58,312 nucleotides of DNA, taken from positions 1 to 58,312 of the forward strand of contig CALWBZ010000053.1 of assembly GCA_944376225.1 (NCBI GenBank), read 5' to 3'. Shown here one piece after another: positions 1 to 58,312 of the stretch (positions within the stretch are counted from its first letter, which is position 1; every line of letters begins with the position of its first letter). The stretch is from an uncultured Clostridia bacterium. Its GTDB lineage: Bacteria; Bacillota; Clostridia; Lachnospirales; Bianqueaceae. The position numbers and the translations under genes were made by a program. Below the pieces are notes generated by a model. The model searched no databases. It had not been told where the DNA came from and saw only the letters and a program-made list of their open reading frames with translations.

Positions 1-346
1 AGTTACATAGATCCCACATCAGCGCGTTGCAGGATCCGCTGGTATGCGTACACTCCGCTTTCCCGCACAGCGGCGCCGCTATTCCTGTGCCCATGTCATA
101 AAAATACATGCTGGAGCCGCACTTGAAGTACACAGTATCTCCCACCAACGCCGCCTCCTTATGACAGGAAAACTGATTCTGCGCGTCGTAGTCCGGCAGA
201 TATCCCTCCGTCATAAAGATGTCGTCTGACGATGAACTCTCCTCGGAAAGAGACGTCTCTCCAGACACGGATTCTTTCTTCTCCGATGATTGACAGCCGC
301 TTGTTAAAAATACAAATAAACAGATGAGTATCATATATCGTTTCAT
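1..346 (-). CDS. lipoprotein, N-terminal part (cut by window edge)
   Basis: Reading leftwards from ATG at 346, an open frame of 115 codons runs off the window. It begins MKRYMILICLFVFLTSGC, a short basic start, hydrophobic core and lipobox (TSGC), so the mature protein should be anchored to the outer face of the membrane by Cys18. A Ser/Glu-rich linker follows, then a segment containing LCGKAECTHTSGSCNAL. Cys-rich stretches of this LC-K-C-H-----CNA type recur in large Lachnospiraceae lipoproteins with beta-propeller-like repeats, so the missing part is probably such a domain (inference). GGAGGG lies 8-13 nt before the ATG. Its substrate cannot be read from this fragment. Confidence 0.75.
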   Translation of the reverse strand, partial: MKRYMILICLFVFLTSGCQSSEKKESVSGETSLSEESSSSDDIFMTEGYLPDYDAQNQFSCHKEAALVGDTVYFKCGSSMYFYDMGTGIAAPLCGKAECTHTSGSCNALMWDLCN

Positions 347-363
347 ACGCTATCCCTCCTATA

Positions 364-419
364 TAGAAAAGGAGAGCTGCCTCTTGTGATTCCGCAGAAT
401 CCTTTAAGACAGCTCCCTG
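364..419 (-). terminator. rho-independent terminator after thrS
   Basis: Downstream of the thrS stop on the minus strand, GGGAGCTG pairs with CAGCTCTCC through an imperfect long stem (internal ATTC/GAAT near the loop). It is followed by TTTTCT. It separates thrS from the lipoprotein gene. Confidence 0.7.
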
Positions 420-426
420 GCTTTTC

Positions 427-2349
427 TTATTCTTCTTTTGCCTTGCGAATCTCTTTCGTGCGAATCTCTCGGCAGACCTGATCGATGAAGGCGGAAAGCT
501 CCATGCTGCCCGCGTCTCCGTCGTAACGGCTGCGCATGGACACCTTATGCTCTTCCTCCTCTTTCTGACCGACGATCAGCATATACGGCACCTTCTCCAG
601 CCTGCTCTGACGAATCTTGTAGCCGATTTTCTCCGCGTGGGTGTCGATTTCCGCCCGGATCCCCGCTTCTCTCAATTCGTTCAGCACCTGCATGCCGTAT
701 TCCATGTGCTTATCCGAAATCGGCAGCACCTTGGCCTGCACCGGCGCCAGCCAAGTGGGGAAGGCCCCCGCGAAATGCTCGATCAAAATGCCGATAAAAC
801 GCTCGATGGAACCGAATACCACCCGGTGAATCATGATCGGACGATGCTTCTCTCCGTCCGCTCCCGTATACTCCAACTCGAACCGCAGGGGCAGCTGGAA
901 ATCCAGCTGAATCGTACCGCATTGCCAGGTTCTTCCGATGGAGTCCTCCAGATGGAAATCGATCTTTGGCCCGTAAAACGCTCCGTCTCCCTCGTTGACC
1001 ACATAGGGCAGACCGATATCGTCCAGCGCGCTTCGCAGGGCTTCCGTAGCCATCTCCCAATCCTCGTCGCTGCCCATGCTGTCCTCCGGACGGGTGGAAA
1101 GCTCCACGTGATATTTGAATCCGAACAGACTGTACACCTCGTCGATCAGCTGTACCACGCCCTTGATCTCGTCCTTGATCTGTTCCGGCGTCATGAAGAT
1201 ATGAGCGTCGTCCTGGGTAAAGCATCGTACCCGCATGAGCCCGTGAAGTTGTCCGGATTTCTCGTGACGATGCACGATTCCCAGCTCGCCCATGCGAATC
1301 GGCAGATCCCTGTAGGAGCGGGGCTCCGACTGATAAACCAGGATGCCGCCGGGGCAGTTCATCGGCTTGATGGCGTAGTCCTCTTCGTCGATCACCGTGG
1401 TATACATGTTTTCTTTATAATGATCCCAGTGTCCGGAAGTCTCCCACAGCTTGCGGCTGAGGATAATGGGCGTGCTGATCTCCACATAGCCGGCCCGACG
1501 GTGGATCTGCCGCCAGTAATCGAGGAGCGTATTTTTGAGCACCATTCCGTTAGGCAGGAAGAAGGGGAAGCCAGGTCCTTCCTCACGCATCATGAACAGG
1601 CCCTGTTCCCGGCCCAGTTTCCTGTGATCCCGCTTCTTGGCCTCCTCGATTCTCGTCAGATACTCGTCAAGCTCCGCCTTCTTGGAAAAGGCCGTGCCGT
1701 AGATTCTCTGCAGCATCTTATTATGCTCGTCTCCCCGCCAGTAGGCGCCGGCGAGACTCGTCAGCTTGAACGCCTTGACCGGCTTCGTCGTCATCAAGTG
1801 TGGGCCGGCGCAGAGATCGGTAAACTCGCCTTGAGAATAAAAGCTGATCTCCTCACCCTCGGGAAGATCCTCGATCAGTTCCACCTTATAGGGTTCATTC
1901 TTCTCCTTAAAATACGCGACGGCCTCGTCCCTGGGCATCGTATAGCGCTCGATCGCGAGATTCTCCTTGACGATCTTCTTCATCTCTTCTTCGATCTTCT
2001 CCAGGTCTTCCGCCACGAAGGGAGTCTCTCTATCCACGTCATAATAGAAGCCCTCCGCGATGGAAGGTCCAATGGCGAGCTTCGTCTCCGGATACAGACG
2101 CTTGATGGCCTGGGCCATGATATGAGAAGCCGTATGGCGAAACGCGCCCTTGCCCTTTTCGTCGTTAAAGGTCAGAATGCTGAGCTCGCAATCATGGTCG
2201 ATCACGGTTCTGAGATCCACCACCTCTCCGTCTACCTCGCCCGCCGTCGCGACCCTAGCCAGCCCCTCGCTGATACTAAGGGCGATGTCATACACGCTCT
2301 TAGGCTCCTGAAATTCCTTATAGGAACCGTCCTTCAGTGTGATCTTCAT
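427..2349 (-). CDS. thrS: threonine--tRNA ligase
   Basis: Class II aminoacyl-tRNA synthetase that charges tRNA-Thr in the cytoplasm. The 640 residues match the usual bacterial ThrRS length. Visible parts in order: an N-terminal TGS domain (about 1-60), the editing domain with HTASH at 72-76 and the later C-x-G-P-H element, then the catalytic core with the zinc Cys in MNCPGG, motif 2 around RCFTQDDAHIF and motif 3 near the end of the core, and a C-terminal anticodon-binding domain (VQAKVLPISDKH onward). ATG at 2349 is preceded by GGAAGAGGAAG. A Thr-specific T-box leader lies upstream, so expression should rise when tRNA-Thr is uncharged. It is a single-gene unit, since terminators bound it on both sides. 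Confidence 0.98.
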   Translation of the reverse strand: MKITLKDGSYKEFQEPKSVYDIALSISEGLARVATAGEVDGEVVDLRTVIDHDCELSILTFNDEKGKGAFRHTASHIMAQAIKRLYPETKLAIGPSIAEGFYYDVDRETPFVAEDLEKIEEEMKKIVKENLAIERYTMPRDEAVAYFKEKNEPYKVELIEDLPEGEEISFYSQGEFTDLCAGPHLMTTKPVKAFKLTSLAGAYWRGDEHNKMLQRIYGTAFSKKAELDEYLTRIEEAKKRDHRKLGREQGLFMMREEGPGFPFFLPNGMVLKNTLLDYWRQIHRRAGYVEISTPIILSRKLWETSGHWDHYKENMYTTVIDEEDYAIKPMNCPGGILVYQSEPRSYRDLPIRMGELGIVHRHEKSGQLHGLMRVRCFTQDDAHIFMTPEQIKDEIKGVVQLIDEVYSLFGFKYHVELSTRPEDSMGSDEDWEMATEALRSALDDIGLPYVVNEGDGAFYGPKIDFHLEDSIGRTWQCGTIQLDFQLPLRFELEYTGADGEKHRPIMIHRVVFGSIERFIGILIEHFAGAFPTWLAPVQAKVLPISDKHMEYGMQVLNELREAGIRAEIDTHAEKIGYKIRQSRLEKVPYMLIVGQKEEEEHKVSMRSRYDGDAGSMELSAFIDQVCREIRTKEIRKAKEE

Positions 2350-2397
2350 CTTCCTCTTCCTTTCATAAAGATATTTTATCCTCCATGGGGCACGGGA

Positions 2398-2682
2398 AAC
2401 AAAAAAAGCATTCCTTCGGAATGCCTCTATCTCTCATCGATGCCCACACGGAAACACTCCATACAGGGACGGGGACTCTCCCGCGGTTCCACCCTGCTTG
2501 TTTTCTGTGGAAAACCATCTTCATTCATCTGATGATAACGGAATCACCGGGCCGTATTGGGGCCGCTCCGAGGTGGTCTTCATACGCTTTGCCGGGAGAC
2601 GCTTTCAGCCAGGCCCTAAGCCATGACGTCTCTCTCTTTGCCGGAGGAGTCGTACTACTCTTCTCGTCAACGCTTTGTTCCC
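2398..2682 (-). promoter_or_regulatory. T-box leader of thrS (Thr specifier ACC)
   Basis: On the minus strand the transcript leader carries the hallmarks of a T-box. AGTA and AGAGAG elements lie in stem I, followed by GCTGAAAG, then GAAG-ACC-A-CCTCGGAG with the Thr codon ACC at 2575-2577 as likely specifier. The conserved antiterminator box AGGGTGGAACCGCGG is at 2481-2495. A terminator hairpin (GGCATTCC/GGAATGC plus seven T) at 2401-2425 follows. In this family uncharged cognate tRNA pairs with the specifier and with the T-box to prevent termination. Confidence 0.95.
2401..2425 (-). terminator. T-box-controlled terminator of thrS
   Basis: GGCATTCC-GAA-GGAATGC followed by TTTTTTT on the minus strand, about 50 nt before the thrS start. 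It is the leader terminator that the T-box antiterminator competes with. Confidence 0.85.
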
Positions 2683-2686
2683 TATC

Positions 2687-2714
2687 ATTATAACATCCGC
2701 CGGCCAAAAGTCAA
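2687..2714 (-). promoter_or_regulatory. SigA-type promoter of thrS leader
   Basis: TTGACT (2709-2714) and TATAAT (2687-2692) on the minus strand with a 16-bp spacer, placing transcription start just before the T-box stem I. Confidence 0.85.
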
Positions 2715-2747
2715 GAGCTCATTTTGTTTTCTCTGTTTCGACCGCAT

Positions 2748-2786
2748 CTTACAAAATTTATAAAAACCCTTAACGAAATCTTTACA
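2748..2786 (+). promoter_or_regulatory. PhoP-box-like repeat array upstream of pit
   Basis: Hexamers at an 11-bp period: CTTACA (2748), TATAAA (2759), TTAACG (2770) and TTTACA (2781). They resemble the PhoP consensus TTHAYA of Bacillus, where direct repeats recur every 11 bp. The last one coincides with the -35 region of the pit promoter. Function is inferred from spacing, sequence and the phosphate-transport gene downstream. Confidence 0.4.
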
Positions 2787-2809
2787 TATGCGTTTTTATC
2801 GGCTATAAT
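2781..2809 (+). promoter_or_regulatory. promoter of pit
   Basis: TTTACA (2781-2786), 17-bp spacer, TATAAT (2804-2809). About 60 nt lie between the -10 box and the start codon. Confidence 0.8.
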
Positions 2810-2869
2810 AGAAGTATATGCGGAGGCTTTCCTGCCGCATAACATACTCTGAGTAGTAGGTGATATGAT

Positions 2870-3922
2870 TTGACGGTACAATTTATGGATTTCTTACAAC
2901 AGCTGGCAGGCAATCCGCTTCTTGCGGTCACGGTGATATTAACCCTAGGCGTGATCTTGGTCAACGGGTGGACCGATGCTCCCAACGCGATTGCCACATG
3001 CGTATCCACCCGAGCAATGAAGGCGTCCAGCGCGATTCTCATGGCCGCCGTATTCAACTTCCTGGGTGTGTTCATCATGACCATGGTCAATTCTAATGTG
3101 GCCATGACCATCTATAACATGGTGGATTTCGGCACCAACACCGGCGACGCGACCATCGCCCTGTGCGCCGCTCTGTTCGCCATCGTTTTCTGGGCCACCG
3201 CCGCGTGGAAGTTCGGCATTCCCACCAGCGAGAGCCACGCGCTGATCGCGGGTCTCTCCGGCGCTGCCATCGCCTTGCACGGCGATCTGAGCGGCATCAA
3301 TCCTTCCGAATGGGTAAAAGTCATCTACGGTCTGGTTTTGTCGACCTTCCTGGGCTTCCTCTTCGGTTTTGTCTGCACCCGCATCATCGAATTCTGCTTC
3401 CGCCATGTAGACCGGCGCAAGGCGAATCCCAAATTCAAGAAGGCGCAGGTGGCCGCGGGCGCAGCGATGGCTTTCATGCACGGCGCCCAAGACGGTCAGA
3501 AATTTATGAGCGTGTTCCTTCTGGGGATCTTCCTGGTAAACGGGGACAGCCAGACCAATGAGTTTGTGATCCCCATCTGGCTGATGATCGTCTGCTCTAT
3601 CGTCATGGCCTGCGGAACCTCCATCGGCGGTTACCGCATCATCAAGTCCGTGGGACTCGATATGGTTCATCTGGATACTTACCAGGGATTCGCGGCGGAT
3701 ATGGGCGCGGCCGGCTGTCTGCTTCTATCTTCTTTGACCGGTATCCCCGTCAGCACGACCCACACGAAGACCACCTCCATCATGGGTGTCGGCGCTTCCA
3801 AGCGTCTGTCCGCCGTCAACTGGAAAATCGTGAAGGAGATGTCCTTAGCCTGGATTTTCACTTTCCCGGGCTGCGGTCTGTTAGGCTTCATCGTCGCCAA
3901 GATCTTTATGTACATATTTTAA
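2870..3922 (+). CDS. pit: inorganic phosphate transporter, PiT family
   Basis: Low-affinity, ion-coupled phosphate symporter of the PiT (SLC20-like) family in the cytoplasmic membrane. The 350 residues hold about ten hydrophobic segments and the duplicated PiT signature: GWTDAPNAIA at 33-42 in the first half and GIPVSTTHTKTT from about 291 in the second, with a GIPTSESHALIAG loop between. The start chosen is TTG at 2870 because AGGTGA sits 5-6 nt before it; the ATG at 2885 lacks a better site. The gene is followed 18 nt later by its usual DUF47 partner, so the two form an operon. A PhoP-box-like array overlaps the promoter, suggesting phosphate control (inference). Confidence 0.95.
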   Translation: MTVQFMDFLQQLAGNPLLAVTVILTLGVILVNGWTDAPNAIATCVSTRAMKASSAILMAAVFNFLGVFIMTMVNSNVAMTIYNMVDFGTNTGDATIALCAALFAIVFWATAAWKFGIPTSESHALIAGLSGAAIALHGDLSGINPSEWVKVIYGLVLSTFLGFLFGFVCTRIIEFCFRHVDRRKANPKFKKAQVAAGAAMAFMHGAQDGQKFMSVFLLGIFLVNGDSQTNEFVIPIWLMIVCSIVMACGTSIGGYRIIKSVGLDMVHLDTYQGFAADMGAAGCLLLSSLTGIPVSTTHTKTTSIMGVGASKRLSAVNWKIVKEMSLAWIFTFPGCGLLGFIVAKIFMYIF

Positions 3923-3940
3923 TACGTGAGGAGAAAAGCT

Positions 3941-4573
3941 ATGAGTTTCATGAGACACAAACAAGAATATGACTACTTCGATTCTTTCTGCCAGGTAGGC
4001 AAGCTGGCCAGCGATTCCGCCGAGTACCTGCACGGCGCCATCACTTCCTTCGAGGTGGATAAAATCAACACCTATGTAGAAGAGATGCATAAGCTGGAGC
4101 ACGCCGCCGACAGCAAGCGTCATGAGCTGGGTAACCAATTGGCCAAGGAATTTATCCCTCCCATCGAGCGGGAAGATATCTCTTTGCTTTCCCAGCAGCT
4201 TGACAACGTGGTGGATTCCGTAGAGGATATCATCCGCAAGATCTATATGTTCAACATCGATGAGATGCGATCCGAAGCCTTGGAGTTCTCCAAGCTGATC
4301 TTAGACACCTGCGCCGTCTTCTATAAGCTTTTGCAGGAATTCTCGAATTTCAAGAAATCCAAAATGATTCAGCAGTACATCATCGAGATTAACACGTTGG
4401 AAAATAAGGGCGACAAGCTTCATACCGATTCCATTCGCCGCTTATTTACCGATACGGTGTCTCCTCACGCCCTCCTGGCCTGGACCGTCATCTTCGACGC
4501 CATGGAAAACGCCCTGGATGCTTGCGAGAACGCCGCCGATATTATCGACAGCACGATCACGAAAAACACCTGA
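3941..4573 (+). CDS. DUF47 family PhoU-like Pit accessory protein
   Basis: Soluble helical protein of 210 residues in the DUF47/PhoU-related family, which is nearly always encoded next to a PiT transporter and is thought to modulate it. The sequence is rich in Glu, Asp and Leu with PhoU-like acidic motifs (DNVVDSVEDI, ENALDACENAADII), consistent with a metal-binding helical bundle. ATG at 3941 was chosen over an in-frame GTG at 3926 because GAGGAG lies 8-9 nt upstream of the ATG and overlaps the GTG. It is the last gene of the pit operon and is followed by a strong terminator. Confidence 0.92.
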   Translation: MSFMRHKQEYDYFDSFCQVGKLASDSAEYLHGAITSFEVDKINTYVEEMHKLEHAADSKRHELGNQLAKEFIPPIEREDISLLSQQLDNVVDSVEDIIRKIYMFNIDEMRSEALEFSKLILDTCAVFYKLLQEFSNFKKSKMIQQYIIEINTLENKGDKLHTDSIRRLFTDTVSPHALLAWTVIFDAMENALDACENAADIIDSTITKNT

Positions 4574-4590
4574 TGATAAATTGTATCATA

Positions 4591-4640
4591 GGGGCGCGAA
4601 ACCATCTGATTGGATGGTTTCGCGCCCTTGTTATTTTATA
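4591..4640 (+). terminator. terminator of the pit operon
   Basis: GGGCGCGAAACCATC pairs perfectly with GATGGTTTCGCGCCC (15 bp) around a 6-nt loop, followed by TTGTTATTTT. It sits between two convergent genes and may also slow transcripts from the minus-strand ATPase. Confidence 0.92.
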
Positions 4641-5730
4641 CATATTCCTGTTTTCTTACGGCTGAATAGAGAAGCGTCATACATTCTTTGTCGGAAACCA
4701 GTTTCTGACTCAAGAGATCAATGGCATATTGCGCAAAAACAATCTCACATTCCGGACATTGCTCCGCAATCCAACGATACACCTTCGGAAAATATTTTAT
4801 TGCCTGTGGATGTTCTTTTAACGCGATGACCAGCACCGCGCAGAAAGCTGTCAAAGGTACCGCCGGTTTTTGGGCTCGCCCATTGACAATCTCTTCAATG
4901 GCAGGATATAAGGCGCTTTGTTCATAGAAGGCGCAAAATTTTTCTTCATACGCGCCTCGTATGGTTCCACGAGCCGCTTCTCTACAAGAAACTCCCAATT
5001 GTATAGCGATGGACAGATTCTCCCATTCTCTAGGACAGGCGTTTCCGGCGGACGACTTTTCAAGCAGCGCGTCAGGGGTTGTATAGATAAAGGCCCGTAT
5101 TTTAGGATGAATATTGTTTTCTTCCGCCCATGCCATCCACTCTGCCGGCGAGACTTCAAAATCCACCGCGAATACATGGGTTCTAAGGGCATAAAGTATT
5201 TCCTTCGTTCCTGTTTCATCCTCGATACGACGTCCCGCGCCGAATACGTAAAGCCCGGGGCGTGGTTTTAAGAATCCGCTGTACGCGCCTCTAGGTCTTT
5301 CCAGCGAGTAGTCAAAGGAAACGCCCTGCCATTTTCGTTCCACAAAGGGCGAATAAGCAAGCCTCTGCAATATATCCTCCGCGTTTGTGTATTCCTTAAA
5401 GAATAAAACGGTAGGAATGTTTTTTTCCCTGTTCTTCTCTATTCGTTGCAGCCACCATGCCTTTTCTGTTTTTAACCGGCTTTTTTTAGAACAAACATAG
5501 TCCCTTCCCTCAAAACTGTTCGACATTTCGGCAGACAGGCAAATATCAATACAATCGGCGCCGATATCCCGCGCGAATTTTGTTACTGCCGCGGTTTTTC
5601 CGATTCCGGGCTCTCCGAGAAGCATGACCGGAACGCGGGCCGCTAATTCAAAAATTTTTCTGTAATCTTCCTGCCTACGATCTTCAGATACTTTGTTGTC
5701 GCCTGTGGCAATCATCTTATAAAAAAGCAT
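4636..5730 (-). CDS. MoxR-like AAA ATPase, degenerate active site
   Basis: A 364-residue cytoplasmic protein with a clear Walker A, GEPGIGKT at 39-46, and a layout resembling MoxR-type AAA proteins (later PAEWMAWAEENNIHPKIRAFI resembles the helical lid of this group). Other catalytic positions look altered. The Walker B region reads VLFFKEY (about 108-114) with Lys where Asp is expected; the sensor-1 segment reads FGAGRRIED without the usual Asn; the expected Arg finger before the HVFAVDFEV strand is not evident. It may bind nucleotide without efficient hydrolysis (inference). Such proteins usually work with a VWA-domain partner, but none is nearby. The gene looks more AT-rich than its neighbours, and its ribosome site is buried in a stem-loop. 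Exact role unknown. Confidence 0.75.
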   Translation of the reverse strand: MLFYKMIATGDNKVSEDRRQEDYRKIFELAARVPVMLLGEPGIGKTAAVTKFARDIGADCIDICLSAEMSNSFEGRDYVCSKKSRLKTEKAWWLQRIEKNREKNIPTVLFFKEYTNAEDILQRLAYSPFVERKWQGVSFDYSLERPRGAYSGFLKPRPGLYVFGAGRRIEDETGTKEILYALRTHVFAVDFEVSPAEWMAWAEENNIHPKIRAFIYTTPDALLEKSSAGNACPREWENLSIAIQLGVSCREAARGTIRGAYEEKFCAFYEQSALYPAIEEIVNGRAQKPAVPLTAFCAVLVIALKEHPQAIKYFPKVYRWIAEQCPECEIVFAQYAIDLLSQKLVSDKECMTLLYSAVRKQEYV

Positions 5731-5773
5731 ATGATATCCTCCATATTTTATAATGTTTTATGGGGATATCATA
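5730..5773 (-). promoter_or_regulatory. hairpin sequestering the ATPase ribosome site
   Basis: On the minus strand UAUGAUAUCC-CCAU pairs with AUGG-A-GGAUAUCAUA: 14 base pairs with one bulged A. The GGAGG ribosome site lies wholly inside the right arm, which ends on the A of the start codon. The structure is read directly; a translational switch is inferred. Confidence 0.6.
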
Positions 5774-5887
5774 GCATATATTATAATAAGACCTAGAGAT
5801 ATATTTTATATAGCCGTTTTCTCGAATGTTCCGCTTAACGCATATCTTACTCGCGTTTTCCTTTTTCTAAAAACGCGATTTTCCCTA

Positions 5888-6760
5888 TCAGCGTTCCTTT
5901 CCGAAGAACAGGAGCCCCAGCGCCCCCGGCCCGGAATGTACCCCGATGCTGGGATTGACGTCTCCGATCATGATATTCTCGATACCGAAACGCTTCTTCA
6001 CCTGCTCTGCCACGAACCGGGCGTCTTCCGGGCAATCGCCGTGGACGATGGCCACCATGTCGTTTTGCGCCTCATACCCCGGCATCCTCTCCGCCATATA
6101 ATCCACAAGGGCCAGGAGCGACTTCTTGCGTCCCCGCACCGTACCCGCCGCCTCCAGCTTTCCTTCTTTTGTCAGCTTCAATACGGGTTTCAAATTTAAT
6201 ACGCTTCCCACCACGGCCGTGGCCTTGGACACCCGGCCGCCCCTTTGCAGGTGGAACAGGTCGTCCACCGTAAACTTCACGCAGACATGAGGAACATTTT
6301 CCGTAAGCCAGTCCCTCACCTCCGCGAGGCTCTTGCCCTGCTCCTGCATCTTCAGCGCCTTATTGACCAAAAGACCCTCGCCGAGGGACACGCACAGGCT
6401 GTCCACCACTTCGATCTTAGCCTCCGGATAATCTTCCTCCAGGATCTGCCCGGCCACCATCCGCACGATGTCACAGCTTCCGCTGAGAGCGGACGAAAAA
6501 CTAATGTACAGGATGTCTTTACCCTCATCCAGAATCTCTCGAAAGGTCTTCTCCACGACGGCCGGATTGACGGCCTGGCTCTTTGGCATGCTTCCCTCTC
6601 TCATCAGACGATAAAATTCCGCCGGAGAAGGCCCCGCGGAACCCTCGTAAATCTCGTCGCCGATGGAATAATACTGGGGCACCTGGATCAAGCCGTGTTC
6701 CTTCACATATTCCCGGGGCAAGTCCGAGTTGGTGTCCGTAACGATCTGATATGTCCTCAT
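5888..6760 (-). CDS. DegV family fatty acid-binding protein
   Basis: DegV/FakB-type protein of 290 residues. The family binds a single fatty acid; FakB members present it to the kinase FakA for phosphorylation and entry into phospholipid synthesis. Visible motifs: VTDTNSDLP at the N-terminus, ISFSSALSGSCD in the middle of the first domain, and FTVDDLFHLQRGGRVSKA in the second, all typical. ATG at 6760 was chosen because GAAGGAGAG lies 7 nt before it; an in-frame upstream start at 6787 has no such site. It stands alone on the minus strand, divergent from the sugar ABC operon. No fakA is seen here. Confidence 0.93.
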   Translation of the reverse strand: MRTYQIVTDTNSDLPREYVKEHGLIQVPQYYSIGDEIYEGSAGPSPAEFYRLMREGSMPKSQAVNPAVVEKTFREILDEGKDILYISFSSALSGSCDIVRMVAGQILEEDYPEAKIEVVDSLCVSLGEGLLVNKALKMQEQGKSLAEVRDWLTENVPHVCVKFTVDDLFHLQRGGRVSKATAVVGSVLNLKPVLKLTKEGKLEAAGTVRGRKKSLLALVDYMAERMPGYEAQNDMVAIVHGDCPEDARFVAEQVKKRFGIENIMIGDVNPSIGVHSGPGALGLLFFGKER

Positions 6761-6881
6761 GTCATTCTCTCCTTCATATGAAATCAAAAGGTTTCTGTCC
6801 CTTCCGCCCCATTATACTATATGGACCGTATCCGACACAAGTCTCATCGATAAATTGAGGGCCGAGAGGCGTATTTTTTTG

Positions 6882-6910
6882 TTGCTTCCCCATTCCAGTT
6901 GTGATACTAT
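6882..6910 (+). promoter_or_regulatory. promoter of the first sugar ABC operon
   Basis: TTGCTT (6882-6887), 17-bp spacer, TACTAT (6905-6910). Its position makes an upstream in-frame ATG at 6914 too close to the transcript start, supporting translation from 6944. Confidence 0.7.
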
Positions 6911-6943
6911 TATATGGAAGAAAAAGAAATGAGGGAATTGACG

Positions 6944-8056
6944 ATGAAGATTGTTCTGCAGCATATCACCAAGACCTTTCCGAATCGCTCGAAGAAAGAC
7001 GCGGGCGATGTGACCGCCGTTTCGGATTTCTCCTTCGAGGTTCCGGACGGTCAGTTAATCGGTCTTCTCGGCCCTTCGGGATGCGGGAAGAGCACCACGC
7101 TGAACATCATCTGCGGGCTGGAAAAGCCCACTTCCGGCCGTGTTTTCTTTGGCGACCAAGACGTTACCGCCCTCCCCGCCGAAAAACGGGGCGTGGGCAT
7201 GGTGTTTCAAAATTACGCCCTGTATCCTCACCTTACGGTAAAAGAGAACATCTTGTTTCCCCTGGAGAACCTAAAGGGAAAGGACAAGCTTTCCAAGGCG
7301 GATATGATGAAACGGGTGGATGAGGCGGCTTCTCTCGTACAGATCGAAGAACTCATGGACCGCAAGCCCCGTGAGCTTTCCGGCGGCCAACAGCAGCGGG
7401 TGGCGATCGCCCGGGCGCTGGTGAAGATGCCCCATGTCCTGCTGCTGGACGAGCCTCTCTCCAACCTGGACGCCCGCTTGCGTCTTCAGACCCGGGAGGA
7501 GATTCGCAAAATCCAGCGTGCCACCCAAATCACCACCCTTTTCGTGACCCACGACCAGGAGGAAGCCATGAGTATCTCGGATCAGATCGTGGTGATGCGT
7601 CAAGGCGTCATTCAGCAGATCGGAAAGCCCCAGGACGTATACGACAATCCCGTGAACCTTTTCGTGGCGCAGTTTTTGGGGACGCCTCCCATCAACGTGT
7701 TCGAGGGAGCCCTGCGGAATGAAACTCTGTATCTGGGAGATGACGCGGTTCTGTCCGTTCCCGGCGGGAAAGATCAGGAGGTCTGGGTGGGAATCCGTCC
7801 GGAGGGCTTCCTCTTGCGGGAGGACGGGCCGTTATGCTGCAAGCTGAACGCGGTGGAGGTCATGGGCCGGGACATCAGCGTGGTCGTCACCCATCCCGCC
7901 GGCGTAACGCCCTCGGTGCGTTCTATTATCGCCTCGGATCATGTCATCCCCCCTGCCGCCCAGGATGTCCGTTTCGCCGTAAAACCTCATAAACTATATC
8001 TTTTCAACAAGAAAACCCAGGAGCGTATTGAAATGGAAGGAGAGCGTTCGCTATGA
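6944..8056 (+). CDS. sugar ABC importer ATPase (MalK/UgpC/MsmK type)
   Basis: Cytoplasmic nucleotide-binding subunit of a CUT1 carbohydrate importer, 370 residues. Walker [10 protein letters not shown] is at 43-51, the signature LSGGQQQR with Walker [14 protein letters not shown] follows, then the switch His in VTHDQEEA. The C-terminal third (from about 235) has the TOBE/MalK regulatory fold. ATG at 6944 has GAGGG 9 nt upstream. It is the first gene of the operon and overlaps the next by 4 nt. ATPases of this type often serve several importers, and the LplABC-like operon at 25-28 kb lacks one, so it may be shared (inference). Confidence 0.94.
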
Positions 8057-8964
8057 AAAAGGACGGGAAAAAGGCATGGCTGTATCTGTTGCCGGCCATC
8101 CTGTTTCTAGGCGTGTTCATGATCTATCCCTTGATCGACGTGCTGATCTATTCCTTTGAGGAAGGGTATAACTTTGCTTCTCAGACCTCTTTTGGCACGG
8201 GACTTTATAACTATTCCTACGTTCTGCATGATCCTTATTTTCTGCAAGCCATCCGGAATACTTTTATCCTGACCGCCATTACGGTTCCCGTTTCTACCGG
8301 CCTCTCCCTGCTGATCGCGCTGGGACTGAGCAAGGTTCGGGCCCTTCGCGACCTATATCAGACCGTGTACTTTCTGCCCTATGTCACCAATACCCTGGCC
8401 GTGGGCCTGGTTTTCATGGTTCTGTTTCAGCAGACGGAATATTCCGACGGGCTGGTGAACCTATTGATCCAATGGTTCGGAGGAGAATCCGTGGACTTCA
8501 TCGACGGCCCTTACTGGGCAAAGATGCTGGTTTTGTGTCTGTACACCGTCTGGATTGTCATGCCCTTTAAGATTCTCATCCTAACCAGCGCCCTTGCTTC
8601 GGTCAATGAAGAATATTATAAGGCGGCCCGGGTGGACGGCACTTCCTCCTTCCGTACCTTTACCAAGATCACCCTGCCCATGATCTCTCCCATGCTTTTT
8701 TATCTGGTGGTAACCGGCTGCATCGGCGCCTTCAAAGCTTACAGCGACGCCGTGGCGCTCTTTGGTACGGACTTAAACGCCGCGGGGATGAATACCATCG
8801 TGGGCTATGTCTATGACATGCTGTACGGAGACGGGGGTGGTTATCCCTCTTACGCTTCTGCCGCGGCCATCATCCTGTTCGTGATCGTATTGACGGTAAC
8901 CTGCATCAACCTGCTGATCAGCAATAAGCATGTTTATCATGAAGGAGGAACCGGACATGAGTAA
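8053..8964 (+). CDS. sugar ABC importer permease (MalF/UgpA type)
   Basis: Integral membrane subunit of the CUT1 importer, 303 residues, with about six transmembrane segments. The first follows a Lys-rich start (WLYLLPAILFLGVFMIYPL). The cytoplasmic coupling loop EEYYKAARVDGTSSFRTF matches the EAA motif that docks on the ATPase. It overlaps the ATPase gene by 4 nt (ATGA) with GGAGAG just upstream. It should pair with the next permease to form the channel. Substrate class is a sugar or sugar ester by family; the exact one is not readable. Confidence 0.93.
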   Translation: MKKDGKKAWLYLLPAILFLGVFMIYPLIDVLIYSFEEGYNFASQTSFGTGLYNYSYVLHDPYFLQAIRNTFILTAITVPVSTGLSLLIALGLSKVRALRDLYQTVYFLPYVTNTLAVGLVFMVLFQQTEYSDGLVNLLIQWFGGESVDFIDGPYWAKMLVLCLYTVWIVMPFKILILTSALASVNEEYYKAARVDGTSSFRTFTKITLPMISPMLFYLVVTGCIGAFKAYSDAVALFGTDLNAAGMNTIVGYVYDMLYGDGGGYPSYASAAAIILFVIVLTVTCINLLISNKHVYHEGGTGHE

Positions 8965-9820
8965 ACATTCCCAAAAGGCCTCCTTTCGAGGAAAGGGGAT
9001 TTTCTCCAAAGGGATCCTCTATTTTCTGCTCACCCTGTGGGCCCTTATTGTATTGTTTCCCTTCTACTGGATGATTCTGACCTCCTTAAAGAGCTACGGT
9101 TCTTATAACGCGGAGGTGACCCCCAGTTTCTTCACCCTATCCCCCACCTTGGAGAACTACAAAGACGCCTTCACTCTGGTGCCTCTAGGGCGGTATCTGC
9201 TTAACACCCTCTTCTTCGCGGCGGCCACCACCGCGATCATGGTCGTCGTTATCACCCTTGCGGCCTATGCCTTTGCCCGGCTTCGTTTTCGCGGGAAGAA
9301 CGCGCTGTTCACCCTCTTTCTTTCCCTCATGATGATCCCCACGGAGCTGGTAATGATCACCAATTTCGCCACCGTTACCAATCTGGACATGCGCAATACC
9401 TTCTGGGGACTCATCCTTCCTTCCGTCACCAGCGTGTTTTATATCTATCTGCTCAAAGAAAATTTTGAACAGGTGCCCGACGAGCTCTATTACGCGGCCA
9501 AGGTGGACGCCACCTCGGACCTAAAATATCTTTGGAAGGTCATGATCCCCATCTGTCGGCCCACAATCATCACCATCATCATCTTAAAGATTATTGAATG
9601 CTGGAATTCCTATGTATGGCCCCGCCTGATTACCGACGATCAGGCCATGTATCTGGTTTCCAACGGCATACAAGAGATCCGCGAAAACGGCTTCGGACGG
9701 GAGAATATCCCGGCCATGATGGCCGCCGTCGTGGTGATTTCTGTCCCTCTAGTCATTCTGTTTCTGATCTTTCGCAAGAAGATCATGTCCGGCGTATCGA
9801 GAGGAGGCACCAAAGGATGA
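8957..9820 (+). CDS. sugar ABC importer permease (MalG/UgpE type)
   Basis: Second channel subunit, 287 residues, about six membrane helices, EAA loop DELYYAAKVDATSDLKYLWK near residue 185. The start at 8957 was chosen because GGAGG (8944-8948) is 8 nt upstream; a longer in-frame reading from 8930 has no such site. The gene overlaps the end of the first permease by 8 nt and the start of the binding-protein gene by 4 nt, so the four genes should be translationally coupled. Confidence 0.93.
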   Translation: MSKHSQKASFRGKGIFSKGILYFLLTLWALIVLFPFYWMILTSLKSYGSYNAEVTPSFFTLSPTLENYKDAFTLVPLGRYLLNTLFFAAATTAIMVVVITLAAYAFARLRFRGKNALFTLFLSLMMIPTELVMITNFATVTNLDMRNTFWGLILPSVTSVFYIYLLKENFEQVPDELYYAAKVDATSDLKYLWKVMIPICRPTIITIIILKIIECWNSYVWPRLITDDQAMYLVSNGIQEIRENGFGRENIPAMMAAVVVISVPLVILFLIFRKKIMSGVSRGGTKG

Positions 9821-11409
9821 GAAAAGTCATTTTTTGTATGATCCTTTCCTTAGTTCTCGGCCTTTGCGGCTGCCATGGCTCTACGAAGAGCTTGACCGCC
9901 TTTACGCCTCCCGAGGAATTCGATACGTCCTCTACCTATGAGATCACCTTCTGGGCCAAGAACGATACCAACGCCACCCAGACGACCATCTATAAAAAGG
10001 CCATCGAGGATTTTCAAAACCTGTATCCCAATATCACGGTGACGCTGAAGCTGTATACGGATTACGGGGCTATCTATAACGATGTAATCACCAATATTTC
10101 CACGGGTACCACTCCCAACGTCTGCATCACCTATCCCGATCATATCGCTACCTATATGACCGGAGATTACACGGTCGTTCCCCTGGATACCCTTTTGACG
10201 GACGAAGCCTACGGTCTGGGAGGCAGTAAGGTATTGTTTGACTCTCCCTCCCTTACGGAGATGATTCCCCAATTCCTTGAGGAGTGTCGGATCGGCGGCG
10301 GGTATTACGCCGTCCCCTTCATGCGCTCCACCGAAGCCTGCTATATCAATAAGACCTATGTGGAGGCGCTGGGCTATACCCTGCCCGAGACCCTGAGCTG
10401 GGACTTCATCTGGGAGGTCTCCGAGGCGGCCATGGCCAAGGACGCGGAGGGCAACTTCCTCGTCAACGGTCAATCCGTGATGATTCCCTTTATCTATAAG
10501 TCCACCGATAATATGATGATCCAGATGCTAAGACAGCTAGACGCCGGATATTCCGGGGAGGCGGGTGAAATCGAGATCTTTAACGACACGACTAAGGATC
10601 TTTTATACACCATCGCCGAACATGCCGGCACCAGAGCTTTCTCTACCTTTAAGATTTCCAGTTATCCCGCCAACTTCTTAAACGCGGGACAATGCATCTT
10701 CGCTATCGATTCCACCGCCGGCGCCACCTGGATGGGCACCAACGCCCCCCTTTCGGATATCGCCGAAGAAGCCCTTGTCGAATTTGAAACCGTGGTAATG
10801 GCGATTCCCCAGTTCGATGAGGAAAATCCGCAGATGATTTCCCAGGGGCCGTCGATCTGTATTTTCAATAAGGATGATCCCCAGGAGGTATTGGCTTCCT
10901 GGCTGTTTACCCAGTATCTTCTTACCAATGAGGTGCAGATCGCCTATTCTCAGACGGAGGGCTACGTTCCCGTCACCGCGAAGGCCCAGGATTCGGATAC
11001 TTATCAGGATTATCTTTCCCGCGCGGGAGAAGACGACGAACTCTATTATGACGTGAAAATCGAAGCCTCCCGACTTCTCTTGGATCATCTGGGAGACACC
11101 TTTGTGACGCCGGTATTTAACGGTTCCACTTCCCTGCGTAACGCCGCGGGAGAACTGATCGAGTCCGTCACCAAGTCTATGCGGCGAGGCGAAACCGTGG
11201 ACGATGCCTATATGGAATCTCTATTCGACGAGGTAACGGCCTTATATCACCTGGATCAAACCGAGGGCCTCGCTTCCGGCAAGGACGACCTGGGGCCCCT
11301 GCCCCAAACCTCGGTTATCCTCCTCTCCGCCTTGGCCGTCGTCTGGGCTCTGATGATTGCCTATGCCCTCTGGCAGCGCTTTACGACGAAAAAGAAGAAA
11401 TCATCTTGA
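9817..11409 (+). CDS. sugar-binding lipoprotein with C-terminal membrane helix
   Basis: Extracellular solute-binding protein (family 1) of the CUT1 importer, 530 residues. The N-terminus MRKVIFCMILSLVLGLCGC is a lipoprotein signal with Cys19 as the acylated residue. The mature part begins with a typical strand-helix pattern (YEITFWAKNDTN). ATG at 9817 has GAGGAGG 9 nt before it. The unusual point is the C-terminus: after a flexible linker, residues about 499-518 (ILLSALAVVWALMIAYALW) form a hydrophobic helix ending in a Lys-rich tail. The protein may therefore be fixed to the membrane at both ends. It is the last gene of the operon, whereas binding proteins are usually first. Confidence 0.9.
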   Translation: MRKVIFCMILSLVLGLCGCHGSTKSLTAFTPPEEFDTSSTYEITFWAKNDTNATQTTIYKKAIEDFQNLYPNITVTLKLYTDYGAIYNDVITNISTGTTPNVCITYPDHIATYMTGDYTVVPLDTLLTDEAYGLGGSKVLFDSPSLTEMIPQFLEECRIGGGYYAVPFMRSTEACYINKTYVEALGYTLPETLSWDFIWEVSEAAMAKDAEGNFLVNGQSVMIPFIYKSTDNMMIQMLRQLDAGYSGEAGEIEIFNDTTKDLLYTIAEHAGTRAFSTFKISSYPANFLNAGQCIFAIDSTAGATWMGTNAPLSDIAEEALVEFETVVMAIPQFDEENPQMISQGPSICIFNKDDPQEVLASWLFTQYLLTNEVQIAYSQTEGYVPVTAKAQDSDTYQDYLSRAGEDDELYYDVKIEASRLLLDHLGDTFVTPVFNGSTSLRNAAGELIESVTKSMRRGETVDDAYMESLFDEVTALYHLDQTEGLASGKDDLGPLPQTSVILLSALAVVWALMIAYALWQRFTTKKKKSS

Positions 11410-11434
11410 TTTTCCCCCTGTTCTGATCTATAAT
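11406..11434 (+). promoter_or_regulatory. promoter of the OB-fold lipoprotein gene
   Basis: TTGATT (11406-11411), 17-bp spacer, TATAAT (11429-11434). The -35 box overlaps the stop codon region of the preceding gene. Confidence 0.8.
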
Positions 11435-11484
11435 AGAGACGTTGCCAATCGGCAGCAAGATTATCTAAAGGAGAATGAAGAAAC

Positions 11485-12357
11485 ATGAAAAAGATGATGG
11501 CTTTATTGCTTGTTGTGCTGATGGTCGCCTCGATGACCGCTTGCTCAAGCGATACGGGAAATAGCTCCGCGGCCCAGGAGAGTTCCGCCGCGGCAGAAAG
11601 CTCTGCCGCCGAAGAGAGTTCCGCCGCCGAGGAAAGCTCCGCCGCCCAGGAAAGCTCCGCCGCCCAGGAGAGCTCTGCCGCCCAGGCGCAGGTCGAAGTG
11701 ATGAGCTATGAGGAGTACATGGCTGCCGAGCTGGACAGCGAGGTATGCGTAGAAACCTATGTGCAGGCGAAGCAGTCCTACTACGCGGAGCAGCAGACCG
11801 CTACGCTGTATACCCAGGATCAGGACGGCGCTTACTTTGTCTATGACGCCTCCATCTCTCAGGAAGATTATGACAAGCTTGTCCCCGGTACCAAGGTTCG
11901 CGTGACCGGTTATAAGGCGGAGTGGGCCGGCGAGATCGAGATCATGGACGGTACCGTGGAGGTGCTGGGGGGTGAGGACACCTTTGTCGCCGAAGCCCTT
12001 GACGCCACCGATCTTCTGGGTACCGACGAGCTGATCGACCACCAGAACCAGTTCGTGTCCTTCAAGGGACTGGAGGTTGTGGCCAGCGTGGACGAGGCCA
12101 ACGGCAACGCCGAGGTTCCCTTCCTGTATAACTACAACGGTTCCGGTACCGAGGGAGACGACCTGTACTTCAACGTATCCAAGGATGGCGAGACCTATAC
12201 CTTCGTCATCGAGTCCTATCTGTGCGACAGCACCACGGACGTATACAAGGCGGTGCAGGGCCTTCAGATCGGCGACGTGATCGATATGGAAGGATACCTG
12301 TACTGGTATGAGGGTGTGAATCCCCATATCATTTCCGTAACGCCCGCCGAGGGATAA
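11485..12357 (+). CDS. lipoprotein with ESSAAx repeats and OB-fold-like domain
   Basis: A 290-residue exported protein. The signal peptide ends in the lipobox SMTAC (Cys20). Next comes a low-complexity linker of seven hexapeptides of the form ESSAA(Q/A/E), residues 26-67, which would act as a flexible spacer in the cell wall. The globular part (about 70-290) has two segments that look like extracytoplasmic OB folds: VCVETYVQAKQSYY then VPGTKVRVTGYKAEW, and later NQFVSFKGLEVV then IGDVIDMEGYLYWY. Related OB-fold lipoproteins occur widely in Clostridia, usually with unknown ligands. It has its own promoter and terminator, so it is a single-gene unit despite its closeness to the importer operon. 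Confidence 0.82.
   Translation: MKKMMALLLVVLMVASMTACSSDTGNSSAAQESSAAAESSAAEESSAAEESSAAQESSAAQESSAAQAQVEVMSYEEYMAAELDSEVCVETYVQAKQSYYAEQQTATLYTQDQDGAYFVYDASISQEDYDKLVPGTKVRVTGYKAEWAGEIEIMDGTVEVLGGEDTFVAEALDATDLLGTDELIDHQNQFVSFKGLEVVASVDEANGNAEVPFLYNYNGSGTEGDDLYFNVSKDGETYTFVIESYLCDSTTDVYKAVQGLQIGDVIDMEGYLYWYEGVNPHIISVTPAEG
11560..11685 (+). repeat. in-frame 18-bp tandem repeat (7 units)
   Basis: Seven 18-bp units encode the hexapeptide (E/N)SSAA(Q/A/E). Synonymous differences such as agc/agt and tcc/tct separate the copies, so they are not a very recent expansion, but slippage could still change linker length. Confidence 0.9.
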
Positions 12358-12392
12358 GTTTCGGTATTTAAGCTTAGGAGTTTTCACATTAA

Positions 12393-12457
12393 ATGATATG
12401 CTCCCTTCTAAGTGACAAGTTCTTCATGTCTACCTAGAAGGGAGCATATCATTTTTC
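12393..12457 (+). terminator. 18-bp hairpin terminator between convergent genes
   Basis: A perfect 18-bp inverted repeat (12393-12410 with 12435-12452) around a 24-nt loop, followed by TTTTTCT. It ends the lipoprotein transcript. On the other strand it follows the repeat tail at 12459-12490 and so also faces transcripts of the ABC exporter operon. Confidence 0.88.
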
Positions 12458-12458
12458 T

Positions 12459-12490
12459 GAGAAAATCGATTCATTTAACACGAAAATCCC
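12459..12490 (-). repeat. gene-end repeat family, locus A (tail only)
   Basis: On the minus strand, directly after the stop codon of the ABC exporter gene, GGGATTTTCGTGTTAAATG then AATCGATTTTC matches the tail half of the dispersed repeat described at 19.18, 24.77, 31.84 and 58.03 kb. The hairpin half is absent here, and the 18-bp terminator hairpin follows instead. Confidence 0.75.
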
Positions 12491-14377
12491 TTACTCGAGC
12501 TCGAAAGCTCCCGTATAAAGCTGATAATACTTGCCCTTTTCCTCGATGAGCTGCTCATGGCTTCCTCTCTCGATAATGCGGCCATGCTCCAAAACCATGA
12601 TGACGTTGGAGTTTTTGACCGTGGAGAGCCGGTGAGCGATGACGAAGACCGTGCGGCCCTTCATCAGCGCGTCCATGCCCCGCTGTACGATGGCTTCCGT
12701 GCGGGTGTCGATGGAAGAGGTGGCCTCGTCCAGAATCATGACCCGCGGATCCGCCACCGCGGCGCGGCTGATGGACAGGAGCTGACGCTGCCCCTGGGAC
12801 AGATTGCTGCCGTTTCCGGAGAGCATCGTGTTATATCCCTCCGGCAGACGGGTGATGAAATCATGGGCTCCCGCCAGCTTGGCCGCGTCCATGCATTCTT
12901 CATCTGTGGCGTCCAGTCGGCCGTAACGGATGTTTTCCATGACCGTACCGGTGAACAGATTCGTATCCTGTAATACCATTCCTAAGGAACGGCGCAGGTC
13001 GGCTTTTTTGATCTTGTTGATGTTGATGCCGTCGTAACGAATCTTACCGTCCTCAATGTCGTAGAACCGATTGATCAAGTTCGTGATGGTCGTCTTGCCC
13101 GCGCCGGTGGCGCCGACGAAGGCCACCTTCTGTCCCGGCTCCGCATAGAGGGTGATATCATGCAGCACGATCTTGCCGGGATCGTATCCGAAATCCACGT
13201 CCTTCATCCGCACGTCGCCGGCCAGTTTGGTGTAGGTGACCGTACCCTCCGCCTGATGGGGATGTTTCCAGGCCCATGTGCCCGTGCGTTCCGAGCATTC
13301 GATCAGCTTTCCGTTTTCCTCTCGCACGTTCACCAGGGTGACATATCCGTCGTCCACTTCCGGATCTTGATCCAGCATCTCGAAGATACGACCCGTACCC
13401 GCAAGACCCATGACGATGGAATTCACCTGGTTGGACACCTGGTTGATGTTCCCCGCGAACTGCTTGGTCATGTTCAGGAAGGGCACGATCACGCTGATCC
13501 CGAGGGCCATGCCCGATATGCTTAAGTTCGGCGCGCCGCTGACGAGGAGGATTCCCCCTGTCAGAGCTACGATCACGTAAAGGACGTTTCCTACGTTATT
13601 TAGGATCGGCCCCAGCGTATTGGCAAACTTATTGGCCTTCTCCGATTCCTCAAACAGCTTGTCATTGATCCGGTCGAAGTCCTTCTTGCTCTCTTCCTCA
13701 TGGCAGAATACCTTGACCACCTTCTGACCGTTCATGATCTCCTCGATGAATCCCTCTTCCTTTCCCAGGGCGACCTGCTGAAAGGCGAAGTGTCTGGCGG
13801 ACTTTCCTCCCACCTTGCGGGTGATTGTCAGCATAACGATGACGCCGATTAACACCACCAGAGCCATCCAAACGGAGAAATACAGCATGATACTGAAGAT
13901 CGTAAGTACCGTAATGACGGAAATCAGCATCTGGGGAAAACTCTGAGAGATCATCTGCCTCAGGGTATCGATATCGTTGGTATAGTGACTCATGATATCC
14001 CCATGGTTATTGCGGTCGAAATAACGCACCGGCAGATCCTGCATCTTTCCGAACATCTTCTCTCGCATTTTCATCAAAGAACCCTGGGTGATGATCGCCA
14101 TCATCTGGTTAAAGGCAAAGCCGGAAAGCAGGGACAACACGTAAAAGAAGGCGAGAAGTCCCACAAAACCGAGGATCTGGCCGGCCACCTGGTTCCAGTC
14201 CCCGCTCTGAAAACTCTGCTCTACCAGAGCGATGACGTTCTGCATGAAGACCGCGGGAATAGAACTCACGATCGCGTTAAAAACAATGAACACGATGACC
14301 AGCGGCAGCATGACGGGATAAAAGGAAAACAGCTCCTTTATCAGACGAACGGTAATACTCTTTTTACTCCTCTGCAT
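12491..14377 (-). CDS. ABC exporter half-transporter, catalytic partner
   Basis: A 628-residue type IV ABC exporter subunit: six membrane helices (about 1-330) followed by a nucleotide-binding domain. The active-site set is complete: Walker A GATGAGKTT, signature LSQGQRQ, Walker B VMILDEATSSID with the catalytic Glu, and switch His in AHRLSTV. A linker insert rich in charged residues (about 345-395) separates the two domains. The start is the ATG at 14377, with AGGTGA 5 nt upstream; an in-frame GTG three codons earlier is possible. The gene overlaps the end of its partner by 14 nt. The pair should act as a heterodimer exporting drugs, peptides or lipids; the substrate is unknown. Confidence 0.92.
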   Translation of the reverse strand: MQRSKKSITVRLIKELFSFYPVMLPLVIVFIVFNAIVSSIPAVFMQNVIALVEQSFQSGDWNQVAGQILGFVGLLAFFYVLSLLSGFAFNQMMAIITQGSLMKMREKMFGKMQDLPVRYFDRNNHGDIMSHYTNDIDTLRQMISQSFPQMLISVITVLTIFSIMLYFSVWMALVVLIGVIVMLTITRKVGGKSARHFAFQQVALGKEEGFIEEIMNGQKVVKVFCHEEESKKDFDRINDKLFEESEKANKFANTLGPILNNVGNVLYVIVALTGGILLVSGAPNLSISGMALGISVIVPFLNMTKQFAGNINQVSNQVNSIVMGLAGTGRIFEMLDQDPEVDDGYVTLVNVREENGKLIECSERTGTWAWKHPHQAEGTVTYTKLAGDVRMKDVDFGYDPGKIVLHDITLYAEPGQKVAFVGATGAGKTTITNLINRFYDIEDGKIRYDGININKIKKADLRRSLGMVLQDTNLFTGTVMENIRYGRLDATDEECMDAAKLAGAHDFITRLPEGYNTMLSGNGSNLSQGQRQLLSISRAAVADPRVMILDEATSSIDTRTEAIVQRGMDALMKGRTVFVIAHRLSTVKNSNVIMVLEHGRIIERGSHEQLIEEKGKYYQLYTGAFELE

Positions 14378-16112
14378 CTTGATCACCTGCCTTATTCTGA
14401 GAAGTGTAGACTTCCTGATAGATGGCGTTGGTCGCCATCAGTTCCTTATGCGTGCCCACCGCCTGAATCTTTCCTCCGTCCATGACGATGATGCGATCCG
14501 CGTCTTCCACGGATGCCGTGCGCTGGGCGATGATGATCTTGGTGGTCTCGGGGATGTATTCCCGCATGGCCTTTCGGATCAGCGCGTCCGTCCGGGTATC
14601 CACCGCGCTGGTGGAATCGTCCAGGATCAGGATCTTGGGCTTTTTCAGAAGAGCCCTGGCGATACACAGACGCTGCTTTTGTCCGCCGGACACGTTGGCG
14701 CCGCCCTGTTCGATATATGTATCATACTTCTTGGGGAATGTCTGAATAAATTCATCTGCCTGAGCCAATCTGCACGCCTCTTCCAGTTCCTCGTCCGTGG
14801 CGTTTAGATTGCCCCAGCGCAGGTTCTCCTTAATAGTACCGGAAAACAGAATGTTCTTTTGCAATACGACGGCCACCTGATTCCGCAGGGACTCCACGTC
14901 GTACCGACGCACATCCACGCCTCCGACCAAGACAGACCCTTCGGTGGCGTCATAAAGGCGAGAGATCAACTGGATGAGGGAGGACTTGGAAGAACCGGTG
15001 CCTCCAATGATCCCGATGGTCTCGCCGGAGCGGATATGCAGATCGATATCCGCCAGGGCCATGCGCTCCGCCTTTTTGGAATACTTGAAACTCACGCTGT
15101 TAAAGTCAATAGATCCGTCCTTCACCTCGTGTACGGGGTTGTCCGGATTATCGATGGTGCTCTTCTCCTGCAAGACTTCCACGATACGCTGGGCGGATTC
15201 CGTGGCCATGGTAATCATGACGAAAACCATAGAAAGCATCATCAGGCTGCTCAAAATCATGAAACTGTAAGTCAGAAGAGAGGAGAACTGCCCCACATCC
15301 AGGTCAAGACCGTGGGTGGTAATGATCGTGTAGGATCCGAAGGACAGTACGAAGATCATCACCGCGTAGATACAAAACTGCATTAAGGGGTTATTCAGGG
15401 CCAGAATCCGTTCCGCCCGGGTAAAATCCCCGCATACATCCGCCGCCGCGCGGTTAAACTTCTCCTTCTCGTAATCCTCCCGCACATAGGACTTCACCAC
15501 GCGGATGCCTTTTACATTCTCCTGAATGGAGCTGTTCAGAGCGTCATACTTCTTAAAGACGCGCTTAAACAAGGGCATGGTCTTGCGGGCTACCAAGAAG
15601 AGGCCAAAGGCCAAAAGGGGCGCTACGATCAGGAAGATAAAGGCCATGCGCCCGCCCATCACGAAGGCCATGACGAAGGCGAAGATGAGCATTAAGGGGC
15701 TTCGGATCGCCGTACGAATAATCATCATATAGGCGAACTGCACGTTGCTTACGTCCGTCGTCATCCGCGTGACCAGAGAGGACGTGGAGAATTTATCGAT
15801 ATTCTCGAAAGAATATCCCTGAATCGCGTAAAACATGTCCTTGCGCAGGTTCTTGGCCAGGCCGCAGGAGGCCGTGGCGCAGGTGGATCCCGCCAGGGCG
15901 CCGAACATAAGGGACAATCCCGCCATTACCACCAGGATCAGACCGTAACCGGCGATGACGCCGAGGTCGCAGCCCGCCTTGATTTGATTCACCAATTCGG
16001 CGATGATAAAGGGAATAATACACTCCATCACGACTTCCATAGATACCAGTATCGGAGTCGCGATGGATACTTTTTTATACTCTCTGATACTTCTTGCCAG
16101 TTCTTTGACCAT
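14364..16112 (-). CDS. ABC exporter half-transporter, degenerate partner
   Basis: A 582-residue subunit with six membrane helices and a C-terminal ATPase domain. Walker A is GGTGSSKSS and the signature is VSGGQKQR. The residue after Walker B is Asp instead of Glu (ILILDDSTSAVD), and the switch His is replaced by Gln (IIAQRTASV). These changes are typical of the non-catalytic half of heterodimeric exporters such as the TM287/288 and EfrCD group. ATG at 16112 was chosen because GGAAGGA lies 8 nt before it, while the upstream ATG at 16130 has no site. The operon has a consensus promoter with a palindrome in the leader. Confidence 0.93.
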   Translation of the reverse strand: MVKELARSIREYKKVSIATPILVSMEVVMECIIPFIIAELVNQIKAGCDLGVIAGYGLILVVMAGLSLMFGALAGSTCATASCGLAKNLRKDMFYAIQGYSFENIDKFSTSSLVTRMTTDVSNVQFAYMMIIRTAIRSPLMLIFAFVMAFVMGGRMAFIFLIVAPLLAFGLFLVARKTMPLFKRVFKKYDALNSSIQENVKGIRVVKSYVREDYEKEKFNRAAADVCGDFTRAERILALNNPLMQFCIYAVMIFVLSFGSYTIITTHGLDLDVGQFSSLLTYSFMILSSLMMLSMVFVMITMATESAQRIVEVLQEKSTIDNPDNPVHEVKDGSIDFNSVSFKYSKKAERMALADIDLHIRSGETIGIIGGTGSSKSSLIQLISRLYDATEGSVLVGGVDVRRYDVESLRNQVAVVLQKNILFSGTIKENLRWGNLNATDEELEEACRLAQADEFIQTFPKKYDTYIEQGGANVSGGQKQRLCIARALLKKPKILILDDSTSAVDTRTDALIRKAMREYIPETTKIIIAQRTASVEDADRIIVMDGGKIQAVGTHKELMATNAIYQEVYTSQNKAGDQDAEE

Positions 16113-16146
16113 AACACACATCCTTCCCATTTGTCAAAAAAAAGCA

Positions 16147-16171
16147 TTTATCAAACCGCCGGTTCGATAAA
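16147..16171 (-). promoter_or_regulatory. 25-bp operator-like dyad in exporter leader
   Basis: TTTATC-A-AACC-GCC-GGTT-C-GATAAA is a near-perfect dyad centred at 16159, about 10-35 nt downstream of the predicted transcript start of the ABC exporter operon. It is well placed for a repressor. Exporters of this type are often controlled by MarR-family proteins, but no regulator gene is adjacent. Confidence 0.5.
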
Positions 16172-16189
16172 TACCAATGCACCTTCCCC

Positions 16190-16218
16190 ATTATAATCGA
16201 TCCTTATTTTAATGTCAA
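16190..16218 (-). promoter_or_regulatory. consensus promoter of the ABC exporter operon
   Basis: TTGACA (16213-16218), 17-bp spacer, TATAAT (16190-16195) on the minus strand, a full SigA consensus. Such a strong core promoter usually needs a repressor, fitting the dyad downstream. Confidence 0.9.
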
Positions 16219-16340
16219 GGTACCTTTTTATTCTCTCTACTGTTTTTCGCTTCTGACCATCTCTCTGCAATCCGCCCGGTCTCTCTTTGTTTGCTTTACA
16301 CAAAATTTCATGGCCTCTTTTGGTAATTTTTACTTTTTCC

Positions 16341-16369
16341 TTGTGTTTTTCCCTTAAATAGGATACACT
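16341..16369 (+). promoter_or_regulatory. probable promoter of the MacB-type ABC gene
   Basis: TTGTGT (16341-16346), 17-bp spacer, TACACT (16364-16369). The match is moderate. The gene starts 56 nt further on. Confidence 0.5.
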
Positions 16370-16425
16370 ACTAAGGACGGTTCCCTTGGGAGCCGGTTTC
16401 AGAAATAAGGGAGGATCTTATTGGC

Positions 16426-19146
16426 ATGCTGCAGATCAAGAATATATGTAAGCAATACGTCACCGGCGAGCTGGTTCAGGAAGCCCTCGACGATGTGAGC
16501 CTAAACCTGCGGGACAACGAGTTTGTGGCCATCCTGGGTCCCAGCGGTTCCGGCAAGACGACCCTGCTCAATATCATCGGCGGGCTGGACCGGTACGACA
16601 GCGGCGACCTGATCATCAACGGAATCTCCACAAAACGGTATAAAGATCGGGATTGGGACTCTTACCGCAATCATACCATCGGTTTCGTCTTTCAGAGCTA
16701 CAACCTGATCCCCCACCAGACCGTCCTAGCCAATGTGGAACTGGCGCTGACCATCTCCGGCATCTCCAAGTCCGAACGGCGGAAGCGGGCGGTTAACGCC
16801 CTGGAACAGGTCGGCCTGGGAGATCAATTGCATAAGAAACCCAATCAGATGTCCGGCGGACAGATGCAGCGCGTGGCCATCGCCCGCGCCCTGGTGAATA
16901 ATCCGGACATCCTGCTGGCGGACGAACCCACGGGAGCGTTGGACTCGGAGACCAGCGTGCAGGTCATGGAACTTCTAAAAGAAGTAGCCAAGGACCGCCT
17001 GGTGGTCATGGTGACCCATAATCCGGAACTGGCGGAGCAATACGCCAATCGCATCGTGCGCCTGCGGGACGGGAAAATCATCGATGATACGAATCCTTAC
17101 CCGGTGGATGAAAAGTCGCTGACCGCTCCCAAACACCAGAACATGGGCCGCGCCTCCATGTCCTTTTTCACCGCCCTCTCTCTGAGTTTCAACAACCTGC
17201 GGACGAAAAAGGCCCGTACCCTTTTGACCGCTTTCGCCGGTTCCATCGGGATTATCGGCATCGCGCTGATCCTCTCTCTTTCCACCGGCGTAAACCAGTA
17301 TATCACCGACATTCAGCGGGATACCATGACTTCTTATCCCATTACGATCCAGGCCCAGACCATTGATCTCTCCAGTATCATGTCCGCCGGACGGGAAGCC
17401 GCCCAAGGCGACGGGACGGATCATACGCTGGACGGCGTCTATTCAAATAATATCGACATGGAAATGATCAGCACCATGACCACCAGCATCACAGAAAATA
17501 ATCTGACTCCTTTTAAGGAATACTTGGAGGATCCGGACAGCGAGATTCGTCAATACCTTGGGGATAACGGCGTGGTCTACTCCTACGACACCCGTTTTGA
17601 CGTATATGCCTATGATCCGGAAGGGGAACTCGTCAATACCGACGGCAGCACTCTTTCGGAGGAGAAGAACCAGTCTCCCGCCATGATGGAACGGATGAAC
17701 GAAATGATGGGAGCCAGCAGCAGTCCTTTTGAAGAGCTCCTGCCGGGCCAGGGGGAGGCCCTGATCAGCGCCGCGGTGACGGATCATTATGATCTTTTAT
17801 ACGGCAGCTGGCCCGAGGCTTATGACGAGGTCGTTCTAATTCTCGACGAGAATAACGAGATTCCCTCCTCTGTTTTATATGAGCTGGTATTCCTCCCTGC
17901 AGCTGAATACCGAGACCTACGGGAACAGATGGACCGGGGCGAAGAGATCTCCCTAGAAGAACATTCTTGGAGTTATGAGGAAATTTGCGAGAAGGTCTAT
18001 TATTTGGTTCCTGCCTGCGACTATTACGCGGAAAACGAAGAGGGCCTCTACGCCTATTTAGGTGATGACGACGAGGCCCTGGCAGATCTCATAGAAGACA
18101 GCCTCTCCCTCAAGATTACCGGCATTATCCGACCTTCTGAAGACAGCAGCGCCCGGTTGATCACCGGTTATGTAGGCTATACTAAGGCTCTTACCGATTA
18201 CCTGATCGATTATACCAATGACAGCGCCGTGGTGAACGCCCAGATCGCCAGCCCGGATGTGAACGTGGTGAGCGGATTCCATTTTGAACCGGAGGACGAC
18301 GCCGACAAGATCGCGGATACCAAGGACTACCTGGTGAATCTCAGCATCTCCGACAAGGCCGCGCTGTGTAAGGAAATGCTCCGCTCCCTCTACGCGGATA
18401 ATCCTCAGCAGCTTGAGGCTTTCTCCTCCATGGGCGAGGCGGAACTGGCGGCCATGATGGACCAGTACCTCGCTAATAACGCCCTGGATGACGAATCCCT
18501 TCTCATGCTCTACGACGCTTATATCTCCCCCGGAAGTTACGACGACAACATGACGGCCTTCGGCTGGGTCAGCCTGGACGCCCCCTCTTCCATCAGCGTC
18601 TACGCGGATAGTTTCGAGGATAAAGATCTGATCGCGGGCTGCATCGAGGACTATAACGCCACGGCCGCCTCTGAGGATCAGATTCATTATACGGATTATG
18701 TGGGACTTCTCATGTCCTCCGTGACTACCATCGTAGATGTCATCTCCTACGTGCTGATCGCCTTTGTTTCCGTATCCTTGATCGTTTCTTCGATTATGAT
18801 CGGAATCATCACCTATATCTCTGTGCTGGAACGCACCAAGGAGATCGGTATCCTGCGAGCCATCGGCGCCTCCAAACGCAATGTGGCCCAGGTCTTTAAC
18901 GCGGAAACCTTTATTATCGGCCTGTGTTCCGGCCTCCTGGGCGTGGGAATCACCGCTCTGCTCCTCATTCCCATCAACTCCATTATCCATTCTCTGGCCG
19001 GTATCACCACCATCAACGCGGCGCTCCCCATCGTCGCCGCCGGCTTCCTTGTCCTTCTGAGTATGCTCCTGACCCTGATCGCGGGACTCCTGCCTTCTCG
19101 CAAGGCTGCGAAGAAAGATCCCGTGACGGCGCTGAGGACGGAGTAA
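16426..19146 (+). CDS. fused ABC ATPase-FtsX permease (MacB-like)
   Basis: A 906-residue type VII ABC protein. Residues 1-230 are a LolD/MacB-type ATPase with Walker A GPSGSGKTT (38-46), signature MSGGQMQR, Walker B ILLADEPTGALD and the switch His in VTHNPELA. A first membrane helix lies near 265-290 (LLTAFAGSIGIIGIALIL). A large extracellular domain of about 450 acidic residues follows. The C-terminus has three helices of the FtsX fold, with the loop ERTKEIGILRAIGASKRNV between the second and third parts. Members act as mechanotransmission pumps for peptides, toxins or lipoproteins, or as part of bacitracin-type systems. No accessory adaptor gene is adjacent. The promoter is weak, and a hairpin repeat lies downstream. 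Confidence 0.92.
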   Translation: MLQIKNICKQYVTGELVQEALDDVSLNLRDNEFVAILGPSGSGKTTLLNIIGGLDRYDSGDLIINGISTKRYKDRDWDSYRNHTIGFVFQSYNLIPHQTVLANVELALTISGISKSERRKRAVNALEQVGLGDQLHKKPNQMSGGQMQRVAIARALVNNPDILLADEPTGALDSETSVQVMELLKEVAKDRLVVMVTHNPELAEQYANRIVRLRDGKIIDDTNPYPVDEKSLTAPKHQNMGRASMSFFTALSLSFNNLRTKKARTLLTAFAGSIGIIGIALILSLSTGVNQYITDIQRDTMTSYPITIQAQTIDLSSIMSAGREAAQGDGTDHTLDGVYSNNIDMEMISTMTTSITENNLTPFKEYLEDPDSEIRQYLGDNGVVYSYDTRFDVYAYDPEGELVNTDGSTLSEEKNQSPAMMERMNEMMGASSSPFEELLPGQGEALISAAVTDHYDLLYGSWPEAYDEVVLILDENNEIPSSVLYELVFLPAAEYRDLREQMDRGEEISLEEHSWSYEEICEKVYYLVPACDYYAENEEGLYAYLGDDDEALADLIEDSLSLKITGIIRPSEDSSARLITGYVGYTKALTDYLIDYTNDSAVVNAQIASPDVNVVSGFHFEPEDDADKIADTKDYLVNLSISDKAALCKEMLRSLYADNPQQLEAFSSMGEAELAAMMDQYLANNALDDESLLMLYDAYISPGSYDDNMTAFGWVSLDAPSSISVYADSFEDKDLIAGCIEDYNATAASEDQIHYTDYVGLLMSSVTTIVDVISYVLIAFVSVSLIVSSIMIGIITYISVLERTKEIGILRAIGASKRNVAQVFNAETFIIGLCSGLLGVGITALLLIPINSIIHSLAGITTINAALPIVAAGFLVLLSMLLTLIAGLLPSRKAAKKDPVTALRTE

Positions 19147-19177
19147 ATCCGCGATTGTCTTTCGTTCTCGAGGGACA

Positions 19178-19277
19178 GAAAGTCGATTTAATTCACATGA
19201 AAACCCCCGGAAAAGTGCGGCGCGTTTCAGCACTTTCCGGGGTTTTTGATGAATTTAACACGAAAATCCGGGAAAGT
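19178..19277 (-). repeat. gene-end repeat family, locus B
   Basis: Between two convergent genes. On the minus strand a part unit (CTTTCCCGGATTTTCGTG with its TTAAATTCATC tail) is followed by a full unit: CCCCGGAAAGTGC (19230-19242) pairs with GCACTTTTCCGGGG (19205-19218, one bulge) around an 11-nt loop, followed by TTTTCATGTGAATTAAATCG. It reads in the direction of the ATPase gene that ends at 19318. The hairpin plus T-rich tail could terminate transcription. Confidence 0.85.
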
Positions 19278-19317
19278 TTTGTGACCTTTTCACAATGCTC
19301 GGACTGTGCGTTTTCTT

Positions 19318-20181
19318 TTACTTTTCAAACTCTTTCCCGTGTTCCTGGAAAAAACGATAATAAGCCTGTATATTGGGCAGCTCCGTCCACCTCTGTACTC
19401 GGGCGGGGGCTCCGTCCAGATTATAGATTTTGGCGCCCTTCATCGCCAGCAGGAAGGGAGAATGGGTGGAAAGAATAAACTGACAGCCAAAAAACCTTGC
19501 CGATTCTTCTAAGAATCCGGCCAGTTCCAGTTGTTTTTTCGCGGAGAGACTATTCTCTGGCTCGTCGAGAAGATAGAGTCCGTTTTCTTTGATCTTTTCC
19601 GTGAAATAGAGAAGGGCGCTCTCCCCGTTCGAGTGTTCCCGCACATTCTTCACGTTGTTCTCTCTGGTGTATCTGGACTGGGTATGACTGCGGGCCCGGT
19701 TCATTTTCTTAAGCCGCTCGTAATCCTCCAGGCTCTGCAGCTTGAAGGAAGTATACTTCATCTCCATATACTCGTCGAGCAGCTCCTCTCTTTTCAGATC
19801 GATTCCCTCATTCATAGATCGCAGGTTCAGCATGAAATCAAAGACATCGTCGCTGGTCAGAATCTCCTGCCGCTCCGCCTCCCCATCTCCCGGGGTATAA
19901 GAGCAGAGCCTTACATAATCCTCCCAAAAGCTGCTGCGGTTATAGGGTACGTCCCGTTCCAGCCCCAGACGACTCGCGATGACATTAAGCGCCGTCGTCT
20001 TGCCGGAACCGTTCCCTCCATATAAGACGGTGACCGGCTCGAACTCTATCGTACGCAGTCCTGCCTTTGACAAAATCTGAAAGGGATAATAGGTATTATA
20101 GCAATTGAGCTTCACTTTCAAAAAATAGGAGAACTCCTCATCCGCCTCCGGAAAGGTAAAATCAGTCAGATATCTCGCCAT
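19318..20181 (-). CDS. predicted ATPase, RecF/SMC-like AAA family
   Basis: A 287-residue ATPase of the ABC/SMC-like class found as stand-alone proteins. Walker A is YGGNGSGKTT (54-63). The Walker B segment is LYLLDEPENSLS, followed by ILSTHSPFLLAM with the switch His, a pattern shared by AAA_15/AAA_21 proteins and OLD-type ATPases. No nuclease domain is fused. The start overlaps the end of the acetyltransferase gene by 20 nt, so it is the last gene of the pepF operon. Its role is unknown; relatives are often annotated only as predicted ATPase. A hairpin repeat follows its stop codon. Confidence 0.85.
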   Translation of the reverse strand: MARYLTDFTFPEADEEFSYFLKVKLNCYNTYYPFQILSKAGLRTIEFEPVTVLYGGNGSGKTTALNVIASRLGLERDVPYNRSSFWEDYVRLCSYTPGDGEAERQEILTSDDVFDFMLNLRSMNEGIDLKREELLDEYMEMKYTSFKLQSLEDYERLKKMNRARSHTQSRYTRENNVKNVREHSNGESALLYFTEKIKENGLYLLDEPENSLSAKKQLELAGFLEESARFFGCQFILSTHSPFLLAMKGAKIYNLDGAPARVQRWTELPNIQAYYRFFQEHGKEFEK

Positions 20182-20734
20182 ATGCCCTCACTTCACCGGG
20201 CGGCGTCTTATGCGCTCCCAGCATTTTTTCCATAAAGACCATGTTGTACCACCGGTCGAATTTGTAGCCGCATCGATAAAATTCCCCCACCAGACGATAC
20301 CCGAGCCGCGCGTGAAAATCGATGCTGTCCCGAGTCAGATGGGGATCCCTATCCTCCATCGGACTGGCGATACAAGCGTAGAGGTTGAGGATTCCCTGCT
20401 CTTTTAGGCATTCTTCCAGCTCCTCATACAGACGCCTGCCCACTCCCTGCCGGCGCGCCTCCCGCGCCACATAGATCGAGGTCTCCACCGCCCAGTCATA
20501 GGCCCTTCGGCTCTTAAAAGGGCCCGCATAAGCATATCCCTCGATACGCCCCTCCCTTTCCGCCACCAGATAAGGATATCGTTCCAACGTATGGCGGATC
20601 CGTTCTCTAAACTCCTCCGGCGATGGCGGCGTATACTCAAACGTGACGGCGGTCTGTTCCACATAGGGCGCGTAGATCTTAAGAAGCGCCTCTGCGTCCT
20701 CCGGTCTGGCCGGGCGAATCCCGAGCTCACTCAT
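20162..20734 (-). CDS. GNAT acetyltransferase, phosphinothricin-acetyltransferase-like
   Basis: A 190-residue GNAT protein that should transfer acetyl from acetyl-CoA to an amine. The fold is visible from LGIRPARPEDAEALLKIY through the acetyl-CoA loop ARRQGVGRRLYEELEECL (motif A, R-x-x-G-x-G/A pattern) to DFHARLGYRLVGEF. The N-terminal YAPYVEQTAVTFEYTPPS and the C-terminal YNMVFMEKML resemble the bar/pat (PPT N-acetyltransferase) group, whose members also acylate methionine sulfone and other amino acid analogues. Natural substrate unknown. It overlaps both neighbours (8 nt upstream, 20 nt downstream) within the pepF operon. Confidence 0.9.
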   Translation of the reverse strand: MSELGIRPARPEDAEALLKIYAPYVEQTAVTFEYTPPSPEEFRERIRHTLERYPYLVAEREGRIEGYAYAGPFKSRRAYDWAVETSIYVAREARRQGVGRRLYEELEECLKEQGILNLYACIASPMEDRDPHLTRDSIDFHARLGYRLVGEFYRCGYKFDRWYNMVFMEKMLGAHKTPPGEVRAYGEISD

Positions 20735-21818
20735 AAATATTTCCCCCCGACAGGCGATTGACGATCGCCTGCATCTTTTCCATCTTCCGCTCCATATCCG
20801 CCGCCAGCGCGAACTGGGCCCGGCACCTCTGCAGGTTATGTTCCGGACGATGAATCCTAAAATAGGTATCCCCCTCCAGGTAATCTGTCAGAAAACGGAT
20901 CCCACTTTCCAGCGTCATCAGGAGCGCTCCCAAGGGCAGCATACGCCTCTCTGCCTCCATAAGTTTCCCCTGGGATCCCTGCAGATATCCTACGCTAAAG
21001 GCTTCAAACAGGCCAAGATCCACTCCCATGCGTTCGGGATCCTCCGTATCCTCCGGCGCTGTCGCGGCCCCGAACCGTATGGCGTCCCCGAAATCATACA
21101 AACAAGAACCGGGCATCACCGTATCCAGATCCACCACACAGACGCCCCGGCCCGTCTCCTCGTCCATAAGGACATTATTGACCTTGGTATCGTTATGGGT
21201 CACCCGCAGCGGCAGCCTGCCCTCCGCCAAGGCATCGACGATCCGACCGTATAAGGCCTTATGCTCCTCTGCGAAAGCCAGTTCCTGCTCCACGCCCTCC
21301 CGCCGGCCGCAAATATTCCGTCGGGCCGCTTCCCTTAGCGCTCCATACCGTTTGGCCGTATGATGAAAGTCAGGTATGACCTCGTGAAGATCCTCCGCCG
21401 GATATTGGGAAAGATCCGACAGAAACCGTCCGAACGCCTCCCCGGCGTTTTGAAAGATCCTGGGATCCTGAAAACTCTGGTACGTCACCGTATGGGGAAT
21501 GAACCGGTACAGCCGCCAGACACGCCCTTCCTCATCTTGTTCATACAAGGCCCCGGAACGGGCGGGAATCGCCCGGAGCGTTTCCCGCTCCGGGTCTCCC
21601 CCTCGAAGGAGGATTTGCTCCCGCAGATAATCCGTCACTTTGCTGATGTTCTCCATCAACAGATCCGGTCTGGGGAAAATCCTCGTGTTGATCTGCTGCA
21701 GGAGATATACCCCTCCGTCGCTCATTTCCACGCGATAAGAGGCGTTAATATGCCCCTCGCCGTATTCCTTTACTCGAAGGACTTGCCCTCCTATGCAAAA
21801 CGAAAGCAAAACTTCCAT
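20727..21818 (-). CDS. NahK-like sugar 1-kinase (APH fold)
   Basis: A 363-residue kinase of the aminoglycoside phosphotransferase fold. The segments THNDTKVNNVL (catalytic loop) and VVDLDTVMPGSCLYDFGDAIRFGA (metal-binding Asp) closely resemble N-acetylhexosamine 1-kinase NahK of bifidobacteria, which phosphorylates GlcNAc or GalNAc released from milk glycans and mucin. The substrate is therefore probably an N-acetylhexosamine (inference). ATG at 21818 was chosen because it overlaps the stop of the hydrolase gene as TAATG; a longer reading to 21854 would run inside that gene. No phosphorylase or epimerase of the GNB pathway is seen here. Confidence 0.85.
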   Translation of the reverse strand: MEVLLSFCIGGQVLRVKEYGEGHINASYRVEMSDGGVYLLQQINTRIFPRPDLLMENISKVTDYLREQILLRGGDPERETLRAIPARSGALYEQDEEGRVWRLYRFIPHTVTYQSFQDPRIFQNAGEAFGRFLSDLSQYPAEDLHEVIPDFHHTAKRYGALREAARRNICGRREGVEQELAFAEEHKALYGRIVDALAEGRLPLRVTHNDTKVNNVLMDEETGRGVCVVDLDTVMPGSCLYDFGDAIRFGAATAPEDTEDPERMGVDLGLFEAFSVGYLQGSQGKLMEAERRMLPLGALLMTLESGIRFLTDYLEGDTYFRIHRPEHNLQRCRAQFALAADMERKMEKMQAIVNRLSGGNIYE

Positions 21819-22771
21819 TACAGATCCGTCTCCGGAAGGCGTTCTTCCATCCAATCCAGAAGATCCTGATATACCCTTTCCCGGCCTTGTTCATTCAGCG
21901 GTTCGTGCCGGTAATCCGGATACAATGTCAACGAAAGCTCCTTCACGCCGGCGCGCCTAAGCCTTTCGGCCACCTTTTTAGGGCCCTTACCGTAGTTTCC
22001 CACAGGATCCTCTTCTCCGCTCACCAGATCGATCGGCAGATCCTTGGGCACCTGATGAGCCCAGGAAGGCAGGGAAACAAACCGCAATACTCCCAAGAGA
22101 TTGCGAAATCCGGACAGGGTGAAGATAAACCGGCACATGGGATCCGCCGCGTAAGCCTGCACGATCTCAGGGTCGCTGCTGATCCAATCGCTGTCCGTGG
22201 CCGGATCCGTGATCCTGCGGTTATAACTGCCAAAGACAAGCTTTTGCAGCGCCGGGGACCGGTGTTTTTCTCCCCGGATCAGGATCAAAAGGCGGATCAA
22301 AAGCAGCGCCGCGTTGATAGGAATCATCCCTATGCCGCTGCTCGTCCCCATGATGATCGCTCCCCGAAGCTCCTGTCCGTACTGTGTCAGATAGGCTCTG
22401 CCCAGGAAGGATCCCATGCTGTGGGCCAGCAGGAAAATCGGCAGCCCCGGATGAAGCTGCTGCATGCGCCTCGTCAGGGTATGCATATCCTTGACCATAT
22501 TCCGCCAACCATCCTTACCGCCCATATAGCCGTATTCGCTCTCATTCGCCGCGGTACGTCCGTGCCCCAGATGATCGTTGCCGCACACGATCCAGCCATG
22601 TTCCACCATAAATTCAATGAAGGGCTCGTACCGCTCCAGATACTCGCACATCCCATGGGCGATCTGCAAGATTCCCCGGGGCCTTTCTACTGCGGGCACA
22701 TAAATATAATAGGTAACGATCTGCCCCGATGATCTACTGGGAAATCGTCCCGTCTTTTTCTGATACTCCAT
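21818..22771 (-). CDS. alpha/beta hydrolase, monoacylglycerol-lipase-like
   Basis: A 317-residue serine hydrolase of the Hydrolase_4 (lysophospholipase/monoglyceride lipase) group. The N-terminal ILQIAHGMCEYLERYEPF gives the oxyanion segment HGM. The nucleophile is Ser118 in LLAHSMGS. The likely acid is the Asp in SGEEDPVGNYG, and the His is in YPDYRHEPLNE. There is no signal peptide, so it should act in the cytoplasm. It lies 22 nt after pepF and shares one base with the kinase gene. Likely substrates are acylglycerols or related esters; the operon gives no clear clue. Confidence 0.9.
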   Translation of the reverse strand: MEYQKKTGRFPSRSSGQIVTYYIYVPAVERPRGILQIAHGMCEYLERYEPFIEFMVEHGWIVCGNDHLGHGRTAANESEYGYMGGKDGWRNMVKDMHTLTRRMQQLHPGLPIFLLAHSMGSFLGRAYLTQYGQELRGAIIMGTSSGIGMIPINAALLLIRLLILIRGEKHRSPALQKLVFGSYNRRITDPATDSDWISSDPEIVQAYAADPMCRFIFTLSGFRNLLGVLRFVSLPSWAHQVPKDLPIDLVSGEEDPVGNYGKGPKKVAERLRRAGVKELSLTLYPDYRHEPLNEQGRERVYQDLLDWMEERLPETDL

Positions 22772-22793
22772 CCCTATTCACCCCTCTTTCGGC

Positions 22794-24452
22794 CTAAATG
22801 TCCAGATCCTTCACGATCTGGCCGATCACGCCCTTATCCAGCGGATTCGGCAGTTCCGCTATCGCGAGGGCTTCCACAAAATCCTTGCCTCCGGCCTGGC
22901 ACAGCCGCAGATACTGTTTCCACGCGCTTTTGTAATCCCGATCCATTCTTACCTTAAAAGCCAATGCCGCGCTCTGGGCGAGACAGTAATCGATATAATA
23001 GAAGGGCGCTTGGAAAATATGGCCCTGCCGCTGCCAATAGCCTCCGCTCTCCAAAAACGCGTCTCCCTCGTAGTCCAGATGAGGTTTATACTCTTTTTCC
23101 AGCATGCTCCATACCGCCTTACGCTCCTTGGGGGACATGTCCGGATTCCCATAGACGATATGCTGAAACTCATCCACCATGCACCCGTAAGGAATGAAGA
23201 AAATGGCCTCTGTCAAGTGCATCCTGCGATAGTCCGCCGCCCGTTCTCCATAGAAGAGCTCCATCCAAGGTTCGGTAAAGAATTCCATGGACATGGAGTG
23301 GATCTCCGCCGTCTCCATGGTTAAATCCCGTTCCTCCGGCGTGCCCTTTCTTTGCAGATAGCCCTGGAAAGCATGACCGCACTCATGGGTCAATACGTCC
23401 GTATCCCCGCTGGTTCCGTTGAAATTGGCGAAGATAAAGGGAGACTGGTAGGCCGGCAAGAAAGTCATATAACCTCCCGCCTTTTTATCCTTATGCCCCA
23501 GAACATCGAACAACTCATTCTCCGTCATGAAACGGATGAATTCGGCCGTTTCCGGCGACAACTCCTCATACATTCGGATGCCGCTTTGAAGGATCTCCTG
23601 GGGGGTACCCATGGGTTTCGGATCCCCCTGTGCAAAGTGAACCGCCTCGTCACAAAAGTGCAGACGAGAAACGCCCAGATCCTTACGTCTTTCCTCATGC
23701 AGGCGCTCCGCCAGGGGCACGATATGCTCTTTCACCTGTCTGCGAAATTCTTCCACTTGTTTCTGCCCGTAACAGCTTCGATTCATCCGCAGATATCCCA
23801 ATGGGATATAATTGTCGAATCCCAGACGCTTCGCCTGTTCCGTGCGGTTCTTCACCATCTGATCGTAGACTTCGTCCAGTTCCTCCCCTATGGACGACAG
23901 AAACTCGGACATCTTCGCGCAGGCTCTGCGGCGAACCTCCCGATCCGGATCCGTCATATACTTGCGCAGTAAGGACAGATTCAGCGTCTCACCGTCCCAG
24001 TCGATCCTCGCGCCGGCAATCAGCTTATCATACCGCAGGATCAGCCCGTTCTCCTGCTGCACCAGATCCACGATCTTCTCGTCGTATGCCTTTTGGAACA
24101 TGTCCATATTCGCCATGGCCATGCGTCCTAGCTTCTCCTGAAAGAGCTCCCGATATGGAGAAGCCGTCACCAGCGACGCGAGCTTCTGCCGCTCGTTATC
24201 CAGCAGCGGACGGATCTCGTTATAATATTTCTGTTCCGCGTCGTAAAAAGGATCTTCCATATGGATATCATTGCGAATCTCCGCCAGCGTCATCTGGGTA
24301 TTCCACAGATCCATATCCTCCGCAGCCGCCCGATAGGCCCGGTACTGACCCTCTCCGTCCCGCGCCTGCCGGAAGGAATCGAAGTGTTCCTTCATCTTCG
24401 CCTCGATCTCTTCCCAGGTGATTCTTTTGTATGGCATTGCACTGAATTTCAT
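22794..24452 (-). CDS. pepF: M3 family oligoendopeptidase
   Basis: Zinc metallopeptidase of 552 residues, M3B family, which cleaves short peptides in the cytoplasm. The active site reads HECGHAFQ, followed by TAEIHSMSMEF which supplies the third zinc ligand Glu. ATG at 24452 was chosen because GGAGGG lies 6 nt upstream. An in-frame ATG at 24527 would add 25 residues encoded by one copy of a duplicated 44-bp leader repeat and has a poorly spaced GGAGG, so it is probably not used. It heads a five-gene operon. Its leader has an unusual repeat structure. Confidence 0.94.
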   Translation of the reverse strand: MKFSAMPYKRITWEEIEAKMKEHFDSFRQARDGEGQYRAYRAAAEDMDLWNTQMTLAEIRNDIHMEDPFYDAEQKYYNEIRPLLDNERQKLASLVTASPYRELFQEKLGRMAMANMDMFQKAYDEKIVDLVQQENGLILRYDKLIAGARIDWDGETLNLSLLRKYMTDPDREVRRRACAKMSEFLSSIGEELDEVYDQMVKNRTEQAKRLGFDNYIPLGYLRMNRSCYGQKQVEEFRRQVKEHIVPLAERLHEERRKDLGVSRLHFCDEAVHFAQGDPKPMGTPQEILQSGIRMYEELSPETAEFIRFMTENELFDVLGHKDKKAGGYMTFLPAYQSPFIFANFNGTSGDTDVLTHECGHAFQGYLQRKGTPEERDLTMETAEIHSMSMEFFTEPWMELFYGERAADYRRMHLTEAIFFIPYGCMVDEFQHIVYGNPDMSPKERKAVWSMLEKEYKPHLDYEGDAFLESGGYWQRQGHIFQAPFYYIDYCLAQSAALAFKVRMDRDYKSAWKQYLRLCQAGGKDFVEALAIAELPNPLDKGVIGQIVKDLDI

Positions 24453-24474
24453 AGGCATCCCTCCTGTCGATAAT

Positions 24475-24518
24475 AAGCGCAGCTCGGTTTCTTCCCCATA
24501 AGAATATTGCCTTGCTGC
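24475..24518 (+). repeat. 44-bp perfect direct repeat, copy 1
   Basis: Identical over 44 bp to 24576-24619. It begins AAGCGCAGCTCGG and ends CCTTGCTGC. This copy ends just before the ribosome site of pepF and lacks one arm of the inverted repeat that copy 2 has. Confidence 0.97.
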
Positions 24519-24575
24519 ATATATCATGAACCTCCAATACCCTAGGGAGTTTGACGCCCTTTGGCGGCAAACTCG

Positions 24576-24619
24576 AAGCGCAGCTCGGTTTCTTCCCCAT
24601 AAGAATATTGCCTTGCTGC
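24576..24619 (+). repeat. 44-bp perfect direct repeat, copy 2
   Basis: Second identical copy, offset by 101 bp. With four more bases it is bounded by AAGCGCAG and CTGCGCTT, so its transcript can fold into one closed hairpin. Confidence 0.97.
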
Positions 24620-24623
24620 GCTT

Positions 24624-24652
24624 ATTGTACCATATTTATCCTGTGGATTCAA
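24624..24652 (-). promoter_or_regulatory. promoter of the pepF operon
   Basis: TTGAAT (24647-24652), 17-bp spacer, TACAAT (24624-24629) on the minus strand. Predicted transcript start near 24617 gives a leader of about 165 nt. The stretch 24653-24770 holds nothing recognisable. Confidence 0.7.
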
Positions 24653-24770
24653 GAACACAATGGGCGTCGTTTGTGCAAATCCGTAGTGCTGCAGTCTATA
24701 TAAATCCCCCAAAATACCAAAAACTCCATTCGCAGCGAAAACTATATATGCATTGCCCCATCATCGAATT

Positions 24771-24900
24771 CGGGAAAATCCTATTAATTTAACATAAAAT
24801 CCGGGGAATGAGCTGACGCCCAACATCACCTTTCGGAAAAATCCCATTCATTTAACATAAAAATCCCGGAAAGTGAGGATGGAAACATCACCTTCCGGGA
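24771..24900 (-). repeat. gene-end repeat family, locus C (two units)
   Basis: Two tandem units on the minus strand behind the binding-protein gene. Unit 1 has CCCGGAAGGTGATG and CATCCTCACTTTCCGGG as hairpin arms, then ATTTTTATGTTAAATG. Unit 2 is more degenerate (CCGAAAGGTGATG, then TCATTCCCCGG, then ATTTTATGTTAAATTAAT). Compared with loci B, D and E the arms change from GTGC/GCAC to GTGA/TCAC, a compensatory pair change in unit 1. Confidence 0.85.
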
Positions 24901-24907
24901 GAATATT

Positions 24908-24955
24908 AATCATAGGGCGAGGCACAGCAAAATCGAAAATCGTTTTGCGCCCTCT
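24908..24955 (-). terminator. possible hairpin after the binding-protein gene
   Basis: AGGGCG and CGCCCT arms enclose inner CAAAA/TTTTG arms, directly behind the stop codon of the LplA-like gene. No strong T-run follows, so it may be an mRNA 3' stabiliser more than a terminator. The repeat units of locus C come next. Confidence 0.45.
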
Positions 24956-24962
24956 TATTTAT

Positions 24963-26573
24963 TTAGCCTTCCTTCTCGGCAAATACGGCCTTCTTCTCGT
25001 CGATCATTTCCTGACCGCCGATATTCAGCCATTCCTGTACGTAGCTGTCCCATACGGAATCAAACGCGTCGGGAGAAGCCATGATGCTGTTGACATACAG
25101 TTCCGCCACCTTCGCGTCCAGGTCGGTCTTATAATTCGTCTCGGCTACGATCTCCTGTCCGAAGGGATAAGGAGTATAACCGCCCAGGATACCGATCTGC
25201 AGGTTCTGGGTACGGATCGTCTTGGTGAAGTCGGGCAGAGAGGCAACGACCGTGGCGTTGTTGACGGTCTCATCCGGATCGCCGTTATACATCAGCGCGT
25301 AGTCGGAAAGGTTCTGGTAATCCAGATGAATGTCGGTGGGAACGCCGTCAACCAGCGTATAGTTCTCGCCTTCAAATCCATAACGCAGCACCTTATCGTT
25401 CTCGTAATCCGCCAGGAAATCCATGTACATCACGGTCTCGTTGACTACATCGCTGAATACGGGAACCATGCAGATGACCGCGGTAGGCGGATAATTCTGC
25501 TGCATCATCTCGCCGTAAACGTTCTCCAGCTTCAGGGCGACGACTTCCGCGTCCGGATTGCTCTCATGAAGAGCCTCCAGGCCCGCGCCTACGTTCACCT
25601 GCCACCAGCTGTCATCGGTCCAGTAACCGGTACGATTCGCCGTCACATACTCGATCTTACGGGTGGTATCCGACTGGGTACCGTAATCCGGATCCATCAG
25701 GCCTTCGTTATAACACTTGTTCAGCCAGCGGAAACCTTCTTTTACGCCAGCCCACAGGAACTCGGGCTCGCAGGCAATCTGCTCGTCGGTGATGTTGGCC
25801 TTGTCCATGAAGGCGTCACGGATACCGGTCACGGAACGGGTCTGGTTTCCGGAACCGCTCATGCCCATGGCAAAGATCTGCTGTCCGGTCTGATCCACAT
25901 CCGCGTCTCTGAACTGCACCAGCGCGTCATAAAGCTCGTCGATATTCATGGTATAGTAACCGTTTTCATCGGTACGCAGCTCGATACCCAGCTTATCGCA
26001 CCAGTCCTTACGAATGTAGTGACCGGTGATATCCCTGGCCGCGCGCTTCGCGTATACGGCATACTGCACGCCCCCATACTGACCATAGGGCAGACACTCC
26101 GCCAGATTGGTCTGGATATTGGAGCCGTAAGTCGCGATCGCTTCATCGAGGGCCGCCAGTCCGCCCTGCTTCGCGAAATTGTAATACACGGAATCGGTAT
26201 AAGTAAATACCAGATCCGGCGCTTCCTTAGAAGCCATCAACGCGTTCAGCTTGGTAACCTCTTCCGAACGAGGAATCGCGTAGAATTCCACATTGATGTT
26301 GTTCGGCGCGCCAAAGGTCTCGTTGATCCAGTCGATATAACGGTTATCCGTTACGCTTCCGAAATCCTCGGTCGTCGTGCCGCGGTCGAAGACGCTGATC
26401 ACGATCGTCTTCGCGTCTCCGGAAGGCGTCGTAGGCGTGCTCGTTTCCCCCGCCTGGGAAGTCCCGCTAGGCGTGGAACTCCCGCCGCCGCTGGAGTTGC
26501 CGTCGCCGCTGCAGCCGGCCAGCGTCGACAGGATCACGATCAGACACAACAATAGCGACATCCATTTTTTCAT
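24963..26573 (-). CDS. sugar-binding lipoprotein, LplA/YtcQ type
   Basis: Extracellular solute-binding protein of 536 residues for a CUT1-family importer. Signal peptide MKKWMSLLLCLIVILSTLAGC with lipobox LAGC (Cys21), then a Gly/Ser/Thr-rich linker (GGGSSTPSG, STPTTPSG) to about residue 50, then the binding domain (IVISVFDRGT onward). Size and the long NRYIDWINETFG start resemble the LplA/YtcQ group, often linked to plant polysaccharide oligomers such as rhamnogalacturonan or xylan fragments. It is the third gene of a permease-permease-binding protein operon. ATG at 26573 has GGAGGAAAG upstream. Confidence 0.93.
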   Translation of the reverse strand: MKKWMSLLLCLIVILSTLAGCSGDGNSSGGGSSTPSGTSQAGETSTPTTPSGDAKTIVISVFDRGTTTEDFGSVTDNRYIDWINETFGAPNNINVEFYAIPRSEEVTKLNALMASKEAPDLVFTYTDSVYYNFAKQGGLAALDEAIATYGSNIQTNLAECLPYGQYGGVQYAVYAKRAARDITGHYIRKDWCDKLGIELRTDENGYYTMNIDELYDALVQFRDADVDQTGQQIFAMGMSGSGNQTRSVTGIRDAFMDKANITDEQIACEPEFLWAGVKEGFRWLNKCYNEGLMDPDYGTQSDTTRKIEYVTANRTGYWTDDSWWQVNVGAGLEALHESNPDAEVVALKLENVYGEMMQQNYPPTAVICMVPVFSDVVNETVMYMDFLADYENDKVLRYGFEGENYTLVDGVPTDIHLDYQNLSDYALMYNGDPDETVNNATVVASLPDFTKTIRTQNLQIGILGGYTPYPFGQEIVAETNYKTDLDAKVAELYVNSIMASPDAFDSVWDSYVQEWLNIGGQEMIDEKKAVFAEKEG

Positions 26574-26612
26574 TTTTCTTTCCTCCTTGTAAATGGATTG
26601 ATTTTATGCCAA

Positions 26613-27491
26613 TCAGCCCTTCACGGAGCCGATCATGACACCTTTCACAAAATATTTCTGCAGCCACGGATAGACCAGCAGAATGGGAACCATGCTGAAG
26701 ACCAAACAGGCGGATTTGATCGTGTCCGCCACCAGAACCGCCTTCGCCTCCGGCGTATCGTTGATCATCTCATCCGCCGCGGAATAGGCGGTGATGATTT
26801 GGCGCAGCCGCAGCTGCAGCGGATATTTCGCCTCATCATTAATATAAAGCAGGGCGTCGCTGAAACCGTTCCAACGGGATACGGCGTAAAACAGCGCCAG
26901 CGTCGCGATCATGGCCTTAGAAAGAGGAAGGATAATCCTCATCAAAATCACCGCGTCGTTGGCTCCGTCGATATAGGCGGATTCCTCCAGCGCCTTGGGA
27001 AGCGACCCGAAGAAGGTCTTCATCAAAATCATGTTATAAGTAGAAATAGAGATGGGCAGCACCAGTGACCAGAAGGATCCCATGAGGCCCAGATTGCTGA
27101 TATTCAGATAGGCGGGAATCATACCGCCGGTAAAATACATCGTAAACATGAAAAACAGCATGAGGGGCTGACGGAACTTCAGGTCCGTCCTCGCCAGAGG
27201 ATAGGCGCACAGGATCGTCATCACCATGGATACCCCTACCGAAACCACGGTCAATACAATCGTAAAGACCAGAGAACGCCACATCTTCGCGTTCGTAAAC
27301 ACGACGCTATAGGCTGAGAAATCCAGATCCTTCGGCCAGAAATAGACTTCTCCCGAAAGTACCGCGTTTTTAGCGGACATCGAGATGGCGACAATGTTCA
27401 AGAAGGGCATCAGACATAAAAACGCGATCAAAAGGACGACGATAATCACGCCCGCCTTAAAAATCCGGTCCCCGCGACTTTCTTTAATCAT
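26613..27491 (-). CDS. sugar ABC permease, LplC/YtcP type
   Basis: A 292-residue permease with about six membrane helices. The EAA coupling loop reads ALEESAYIDGANDAVILM, typical of the YtcP/LplC branch. It starts 17 nt after the stop of the LplB-like gene, with GGGGGC upstream of the ATG, and 39 nt before the binding-protein gene. It should pair with the LplB-like permease. The operon has no ATPase, as is usual for this branch, whose members borrow an MsmK-type ATPase encoded elsewhere. Confidence 0.93.
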   Translation of the reverse strand: MIKESRGDRIFKAGVIIVVLLIAFLCLMPFLNIVAISMSAKNAVLSGEVYFWPKDLDFSAYSVVFTNAKMWRSLVFTIVLTVVSVGVSMVMTILCAYPLARTDLKFRQPLMLFFMFTMYFTGGMIPAYLNISNLGLMGSFWSLVLPISISTYNMILMKTFFGSLPKALEESAYIDGANDAVILMRIILPLSKAMIATLALFYAVSRWNGFSDALLYINDEAKYPLQLRLRQIITAYSAADEMINDTPEAKAVLVADTIKSACLVFSMVPILLVYPWLQKYFVKGVMIGSVKG

Positions 27492-27508
27492 CTTTTATGC
27501 CCCCTTTC

Positions 27509-28441
27509 TTACCAAATGCCTTCGCCGGTCAGCTTCTTACTTAACGCATTGGAGCCGATCACAAGAATGAAATTGATCACAGACTGGAACAACGTGATGG
27601 CCGTTGCAACATTAAAACGATTGCTCTTGATACCGATACGGTACGCGTATGTACTGATAACGTCGGCGACGTCCCGCACCGTGTCATTGCCCAGAGACAG
27701 AGGCTGTTCGAAGCCGATGCTGGCCATGCTGCCGATCTTCAGGATCAGCATGATCATGACCGTGCCCAGAATATTGGGCAGCGTGATATTCCACATCATG
27801 CGGAAGCGGCTGCATCCGTCCACCTTGGCGGCCTCGTAAATATCCGCCGATATGCCGGTAATCGCCGACATATAGATGATCGCTCCCCAGCCGATCTCAT
27901 GCCAAACGCTGACCACCACGTATACGAATACCCACCAGCCGTTATCCGTCAAGAAGGGCACCGCGCCGCCGCCAAAGGTCTTGATCACCGCGTTCACCAT
28001 ACCGCTTGTAGTCGAGAAGATCTGGTACATCATACCGCCGATGATAACCCAAGAGATGAAATGGGGCAGGTACAAGACGGTCTGGATGCCTTTCTTAAAG
28101 ATGCCGTTATTAATCTCATTCAGCATCAGGGCCAGAATGATGGGTGCCGGAAAGCCGATCAGAAGGTTTAATCCATTGAGCACCAACGTATTCTTAATAC
28201 TGGACCAGAAATTGCTGGTACGAAAGACTTCCTGAAATACATTGAACCCCACCCAGGGACTGTCCCACACGCCCTTGAATAGATTATAATCCTTAAATGC
28301 GATTAATAACCCGTACATCGGAAGATACTGGAAGAGGATGTAATACGCGATCGGCAGGACAAGCATCGCGTACAGCAGCCAGTGATTCCGAAAGTACATC
28401 AGCGTCGAATTTTTCTTTTTGGTTTTCGTTTTAGCCTTCAA
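27509..28441 (-). CDS. sugar ABC permease, LplB/YteP type
   Basis: A 310-residue permease with a Lys/Thr-rich cytoplasmic start (KAKTKTKKK) and about six helices. The segment FQYLPMYGLLIAFKDYN is typical of the LplB/YteP branch. The EAA loop is DIYEAAKVDGCSRFRMM. The start is TTG at 28441, supported by AAAGGGGTG 5-6 nt upstream; the next ATG in frame is 14 codons inside and would remove the basic start. It is the first gene of the importer operon and follows a good promoter. Confidence 0.92.
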   Translation of the reverse strand: MKAKTKTKKKNSTLMYFRNHWLLYAMLVLPIAYYILFQYLPMYGLLIAFKDYNLFKGVWDSPWVGFNVFQEVFRTSNFWSSIKNTLVLNGLNLLIGFPAPIILALMLNEINNGIFKKGIQTVLYLPHFISWVIIGGMMYQIFSTTSGMVNAVIKTFGGGAVPFLTDNGWWVFVYVVVSVWHEIGWGAIIYMSAITGISADIYEAAKVDGCSRFRMMWNITLPNILGTVMIMLILKIGSMASIGFEQPLSLGNDTVRDVADVISTYAYRIGIKSNRFNVATAITLFQSVINFILVIGSNALSKKLTGEGIW

Positions 28442-28483
28442 TGGAACACCCCTTTTCTATAAATCTAGTCGATCCTTTCTTAT

Positions 28484-28512
28484 AGGATAACATTTCATTC
28501 CTTTCTTGTCAA
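28484..28512 (-). promoter_or_regulatory. promoter of the LplABC-like operon
   Basis: TTGACA (28507-28512), 17-bp spacer, TATCCT (28484-28489) on the minus strand. No clear operator was seen. The stretch 28513-28660 is T-rich and holds no other recognisable feature. Confidence 0.7.
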
Positions 28513-28661
28513 TATGCCCAGACCAAAAATTTTTGCCGTGCGTTTTTTATTGCATAATCACGTCTACTTTGTCGATCCTTTCGGACGACGTTCGTTTTTT
28601 CCTATAACTTCTCCTGTCTCTTTCTTTTTTCTTTCGTGAAACCGGATTTTCTTGTTTTCCC

Positions 28662-28690
28662 TTGACAAACGGGCCATCTTCTACTACAAT
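28662..28690 (+). promoter_or_regulatory. promoter of proS leader
   Basis: TTGACA (28662-28667), 17-bp spacer, TACAAT (28685-28690), about 240 nt before the proS start and just upstream of the T-box. Confidence 0.88.
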
Positions 28691-28696
28691 CAAAAC

Positions 28697-28912
28697 AGAC
28701 GCGGAAGAGGTTCAGAAAAGGTGTTTTCGGCTCCAGAGAGGCTGTCAGCGGTGTAAGGCGGCCGCCGGAACTTTTCGTCCCGCCTCGGAGTCTCCGGGAG
28801 AAATCTCGGCGGTTTTCCCCGATATCGGAAACAAAGCGAGCATTTTGCTAATTAGGGTGGTACCACCGACGTCTCGGTCCCTTGGGGGGAGCGGGGCTTT
28901 TTTATTTTATCA
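28697..28912 (+). promoter_or_regulatory. T-box leader of proS (Pro specifier CCC)
   Basis: The antiterminator box AGGGTGGTACCACCG is at 28854-28868. The specifier region reads CGT-CCC-G-CCTCGGAG, which aligns with ACC-A-CCTCGGAG in the thrS leader of this window, so CCC at 28779-28781 (Pro) is the likely specifier. AGAGAG and GCTGTCAG elements of stem I lie upstream. A terminator follows the T-box. It should raise proS, and perhaps the MATE gene behind it, when tRNA-Pro is uncharged. Confidence 0.92.
28870..28911 (+). terminator. T-box-controlled terminator of proS
   Basis: GTCTCG-G-TCCC pairs with GGGA-G-CGGGGC (one mismatch) around TTGG, followed by TTTTTT, directly behind the T-box sequence. 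Confidence 0.75.
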
Positions 28913-28930
28913 GTAAAAGGAGAGAAAAGA

Positions 28931-30373
28931 ATGGCAAAAGGAAACGAAAAAAAACTGGTCGAAGCCATCACTCCCATGAGCGAGGACTTTGCCCAGTGGT
29001 ACACGGACGTGGTGAAGAAGGCGCAGCTCATCGACTACGCCCCGGTTCGGGGCTGTATGGCGCTGCTCCCTAACGGTTACGCCCTCTGGGAGCAGATTCA
29101 GAAGAGTCTGGACGCCATGTTTAAGGAGACCGGCGTGGAGAACGTTTACATGCCCATGTTCATTCCCGAAAGCCTGCTGCAGAAGGAAAAAGATCATGTG
29201 GAAGGCTTCGCCCCCGAAGTGGCCTGGATCACCCAAGGAGGCGGCGAGGAGCTGACCGAGCGCCTCTGCGTCCGTCCCACTTCGGAGACTCTGTTCTGCG
29301 ACCTGTATTCCAAGATCGTGCAGTCCTACCGGGATCTGCCCAAGGTCTACAACCAGTGGTGTTCCGTCGTGCGCTGGGAGAAGACCACCCGGCCCTTCCT
29401 GCGAACCATGGAATTTCTGTGGCAGGAAGGACACACCGCCCACGCCACCGCAGAAGAGGCGGAAGCGCGCACCGTACAGATGCTCAACCTGTACGCGGAC
29501 TTCTGTGAGCAATACCTGGCCATCCCCATGATTAAAGGCCGCAAGACGGACAAAGAAAAATTCGCCGGCGCTCATTCCACTTATACCATCGAAGCCATGA
29601 TGCACGACGGAAAGGCCCTGCAATCCGGTACCAGCCATAACTTCGGCGACGGTTTCGCGAAGGCCTTCGGCATTCAGTTCACCGACAAGGACAACAAGCT
29701 GTCCTATGTGCATCAGACTTCCTGGGGTATGTCCACCCGCATTATCGGCGCCATCATCATGGTCCACGGAGACGACGACGGCCTGGTGCTGCCTCCCCGT
29801 ATCGCGCCCACCCAGATCATGGTCATCCCGATCGCCCAGCATAAGGAGGGCGTTCTGGAAGCTGCCGATGCCCTGGCCGCCCGCCTGCAGAAGCAGTATC
29901 GGGTGAAGGTGGACGCCACCGATAAGAGCCCCGGCTGGAAGTTCAGTGAACAGGAGATCCGGGGAATCCCCCTGCGCGTGGAAATCGGCCCCAAGGATAT
30001 CGAAAAGAATCAGGCCGTCATCGTCCGCAGGGATACCCGAGAGAAATACTTCGTCTCCCTGGACGAGATCGAACAGAAGGCAGGGGAAATCATGGAGGCG
30101 ATGCAGCAGGATATGCTGGAGCGCGCCCGCGCCCATCGGGAGGCCCATACCTATGACGCCCATACTTATGAGGAATTTAAGGACACCGTCGCTCATAAGC
30201 CCGGATTCGTGCGGGCCATGTGGTGCGGCGACCTGTCTTGCGAGCTGAAGATTAAGGAGGATACCACCGCTACCTCCCGCTGCATGCCCTTTGACGCGAA
30301 ACCCATTGATACGAAATGCGTCTGCTGCGGCAAGCCCGCCAAGGCTCTGGTCTACTGGGGCAAGGCCTATTAA
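28931..30373 (+). CDS. proS: proline--tRNA ligase (archaeal/eukaryotic type)
   Basis: Class II synthetase that charges tRNA-Pro. At 480 residues, and without the inserted editing domain of the longer bacterial form, it belongs to the short ProS type 3 found in many Clostridia. Motif 2 reads [25 protein letters not shown], with TSETLF and the later [13 protein letters not shown] in the active site. A C-terminal zinc-like set (SCELKIKED, later [18 protein letters not shown]) ends the protein, as in this type. ATG at 28931 follows AAAGGAGAG. The MATE gene begins one base after its stop. Confidence 0.97.
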
Positions 30374-30374
30374 G

Positions 30375-31781
30375 ATGGCCGCTTCTTATCAGGGAGACGA
30401 CGCTTTTCGAGAGTTCGCCCTACATGCCAATCTCTGGCGCGTACTCTGGAAGGTTTGTCTCCCCCTTTCTCTTTACGCGGTACTGAACTTCGTTTTTAAG
30501 ATCCTCGATACGATGATGGCCTCCCATATCAGCGCCGCATCCGTATCCACGGTCGCTTATCTTTCTCAGATCAGCACCACCCTCTCGGCTCTGGGCGCCG
30601 GACTCGCCGTGGGGGCCGGGGTGCAGATCAGCAAAGCCTATGGCGCCGGAGACTACGAGCTGGTGAAGGCCCGTGTCAGCACCCTGTTCTGCTTTTGCGG
30701 CGGGCTTGGCATCCTGCTGCTTTTGATCTTTCAGCCCCTGGCCGCCCCCTTTTTGCGGCTGGCACAGACGCCCCAGGACCTGATGGATCTGGCCGTGACA
30801 TACTTTCGCATCGAACTGGGCAGCATCGTCATACAGTTTTTTAATAACATCTATATCGCGGTCGAGCGCTGCCGGGGCAATACCCGGCGCATCTTCCTGC
30901 TGAATCTCGCGGTCGTACTCGTAAAACTTTCTCTCACGGCCTTCTTCGTCTACGCGATGGAGGGGACGATCAATCATATTGCCGTGGCCACGCTCCTGTC
31001 AAACTGTATCATCCTGGTCATGGGGCTCTTTCAGCTTTTCCGTAAAGGAAGTGCCTTCCGCGTGTCCTTTCGCAAGGTATCCCCGCGAAAACCCGTCCTT
31101 GGCGTTATTTTGAACACGTCCTATCCTGTGGTGGCGGAAAAACTCTTCTTCAGCCTTGGCAAACTGATCGTAAACGCCATGGCCGCGGTCTACGGATCGC
31201 TGACCGTGGGCGCCATCAGCATCTCCGGCAATATCAACGGCCTCACGGTGGGACTGCAAAACGGCTGTCAGGAGGGTTCCTCCTCTATCATCAGCCAAAA
31301 CCTAGGGGCCTGTCAGGTTCCCCGCGCGGTGGAAACCTACCGCAAGGTCCTCTTAGTCAACATCATCATCGGCGCGGTGTTCAGCGTGGTCACCTTAATC
31401 TTTCTGGATCCCATCATCATGCTGTTTGCCGACGCGGACGAAGGATTCGCGGAGCTGATCGCCATGGTCTACCGATATGAAGTGCTGACCGCCGTCTTTT
31501 TGGGTATCAACTCCGCCTCCATGGCTTTTCTCTATGGGGCCGGTTACACCAAGATCGCTTTTCTCATCAATTTCGCCAGGCTGTTCCTTTTTCGGGTGCC
31601 CCTGCTGTGGTTTCTTCAAAACTTCACCGCCATCGGGCAGGAAAGCGTGGGCATCGTCATCCTAACGAGCAACATCCTCGTGGCCGCCTGCGCCCTCACC
31701 GCCGCCGTTTTGGTGGCTCGGCGCCTGATGCTCCAGGAAGGTCTTACCTTCTGGGGTCGCCCCAGGGGGAATCGAGTCTAA
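30375..31781 (+). CDS. MATE family efflux protein
   Basis: A 468-residue, about 12-helix MATE-type exporter, which would expel drugs or metabolites using an H+ or Na+ gradient. The duplicated fold is visible from LWRVLWKVCLPLSLYAVLNFVFKILDTMMASHI in the first half to VPLLWFLQNFTAIG in the second. The start is ATG at 30375, one base after the proS stop, implying translational coupling; an in-frame upstream start would lie inside proS. Because of this position it may be co-induced with proS by the T-box. Substrate unknown. A terminator follows. Confidence 0.92.
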   Translation: MAASYQGDDAFREFALHANLWRVLWKVCLPLSLYAVLNFVFKILDTMMASHISAASVSTVAYLSQISTTLSALGAGLAVGAGVQISKAYGAGDYELVKARVSTLFCFCGGLGILLLLIFQPLAAPFLRLAQTPQDLMDLAVTYFRIELGSIVIQFFNNIYIAVERCRGNTRRIFLLNLAVVLVKLSLTAFFVYAMEGTINHIAVATLLSNCIILVMGLFQLFRKGSAFRVSFRKVSPRKPVLGVILNTSYPVVAEKLFFSLGKLIVNAMAAVYGSLTVGAISISGNINGLTVGLQNGCQEGSSSIISQNLGACQVPRAVETYRKVLLVNIIIGAVFSVVTLIFLDPIIMLFADADEGFAELIAMVYRYEVLTAVFLGINSASMAFLYGAGYTKIAFLINFARLFLFRVPLLWFLQNFTAIGQESVGIVILTSNILVAACALTAAVLVARRLMLQEGLTFWGRPRGNRV

Positions 31782-31790
31782 ACAAAAAAC

Positions 31791-31832
31791 CAGACTGAAT
31801 CTCCGCGTTTACGGGTTCAGCCTGTTTTTTTT
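31791..31832 (+). terminator. terminator after the MATE gene
   Basis: CAG-A-CTGAA pairs with TTCAG-C-CTG around a 12- to 14-nt loop, followed by eight T. The gene-end repeats of locus D begin just after it. Confidence 0.85.
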
Positions 31833-31837
31833 GTTTA

Positions 31838-31965
31838 CATCACTTTCCGGGGATTTTATGTTAATTTAATCGGTTTTTCCTGAAAAGTGCTGTTGAGCAT
31901 CCGCACTTTTCTCGTTTTTCGTGTTAATTTAATCGATTTTTCCCGAAAAGTGCTGTTCGATTTCA
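31838..31965 (+). repeat. gene-end repeat family, locus D
   Basis: A right half-unit (CACTTTCCGGGGATTTTATG with its GTTAATTTAATCGG tail), one full unit (GAAAAGTGC with GCACTTTTC around a 12-nt loop, then TTTTTCGTGTTAATTTAATCG) and a left half-unit (CCCGAAAAGTGCTG) that runs into the stop codon of the convergent pfkB gene. The tails are 63 bp apart. It reads in the direction of the MATE gene. Confidence 0.88.
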
Positions 31966-32925
31966 CATTTGCATTTCTTCCTTCGTGGGGTAAGAGGGGA
32001 TCGCGCCTTTCTTTTGTACGCTCAACGCGCAATATCGATTCGCGAATTCCAGATAACCGCGCAGTTTTTCCGAAGACAGTCGAACCAGTCCTTCCGGCCC
32101 GATCCCGTCCCTTTGCAGGCAGTACAAGACCGCCCCCGCGAAGGCGTCTCCCGCTCCCGTGGTATCGACGGCATGGACGAACCGGGCTCCGGCCCATACG
32201 GCGGCGGCCGGGGTGAACGCCCAGGCTCCTTTGCTCCCGCAGGTGTAAAGAATCAACCGAACATCCCCTTGCCACAGATCCGGCAGAACCGCATGAATCT
32301 CCTCGCTCCCCGTCAAAAAGGCGAGCTCCTCGTCAGAAATCTTCAGGATATGGGCCTTCGGCAGAAACTCCCACACCCTTTTATACAACTTCTCTCGGTC
32401 CGGCCATAGGGGGAACCGCAGATTGGGGTCGAAGCTGATCAACGCGCCGGACTCTCTCGCGTATCCGATGGCCGCCTCGTGGGCCTCTTTCATCGGCGTA
32501 TCCCCTAGGGACACGCTGCAAAAATGAAGGGCATAGGCATCCTCAAACCATTCCCGTCGGATCCGCTCCGGCCCAAGAAGCATGTCCGCAGATGGATTGC
32601 GATAGAAAGAAAAGGTTCTGTTCCCGTCCGCTTCCAGGCTCACGAAGGCCAGGCAGGTGTTGGCCTTCTCCGTCACAAAAACATATTCCGTGCCGATCCC
32701 GGCCTCACCGATCTCCCGCAAGATCTTGTGACCGAAGGGGTCGTCTCCCAATTGGGTGATGATTCTGCTCCTTCCTCCAAGCCTGGCCACCGCGCCGCAC
32801 ACGTTGACCGGCGCGCCGCCAAGGGCGGGCGAAAAAGCGGTCACCCGCGCGAAATCGACGCCCCTCTCCTGGGGCATGAAATCGATCAGCGCTTCTCCGA
32901 TGGCGTAAACCACGTTACGTTCCAA
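31963..32925 (-). CDS. PfkB family carbohydrate kinase (fructokinase)
   Basis: A 320-residue ribokinase-fold sugar kinase. The family signatures are present: GGAPVNVCGAVARLGG near the N-terminus and VDTTGAGDAFAGAVLY near the C-terminus, where GAGD holds the catalytic Asp. Next to a GH32 invertase it most likely phosphorylates fructose to fructose-6-phosphate (inference). The start is TTG at 32925, with GAGGTG 7 nt upstream, and it overlaps the GH32 gene by 11 nt. It is the last gene of the operon, and its stop codon touches a gene-end repeat. Confidence 0.93.
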   Translation of the reverse strand: MERNVVYAIGEALIDFMPQERGVDFARVTAFSPALGGAPVNVCGAVARLGGRSRIITQLGDDPFGHKILREIGEAGIGTEYVFVTEKANTCLAFVSLEADGNRTFSFYRNPSADMLLGPERIRREWFEDAYALHFCSVSLGDTPMKEAHEAAIGYARESGALISFDPNLRFPLWPDREKLYKRVWEFLPKAHILKISDEELAFLTGSEEIHAVLPDLWQGDVRLILYTCGSKGAWAFTPAAAVWAGARFVHAVDTTGAGDAFAGAVLYCLQRDGIGPEGLVRLSSEKLRGYLEFANRYCALSVQKKGAIPSYPTKEEMQM

Positions 32926-34252
32926 GATTCTTCACCTCGATTCCTCCCATGGGCCATATCTGCCCTTGGAGCCCCCGAGCCTCCACCGAGATCGGTCCGT
33001 CTTGGGGATAATATCGCGTACTGAGCACCGTTTCTCCGTCATTCAGGTAAATCTCCAGGGAAGTGCTGTCCGCCAACATCAACGCTTTATCGCAGCGAGG
33101 CAGACAGACGCGGCGTTCTCCCCTGCCTCCGCCCAGTTCTCCGTCGGTAAAATACAACCGCAGCAAACCCTTCTCCTGCTCGTAGCACAGATGCAGATGG
33201 CGGGCCAGCGTGACGGAGAAGTCTCCTCGGGACTCCCCTTCAAGGGCGAAGGGCGTTGAAACATCGCTTCGCTCCCCTAGGACGGCGGCGTTTCCGCAAA
33301 GCCCGCGCCATTCTCGAAAGGGCATCTGACGGATCTTCCCCGTCTCCGACACGGACAGCTCCCTGGGCACCGTCAGGCAGTGCTGCCAACCCCGGGCGAT
33401 GGTGGGATTCGTATACTCCGCGTCCCCCATTCCCATCCAACCGATCAAAAGCCTGCGGCCATCCGGCATCACAAAAGTCTGGGGGGCATAAAAATCAAAT
33501 CCCATGTCCCACTCCGTAAAGGGACCCGGCTCGTTTTCTTTAAGAGGCGCGTATCCGCTCTGATACACGTTTTGATACCGATATTCCTCGCTTTCAAGAC
33601 CCTGGGGACAGAAGCTTAGATACTCCCGTCCCTCCAGGGAAAAGAGATCCGGACACTCCCACATGTATCCGAAGGACGTTTTCGTCTCGATTCGTCCGCT
33701 GTACCGCCAGTTCTGTCCGTCCATGCTCTGATAGCGCAGGACGATGCCCCGGCCTTCCTTGGTCCGCGCCCCCAGTACCATATGCCAGATTCCGTCCTGA
33801 ATAAACACCTTGGGATCCCGCACATGGCGGCTGCAATCCGACGGATAGTCCGACGGGGTGAGCAGAAGATCCTTCTCCAGAACATGCCGTCCGTCCGTGC
33901 TGACGCCCCGCAGGGTATTGCCCTCCCGTCCGTCAAGCACGTAATCGTAATCCCCGTCATACAATACGTTCCCCGTATAATAGAGATACAAGACATCTTC
34001 CCGAGCCACCGCGCTGCCGGAATACACCCCGTCCTTATCCCACCTGCAGTCGGGACTCATGGCAATCCCCGTATACTTCCAGTGCAGCAGATCTTCTCCC
34101 TCATAATGTCCCCACCACCGGTTTCCTTCACCGGAGGCGTCTTCCGGACAAAACTGAAAATACACGTGTATCCGGCCGCCAAAGCAGCACAGGCCGTTAG
34201 GATCGTTCATCCATCCCTTGGGGGGTTCCAGGTGGAAAAACTGCCGCCTCAT
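32915..34252 (-). CDS. glycoside hydrolase family 32 (sucrose-6-P hydrolase/invertase)
   Basis: Beta-fructosidase of 445 residues. The GH32 motifs are WMNDPNG at 14-20 with Asp17 as nucleophile, RDPKVF in the centre with the transition-state-stabilising Asp, and WECPDLF with the acid/base Glu. There is no signal peptide, so the enzyme should cut sucrose, sucrose-6-phosphate or short fructans in the cytoplasm, feeding the PfkB kinase downstream. The ATG overlaps the stop of the adenine deaminase gene by 4 nt. No sucrose PTS or permease is adjacent, so its sugar must enter through a transporter encoded elsewhere. Confidence 0.95.
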   Translation of the reverse strand: MRRQFFHLEPPKGWMNDPNGLCCFGGRIHVYFQFCPEDASGEGNRWWGHYEGEDLLHWKYTGIAMSPDCRWDKDGVYSGSAVAREDVLYLYYTGNVLYDGDYDYVLDGREGNTLRGVSTDGRHVLEKDLLLTPSDYPSDCSRHVRDPKVFIQDGIWHMVLGARTKEGRGIVLRYQSMDGQNWRYSGRIETKTSFGYMWECPDLFSLEGREYLSFCPQGLESEEYRYQNVYQSGYAPLKENEPGPFTEWDMGFDFYAPQTFVMPDGRRLLIGWMGMGDAEYTNPTIARGWQHCLTVPRELSVSETGKIRQMPFREWRGLCGNAAVLGERSDVSTPFALEGESRGDFSVTLARHLHLCYEQEKGLLRLYFTDGELGGGRGERRVCLPRCDKALMLADSTSLEIYLNDGETVLSTRYYPQDGPISVEARGLQGQIWPMGGIEVKNLGT

Positions 34253-36057
34253 TCCTCCACCTTAAGGGGCACGAAACGGAAAGAGGTGCAGTCCACCAGT
34301 CCCCTGTCCGTCAGACGGAGCTCCGGCAAACAGGCCAAGGGAACCAGGGCCATGGTCATAAAGGGGGAGGGCATGGTGCAGCCGATCTCCTTCCACGTCT
34401 CCTCCAATCTGCCCACCAGACGGCTCATCTCCTCCGCGCTCTTTTCCGGGTTCATGAGCCCGGCCAGGGGCAAGGGTACGCTTCCCAGGATCTTGCCGTC
34501 CTGGGCCACGGCCATGCCTCCGCCGCAGCGGATCAACTCATTGGCGGCCAGGGCCATGTCCTCGTCGTTGGTTCCGATGACCAGGAGGTTATGGGCGTCG
34601 TGGGCTACCGTAGAAGCCATGGCTCCCCGTTTGATTCCAAAGCCTTTCACAAAGCCGAAGCCCTTCTTTCCCGTGCTGTGATGGCGCTCCATGACCACGG
34701 TCTTAAGAACGTCCTGTTCCGGATCGGACCTCAGTTCTCCATGGGTTACCCGCAGGCTCACATGCCGCTCCCAGGATCCGACCCGGGCGGGAATCACCTC
34801 GATGGCCCGCACCGTCACCTTGCTTCCCTCCGGCTCCGTCGCTTCCACTCGGAAGGTCTCCGGCGTGACCTCTTCCTTTACGTGCATGGAACGCATCATC
34901 TCCGGCGGATACTCATAGGGTTCTACCGAGAAGGTCACCTGTCCGTCCTGGGCCGCGAGCTCCCCGTCGATCCACACCTTGCTGACCCGCATGCGCGCCA
35001 GATCCGTGAGCAGAACGATATCCGCGCATTTCCCCGGCGTGATCGAGCCCAGCTCATGATCCATCCGGAAACACTGGGCACAGTTAATCGTCACCATCTG
35101 GATGGCCGTGATCGGATCAATGCCTTCTTCCACCGCCCGCCGCAGGATATAGTCTAAGTGTCCCTGTTCCACCAGCGTATGGGGATGGGTATCGTCCGAA
35201 ATCAGCGTGGCGAATCGGGTATCCACGCGATGTTCCGTGATCGCCCTGGCTACCTCGTGCAGGTCATGCCAGGCCGAACCTTCTCGAAACTGGGCGTACA
35301 TGCCTAGCCGCATCTTCGCCAGCGCGTCCTCCATGCGGGTGGACTCGTGACAGCAGCGTATGCCGGAGGCAATATAGGCGTTGAGTCCCCGATCCGTCTC
35401 CGGCATGGAATAGTGTCCGGTGACGACCCGATCCGCCTTCAGCGTCTCCGCCAGTTCCGCGTGGGTGCGCTCGTCCGACGCCAATACTCCCGGGAAATTC
35501 ATCATTTCCCCTAAGCCCACCGTCTCCGGCCAGGTCATGGACTCCCGTATCTCGTCCGGTCCGACAAAAGCTCCCGTATCCTCGAAGCCCGGCACAGCAG
35601 GCACGCAGGAGGGCGTGGTAAACATGGCCTTCAGAGGGGTGCGCGCCGCGTCCCGCATCATATGGCGCACGCCGGAAAGGCCCAGTACGTTGCAGATCTC
35701 ATGGGGGTCCGGATAGATGCCCACCGTACCGTGGGGAATGACCGCCTTGGCATATTCGCCGGCTCCCAGCATCGACGACTCGATGTGAATGTGTCCGTCC
35801 AGAAAACCCGGCGCCGCGTACCGGCCCTCTGCTTCCACCACCACCGTCTTCTCTCCTATGCAATGATCCGCCTTTCCCACATAGGCGATTCGACCGCAGG
35901 ATACGGCGATGTCTTTATGCTCCTCGATCTCCGCCGTACACACGTTCACGAGGCGCGCGTCGCGAATCACCAGATCCGCCGGCTCCTTCCCCTGGGCCAC
36001 CGCGGCTAGGGTCCTCGTAACCTCCCACAGGGGCTTCTTACAAAATACGTTGAGCAT
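34249..36057 (-). CDS. ade: adenine deaminase
   Basis: Amidohydrolase of 602 residues that converts adenine to hypoxanthine and ammonia in purine salvage. The metal site HIH is in APGFLDGHIHIESSM, with later His in GHYSMPETD and the Asp in TLISDDTHPHTL, as in the Ade/AdeC family. Length fits. The C-terminal domain has the family's GGGMAV segment. ATG at 36057 has GGAGG 8 nt upstream and lies one base after the thioesterase stop codon. Its place between a thioesterase and fructose genes is odd, with no purine gene nearby. Confidence 0.96.
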   Translation of the reverse strand: MLNVFCKKPLWEVTRTLAAVAQGKEPADLVIRDARLVNVCTAEIEEHKDIAVSCGRIAYVGKADHCIGEKTVVVEAEGRYAAPGFLDGHIHIESSMLGAGEYAKAVIPHGTVGIYPDPHEICNVLGLSGVRHMMRDAARTPLKAMFTTPSCVPAVPGFEDTGAFVGPDEIRESMTWPETVGLGEMMNFPGVLASDERTHAELAETLKADRVVTGHYSMPETDRGLNAYIASGIRCCHESTRMEDALAKMRLGMYAQFREGSAWHDLHEVARAITEHRVDTRFATLISDDTHPHTLVEQGHLDYILRRAVEEGIDPITAIQMVTINCAQCFRMDHELGSITPGKCADIVLLTDLARMRVSKVWIDGELAAQDGQVTFSVEPYEYPPEMMRSMHVKEEVTPETFRVEATEPEGSKVTVRAIEVIPARVGSWERHVSLRVTHGELRSDPEQDVLKTVVMERHHSTGKKGFGFVKGFGIKRGAMASTVAHDAHNLLVIGTNDEDMALAANELIRCGGGMAVAQDGKILGSVPLPLAGLMNPEKSAEEMSRLVGRLEETWKEIGCTMPSPFMTMALVPLACLPELRLTDRGLVDCTSFRFVPLKVEE

Positions 36058-36058
36058 C

Positions 36059-36772
36059 TTACAAACCTCCTTCTTCCTTATAGCTGACTTGCATCTTCAC
36101 ATATAAGAGCCCTTCAGGACTCGCCAGGGACACGAAGGCCCCTTCTTCGGAACAAACAAAAGAAGGCGCGATATGGTCGCCCAGATGGGCGGAATGCTTA
36201 TATTCCACCATGACTTCTCCCACCCGGGACAGATCCGGCACGAAGGAACAGGCCATCTCCGCGAAACGGCTGTTATTAACGTGTCCGTTGGTATCGATAT
36301 CGAAGCGGCTGACGGGGAAGGCTTCCTCCGTCTGTCTTCCCTTTCCTCGGGGACGGCGAAGCGGAAAGGACGCCTCCCCTCCCACCTGAAAGGCCTCCGC
36401 CATTTCCGCGGGAACTTCCGCCATGGTTTGATCCGACTGACGGAGCAACGCCCACCAGGAATCCGCCTCCGCCAAAGTTTCTCCCCCGGCAGAGAGTATG
36501 CGAAAGCCTCGTTTCCCGATGCTCCCGTAAAACGAGTAGGGCCAGGTCTGCACCGTGAGCGTCTCGTTCCAACGGATCCTGCGCCCCAGTCTGACGTCCC
36601 AGCACAGGACCACCCAACACAGATCCAACTCCGCCATGCGGTCGATGTCATACCCCACGTCCGCAGCGTGAATGACCGCAGCGTTCTGCAGATAGTTCAA
36701 AACTGCGGGGATCTTCACCCTTCCCTGGGCGTCCAAATCCTCATACCGTACTACCGTCTGATATGTGTACAT
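36059..36772 (-). CDS. acyl-ACP thioesterase
   Basis: A 237-residue FatA/TesA-like thioesterase with two hot-dog domains, which releases free fatty acids from acyl carrier protein. The first domain starts YQTVVRYEDLDAQGRVKIPAVLNYLQNAA, with Asp/Glu-rich and catalytic helix positions typical of the group; the second is marked by FDIDTNGHVNNSRFAEMA, which holds the conserved Asn-His pair. ATG at 36772 has GGAGG 7 nt upstream. It is the first gene of a four-gene operon with ade, GH32 and pfkB. Confidence 0.92.
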   Translation of the reverse strand: MYTYQTVVRYEDLDAQGRVKIPAVLNYLQNAAVIHAADVGYDIDRMAELDLCWVVLCWDVRLGRRIRWNETLTVQTWPYSFYGSIGKRGFRILSAGGETLAEADSWWALLRQSDQTMAEVPAEMAEAFQVGGEASFPLRRPRGKGRQTEEAFPVSRFDIDTNGHVNNSRFAEMACSFVPDLSRVGEVMVEYKHSAHLGDHIAPSFVCSEEGAFVSLASPEGLLYVKMQVSYKEEGGL

Positions 36773-36789
36773 CCTTCTTCCTCCCTATA

Positions 36790-36834
36790 AAACAAAAGGC
36801 AAACCACACCCGAATCTTACGGGCGCGATTTGCC
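36790..36834 (-). terminator. terminator of the infC-rpmI-rplT operon
   Basis: GGCAAA...CCCG pairs with CGGG...TTTGCC in an imperfect 17-bp stem (36798-36834), followed by TTTTGTTTTAT on the minus strand. Confidence 0.85.
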
Positions 36835-36882
36835 ATTGCTTACACCGGAAACAGACAGAACCTGTCCCATTTCTCATCGTTA

Positions 36883-37239
36883 TTAAGCCAACTTCGCTTT
36901 GGCCGTCTCTACCAGCGTGGTAAATCCGGCAGGATCATTCACCGCGATATCCGCCAGTACCTTACGGTCCAGGGCAACCTCCGCCAGCTTCAGTCCATAC
37001 ATGAAACGGCTGTAGGAGATGTCGTTCAGACGGCATGCAGCGTTAATACGCGCGATCCACAGCTTGCGGAAATCACGCTTCTTCAGGCGACGTCCCGCGT
37101 AAGCGAAACGCTGCGCCCGCATCACCGCCGCCTTGGCGGAACGGTACTGCTTGGAACGGCTTCCATAATATCCTCTTGCCAGCTTCAATACTCTTTTATG
37201 CTTCTTACGAGCGTTTAAGGCTCCTTTTACTCTTGCCAT
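36883..37239 (-). CDS. rplT: 50S ribosomal protein L20
   Basis: Basic 118-residue protein of the large subunit, needed for early 50S assembly, and in Firmicutes the repressor of its own operon through the leader RNA. The sequence [20 protein letters not shown] and the following [15 protein letters not shown] are typical, and the length is standard. GGAGG lies upstream of the ATG. It is the third gene of infC-rpmI-rplT, 49 nt after rpmI. Confidence 0.99.
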
Positions 37240-37288
37240 TGTAATTCCTCCTTGAAAAATTTAAGATCCGTGTTGTAGAATCCGCCTG

Positions 37289-37486
37289 TTATACGTAAGG
37301 CAGAATCTTCTTCATTACCTTCTCGTTGGTAGCGTCCATCATGGCTGCCTTACGCAGGTTTCTCTTTCTCTTCGTCGTTTTCTTGGTCAGAATATGGCTC
37401 TTGTTGGCCTTATACCTCTTCAGCTTACCAGTACCTGTAGAAGTAAACCGCTTCGCGGCAGCTTTCTTAGTCTTAATCTTCGGCAT
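37289..37486 (-). CDS. rpmI: 50S ribosomal protein L35
   Basis: Basic 65-residue large-subunit protein, starting [20 protein letters not shown] and containing the KRNLRK segment, typical of bL35 in length and sequence. GGAGGAATTACG precedes the ATG. Middle gene of the infC operon. Confidence 0.99.
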
Positions 37487-37567
37487 CGTAATTCCTCCTT
37501 CATAATGATCGAACCTTATGCCCTTCGACTCCGAAAGGCATATTTATGCTAAACGCGGGGCAGAGCC

Positions 37568-38074
37568 TCAGCGCTTGGGCATCAAAAACATCACCATACT
37601 GCGGCCTTCCATCTTCGGCGGCTTTTCCACCTCCGCCACGTCCGCGATACTTTGTACGAACTGATCCAAAACAACCCGGCCGACCTCCGTGCGGGTCATT
37701 TCACGGCCCCTAAACCGGACAGATACCTTTACCTTATCCCCGTTTTGCAGGAATTTGGCCGCCATCTTGGCCTTGGTATTCATATCATGATCCTCGATAT
37801 TGGGAGACAGACGCACTTCTTTGATTTCAATAACCTTCTGTTTCTTTTTGGCTTCTTTCTCGCGCTTGGTCTGCTCGAAGCGATACTTACCGTAGTCCAG
37901 GATCTTGCACACCGGCGGCTTGGCCTGGGGCGCGATGTTAATCAGATCCAGATCCTTTTCCTGGGCGATGCGCAGCGCTTCCTTGGTGGGCATGATGCCA
38001 AGCTGCGTTCCGTCTGCATCGATCACGCGAACCTCACGCTCGCGAATCTCCTCATTAATCATTAATTCGCTAAT
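37568..38074 (-). CDS. infC: translation initiation factor IF-3, ATT start
   Basis: A 168-residue initiation factor that binds the 30S subunit, discriminates against wrong start codons and keeps the subunits apart. N-domain INEEIREREVRVIDADG and C-domain with EVRLSPNIEDHDMNTK and VSVRFRGREM are typical. The start is taken as ATT at 38074-38072, because GGAGGTG lies 8 nt before it, while the first ATG (38062) would be 20 nt away. Both Escherichia coli and Bacillus infC use AUU, which lets IF-3 limit its own synthesis. From ATG the protein would have 164 residues. The first gene of the operon. Confidence 0.95.
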   Translation of the reverse strand: MSELMINEEIREREVRVIDADGTQLGIMPTKEALRIAQEKDLDLINIAPQAKPPVCKILDYGKYRFEQTKREKEAKKKQKVIEIKEVRLSPNIEDHDMNTKAKMAAKFLQNGDKVKVSVRFRGREMTRTEVGRVVLDQFVQSIADVAEVEKPPKMEGRSMVMFLMPKR

Positions 38075-38241
38075 GGTCGGACACCTCCATATATTCTTGA
38101 AACCTGCCGCGTAAAATAAAAAGCGGGCCCTGAGAAGCCCGCTGAACAAACAGAGGCTATGAGCCCCTGTAAATGACTGTATCAACCCTCTGCATATCTC
38201 AATGGGAAGGTGAGAAGCGGAAACTTCTACTTGTTTCATAC
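38075..38241 (-). promoter_or_regulatory. L20-type leader of the infC operon
   Basis: The 5' leader on the minus strand has GTAGAAG-TTTCCG-CTTCTCACC and a later hairpin AGCGGGC/GCCCGCT (38122-38143) followed by T-rich bases (38112-38121). This arrangement matches Gram-positive L20 leaders, in which free L20 binds a pseudoknot-like fold and promotes termination before infC. Confidence 0.8.
38112..38143 (-). terminator. attenuator hairpin of the infC leader
   Basis: AGCGGGC-TTCTCAGG-GCCCGCT followed by TTTTTATTTT on the minus strand, about 40 nt before the infC start codon. Confidence 0.88.
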
Positions 38242-38247
38242 CCGATA

Positions 38248-38276
38248 AGTATACACGATTCTATCTTATGTGTCAA
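38248..38276 (-). promoter_or_regulatory. promoter of the infC operon
   Basis: TTGACA (38271-38276), 17-bp spacer, TATACT (38248-38253) on the minus strand. Confidence 0.9.
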
Positions 38277-38293
38277 TACCTTTTTTCAAAAAA

Positions 38294-39139
38294 TTACGGA
38301 TTCCCCATCCATCCCATGAGAGCTGGCATGGCTTTCTCCGCGTCCTGCCTGCCGATGTCATACACCTGCTGCAGCTTCTCGGGATCGTGCTCCATCCGCC
38401 CTATCGAAAGCGGCGTATGAGGGCGAACAACAAAAATCTTTCCCTCCTGCTCCAACGCCCGGATCTTCTGCAGCGTTCGGTTATACATCCGATAACGATT
38501 CCGAAGCGCGCGGGCGAAGGCCGGATATTGACGATATACGATATCCTCCGGATGAAGATGACCCGCCTTTTTCACATAGCCGTCGTGCCGGGTCAGCACC
38601 ACCACACTACGCCCAAACCCCAGCTGAAAGGCGGCGCGCACGGGAATGCTGTCGCAACATCCTCCGTCCAAGAGTTTCTTCCCCTCATACTCCACGATAT
38701 GAGACACATAAGGCATGGACGCCGAGGCCCGCAGGAGGTCCATCTGACGGCGAGGATCCGTCAGATGAAAATACTCGGCCTTCCCCGTCTCCAAGTTGCT
38801 GCACACCACATAGAACTTTGCGGAAGATCTTTCAAACGCCTCGTAATCGTAGGGATCCAGCTTTTCCGGCAGTTCGCTATAGCAAAAATCCTTTCCCACA
38901 AGATCGCCGGTGTGGATCAGGCTCCACAGGCTCATGAAACGCTTGTCGCCGCAATATTTCTTATAATAGCGAATACTCCGACCCTTCTGGGCGGAGACAT
39001 AGGAGCAGCCGTGAATCGCCCCGGCGGATACGCCGATCACACCGTCGAAGGAAACGCCCCTTTCCATAAATACATCCAACACACCGGCGGTATAGATGCC
39101 CCGCATCCCGCCGCCTTCTAACACCAGCCCTGTTTTCAT
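38294..39139 (-). CDS. patatin-like phospholipase
   Basis: A 281-residue lipid acyl hydrolase. The oxyanion loop EGGGMRGIYTAG is near the start, the nucleophile Ser is in GVSAGA, and the catalytic Asp is in LLDGGCCDSIPV, a full patatin dyad. There is no signal peptide, so it should act on membrane lipids from the cytoplasmic side. It begins one base after the stop of the PlsY-like gene and closes the lipid operon, which includes a lipid kinase and an acyltransferase. Confidence 0.93.
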   Translation of the reverse strand: MKTGLVLEGGGMRGIYTAGVLDVFMERGVSFDGVIGVSAGAIHGCSYVSAQKGRSIRYYKKYCGDKRFMSLWSLIHTGDLVGKDFCYSELPEKLDPYDYEAFERSSAKFYVVCSNLETGKAEYFHLTDPRRQMDLLRASASMPYVSHIVEYEGKKLLDGGCCDSIPVRAAFQLGFGRSVVVLTRHDGYVKKAGHLHPEDIVYRQYPAFARALRNRYRMYNRTLQKIRALEQEGKIFVVRPHTPLSIGRMEHDPEKLQQVYDIGRQDAEKAMPALMGWMGNP

Positions 39140-39140
39140 C

Positions 39141-39794
39141 TTATTTCCAATCCTTTTCCTTGACTCGTTCCGTCCCTACCTCGGGCTCCGACTTGAAGGC
39201 TATCCCTTCTAAGGCTGCTCCCCGGTAGTTTTTATGGATGACGATTCCCGCTTCCAGGAGGGCTCCCAGGCTGATCGGAAGGGGGAGCTTTCCCGCGTAG
39301 GCCCTCATCAGCGCCGTCACACCATAGCATATAAAGGTAAAGACCGTCCTTCTCTCATGGGGACGGATCACCACCACCAATGAAAACAACAAATAAAATG
39401 CGCACAGCGCTAGAAACAGCTGGGTATCCGGCCAAAGCCCCAGGAGCGTTCCGAAGGTGACGGCAATCGCCTTGCCGCCCCGTCCCCGGTGGAAGGCGGA
39501 AAAGGCGTGTCCCGCCACCGGCGCCGCCAGAACGAGCGCAGTCATCATATCCTGCACTTCACATAAACGCATGGCGACAAAGACGGGCACGAATCCCTTG
39601 CCTATATCGCAAACCAGGCATAAAAGCCCCAGAGGCAGCCCCGCGTATTTCACCACGTTCGCCGTTCCCGGATTATGATCCTCGCTGATCCCTATAATGT
39701 CGATCCTCTTCAGGCGCCAGGGCAGATGTTGGCTGTATAGGACGCTCCCGCTCAAAAACCCCAGCAGCACGAAAACGAAAGCGCTCAGATCCAT
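39141..39794 (-). CDS. PlsY-like glycerol-3-phosphate acyltransferase
   Basis: A 217-residue membrane protein with about six hydrophobic segments, in the PlsY family, which acylates glycerol-3-phosphate from acyl-phosphate. Motif 1 is altered (DHNPGTANV against the usual GSGNPGATN). The CDIGKG segment and GHAFSAFHRGRGGKA keep the outline of motifs 2 and 3. The divergence and the lipid-operon setting suggest a specialised paralogue, not the housekeeping enzyme (inference). ATG at 39794 has GGGAGG 7 nt upstream. Confidence 0.85.
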   Translation of the reverse strand: MDLSAFVFVLLGFLSGSVLYSQHLPWRLKRIDIIGISEDHNPGTANVVKYAGLPLGLLCLVCDIGKGFVPVFVAMRLCEVQDMMTALVLAAPVAGHAFSAFHRGRGGKAIAVTFGTLLGLWPDTQLFLALCAFYLLFSLVVVIRPHERRTVFTFICYGVTALMRAYAGKLPLPISLGALLEAGIVIHKNYRGAALEGIAFKSEPEVGTERVKEKDWK

Positions 39795-39796
39795 CC

Positions 39797-40087
39797 TTAG
39801 ACCTCCCAGTCCACCGCCACGCTGCTTTCCGCCACGGCATGCATATGCTTCTTGACGACTTCACAGTGGTAAGGATCCTTCTGATACGCCTCCAGCGCCG
39901 CCTTATCCGCCACCGCCACCTCCAGGTGTATGTCGTAAGAACGAGGAGAATGGAGAAAATCCACCCCCACCTCGATCTCTAAGAGCGCGGGCACCTTCCC
40001 CCGCATGGAAAGAAGCACATCCCTCGCCTTCTCGCACTCGGAAGGGGAATTATCTCTCAACTTAAAACAAACCACATGCTTAACCAT
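39797..40087 (-). CDS. Dabb (stress-responsive A/B barrel) protein
   Basis: A 96-residue small ferredoxin-like barrel protein of the Dabb family. The start MVKHVVCFKLRD, the middle EVGVDFLHSPRSYDIHLEVAV and the final HMHAVAESSVAVDWEV are characteristic. Members usually form dimers; the biochemical role is mostly unknown. It is encoded between a lipid kinase and the PlsY-like acyltransferase, two bases before the latter. Confidence 0.92.
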   Translation of the reverse strand: MVKHVVCFKLRDNSPSECEKARDVLLSMRGKVPALLEIEVGVDFLHSPRSYDIHLEVAVADKAALEAYQKDPYHCEVVKKHMHAVAESSVAVDWEV

Positions 40088-40104
40088 CTGTCCGTTCCTC
40101 CTAT

Positions 40105-40995
40105 TTAGTAAATCATACGAATAGCCCGGGGCAGACTCTTGATCTCCGCCTGCCTCACGCCTTCCTCATACTCCCCGTCCAATGACCAGGGCTGTTCTTC
40201 CGAAAGTTCCATCCGGATCTCCCTCGCCTGGAAGAAATCCATGACCTCCGGGTCATAATGCTTGCTCGTGAGGGACATCGCCAGCCGCGTGAGCGAATCC
40301 GCGGACTTCGGCGGCTTGATTAGACACACCTCGAACTTGCCGTCCCTTAGATCCACGAGTTTCGGATCCAGCTTAACAATCCCCCCGATGGAGGTGGCGT
40401 TGCTGACGCTTCCATAAATGTACTCTCCTTCGAGCTCCCGTCCGTCCGCCTTCAGGCGCACCGGGTAGGTCTTTATGTTCACCAGCTCTTTCAAGCCCTC
40501 CATGACATAGGCCGCGTGGCCGAAGATATTTTTCACCGCCTGGGGCGCCGAGTAAGAAGAGGCGGAAAACATGCCGAAGGAGGCCACATAAGAAAAATAC
40601 CGGCCGTTAAAGGAACCCAGATCCAGCTCGTGGGCCAGGCCGCAAACCGCGGCTTCCGCCGCCTTCCCCAGGTCTTTGGAAAGCCCCAGGCCCGCCGCGA
40701 AATCGTTGGTGGTTCCCGCCGGGATATACCCCAACTCCTTCGGCCCCTCCGTCTGCATGAGACCCGCGATCACCTCGTTGAGCGTGCCGTCGCCGCCGCA
40801 GCAGACCAGCCGGTCGTAATCCGCCGCGAGCTCCCGTACCAGCTCCGACGCCTGAGACCTGCGCTGTGTGGTCACCACCGTCACCAGACACCCCAGGGCA
40901 TTCATCCGCCTAACGATATCCATCAACCCCGTCTTCGCCTTCAGCTGACCCGCGGCCGGATTTACAATTAATAAAACCTTCATGCGCTCCCCCAT
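40105..40995 (-). CDS. diacylglycerol/lipid kinase, YegS/BmrU family
   Basis: A 296-residue lipid kinase of the DAGK catalytic family. LLIVNPAAG at the N-terminus and CCGGDGTLNEVIAGL are the nucleotide-binding motifs, followed by GYIPAGTTNDFAAGLGL. It would phosphorylate diacylglycerol or a similar lipid at the membrane. The first ATG (40995) has GGGAGG 5 nt upstream; the next at 40983 is also possible. It heads a four-gene lipid operon with its own promoter, divergent from the ABC exporter. Confidence 0.93.
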   Translation of the reverse strand: MGERMKVLLIVNPAAGQLKAKTGLMDIVRRMNALGCLVTVVTTQRRSQASELVRELAADYDRLVCCGGDGTLNEVIAGLMQTEGPKELGYIPAGTTNDFAAGLGLSKDLGKAAEAAVCGLAHELDLGSFNGRYFSYVASFGMFSASSYSAPQAVKNIFGHAAYVMEGLKELVNIKTYPVRLKADGRELEGEYIYGSVSNATSIGGIVKLDPKLVDLRDGKFEVCLIKPPKSADSLTRLAMSLTSKHYDPEVMDFFQAREIRMELSEEQPWSLDGEYEEGVRQAEIKSLPRAIRMIY

Positions 40996-41027
40996 AGGAT
41001 CCTCCCTCTCTTCTTATAGATGTTTCT

Positions 41028-41056
41028 ATTGTACCCTCCTTCTTTCTAAAAATCAA
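41028..41056 (-). promoter_or_regulatory. promoter of the lipid operon
   Basis: TTGATT (41051-41056), 17-bp spacer, TACAAT (41028-41033) on the minus strand. Confidence 0.7.
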
Positions 41057-41078
41057 GAAAAATATTTTACTTAGTATC

Positions 41079-41107
41079 TTGCATTGTACAATATCTTGTG
41101 CTATAAT
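41079..41107 (+). promoter_or_regulatory. promoter of the second ABC exporter, with palindrome
   Basis: TTGCAT (41079-41084), 17-bp spacer, TATAAT (41102-41107). The 10-bp palindrome ATTGTACAAT at 41083-41092 overlaps the -35 box and spacer, a good place for a repressor of the PadR, TetR or GntR kind. Confidence 0.75.
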
Positions 41108-41131
41108 GTCCTCGACAAGGAGGATTTTATC

Positions 41132-42961
41132 ATGAAAAACCATCGCTTTGGATACCCGATTTTATCCACTCACCACAGGCTCCTCAAACACGCATGGGAG
41201 CAAGATCCGGCGCTATTCGTCCATTGCTTTCTTTATACGCTGGCCGCGGCTTTCTATCCGTTCCTCGCCGTCCTTCTTCCCCGTTATCTCCTGGAAGAAC
41301 TGACCCGCCCGGCGGGGGCTAGGCTTCAGGCGCTGGCCCTGATCCTGGGGATCTTTTTCCTCGCTTCCGCCCTCCTCGGCTTTTGCAGGCATTACATCAA
41401 GGGGTTCTGCATACGACGCTTCACCCTGCTGCGGCTAAATTACGCGGGCAATCTTTGCAGCAAGCTGATGACCATCGATTACCGGTACATGGAGGACGCC
41501 CATTTCTTTGACCAATACGAGCAGAGTTTTCGGGCGACACAAAATAACGGCTCAGGCATCGAGGGCAACTATGCCAAGATGTTTGAAGCCCCCTCTCAGA
41601 TCCTGACCATCCTGATCCTGGTTCTTCTGATCGGCGGTCGAAGCCCCCTCCTTCTTTTAGGTCTGGCTTTGCATCTCTACGTCTCCTTCATCGTACAACA
41701 AAAGGGACTTCGCTATCGTTTCGACCGCCGGGAAGAACTCGGCCACCAGTATCGCCGGAAAAGCTACTATGCCAACACCTCCGCCGACTTTAGCTACGGC
41801 AAGGATATCCGCCTCTATCATCTCGCGGATCGGATCCTGGCCCACTTCGACACGGCCATAGAGGGATACACCCAGATCATCCGCCAGATCGAAAACCGCA
41901 AGCTGCTTCTTTCCCTCGCCGCCCTGTGTACCCTTCTTCTTAGCGACGGGCTGACCTACGGGATCCTTTCTTTCCAGGTGTTTCGGGGACAGATTTCCAT
42001 CGCGGACTATTCCATGTATGTAAGCGCCGTCCTCAGCCTCACGCAGACCGCCACCATCTTCCTCACCGCCCTGGCCTCCTTCGTACAGGACGGCCAATAT
42101 ATCCACGATTTCTTCCGGCTCTCCGACGCGCCTCTCACCTCGTCCCGGGGCAATCATCCCGCCTTTTCCTCCGGTACCCTCCGCGTGGAATTTCGGGACG
42201 TGACCTTCCGCTATCCCGGGACGGATCGGGATGTGATCCGTCACCTTAATCTCACCATCGAACCCGGCGAACGCCTGGCCATCGTGGGAATTAACGGTGC
42301 GGGAAAGAGTACCCTGGTGAAACTCATGACGGGGCTCTTCGATCCCACGGAGGGACAGATCCTCATAAACGGTATTCCCACCACCGAGTTCTCTCGGGAA
42401 GCCTTACAGGAGATGTTCTCCGTCGTTTTTCAAGAGATTCATACCTTCGCCTTTCCTCTGCGGGAGAACGTGACCTGCTCCATAGCTCCCGCCGATGACA
42501 ACCGGGTGATACAGGCTCTTACGGCGGCGGGACTGGGAGAAAAACTCGCTTCCCTCCCCAAGGGGCTCGATCAGACGATGCTGAAGATCATCGATCCCGA
42601 CGGCACGGAGTTTTCCGGCGGAGAGGCTCAGAAACTGGCCATCGCCCGGGCGCTTTATAAGGACGGGCGTATGGTCATCATGGATGAACCTACCTCCGCC
42701 CTGGACGCTCTGGCGGAAAAGGAGATCTACCGTTCCTTCGACCGGCTGATCGCCGGAAAGACCGCCGTCTATATCTCCCACCGCCTCTCCAGTACCCAGT
42801 TCTGCGACAAGATCGCCCTGTTTAACGGGGAGGGTCTTGCCGAATACGGTACCCACGAAGAGCTGATGGCCCTACAGGGCGAGTACCACCACATGTTCAC
42901 TGTACAGGGTAAATATTATCAGAAAGGAGCCTCCCGGCATGAAAACTTGGAACAAGATTAA
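41132..42961 (+). CDS. ABC exporter half-transporter (first of pair)
   Basis: A 609-residue exporter subunit with an N-terminal membrane domain (six helices, FLYTLAAAFYPFLAVLLPRYL near the start) and a C-terminal ATPase. The ATPase has Walker A GINGAGKST, signature FSGGEAQK, Walker B MVIMDEPTSALD and His in SHRLSS, so it is intact. ATG at 41132 has AAGGAGGA upstream; an in-frame reading from 41084 would start within the promoter. It overlaps its partner by 23 nt. This branch, with the short GGEAQK signature, is common in gut Clostridia and is often annotated as peptide or lantibiotic-like export; substrate unknown. Confidence 0.92.
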   Translation: MKNHRFGYPILSTHHRLLKHAWEQDPALFVHCFLYTLAAAFYPFLAVLLPRYLLEELTRPAGARLQALALILGIFFLASALLGFCRHYIKGFCIRRFTLLRLNYAGNLCSKLMTIDYRYMEDAHFFDQYEQSFRATQNNGSGIEGNYAKMFEAPSQILTILILVLLIGGRSPLLLLGLALHLYVSFIVQQKGLRYRFDRREELGHQYRRKSYYANTSADFSYGKDIRLYHLADRILAHFDTAIEGYTQIIRQIENRKLLLSLAALCTLLLSDGLTYGILSFQVFRGQISIADYSMYVSAVLSLTQTATIFLTALASFVQDGQYIHDFFRLSDAPLTSSRGNHPAFSSGTLRVEFRDVTFRYPGTDRDVIRHLNLTIEPGERLAIVGINGAGKSTLVKLMTGLFDPTEGQILINGIPTTEFSREALQEMFSVVFQEIHTFAFPLRENVTCSIAPADDNRVIQALTAAGLGEKLASLPKGLDQTMLKIIDPDGTEFSGGEAQKLAIARALYKDGRMVIMDEPTSALDALAEKEIYRSFDRLIAGKTAVYISHRLSSTQFCDKIALFNGEGLAEYGTHEELMALQGEYHHMFTVQGKYYQKGASRHENLEQD

Positions 42962-44732
42962 ACTCTTTGCCTCCCTGGCTTACCGTATTTCTCCTTCTTA
43001 TATCCTGATTCTGTTCCTGCGCTCCTTTTCTTCCGCCGGACAAATCTTCGGGAACGTACTGTTTCCCAAGTATCTGATCGACGAGCTGACCGGCGCCGGA
43101 AGACTTCCTCGCCTGATCGTCTTTATAGCGTTGATCGTCTTTTCCAACGCTCTGTTTTACTTTCTAAACCGTCTTTTGGACAGAAGCTATCAGATCCGCC
43201 AGCAGAATGTGTCCGACAAGATGTGGCAGGCCCTGTCCGCCAAGATCATGCGCCTTCCCTATCCCTACCTGGAAGATCCGGAATATCTGGATCTGAAGGA
43301 ACGGGCGGTCTTCGTCCTGACCAATCAGGACGCCCTGGGGCAGCTCATCTATTATACCGGCGAGATTCTGAAAAACCTGGTGACGCTCCTGGGGCTTATG
43401 ATCCTCATGTTCACCCTCAGTTTTTCCTATGTCCTGCTGCTTCTTTGCATCATCGCCCTGAGCCTTTATATCTACCGCCGGTTCATGGGCTGCGAGGCCC
43501 GGATGTATCAAGCCATCCTGCCCTATAACCGTCGTCTTGGGTATTACGCGAATCTGACCACGCAAGATACCCTGCAAAAGGACATCCGCCTCTACCGGAT
43601 GGCGCCTCTGTTGACGGAGAAGGTCCTCGATTATAATAAGAAGATCTGCCGGGAGATGACCGTTTTTGATCGGAAGTTCGGCCTCCGGGACGGCATCCTC
43701 AGCATCCTAAACGATCTTCTTTCCTTGGTGGCTTACGGGTATACGGCCCTGCGGGTCATCCCCGGCCTCTCCTCTTCTCCTCTTTCCGTCGGTTCCTTCA
43801 CCATGTACGCCTCCTCCGCCATGCAGTTTTCCTCCGCCGTCCGCGGTCTTTGGGAAAACATCTTCCAGGCGGTACAGATGCTCGGCTACCTGGATCCCTT
43901 CGCTCAGTTCATGGAGCTTGAAGAGGAAGAGAACCGGCCGGGAACGATTCCCTTTTCCGGGCCCATCCGTCGGATTCGCTTCGACGACGTGTGCTTCTCC
44001 TATCCGAAGAGCGACCGTCCGGTACTGGATCATGTGTCCTTCTCCATAGAAGAAGGAGAAAAGATCTCCATCGTCGGTCTCAACGGGGCGGGCAAAACGA
44101 CCCTGGTCAAGCTTCTCTGCCGTCTCTACCGGCCCGATCACGGAACCATCTATGTAAACGATTTGGATATACAAAAGTACGATTCGGATAGTTATTCAAA
44201 GGAAATCGCCGCCGTCTTCCAGGATTATAAGCTGTTCGCCTACAGCCTGGAGGAAAACATCACGGGAAAGGATCCCGGACTCGACACGGAGAGAGCCATG
44301 GAACGCGTTCGGGAGGTGGGCCTCGAACCCTTCATCCGCTCTCTTCCCCACGGCCTTTCCTCTTTTTACGGGAAAGCCTATGACGAAGAAGGGATCCAGA
44401 CCTCCGGCGGTCAGGCTCAGAAAATCGCCATCGCCCGCGCTCTATATAAGGACGCTTCTCTGGTGATTCTGGATGAGCCCACCTCGGCTCTGGATCCCTT
44501 ATCGGAAGCCAAGATCTATGAAGATTTTCATCATACCGTAGCCGGAAAGACCGCTCTTTATATCTCCCATCGCATGTCTTCCAGCACATTCTGCGACCGA
44601 GTCCTGGTGTTGGATCATGCCCGGGTGGCCGCCTTCGCTCCCCACGAGGAGCTGATGAAAGATCAAGACAGCCTGTATTACCGTCTTTTCACCGCTCAGG
44701 CCGAAAACTACCGTTTAAGCGGCTTGGCATAG
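42939..44732 (+). CDS. ABC exporter half-transporter (second of pair)
   Basis: A 597-residue partner with the same layout. Walker A GLNGAGKTT, signature TSGGQAQK, Walker B LVILDEPTSALD and His in SHRMSS are all present, so unlike the exporter at 12.5-16.1 kb both ATP sites of this pair look competent. AAAGGAG lies 9 nt before the ATG. The 3' end overlaps the convergent acetyltransferase gene by 25 nt, so no separate terminator fits between them. Confidence 0.92.
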   Translation: MKTWNKIKLFASLAYRISPSYILILFLRSFSSAGQIFGNVLFPKYLIDELTGAGRLPRLIVFIALIVFSNALFYFLNRLLDRSYQIRQQNVSDKMWQALSAKIMRLPYPYLEDPEYLDLKERAVFVLTNQDALGQLIYYTGEILKNLVTLLGLMILMFTLSFSYVLLLLCIIALSLYIYRRFMGCEARMYQAILPYNRRLGYYANLTTQDTLQKDIRLYRMAPLLTEKVLDYNKKICREMTVFDRKFGLRDGILSILNDLLSLVAYGYTALRVIPGLSSSPLSVGSFTMYASSAMQFSSAVRGLWENIFQAVQMLGYLDPFAQFMELEEEENRPGTIPFSGPIRRIRFDDVCFSYPKSDRPVLDHVSFSIEEGEKISIVGLNGAGKTTLVKLLCRLYRPDHGTIYVNDLDIQKYDSDSYSKEIAAVFQDYKLFAYSLEENITGKDPGLDTERAMERVREVGLEPFIRSLPHGLSSFYGKAYDEEGIQTSGGQAQKIAIARALYKDASLVILDEPTSALDPLSEAKIYEDFHHTVAGKTALYISHRMSSSTFCDRVLVLDHARVAAFAPHEELMKDQDSLYYRLFTAQAENYRLSGLA

Positions 44733-45193
44733 GCCAGCCGTTCGGCGCCGTCTGCCAGATGAATGATGCCGCAATACAAAAACCCGTTCTTCTTCAGGAA
44801 GTTTTGCATGACATAATTGTCTCTGTGGGTGTCGATGCGCAGGTTATACCCCTGATCCTCGCACCATTTCAGGCAGAAGGTAGCGCCCCCCTTTACCCGG
44901 CTTGTGATGCGGTGAATGACCGCGTAAGGCTCCTGATCCGGCCACGCCCCCTGTTCGATCACCCGATAAGTGGGGTCTTCCCCTACCTTATAAAAGAAGG
45001 CTCCCGCGATTCTTCCTTCCTCCTCGCATACAAAGAGGCACCCCTCCTCGATGTCCGCAAGGAGGATTTCTTTTTGCGGATAACCGCCTCCCCACTGTTC
45101 CTGATTGCCGTGGGCCCGCATGAATCCTCTGGCTTCCTCATACAGCTCCGCCAGGGCCGGAAGGTCTGCTTCCGCCGCTCTTCGTATCTCCAT
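44708..45193 (-). CDS. GNAT family N-acetyltransferase
   Basis: A 161-residue GNAT protein. The start MEIRRAAEADLPALAELYEEA and the later DTHRDNYVMQNFLKKNGFLYCGII are typical of the family's helix 1 and last helix-strand part; ADIEEGCLFVCEEEGRIAGAFFY forms the core strands. Substrate unknown. ATG at 45193 was chosen because GGGAGG lies 8 nt upstream; a longer reading to 45316 overlaps the LUD gene. It is the last gene of the IMPase-LUD operon and its 3' end overlaps the convergent ABC gene. Confidence 0.9.
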   Translation of the reverse strand: MEIRRAAEADLPALAELYEEARGFMRAHGNQEQWGGGYPQKEILLADIEEGCLFVCEEEGRIAGAFFYKVGEDPTYRVIEQGAWPDQEPYAVIHRITSRVKGGATFCLKWCEDQGYNLRIDTHRDNYVMQNFLKKNGFLYCGIIHLADGAERLAYAKPLKR

Positions 45194-45210
45194 GTGTTCT
45201 TCCTCCCTTC

Positions 45211-45849
45211 TTAGAATCCCAGGGGTTCTCCCACCAGGATGACCTTGATCTTGCCCGCGGGCCGACAGAGCCTGATGATGCTGATGTAGGCGCAGATACA
45301 GTCCTTCGCCACACAATCCCCGCAGCTTCCCGTCTTCGCGCAGGGCGTGTCCGGCAAAAAGCGCTGGGCGTTCGTGGGCGCCGCCAGGTGCCTGGCCCTG
45401 CGCAGGGCATCCTCCGCCGTGGCCGCCACTTTGTTCAGACCGATGACCAGGATCACGTTCGTGGGGCCGTATGTCATGGCGGCCACCCGATTGCCGTTCC
45501 CGTCGATGTTCACGATCTGCCCGTCCTCGCTGACGGCGTTGCCGCTGCCCAGATAAGTATCCGCAAGCAATGCTTCCCGCATCAGCCGCGTCCGCTCCTC
45601 GGGGGTTTTCGCCCGATCCCGGTCGATGACCTTATATTCTCCCCGACGCAGCTCCTGTAGGAGACCAATCTGGGAAAGGGTCTCCGAGCCGCCCCAGGAG
45701 ATCACATGATCCTCGGGGATCAGTTCCAGAGCCTTCTTTTTCGCCTCTTCTTTAGACGTGCAGTAATAGGCCTCGAAATGCCGCCTTTCCAGGGCCTTAA
45801 CGATCTTTTGTCCCAACTTCTCGTTTCGCGTTCTTTCCGCTTCCGTCAT
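45211..45849 (-). CDS. LUD domain protein (lactate-utilisation LutC-like)
   Basis: A 212-residue protein of the LUD (DUF162) family, related to LutC/YkgG. The pattern VISWGGSETLSQIGLLQEL and the central ADTYLGSGNAVSEDGQIVNIDGNGNR are characteristic. The C-terminal Cys cluster (CAKTGSCGDCVAKDCIC) is shared by clostridial members and may bind a metal or cluster (inference). Partners LutA/LutB are absent, so a role in lactate oxidation is not certain. The ATG overlaps the IMPase stop (ATGA). Confidence 0.9.
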   Translation of the reverse strand: MTEAERTRNEKLGQKIVKALERRHFEAYYCTSKEEAKKKALELIPEDHVISWGGSETLSQIGLLQELRRGEYKVIDRDRAKTPEERTRLMREALLADTYLGSGNAVSEDGQIVNIDGNGNRVAAMTYGPTNVILVIGLNKVAATAEDALRRARHLAAPTNAQRFLPDTPCAKTGSCGDCVAKDCICAYISIIRLCRPAGKIKVILVGEPLGF

Positions 45850-46628
45850 CTTATTTCTACCTCCTTATCCAGTCCTTCCTTAAAAAACGCCTCGTAGACG
45901 GGCCGATTCCCCGCGATCAAGGGATTCGGCTCCAGGATTCTTAAGGGCGCGCCGGAGGGCCGGCTCACGCATCCCCCCGCCTCTTCTATGATCAGGCTGG
46001 AGGCGGCGAAATCCCAGGGCTGCAATACCAGCTCGAAGTCAAACTCGCACTGCCCCGCCGCGATGGCGCACAGATCCAAGGCTGCCGAACCGCTCCTGCG
46101 GATATCCGCCGCCCGGTCGAACAGCTTCTTCGCCAGCCGAAAAGACGCTTCCGCCAGGCTGGGGTCATAGGGGGAGGTGCCGAAACAGATCAGGGCTTCC
46201 TCCATGGGCCGATTGCTCACACGGATCGTCTCCCCGTTCCGTCTGGCGCCCTCTCCTCTTTTCGCGCTGAACACTTCTTCCGTATAAGGATTATAGACCA
46301 CGCCGTATTCCACCTTTCCCTCCCTCGCCAGGGCAATGGAGATCGCGCTGTGCCGGTATCCATGGATGAAGTTTGTGGTTCCGTCGATGGGATCTACGAT
46401 AAAGACGAGTTCCGTCCCCGTCGTCTTCGCCTCCCCTTCTTCTCCCAAGAAATCTGCCTCGGGACAGATCTTCTTTAGCGCTTCCCGCAGGTTTTCCTGC
46501 ACCGCCAGGTCGTACTGGGTGACAAAATTGGCCGCGCCGGCCTTCGTCTTTACGTCTATGGGTTCTTTCTCCCCTTCGAGCATGATCTTTCCCGCCTCTC
46601 GGGCCGCTCTGATAATCTCTTCCAGCAT
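45846..46628 (-). CDS. inositol monophosphatase family protein
   Basis: A 260-residue Mg2+-dependent sugar-phosphate phosphatase of the IMPase/SuhB family. Metal-binding motifs are present: FLGEEGE, then FIVDPIDGTTNFIHG and WDFAASSLIIEEAGG. Possible substrates are inositol-1-phosphate, fructose-1,6-bisphosphate or NADP-type compounds. ATG at 46628 was chosen because GGGAGG lies 6 nt upstream; an in-frame upstream reading to 46682 enters the promoter. First gene of a three-gene operon. Confidence 0.94.
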   Translation of the reverse strand: MLEEIIRAAREAGKIMLEGEKEPIDVKTKAGAANFVTQYDLAVQENLREALKKICPEADFLGEEGEAKTTGTELVFIVDPIDGTTNFIHGYRHSAISIALAREGKVEYGVVYNPYTEEVFSAKRGEGARRNGETIRVSNRPMEEALICFGTSPYDPSLAEASFRLAKKLFDRAADIRRSGSAALDLCAIAAGQCEFDFELVLQPWDFAASSLIIEEAGGCVSRPSGAPLRILEPNPLIAGNRPVYEAFFKEGLDKEVEIR

Positions 46629-46653
46629 GGTATGCCTCCCTTCTTTCCGCTTC

Positions 46654-46682
46654 ATCTTATCACAGATTTCCCCGGCTTGCAA
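46654..46682 (-). promoter_or_regulatory. promoter of the IMPase operon
   Basis: TTGCAA (46677-46682), 17-bp spacer, TAAGAT (46654-46659) on the minus strand, divergent from the next promoter 13 bp away. Confidence 0.65.
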
Positions 46683-46695
46683 CGGATTTCTCGGC

Positions 46696-46724
46696 TTGAC
46701 AAACCGTCCGTATAATCCTATAAT
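46696..46724 (+). promoter_or_regulatory. promoter of the SCP2-like/ADH/ALDH operon
   Basis: TTGACA (46696-46701), 17-bp spacer, TATAAT (46719-46724), a full consensus. Confidence 0.9.
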
Positions 46725-46764
46725 GTTTTTGTCTCAAATTCTGATAGAATGAGGAATGATAAGG

Positions 46765-47238
46765 ATGATAAAAGCACTGATCTGTCGTGTCGTTTTGTTC
46801 TTTTTGTATCGGGGCATGCGCGTGCTGGAGGTCTACGATCCCCAGCTGCGTCAGGAACTACAGGCCCTTCCCCAGGGGCTCACCTTCGGGATCCGCACCT
46901 CCCCCCATCCGGGTTCGCCCTGTATCACCTTCGTGAACGGTTCCAAGGGCCTGCGAAAGGGGAAGTCCTGGGAGATCCCCCACATTCTGATTACTTTTAA
47001 GAGCCTTTCCCTCGCCTTCCGCGTCCTGACGGGACTGGAAAGCATCGCCTGCGCCTATGCCAGGCACAGCTTCACCCTACAGGGCAATATCAACGCCGCC
47101 ATGGGCTTTGTGCGGGCGATGGAGATCACGGAAGGCTACCTGTTCCCCGCTTTCTGGGCGAAGCGCATCTTAAAGCGTCTGCCGGAAAAACAAATCCCCA
47201 CGCCGGGCGTCTACCTGTTCGCCCTCCTGGGACTATAA
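46765..47238 (+). CDS. small SCP2-like protein, function unknown
   Basis: A 157-residue protein with a hydrophobic start (MIKALICRVVLFFLYRG) that may be amphipathic or membrane-associated. The core, from LTFGIRTSPHPGSPCITFVNG through ILITFKSLSLAFRVLTGLES to FTLQGNINAAMGFVRAMEITEGYLFP, has the strand-helix order and the ITFKS...G pattern of sterol-carrier-protein-2-like lipid-binding domains. This assignment is by eye and tentative. ATG at 46765 was chosen because GAGGA lies 9 nt upstream; ATG at 46756 is possible. It heads an operon with an iron alcohol dehydrogenase and a class-3-type aldehyde dehydrogenase. Confidence 0.7.
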   Translation: MIKALICRVVLFFLYRGMRVLEVYDPQLRQELQALPQGLTFGIRTSPHPGSPCITFVNGSKGLRKGKSWEIPHILITFKSLSLAFRVLTGLESIACAYARHSFTLQGNINAAMGFVRAMEITEGYLFPAFWAKRILKRLPEKQIPTPGVYLFALLGL

Positions 47239-47251
47239 AAGGAGATTGCAT

Positions 47252-48433
47252 ATGCTGCCACAATATTTTGAATTTCAAAACGCCGTCAAGATCTGTTCCG
47301 GCCTCCTGGCCTTAGACCGTCTGTCCTATGAACTGCGTTCTTTGGGAGCGAAGGCTCCCCTTGTATTATCTGACGCTACTTTGCGCAAACTGGGGTTGTT
47401 GGATCGGGTTCTCTCCGCCATGTCGGATATCCCGCCGACCTGCGTCTACACCGAGATTCCCGCGGACAGCGGCACCGAGATCGTAGACCATATCGCCCGG
47501 CTCTACCGGGAGAACGAGTGCGACAGCATCGTGGCCGCGGGAGGCGGTTCCGTGCTGGATACCGCCAAGGGTGTGGCGCTGCTCATTGCCCACGACGCCT
47601 CTCACATCAAGTCTTTGATGGGCTGCGATACGCTGGACCGGGGCCGGCGCGTACCCTACATCGCCATTCCGACGACGGCGGGTACGGGCTCCGAAGTCAC
47701 CGCCGTGGCGGTGGTGTCGGATTCGGTCCATCAGGTCAAACTGGAGTATATCTCCACCCATCTGATGCCCGATGTGGCGATTTTGGATCCCCGCATGACC
47801 CAATCCCTGCCGCCCAGGCTTACCGCCTCCACGGGCATGGACGCCCTGTGCCACGCCGTCGAGGCCTTCTCTTCCACGCAGAAGAACCCCTTGAGCGACG
47901 CCTATGCCATCGCCGCGATCCGGTTGATTATGGAGAACCTGGAGCAGGCCACCCGCCATCCGAACGACAAGCAGGCCCGGCTGGCCATGGCCAACGCCAG
48001 TCTCCTGGCTGGTTCCGCCTTCAGCAACAGCATGGTGGGCGGCGTTCATGCCATCGGACACGCCGCGGGCGGCCTCTGCCATGTGGCCCACGGAGACGCC
48101 ATGGCCATCCTGCTGCCCTATGTGATGCGCTATAATGAAGACTGCCTCCGGGAAATCTACGGCGAGCTGCTCTTATATCTGGGAGGCGCCGAGCTCTACG
48201 CGGCGACGCCTAAGGAACGCCGTCCCCGGGAGGCCATTCACGTTATACGCCGTCTTGCGAAGCGTCTAAACCGTTATTGCGGCCTGCCCCTTCGCCTGCA
48301 AGATACGGGCCGCGTCCAGGCGGAAGATCTGCCCCTTATCGCCCAGGCCGCCGTCAACGACGGCGCCATGATCGCCAACATAAAACCCATCTCCCAGAAG
48401 GACGCGCTGAAAATCCTGATGCACGCCTATTAA
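47252..48433 (+). CDS. iron-containing alcohol dehydrogenase
   Basis: A 393-residue type III dehydrogenase that interconverts alcohols and aldehydes with NAD(P)H. The nucleotide-binding GGGSVLDTAKGVALL is in the first half; AIPTTAGTGSEVTA follows; the metal ligands are in STGMDALCHAVEAF, HAIGHAAGG and CHVAHGDA, as usual. ATG at 47252 has AAAGGAG 7 nt upstream; a TTG two codons earlier is possible. Its pairing with an ALDH3-like gene suggests the two enzymes handle the same aldehyde, perhaps a fatty one (inference). Confidence 0.95.
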   Translation: MLPQYFEFQNAVKICSGLLALDRLSYELRSLGAKAPLVLSDATLRKLGLLDRVLSAMSDIPPTCVYTEIPADSGTEIVDHIARLYRENECDSIVAAGGGSVLDTAKGVALLIAHDASHIKSLMGCDTLDRGRRVPYIAIPTTAGTGSEVTAVAVVSDSVHQVKLEYISTHLMPDVAILDPRMTQSLPPRLTASTGMDALCHAVEAFSSTQKNPLSDAYAIAAIRLIMENLEQATRHPNDKQARLAMANASLLAGSAFSNSMVGGVHAIGHAAGGLCHVAHGDAMAILLPYVMRYNEDCLREIYGELLLYLGGAELYAATPKERRPREAIHVIRRLAKRLNRYCGLPLRLQDTGRVQAEDLPLIAQAAVNDGAMIANIKPISQKDALKILMHAY

Positions 48434-48454
48434 ACCCCACAAGGAGGATCCCCT

Positions 48455-49822
48455 ATGAATACTGCTGCTATCGTTCGCCGTCAACGGGCCTTTTTCGACA
48501 CCGGCTGGACCCGCGACCTCTCCCATCGTCTGAGCGCTCTGCGCCGGCTCGCCCGGGGCATCAAGGACATGCGCGAGGACATCTACAAGGCCCTTAAGGA
48601 AGATCTTGGCAAGAGCGCCGCGGAAAGCTATATGTCCGAGGTAGGCATGGTGCTATCGGAAATCCGCTACATGGAAAAGCACCTTCTCTCCCTGTCTAAG
48701 CCCCGGCTCGTCCCCACCCCTCTGGCTCAGTTTCCTTCCGCGAGCTATATTTTGCGGGAGCCCTACGGCACCGTGCTCATCATGAGTCCCTGGAACTATC
48801 CTTTCATGCTGGCGCTGGAACCCGCCGTGGACGCCATTGCCGCGGGCAACACCGTGGTCATTAAGCCCGGCTCCTACTCCTCCGCCACCAGCCGGGTGCT
48901 GGAGGAGCTTGTTTCCACCTATCTCCCGCCCCAGCTCGCCGCCGTCATCCAGGGCGGAAGGGAGGTCAACCAGGACCTTCTGGATCAGAAGTTCGACTAT
49001 ATCTTCTTTACCGGCGGCAAAACCGTTGGCCGTCTCGTTATGGAAAAAGCGGCCGCGCATCTGACTCCGGTGACGTTGGAACTGGGGGGCAAGAGCCCCT
49101 GTATCGTAGATCAATCCGCCAATCTGAAGGTGGCGGCCGACCGCATCGTGTTCGGCAAGTTCCTGAACCTGGGACAGACCTGCGTGGCCCCGGATTATAT
49201 CCTGGTTCACGAGAGTGTAAAAAAGGCGCTCTTGCTGGAACTCAAGATCGCCCTGAAGAAGCAGTTCGGAGAGAATCCGCTGGCGAACCCGAACTATGGG
49301 CATATCATCAACGAGAAGCATTTTCGTCGGCTCCTTGGCCTGCTGGAGGGCGAGACACCTTACGTGGGCGGTCAGCATGACGGCGTGAATCGCATCGCCC
49401 CCACCATCTTGGATCAGGCGACCCTGGACAGCCCCTGCATGCAGGAAGAAATCTTTGGCCCGATCCTGCCGGTCCTTACCTTCCGCACCTGGCCGGAAGC
49501 CCTGGATATCATCGGGCACAATCCCACGCCCCTGGCGCTCTACCTCTTTACCGAAAAGGCTTCCGTGAAGAAATGGGTGCTTGGCCGCGTCCAGTTCGGC
49601 GGCGGCTGCGTAAACGACACGCTGATCCACCTGGCCACCAGCCATATGGGCTTTGGCGGTGTAGGCACGAGCGGCATGGGGAGCTACCACGGCAAACACG
49701 GTTTCGATACCTTCACCCACGATAAGAGCATCGTAGACAAGGCCACCTGGCTGGATCTGCCCGTGCGCTATCAACCCTACCATCCCATCAAGTATTTGAT
49801 GCTGCAATTTTTCCTGCGATGA
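48455..49822 (+). CDS. aldehyde dehydrogenase, ALDH3 (fatty aldehyde) type
   Basis: A 455-residue NAD(P)+-dependent enzyme oxidising aldehydes to acids. Class 3 traits are the short N-terminus (RRQRAFFDTGWTRDLSHRL), EPYGTVLIMSPWNYPFML, FTGGKTVGRLVM, the catalytic Glu in LELGGKSPCIV and the Cys in LGQTCVAPDYI. ALDH3 members prefer medium- to long-chain or aromatic aldehydes. GGAGGATCCCCT lies just before ATG 48455. Its stop overlaps the start of the permease gene (ATGA). Confidence 0.94.
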   Translation: MNTAAIVRRQRAFFDTGWTRDLSHRLSALRRLARGIKDMREDIYKALKEDLGKSAAESYMSEVGMVLSEIRYMEKHLLSLSKPRLVPTPLAQFPSASYILREPYGTVLIMSPWNYPFMLALEPAVDAIAAGNTVVIKPGSYSSATSRVLEELVSTYLPPQLAAVIQGGREVNQDLLDQKFDYIFFTGGKTVGRLVMEKAAAHLTPVTLELGGKSPCIVDQSANLKVAADRIVFGKFLNLGQTCVAPDYILVHESVKKALLLELKIALKKQFGENPLANPNYGHIINEKHFRRLLGLLEGETPYVGGQHDGVNRIAPTILDQATLDSPCMQEEIFGPILPVLTFRTWPEALDIIGHNPTPLALYLFTEKASVKKWVLGRVQFGGGCVNDTLIHLATSHMGFGGVGTSGMGSYHGKHGFDTFTHDKSIVDKATWLDLPVRYQPYHPIKYLMLQFFLR

Positions 49823-50913
49823 AGGCTTTCTTGCGAAAATACCCGGTGCTGTGCATATCCGCCTTGCTGACGCTGCTGTCCATGCTGCTGGTGCCGCCGG
49901 ACGGAGAATACCTGGGATATCTTGATTTTCAAGTACTCTGCCTCTTGTTTTGTCTCATGGCCGTGATCCAGGGCTTTGATTCTCTGCAAATGTTTCGGCG
50001 GCTCGCAAACTGGCTGTTAGAGCGGATCCGCACCCTGCGGGGATTATATCTGGTTCTGGTTTTTCTGCCCTTTTTCAGTTCCATGCTGCTCACGAACGAC
50101 GTGGCGCTTCTCACCTTCGTCCCCTTCGCCCTCTACCTGCTGCGCCTTGTACAGGCAGAAAAGCACCGCATCTATGTCGTGGTGCTCCAGACGGTGGCGG
50201 CGAATATCGGCAGCATGCTGACGCCCATCGGCAATCCGCAGAACCTTTATCTGTATACCGCCTTCGAATGGGATCTGCCCTCTTTTCTTCGCGTCACGGC
50301 ACCGCCAATTTTCTTGGTGGCCCTTCTCCTGCTGCTCGGCTTCTTTTTTATGCCCAAACAGCAGATTCGGGTGACCCCCGCTTCCCCCGAGGGCTTTTCC
50401 CGCCTACATATGACCGTTTACACCCTGCTATTCGTATTGTGTCTGTTGACCGTGCTGCGCCTTATCCCTTACTGGGCGGTCACCGCTTTGGTGCTCCTTG
50501 CCTTCCTGATTTTGCGGCGGCGCCTGCTTCTTCAAGTGGATTACGGTCTTCTGCTCACCTTCGTTTGCTTTTTCATTTTCTCCGGAAATCTCTCCCGGCT
50601 CGACTGGCTGCGAGATTTCCTGGCTTCCCTCATGGGTTCCTTCCCTCTGGGCGTGCCTGTGTGGACCAGCCAGCTGATCAGCAACGTGCCCGCCGCTCTT
50701 CTTTTATCCCCTTTTACCCAGGATCCCGCCGCTCTTCTGCTGGGCGTCAACCTGGGGGGACTGGGAACCCCCATCGCCTCCTTAGCCAGCATGATCTCAC
50801 TTCAGCTCTATGGCCGCGAGGAAGGTTCCAGGACCGGCTCTTATCTAGTGTTTTTCACCGCGGTGAACTTCTCTCTTTTGCTGGTCTTAATGGGGCTGTC
50901 CTATCTTTTTTAG
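49819..50913 (+). CDS. ArsB/NhaD/SLC13-type anion permease
   Basis: A 364-residue integral membrane protein with about ten hydrophobic segments, in the ion-transporter superfamily that includes ArsB, NhaD and CitM. The diagnostic TPIGNPQNLYLY loop and LLTNDVALLTFVPFAL are present, and the second half repeats the pattern at SNVPAALLLSPF and LGGLGTPIASLASM. Substrate may be a carboxylate or other anion; arsenite export is unlikely without other ars genes. Translationally coupled to the aldehyde dehydrogenase, so it might export or import the related acid (inference). Confidence 0.85.
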   Translation: MKAFLRKYPVLCISALLTLLSMLLVPPDGEYLGYLDFQVLCLLFCLMAVIQGFDSLQMFRRLANWLLERIRTLRGLYLVLVFLPFFSSMLLTNDVALLTFVPFALYLLRLVQAEKHRIYVVVLQTVAANIGSMLTPIGNPQNLYLYTAFEWDLPSFLRVTAPPIFLVALLLLLGFFFMPKQQIRVTPASPEGFSRLHMTVYTLLFVLCLLTVLRLIPYWAVTALVLLAFLILRRRLLLQVDYGLLLTFVCFFIFSGNLSRLDWLRDFLASLMGSFPLGVPVWTSQLISNVPAALLLSPFTQDPAALLLGVNLGGLGTPIASLASMISLQLYGREEGSRTGSYLVFFTAVNFSLLLVLMGLSYLF

Positions 50914-50928
50914 TCACAGAGGTTTTTT

Positions 50929-52290
50929 ATGCGTCACAAAAATGATCTTGGCAAGGATCCCGTAAGGAGTCTTGTCTTTCGCCTGGCGATCCCCACGATG
51001 ATTGCCCAGTTCGTCAACGTCCTTTACAGCATCGTGGATCGGATCTACATCGGAAACATCCCTCTGGTGGGGGATCAGGCCCTTGCCGGGGCCGGCGTCT
51101 GCGGCCCCATCGTCACTCTTCTCTCCTCCTTCGGCACCCTGGTGGGGCTGGGGGGTTCCATCCTCATGGCCATGAAGATGGGGGAAGGAAATAAAGAAGA
51201 AGCGAAACGTATCCTGGGAAACAGCTTCTGCATGCTGATCGGCCTGTCCGTCCTGCTGACCATCGGCTTCCTGCTGATGAAAGAGCGGCTGCTCTTATGG
51301 TTCGGCGCCAGCGAGACGACGTTTCCCTATGCGGATACCTATCTGACCATCTACACAGCGGGCACCTTTTTCGCCCTGATGGCCGTGGGCATGAATTATT
51401 TCATTACCTGCCAGGGATTTGCCGCCATGGGCATGGTCTCGGTTCTGATCGGAGCGGTCTCTAATATCGCCCTCGATCCTGTTTTTATCTTCGTCCTGGA
51501 CATGGGCGTGGCGGGAGCCGCCGTGGCTACGGTCATCTCTCAGTTTCTCTCCTGCCTCTTCATCCTTTGCTTCCTGTTTAGTAAAAAGCCCCATATCCGT
51601 ATTGGTTTCGGCCATTACAGCCTCCGCCTCATGCGGAAAATCGCCTTTATCGGCCTCTCCCCATTTCTGATTCTGGCCACCGACAGCGTCATGGTCATCA
51701 CGATGAATACCGTGCTGCAGCGGTTTGGCGGGCCCGTGGAGGGGGATCAGCTGATCACCTGCGCCACCATCGTGCAAAGCTTTTTCCAGCTTATCGCCTC
51801 TCCCTTATGCGGCATCACCGGCGGAACCCAGGCCATCCTCAGCTATAATTACGGTGCGAAACAGACCGATCGTGTCCTCGCCGCCGAAAAATGGATCCTG
51901 TGTCTGTGCTTCGGCTTCACCGCGATCATGACGGTGCTCTCCTGGACGGTTCCCCATCTGTTTGCTCAGCTTTTCACTTCCGATCCAACGATCATTCAAT
52001 TGGCCGTATGGGGAATCCACGTCTATATCTTCGCCATGATTCCCGTCTGCACCCAGTATACCTTCGTGGACGGCTTCACCGCCGTGGGGCGTACCAAGAC
52101 CGCCCTCTTCCTTTCCATGTTCCGCAAGACGGATTACTGTCTGCTGACGATCCTGCTGCCCATGTTCTGGGGAGCCAAGGCCACTTTTTACGCGGAACCC
52201 ATTGCGGATATCGTGGCCACGATCATGTCCACCACCGCCTTCCTGCTCATCTTCAAACGACATCTCGCGAGACGGCAGCTGGAGTGGTAA
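50929..52290 (+). CDS. MATE family efflux protein (DinF/NorM group)
   Basis: A 453-residue MATE exporter with about 12 helices. The start LGKDPVRSLVFRLAIPTMIAQFVNVLYSIVDR and the loop GNIPLVGDQALAGAGV are typical of the clostridial branch. AGAGG lies about 7 nt before the ATG, 15 nt after the permease gene, so it is the last gene of the operon. Substrate unknown. It is clearly different from the MATE protein at 30.4 kb. Confidence 0.93.
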   Translation: MRHKNDLGKDPVRSLVFRLAIPTMIAQFVNVLYSIVDRIYIGNIPLVGDQALAGAGVCGPIVTLLSSFGTLVGLGGSILMAMKMGEGNKEEAKRILGNSFCMLIGLSVLLTIGFLLMKERLLLWFGASETTFPYADTYLTIYTAGTFFALMAVGMNYFITCQGFAAMGMVSVLIGAVSNIALDPVFIFVLDMGVAGAAVATVISQFLSCLFILCFLFSKKPHIRIGFGHYSLRLMRKIAFIGLSPFLILATDSVMVITMNTVLQRFGGPVEGDQLITCATIVQSFFQLIASPLCGITGGTQAILSYNYGAKQTDRVLAAEKWILCLCFGFTAIMTVLSWTVPHLFAQLFTSDPTIIQLAVWGIHVYIFAMIPVCTQYTFVDGFTAVGRTKTALFLSMFRKTDYCLLTILLPMFWGAKATFYAEPIADIVATIMSTTAFLLIFKRHLARRQLEW

Positions 52291-52317
52291 TGGCTTTTAT
52301 TAAGAAAAAAATGAAGG

Positions 52318-52345
52318 GGGGCTGTCGCGACAGCCCCTCTTCTAA
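52318..52345. terminator. bidirectional terminator
   Basis: GGGGCTGTC-GC-GACAGCCCC (52318-52337), a perfect palindrome. On the plus strand TCTTCT follows; on the minus strand CCTTCATTTTTTTC follows, so it probably ends both the MATE operon and the MazG-like gene. Confidence 0.85.
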
Positions 52346-52361
52346 TTCCCCGCGGAATTCC

Positions 52362-52688
52362 CTACCATCTTTCCATGTTTTTCTTGAATTTGGCGACATA
52401 GCTTGCTTTCAGTTCTTCCTCGGTAATCCCATAGCAGAGCATGACTTCGTTAAAGTACATTAGCACATCCGCCATTTCTTCGACTAAATCTTTACGAACA
52501 GCCTCATCCTCTGCGGCCTTCTGATCGCCGTTTTTCTTGACGATGTCAATGACTTCGCCAATCTCTCCTACCATCCAAAGAAGCTTGTTTCGGCCGTTCT
52601 CGAGGCCGATGGGCTTCCATCGGTTCTTATACCTTTCTTGAAGGGCTTTCTGCATCTCCTGCATTTCATAAATCGTAAATTTCTCCAT
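52362..52688 (-). CDS. MazG-like nucleotide pyrophosphohydrolase
   Basis: A 108-residue all-alpha NTP pyrophosphatase-fold protein. LLWMVGEIGEVIDIV and LVEEMADVLMYFNEV give the E-x-x-E and E-x-x-D metal motifs of the MazG family. Short members hydrolyse non-canonical or alarmone nucleotides; here the substrate is unknown. It starts 4 nt after the mutarotase gene, so it is the last gene of that operon. Confidence 0.9.
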   Translation of the reverse strand: MEKFTIYEMQEMQKALQERYKNRWKPIGLENGRNKLLWMVGEIGEVIDIVKKNGDQKAAEDEAVRKDLVEEMADVLMYFNEVMLCYGITEEELKASYVAKFKKNMERW

Positions 52689-52692
52689 TAGT

Positions 52693-53658
52693 TTAGTTCC
52701 TTTCTGATTCGAGCTCCGTCATCTGAATCCTGCTGTCATAGCGTTTCGATTCTCCGGGAGCCAGTACGTCGAGCCCCGATTCCTCGTAGGATAAGGGGAG
52801 ATTGGGCGCGTTGATCCGCCAGTTCTGAGGTTCTATGCAGATGAGATTGCCGGAGGCATGGGCGTTAAAGAGCATCCAGTGCCGGTAAGCCGGATCTGCC
52901 TCATAGAGGATGCGGCGTTTTCCGTCTTCCAAGATGGCCCCGTGGAAGCGTTTTCCATCTATAAAAATGGGCTCCGCGGTGAAATGGTCGTCCAGCTCCT
53001 TATATAAAGGGGACTGCCCCTCGGGATCTCGCAAGGCCTTTTCCGCCTCGTTGAGAGGCCGGGTCTCTCCCGTGGGCAGCATGCGCTCGTCCAACAGGAC
53101 GCGGCGACCCACCGAAACCCGCATGCGGACGGATTCGGCGGAAGCATCCGGAGACAGGGGCAGGAGAAAGGCGGTGTGCCAACCTAAGCCCACCGGCATT
53201 TTGTCGGCGCTTCGGTTCTCTATTAACGCCTCCTGGATAAGACCTTGGTCCGTCAGCGTATAACGCACGTCCATCCGAAAAGCATGGGGAAAATCCGGGT
53301 AAAAATCCGTCCTTTCATCGCAGTCGAAGCGCATCGTCACCTCGTTTTCCCGAAGGCCCACGGCCTGCCAGGGACGGGTATACAAAAAGCCGTGGGAGAA
53401 GAGCCTCTTCGGGTTGGGCTCTTTCATCGTGAACCGATAAAGACGGCCATCGAAGGTAAAACGTCCCTCATCGATCCTATTCGGCGGAAACAGGCAGGGC
53501 AGGCCGTGCCTCGTGGGCGCCGCCATCGCCTCTTCCGCGCTCTCACAGGGCCAAAAGGCGTCCCAGTCCCCTTTGCGCAGCGTCACCAGAGCGCCGCCGG
53601 CCTCGGGGAACAGGACGGCCTCATACCCGCCGCCGCGAATCGTCACCTTATTCGGCAT
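52693..53658 (-). CDS. aldose 1-epimerase family protein (copy 2)
   Basis: A 321-residue galactose-mutarotase-fold protein. The conserved His and Glu positions are in FSHGFLYTRPWQ, GLGWHTAF and ICIEPQNWRINAPN. It is a tandem paralogue of the next gene upstream, sharing long identical blocks. ATG at 53658 overlaps the end of that gene by 11 nt; the longer reading to 53769 lies inside it. The ribosome site (GGGCGG) is weak, so translation may depend on coupling. Confidence 0.93.
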   Translation of the reverse strand: MPNKVTIRGGGYEAVLFPEAGGALVTLRKGDWDAFWPCESAEEAMAAPTRHGLPCLFPPNRIDEGRFTFDGRLYRFTMKEPNPKRLFSHGFLYTRPWQAVGLRENEVTMRFDCDERTDFYPDFPHAFRMDVRYTLTDQGLIQEALIENRSADKMPVGLGWHTAFLLPLSPDASAESVRMRVSVGRRVLLDERMLPTGETRPLNEAEKALRDPEGQSPLYKELDDHFTAEPIFIDGKRFHGAILEDGKRRILYEADPAYRHWMLFNAHASGNLICIEPQNWRINAPNLPLSYEESGLDVLAPGESKRYDSRIQMTELESERN

Positions 53659-54601
53659 AGATATCCGCCCGTATGGATACGGTCTCCTGGCTGCCCAACA
53701 CCCCGAGCCCCGACTCTTCCCGGGGCAGATCCAGATTCGGCGCGTTAACACGCCAGTTCTGGGGTTCAATGCAGATGAAACTTCCTTCCTGGTGGCAGTT
53801 CCAGATCATCCAATGCCGATAAAACTCATCCACCCGATAATAGAGCTTGTGTCCGCTTGCGAGATCTTCCAGCACCGCGCCGTGGAAGGGTTTTCCGTCT
53901 ACCAAAATGGGCTCCGCAGTAAAGTGATCGTCCATATCCGCGTAGACGGGGGACTGACCCTCCTGGCGGAACTTCTCCTCCTCTTCGGACAAGGGACGGA
54001 GCTCTCCGGTGGGGAGCGCCCGCTCGTTCAAGATCACGCGCTTTCCCACGGATACCCGAACCTTCGTATCCTCCGCCCGGGCTCCCTCCACAAAGGGCAC
54101 CGCGAAGGCGGTATGCCAGCCCAAGCCGTAGGGCATGTTGTTCTCTCCGAAATTGGTCAGACGAAATTCCTGATGCAATCCTTCTTTGTCCAGGCGGTAG
54201 ATCAGCTCCGTCTCAAACTCATAGGGGTAATATTCATAGAAATCCGTACTCGTATCCCCCTCGAAGGCCATGTGGATCGCCGCACCGTCTTCATCCTCAA
54301 AATATCCTTCCACCTGCCAGGGACGCTTGTGCAAAAACCCATGCAGGGAATTGTTCCGGTCCGGCTCATTGACCGGAAGGGCGCTCCCGACTCCTTCAAA
54401 GTCAAACCGGCCGCCGTCGATTCGGTTGGGCGGAAACAGACAGGGCAGCCCGTAGGATGTGGGATGGGCTTCTACCTCCTCGGCCTTGTTCCAGTGATGA
54501 AAAAGATTCAGGTCCCCTTTTTTGAGGGAGATACAGGCTCCGCCGCAGCCGGGCGCGAAAGTCGCCTCGTATCCTCCCGCCTTTAATGTGATCGTCAGCA
54601 T
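53648..54601 (-). CDS. aldose 1-epimerase family protein (copy 1)
   Basis: A 317-residue galactose-mutarotase-fold protein that interconverts alpha and beta sugar anomers, or acts on a related sugar. Motifs: GGYEATFAPGCGGA at the start, LHGFLHKRPWQ, GLGWHTAFAVPF, DDHFTAEPILVDGKPFHGAVLED and FICIEPQNWRVNAPN. ATG at 54601 has GAGGAGG 8 nt upstream. First gene of a three-gene operon. A GH27 galactosidase lies 2 kb away on the other strand. Confidence 0.94.
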   Translation of the reverse strand: MLTITLKAGGYEATFAPGCGGACISLKKGDLNLFHHWNKAEEVEAHPTSYGLPCLFPPNRIDGGRFDFEGVGSALPVNEPDRNNSLHGFLHKRPWQVEGYFEDEDGAAIHMAFEGDTSTDFYEYYPYEFETELIYRLDKEGLHQEFRLTNFGENNMPYGLGWHTAFAVPFVEGARAEDTKVRVSVGKRVILNERALPTGELRPLSEEEEKFRQEGQSPVYADMDDHFTAEPILVDGKPFHGAVLEDLASGHKLYYRVDEFYRHWMIWNCHQEGSFICIEPQNWRVNAPNLDLPREESGLGVLGSQETVSIRADIYAE

Positions 54602-54630
54602 ATTCGATTCCTCCTCGTGAATTTGTTTTG

Positions 54631-54659
54631 ATTCTAGCACATTTTCTAAGAGGAATCAA
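54631..54659 (-). promoter_or_regulatory. promoter of the mutarotase operon
   Basis: TTGATT (54654-54659), 17-bp spacer, TAGAAT (54631-54636) on the minus strand. Confidence 0.7.
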
Positions 54660-54670
54660 GATTCTAATGG

Positions 54671-54699
54671 TTGAAATCCTCGTAAAAGTGTGATACTAT
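54671..54699 (+). promoter_or_regulatory. promoter of the PgsA-like operon
   Basis: TTGAAA (54671-54676), 17-bp spacer, TACTAT (54694-54699), divergent from the mutarotase promoter. Confidence 0.75.
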
Positions 54700-54731
54700 G
54701 ATTATGTCATTTTTCTCATTTGGAGGCGCCT

Positions 54732-55280
54732 ATGAATCGTATTTTCACGATCCCCAATCTCTTGTCTTTGATTCGGATCCTATTGATCCCTGTGTTTGTC
54801 ACGCTCTTTTTTCAAGATGAGACGGTATGGGCTGCTGTTGTTTTGATCGTCTCCGGTCTGACCGATACGCTGGACGGGTATATCGCCCGGCATTTCCATA
54901 TGATCACGAATCTGGGCAAGATTCTGGATCCCATCGCGGACAAGCTCACCCAGGCGGTGGTGGCCTTCTGTCTGTGCGTGCGGATCCCAGCGGTGATTCC
55001 TTTGTTTATTCTTCTGGTTCTCAAAGAAGGGATCATGTTCTTCGCCGGCATCTGGGTGCTGCGCCGCACCGGCAAGCCTTTCGGCGCCTATTGGTGGGGC
55101 AAGGTATCCACCACTATCTATTATATCGCCATCACGATTCTCGTTTTGTTCGGTCACGACCTGCCCTCCCTCTGCGTATATCTTCTGGTCTGGGTTCCCT
55201 TCGCGGCTCTTCTGTTTTCTCTGATTATGTATTGCAGAATCTATCTTCGGATCTCGCATGAAGAGGACGTGACCCCATGA
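54732..55280 (+). CDS. CDP-alcohol phosphatidyltransferase (PgsA-like)
   Basis: A 182-residue membrane enzyme joining CDP-diacylglycerol to an alcohol, most often glycerol-3-phosphate, to make phosphatidylglycerophosphate. The family signature is complete: SGLTDTLDGYIARHF...GKILDPIADK. IPNLLSLIRILLIP at the start is typical of PgsA. ATG at 54732 has GGAGG 6-7 nt upstream. It heads a four-gene operon with a nuclease-like protein, a PHP phosphoesterase and a galactosidase; its stop overlaps the next start (ATGA). Confidence 0.93.
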   Translation: MNRIFTIPNLLSLIRILLIPVFVTLFFQDETVWAAVVLIVSGLTDTLDGYIARHFHMITNLGKILDPIADKLTQAVVAFCLCVRIPAVIPLFILLVLKEGIMFFAGIWVLRRTGKPFGAYWWGKVSTTIYYIAITILVLFGHDLPSLCVYLLVWVPFAALLFSLIMYCRIYLRISHEEDVTP

Positions 55281-56059
55281 GCGCCGAGGTGTGGGATCTT
55301 CCGGAGGCGGAACGGCGGGAACGCTTGAAGCGGGCGCTTGCTCTCTCGGCTTCCTCCGTCCCCCAAGGCATCGGCACCCAGAAGGAGCGCACCCTTCATT
55401 CTGTCCTCAAGTATTACATGGAGCCGGACGAGGAATATCACGAGATTCCCGTCGGCTCCTTTATTGCGGACATCTATAGGGACGGACGGATCACGGAGAT
55501 CCAGACCGGGAGCTTTTCTCCCCTTCGTAAGAAGTTGGAGGCTTTCCTGCCGGAGTTCCCCGTGACCATCGTCTATCCCATCCCCTGGCATAAATGGGTT
55601 CACTGGATCCTGCCGGACACCGGTGAAGTTTCCGGCGGACGGCGTTCTCCTAAGAAGGGAGAGCTATATATGCTGCTGCCGGAATTATATCGGATCCGTC
55701 CCTTCCTAAACCATCCTAACCTCAGCCTTCTGCCCCTTTTGATCGACCTGCGGGAATACCGCTATCAGGACGGCTGGGGACGTGAGGGGAAACGGGGATC
55801 CCACCGGGCCGACCGCGTCCCCTTTGAGATCGGCCCCTCCCTTTTGCTTCGCGGGGCCGCGGATTATGTTTCCCTGCTGCCCCAACTGCCGGACCCTTTC
55901 ACCATGAAGGATTTTATCAAGGCTACCCGTCTCTCTCCCCGAGGGGCTTCCTATGCTCTTTCTGCCCTGCGGGAGCTTGGAGTGGCCCGGAAGTCGGGCC
56001 AGGAAGGCCGCAGCTATCTATATACTATTTCTAAGGAGGAATCATCCCATGCCCTATAA
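55277..56059 (+). CDS. conserved hypothetical, possible nuclease fold plus winged helix
   Basis: A 260-residue soluble protein I do not place in a named family, though similar sequences seem common in Clostridia. The first half reads IGTQKERTLHSVLKYY, then VGSFIADIYRDG and RITEIQTGSF. The spacing of Glu37, Asp65 and Glu75-x-Gln77 resembles a PD-(D/E)xK nuclease core with Gln in place of Lys (inference, not proven). The middle has PKKGELYMLLPELYRI. The end, about 205-260, looks like a winged helix (FTMKDFIKATRLSPRGASYALSAL). ATGA overlap with pgsA; 11-nt overlap with the PHP gene. Confidence 0.6.
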   Translation: MSAEVWDLPEAERRERLKRALALSASSVPQGIGTQKERTLHSVLKYYMEPDEEYHEIPVGSFIADIYRDGRITEIQTGSFSPLRKKLEAFLPEFPVTIVYPIPWHKWVHWILPDTGEVSGGRRSPKKGELYMLLPELYRIRPFLNHPNLSLLPLLIDLREYRYQDGWGREGKRGSHRADRVPFEIGPSLLLRGAADYVSLLPQLPDPFTMKDFIKATRLSPRGASYALSALRELGVARKSGQEGRSYLYTISKEESSHAL

Positions 56060-56714
56060 AACCGAATTACATATGCATACCAACGACGTCAGCATCTGCG
56101 CCAGGGTGACGCCCCAAGAGGCCGTAGAAGATTACAAGGCCGCGGGGTACCGTACCATTGTGGTCACCAATCACATGAACCGGCCTACCTTTCAGCATAT
56201 GAAGGACGCCTCCTGGGAGGAACAGATCGCCTGGTACGTACAAAAACGCCGAGAGATCCTGCGATACGCTGCGGAAGACTTCACTATTCTATTGGGATTT
56301 GAGCTTCGTTTTGACGGCAGCGAGAACGATTACCTGGTCTACGGGGCTTCCGACGAGTTTCTGACCGGTCACGGCGATTTGATGAGCATGGATCTTGAAA
56401 GTTTTTCCGCCCTGGCCCGCAAGAACCACCTGCTCGTCTATCAGGCCCATCCTTTCCGCTATCATATGTCTTTAGTCAAAGAATCTCTCATCGACGGACT
56501 GGAAGCCTATAACGGCAACGAACGACACGACTCCCACAACTTCCTCTCGGTCTCCTGGGCTAACTACGCCCATCTTCCGATGATCTCCGGCTCCGACTAT
56601 CACCGCAAGGGGGATCCTTGTAACGGTGGCATCGCCACCGATCTTCCCATCACTACCGAGGCCGAGCTGATCGCCTATCTCATGACGCGCAATTACACGC
56701 TTCTGCGGGGTTAG
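56049..56714 (+). CDS. PHP domain phosphoesterase
   Basis: A 221-residue metal-dependent phosphoesterase of the PHP superfamily. The four-motif set is visible: ELHMHTNDVS (His8, His10), VVTNHMN, YQAHPFR and SGSDYHRKGDP. Stand-alone PHP proteins cleave nucleotide or sugar phosphates; a 3',5'-nucleotidase or histidinol-phosphatase-like activity is possible, but substrate is unknown. ATG at 56049 has AAGGAGG 9 nt upstream and overlaps the previous gene; the longer reading from 55953 lies inside it. Confidence 0.9.
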   Translation: MPYKTELHMHTNDVSICARVTPQEAVEDYKAAGYRTIVVTNHMNRPTFQHMKDASWEEQIAWYVQKRREILRYAAEDFTILLGFELRFDGSENDYLVYGASDEFLTGHGDLMSMDLESFSALARKNHLLVYQAHPFRYHMSLVKESLIDGLEAYNGNERHDSHNFLSVSWANYAHLPMISGSDYHRKGDPCNGGIATDLPITTEAELIAYLMTRNYTLLRG

Positions 56715-56724
56715 GAGGAAATCC

Positions 56725-58026
56725 ATGAAACATATTGATTGGGCATTGACGCCCCCCATGGGCTGGAACAGCTGGGACTGCTACGGCGCCTCCGTCACGG
56801 AGGCCGAGATCCGGGGCAACGCGGAATACATGGCCGCCCACATGCTTTCTTACGGTTGGGAATATATCGTCTGCGACATTCAGTGGTATGAACCGGGCGC
56901 CATAAGCTCCGCCTACCGTCCCTTTGTCCCCCTGGAGATGGACGAATACTCCCGTCTTATCCCGGCGCCGAACCGTTTCCCTTCTTCCGCCGGCGGAAAG
57001 GGTTTTAAGCCCTTGGCGGATGATATTCACAGCCTGGGACTTAAGTTCGGCATCCACATCTTGCGGGGAATTCCCCGGCAGGCGGTGCATCGGGACACCC
57101 CGATCTTGGGCACCACGGTGACCGCCCGTGAAATCGCCCATCCCTTCTCCGTCTGTTCCTGGAATACGGATATGTACGGCGTGAACCCTCAGGCCCGGGG
57201 CGCGCAGGCGTATTACAATTCCCTCTTTGATCTGTACGCCTCCTGGGGCGTGGATTACGTGAAGGTGGACGATATCTGCACCACCGCCTATCATCCCACC
57301 GATCCTTACGCGGGCAAGGGAGAGATCGAGATGATCCGCCGCGCCATCGATCAATGCGGCCGTCCCATGGTTTTAAGCCTCTCTCCTGGACCTGCCCTTC
57401 CGGAGCAGGCGGATCATCTGCGCGCTAACGCCAATATGTGGCGCATGACGGGGGATTTGTGGGACGAATGGGCACAACTGGCCGACATGTTTGAGCGCTG
57501 CCAAAAGTGGCAGGGCGTCTCCCGTCCCGGCTGCTGGCCGGACTGCGACATGCTCCCCTTGGGGCATATCGGCATCCGTTCCGTGGAACACGGGATGGGC
57601 GACCGCCAGACGAGGCTTTCCCATGAGGAACAGCGAACGATGATGACGCTTTTTTGCATCTTCCGCTCTCCCCTGATGATGGGCGGCGAACTGCGGGATA
57701 ATGACGACTGGACGCTGTCCCTCCTGACCAATCCGGAGGTGCTTAGGATGCTGCGCCACGGCGACGGTGCTCGAGAACTCTCCCGGGGCGCTTCTTCCCT
57801 GATCTGGACGAGCACGGACGAAGACGGCGGCATCTATCTTGCCTTCTTCAATACGGGAACGACGGATGCTGTTCTGGAATGCCCGCTGCCAGCTCTGGGG
57901 CTGAATGCCTCCGTCCCCGTGGCCGCGCGGGATCTTTGGGCGCAGAAGGATCTGGGCTCCATAACCGGTTCCATCCACTGTACCGTCCCCTATCATGGAT
58001 GCCGGCTGTTCTTCCTGCGTCGATAG
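56725..58026 (+). CDS. glycoside hydrolase family 27, alpha-galactosidase-like
   Basis: A 433-residue retaining glycosidase. The start TPPMGWNSWDCYG is the hallmark of GH27/GH36-type (beta/alpha)8 barrels. The nucleophile is likely Asp182 in VDYVKVDD and the acid/base Asp244 in RMTGDLWDEW. There is no signal peptide, so it should act on oligosaccharides taken up by the cell. Related enzymes include alpha-galactosidases and beta-L-arabinopyranosidases; the insertion GIHILRGIPRQAVHRD separates it from classical members. GGAGGAAATCC precedes the ATG. Last gene of the operon; gene-end repeats follow. Confidence 0.9.
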   Translation: MKHIDWALTPPMGWNSWDCYGASVTEAEIRGNAEYMAAHMLSYGWEYIVCDIQWYEPGAISSAYRPFVPLEMDEYSRLIPAPNRFPSSAGGKGFKPLADDIHSLGLKFGIHILRGIPRQAVHRDTPILGTTVTAREIAHPFSVCSWNTDMYGVNPQARGAQAYYNSLFDLYASWGVDYVKVDDICTTAYHPTDPYAGKGEIEMIRRAIDQCGRPMVLSLSPGPALPEQADHLRANANMWRMTGDLWDEWAQLADMFERCQKWQGVSRPGCWPDCDMLPLGHIGIRSVEHGMGDRQTRLSHEEQRTMMTLFCIFRSPLMMGGELRDNDDWTLSLLTNPEVLRMLRHGDGARELSRGASSLIWTSTDEDGGIYLAFFNTGTTDAVLECPLPALGLNASVPVAARDLWAQKDLGSITGSIHCTVPYHGCRLFFLRR

Positions 58027-58034
58027 GATGGTTT

Positions 58035-58162
58035 CCCCGGAAAGTGCTGTTTTTCATCCTCACTTTTCCCGGTTTTTGTGTTAATTTAATCGATTTTCCC
58101 CGGAAAGTGCTGTTTTCATCCGCACTTTCCCGGATTTTTGTGTTAATTTAATCATTTTCCCC
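58035..58162 (+). repeat. gene-end repeat family, locus E (two units)
   Basis: Two tandem 62- to 63-bp units. Unit 1: CCCCGGAAAGTGCTG, then CCTCACTTTTCCCGG, then TTTTTGTGTTAATTTAATCG. Unit 2: the same left arm, then CCGCACTTTCCCGG and the same tail. The arms pair in both units, around a 9- to 11-nt loop. It lies between convergent GH27 and ilvE genes and reads in the direction of GH27. Confidence 0.9.
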
Positions 58163-58200
58163 AACAAAAGGAGGAGCTGTTGCTTTGCAACAGCTCCCCT
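58163..58200 (-). terminator. terminator of ilvE
   Basis: GGAGCTGTTGC-AAA-GCAACAGCTCC (58173-58197), an 11-bp perfect stem, then TCCTTTTGTT on the minus strand, directly after the ilvE stop. Confidence 0.88.
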
Positions 58201-58207
58201 CTTCGTC

Positions 58208-58312
58208 TTACTCCACTACCTGGATCCAGCCCTCTGGCGCTTCCAAGTGTCCCATCTGAATGCCCGTCAGCGTGTCGTAGAGCTTCTGGGTAATGGGCCC
58301 CATCTTCTCCAT
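58208..58312 (-). CDS. ilvE: branched-chain amino acid aminotransferase, C-terminal end
   Basis: The last 34 codons of a minus-strand gene running off the right edge. They read MGPITQKLYDTLTGIQMG then HLEAPEGWIQVVE, which matches the conserved C-terminus of class IV branched-chain aminotransferases (GPITQKLYDTLTGIQ-G). The enzyme transfers amino groups between glutamate and the keto acids of Leu, Ile and Val. An ATG present at the very edge is internal to the gene, not its start. Confidence 0.9.
   Translation of the reverse strand: MEKMGPITQKLYDTLTGIQMGHLEAPEGWIQVVE

Follow-up and report, generated by a model that had tools for sequence, protein, structure and literature searches.

A lineage-private palindromic repeat family lies between the -10 box and the ribosome site at about 50 promoters and probably forms a two-copy array upstream of pepF

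The block upstream of pepF at positions 24472-24626 of the window (the whole stretch of 58,312 nt that was analysed) probably consists of two arrayed copies from a family of small interspersed palindromic repeats, REP/BOX-like in character and private to the GTDB family UBA1390. Within that broad class of repeats the family is new and lineage-private, and it is unusual for the class in its one-orientation placement at promoters and in a stem sequence that differs in step between species. In genus UBA1390, the unit was located at about 50 ordinary promoters, downstream of the -10 box and ahead of the ribosome site. Repeats of this kind are usually regarded as intergenic debris; here one family is part of dozens of promoters and is kept at the same genes across species, yet both arms of its stem differ in step between species. 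The family thus offers a direct test of an old question: whether copying and template switching, or a binding partner that they have in common, keep the dispersed repeats of bacteria similar to one another. It also cautions that strongly covarying repeated leaders need not be riboswitches.

The block itself had been described in the original prediction, and all of its elements were recovered: two 44-bp direct repeats (24475-24518 and 24576-24619, 100% identical, 101 bp spacing), two 12-bp inverted repeats (24472-24483 and 24615-24626) that match at 100%, and a 28-nt hairpin. An inner 29-mer occurred twice in the window and was absent from 100 dinucleotide shuffles. On the minus strand, which carries pepF, the order is the -35 box TTGAAT (24647-24652, outside the repeat and identical at pepF of the sister species, L056), 17 nt, the -10 box TACAAT, stem-loop B, hairpin A, a linker, a second stem-loop B without hairpin A, the ribosome site AGGAGGG (24459-24465), and the ATG at 24452. 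The block therefore makes up the pepF leader that separates the promoter from the ribosome site, and the -10 box (24629-24624, extended form ATGGTACAATA) overlaps its end, both as predicted. This -10 box opens repeat unit 1 and is conserved in first copies genome-wide. The downstream gene (22797-24452) encodes a pepF-like M3 family oligoendopeptidase (NCBIfam TIGR02289, 545 bits).

Two covarying helices make up the first copy. Stem-loop B (24577-24622) consists of the 5' arm AGCGCAGC (24622-24615) and the 3' arm GCTGCGCT (24584-24577) with a 30-nt loop between them, and hairpin A (24547-24574) reads GAGTTTGCCGCC-AAAG-GGCGTCAAACTC over 28 nt. The linker between the copies (24527-24546), where GGAGG precedes an ATG at 24527, runs into the decayed -10 of copy 2, and the resulting period is about 104 nt at most loci. 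Stem-loop B of copy 2 (24476-24518), with a decayed -10 and without hairpin A, has the arms GCAGC (24518-24514) and GCTGC. The right 12-bp palindrome arm (24615-24626) comprises the -10 end and the 5' arm of copy 1, and the left one (24472-24483) the 3' arm of copy 2 and a TTATT extension, which is the reverse complement of the -10 end. The outer palindrome is thus simply the 5' arm of copy 1 plus the 3' arm of copy 2, and the natural unit is the ~104-nt repeat of -10, stem B, hairpin A and linker rather than the palindrome-bounded block. The pepF array contains one full unit and one truncated unit.

The block clearly has copies elsewhere, so the refuting outcome named in the original prediction, a lack of such copies, did not occur. 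A first whole-genome search already gave tens of further copies, and a covariance model located about 57 good copies in the 2.5-Mb genome of the window (G000), about 50 in the sister, about 50 in G003 and about 10 in G007; a second model, built across genera, added 37 copies for G017 and small numbers for G018, G008 and G004. The sister is Clostridiales bacterium UBA1390, assigned by GTDB to the genus and family UBA1390 in the order Lachnospirales (PMC8035907). Among 196 sampled genomes of the order, the nine carriers all belonged to the window's own family (9 of its 19 genomes, in diverged form), and no copy was found in the remaining 177. Neither model found a copy in G002, a 66% complete genome of the same genus. 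A known RNA family was rejected, as Rfam gave no match. A plasmid or phage origin was likewise rejected, since the plasmid search gave no match and the viral contigs no exact match to the hairpin pattern; a single viral contig matched the -10/stem pattern, which looks like chance because no hairpin A follows it. In named genomes, the exact pattern was found on UBA1390 contigs and once in an uncultured Oscillibacter, where the match resembles a gene terminator.

Placement within the genus UBA1390 (two genomes) is strongly directional. The copies lie in sense orientation between the -10 and the ribosome site of genes; for 73 of 84 arrays, a gene in sense orientation starts no more than 350 nt away, the usual distance being about 50 nt, and for about 2 of 84 the only gene start is antisense. 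In first copies, a hexamer resembling a -35 box precedes the in-unit -10 by 17 nt, with a match of at least 4/6 at spacings of 16-18 in 60% of first copies versus 12% in shuffled sequence. Second copies have no -35 and often a decayed -10, with the hairpins kept. Because the -35 is restricted to first copies and the second -10 is often decayed, the first -10 is taken as the working promoter. Judged by the usual distance, transcription would probably start inside the 5' arm of the first stem B, at a pyrimidine/purine position in both species, so that each such mRNA would have a common stem-loop and hairpin leader. RNA from the first -10 is unlikely to contain the full outer stem; downstream copies would be transcribed whole and would add complete hairpins to the mRNA leader. 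The genes led by units encode peptidases, glycosidases, rhamnulokinase, dTMP kinase, TilS, TadA, AddB, LepA, GlnS, PyrE, dihydroorotase, alanine racemase, lactate dehydrogenase, dCTP deaminase and an ArsR-type regulator, and no pathway theme or common function was found among them.

Units occurred singly, in pairs and once as a triple, with a spacing of mostly 102-106 nt. Loop identity was 91% between tandem partners and 65% between different loci, which indicates that pairs arise locally, and locus-specific -10 variants were shared by both tandem partners. The near-identity of partners suggests that units multiplied by local tandem duplication.

Stem B has 8 bp and a loop of about 30 nt that varies in length among copies, and the 11-bp hairpin A contains one internal mismatch and a loop of 4 nt. 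Across 51 copies, 98.3% of cells pair and both-sided changes were found in 10 of 19 pairs (shuffled mean 3.4); across genera, the values were 97.1% and 12 of 15 pairs (shuffled mean 6.4). G-U pairs account for about 1% in the unit helices, which is unusual for an RNA helix. Such a low share would be fitting for either hairpin template switching or symmetric DNA recognition. Hairpin template switching makes perfect hairpins, with one arm copied into the other (PMC8794818). The perfect complementarity of the arms is probably kept in part by such switching. At two loci, the pepF block and L047, the 3' arm continues into the reverse complement of the -10, a trace that switching of this sort would leave behind; the extension in copy 2 of the pepF array resembles a template-switch product.

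Several known systems share features with the unit. Correia/NEMIS and ERIC elements are short hairpin repeats that can supply promoters and alter mRNA processing. Their promoter and RNase effects are summarised in PMC3049150. The unit described here differs from them in that it has no long terminal inverted repeats, an almost fixed orientation and a -35 that is the host's own. BOX elements of Streptococcus pneumoniae, which affect co-transcribed genes and are thought to be non-autonomous and slow to transpose, are likewise small interspersed repeats with variable tandem inner modules and predicted RNA stem-loops (PMC3049150), and arrays of 1-3 units, mostly at the spacing given above, with predicted stem-loop helices were found here as well. 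However, sequence and host are different, the unit starts with a -10 box and lies in sense within promoters, and no end modules of the boxA/boxC type were seen in the G000 copies. REP and BIME sequences with their RAYT genes are comparable in being extragenic palindromes of tens of copies (PMC2817692, PMC3733652), in the presence of a single-copy Y1-type gene in the genome and in the intercistronic placement seen in genus g5; the unit likewise is a short palindrome with tens of extragenic copies. Unlike in REP, none of the listed copies has a GTAG or CGTC tag at the foot of B or of A; unlike in BIMEs, the units are head-to-tail direct rather than alternating; and unlike RAYTs, the Y1-like gene lacks HUH here and is not flanked by units. 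Riboswitches and leaders in Rfam can also present a covarying two-helix leader ahead of ribosome sites, but the unit has no Rfam match, no common pathway and almost no G-U, and it is inverted or intercistronic in other genera; neither a known family, nor a consistent pathway, nor two exclusive folds (assessed by computation only) was found.

The gene context in other genera is more varied. In g5 and g3, units were found at within-operon stop codons, beside tRNA 5' ends or inverted at promoters. For many units in G017 and G018, the stop codon of the preceding gene marks where the unit starts or falls within its loop, and the next gene follows; other G017 units are inverted at promoters. At L091, L098, L132, L284, L285, L286, L288 and L291 (G017/G018), this stop codon sits where stem B starts or inside the loop of that stem, the unit being tucked onto the 3' end of the upstream coding sequence. 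Single units adjoin tRNA 5' ends in G004, G015 and G008; those at L092, L294 and L295 (G008, G004 and G015) are antisense. This genus-dependent placement favours a repeat family over one fixed regulatory RNA. The unit would be non-coding, hairpin-forming and without a gene of its own; it would have dispersed across the genome in the past and would now be passed on mostly at fixed positions. Its effect on host genes is likely modest and generic, acting through leader structure, mRNA stability or translation, and not through metabolite sensing.

Comparison with the sister tested 23 downstream genes, of which 18 had a unit and 5 did not, a count drawn from a portion of the sister genome and possibly too high, as many regions were chosen for carrying units. 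Here stem B reads GGCGCAGC and in the sister GGCGTGGC, a difference that extends to both arms and to nearly all orthologous loci. Loop similarity was 0.64 for orthologous and 0.62 for non-orthologous copies, so the loops carry no signal of ancestry. At alignable absent sites, the -10 and the ribosome site correspond and the unit is missing, confirming that relatives have promoters without it; the pepF orthologue of genus g4 (66-67% identical) has a promoter and a short leader without a unit. Some absent or decayed sites look like losses, and loss of a unit would leave the promoter intact, as the present/absent pairs illustrate.

Near-uniform sense orientation, retention at 18/23 genes and a stem that differs genome-wide suggest a functional role greater than would be required of a passive repeat, and a common trans-acting recogniser of the stem is possible. 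These same three observations would be explained by a regulon, an alternative that we consider unlikely but worth weighing, in which one trans-acting protein or RNA recognises the arms of stem B (and hairpin A) and controls about 50 housekeeping and metabolic genes together, its specificity having shifted between the two species and all sites having followed. Such recognition would also agree with the scarcity of G-U intermediates, as in symmetric DNA half-sites, and with the overlap of arm 1 and the expected start site, a normal operator position. The lack of a common function downstream argues against it, as do the variable loop length and the many different stems of the intercistronic copies in G017. 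G003 also speaks against it, with three stem classes on one loop and hairpin type; its arrays mix these classes, and wherever both are present, AAGCGCAGC (or AAACGCAGC) stands ahead of AAAGGCGGC (or ATAGGCGGC). Copying or conversion between repeats can moreover give concerted change.

A possible partner of the units is a protein with a PF01797 (Y1 transposase) domain, which is encoded once per genome in 16 of 19 family genomes and, at 27.8 bits (cut-off 23), in that of the window. It is a 254-aa protein (L199:13304-14065 and L146:11541-12305) whose HUH motif reads SAN in the window's species and the sister (G000/G001), with HxH kept in g2, g3 and part of g5; it looks domesticated. The protein is conserved in the family, and its C-terminal part weakly resembles a helix-turn-helix in the sister. 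No units flank the gene apart from that of the nearby pyrE promoter. The lack of an identified mobiliser counts against the repeat-family reading, as does the absence of any visible target duplication. Between this gene and pyrE, an ORF (L199:14405-15253) shows segments like sigma-70 region 4 and the ParB HTH at weak Pfam scores. It is conceivable, at rather low probability, that the hairpin unit serves as an all-purpose addition to promoters which a trans factor reads, possibly this HUH-less Y1-like protein upstream of pyrE, and that factor and about 50 sites diverged together genome-wide.

The original prediction had offered a small MITE-like element as its second reading. A small, many-copy repeated element was borne out, but terminal inverted repeats with target-site duplications at empty and filled sites were not found: five filled/empty pairs compared by eye showed no duplication beyond the unit's own -10. 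A still-active MITE-like element inserting next to -10 boxes is accordingly improbable, even though it would accommodate the high copy number, the species-specific consensus and the unit-free promoters of relatives. Intact HUH correlated with copies when genus g1 was left out (6/9 vs 0/5, p=0.03), but the correlation was gone with g1 included (p=0.31), and HUH intactness was dropped as a predictor of copy number. The lack of HUH in the window's species and the absent sites that look like losses also speak against ongoing insertion. A reverse transcriptase as mobiliser was rejected, the gene being absent from the window's genome and the sister.

The RNA switch first proposed, specific to pepF and with two exclusive folds, has two identical 3' arms in its favour here but is highly improbable, given the purely local predicted pairing, the single copy in the sister's pepF leader (L056), the same module at about 50 other genes and a 5' arm mostly upstream of the expected start site. 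In folding with RNA starts at 24622, 24619 and 24617, the arms were predicted to pair locally and almost exclusively so (7.7 local versus 0.02 exchanged expected pairs for 24622), and exchange appeared only with a start at 24626, inside the -10 itself. The expected start, about 7 nt past the -10, lies inside the first arm, so that most of that arm would be outside the RNA; the single unit in the sister means that the competing second arm is not conserved. An invertible promoter between the 12-bp repeats looks unlikely, as the -35 is outside the repeats and virtually all arrays are in sense. The suggested 25-codon extension of pepF does have an in-frame ATG at 24527, but it is absent in the sister, and a functional N-terminal extension was rejected as not conserved; orthologues start at the ATG at 24452, which has its own AGGAGG.

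Several copies lie within a few hundred bases of the G000 contig ends C99, C106, C6 and C26, where assembly may break or collapse arrays. In G003 leaders (L116-L126, L133-L135), extra small hairpins, AAGAATCCC..GGGATT and TTCAGC..GCTGAAC, are often beside the unit and form mosaic arrays with it before genes.
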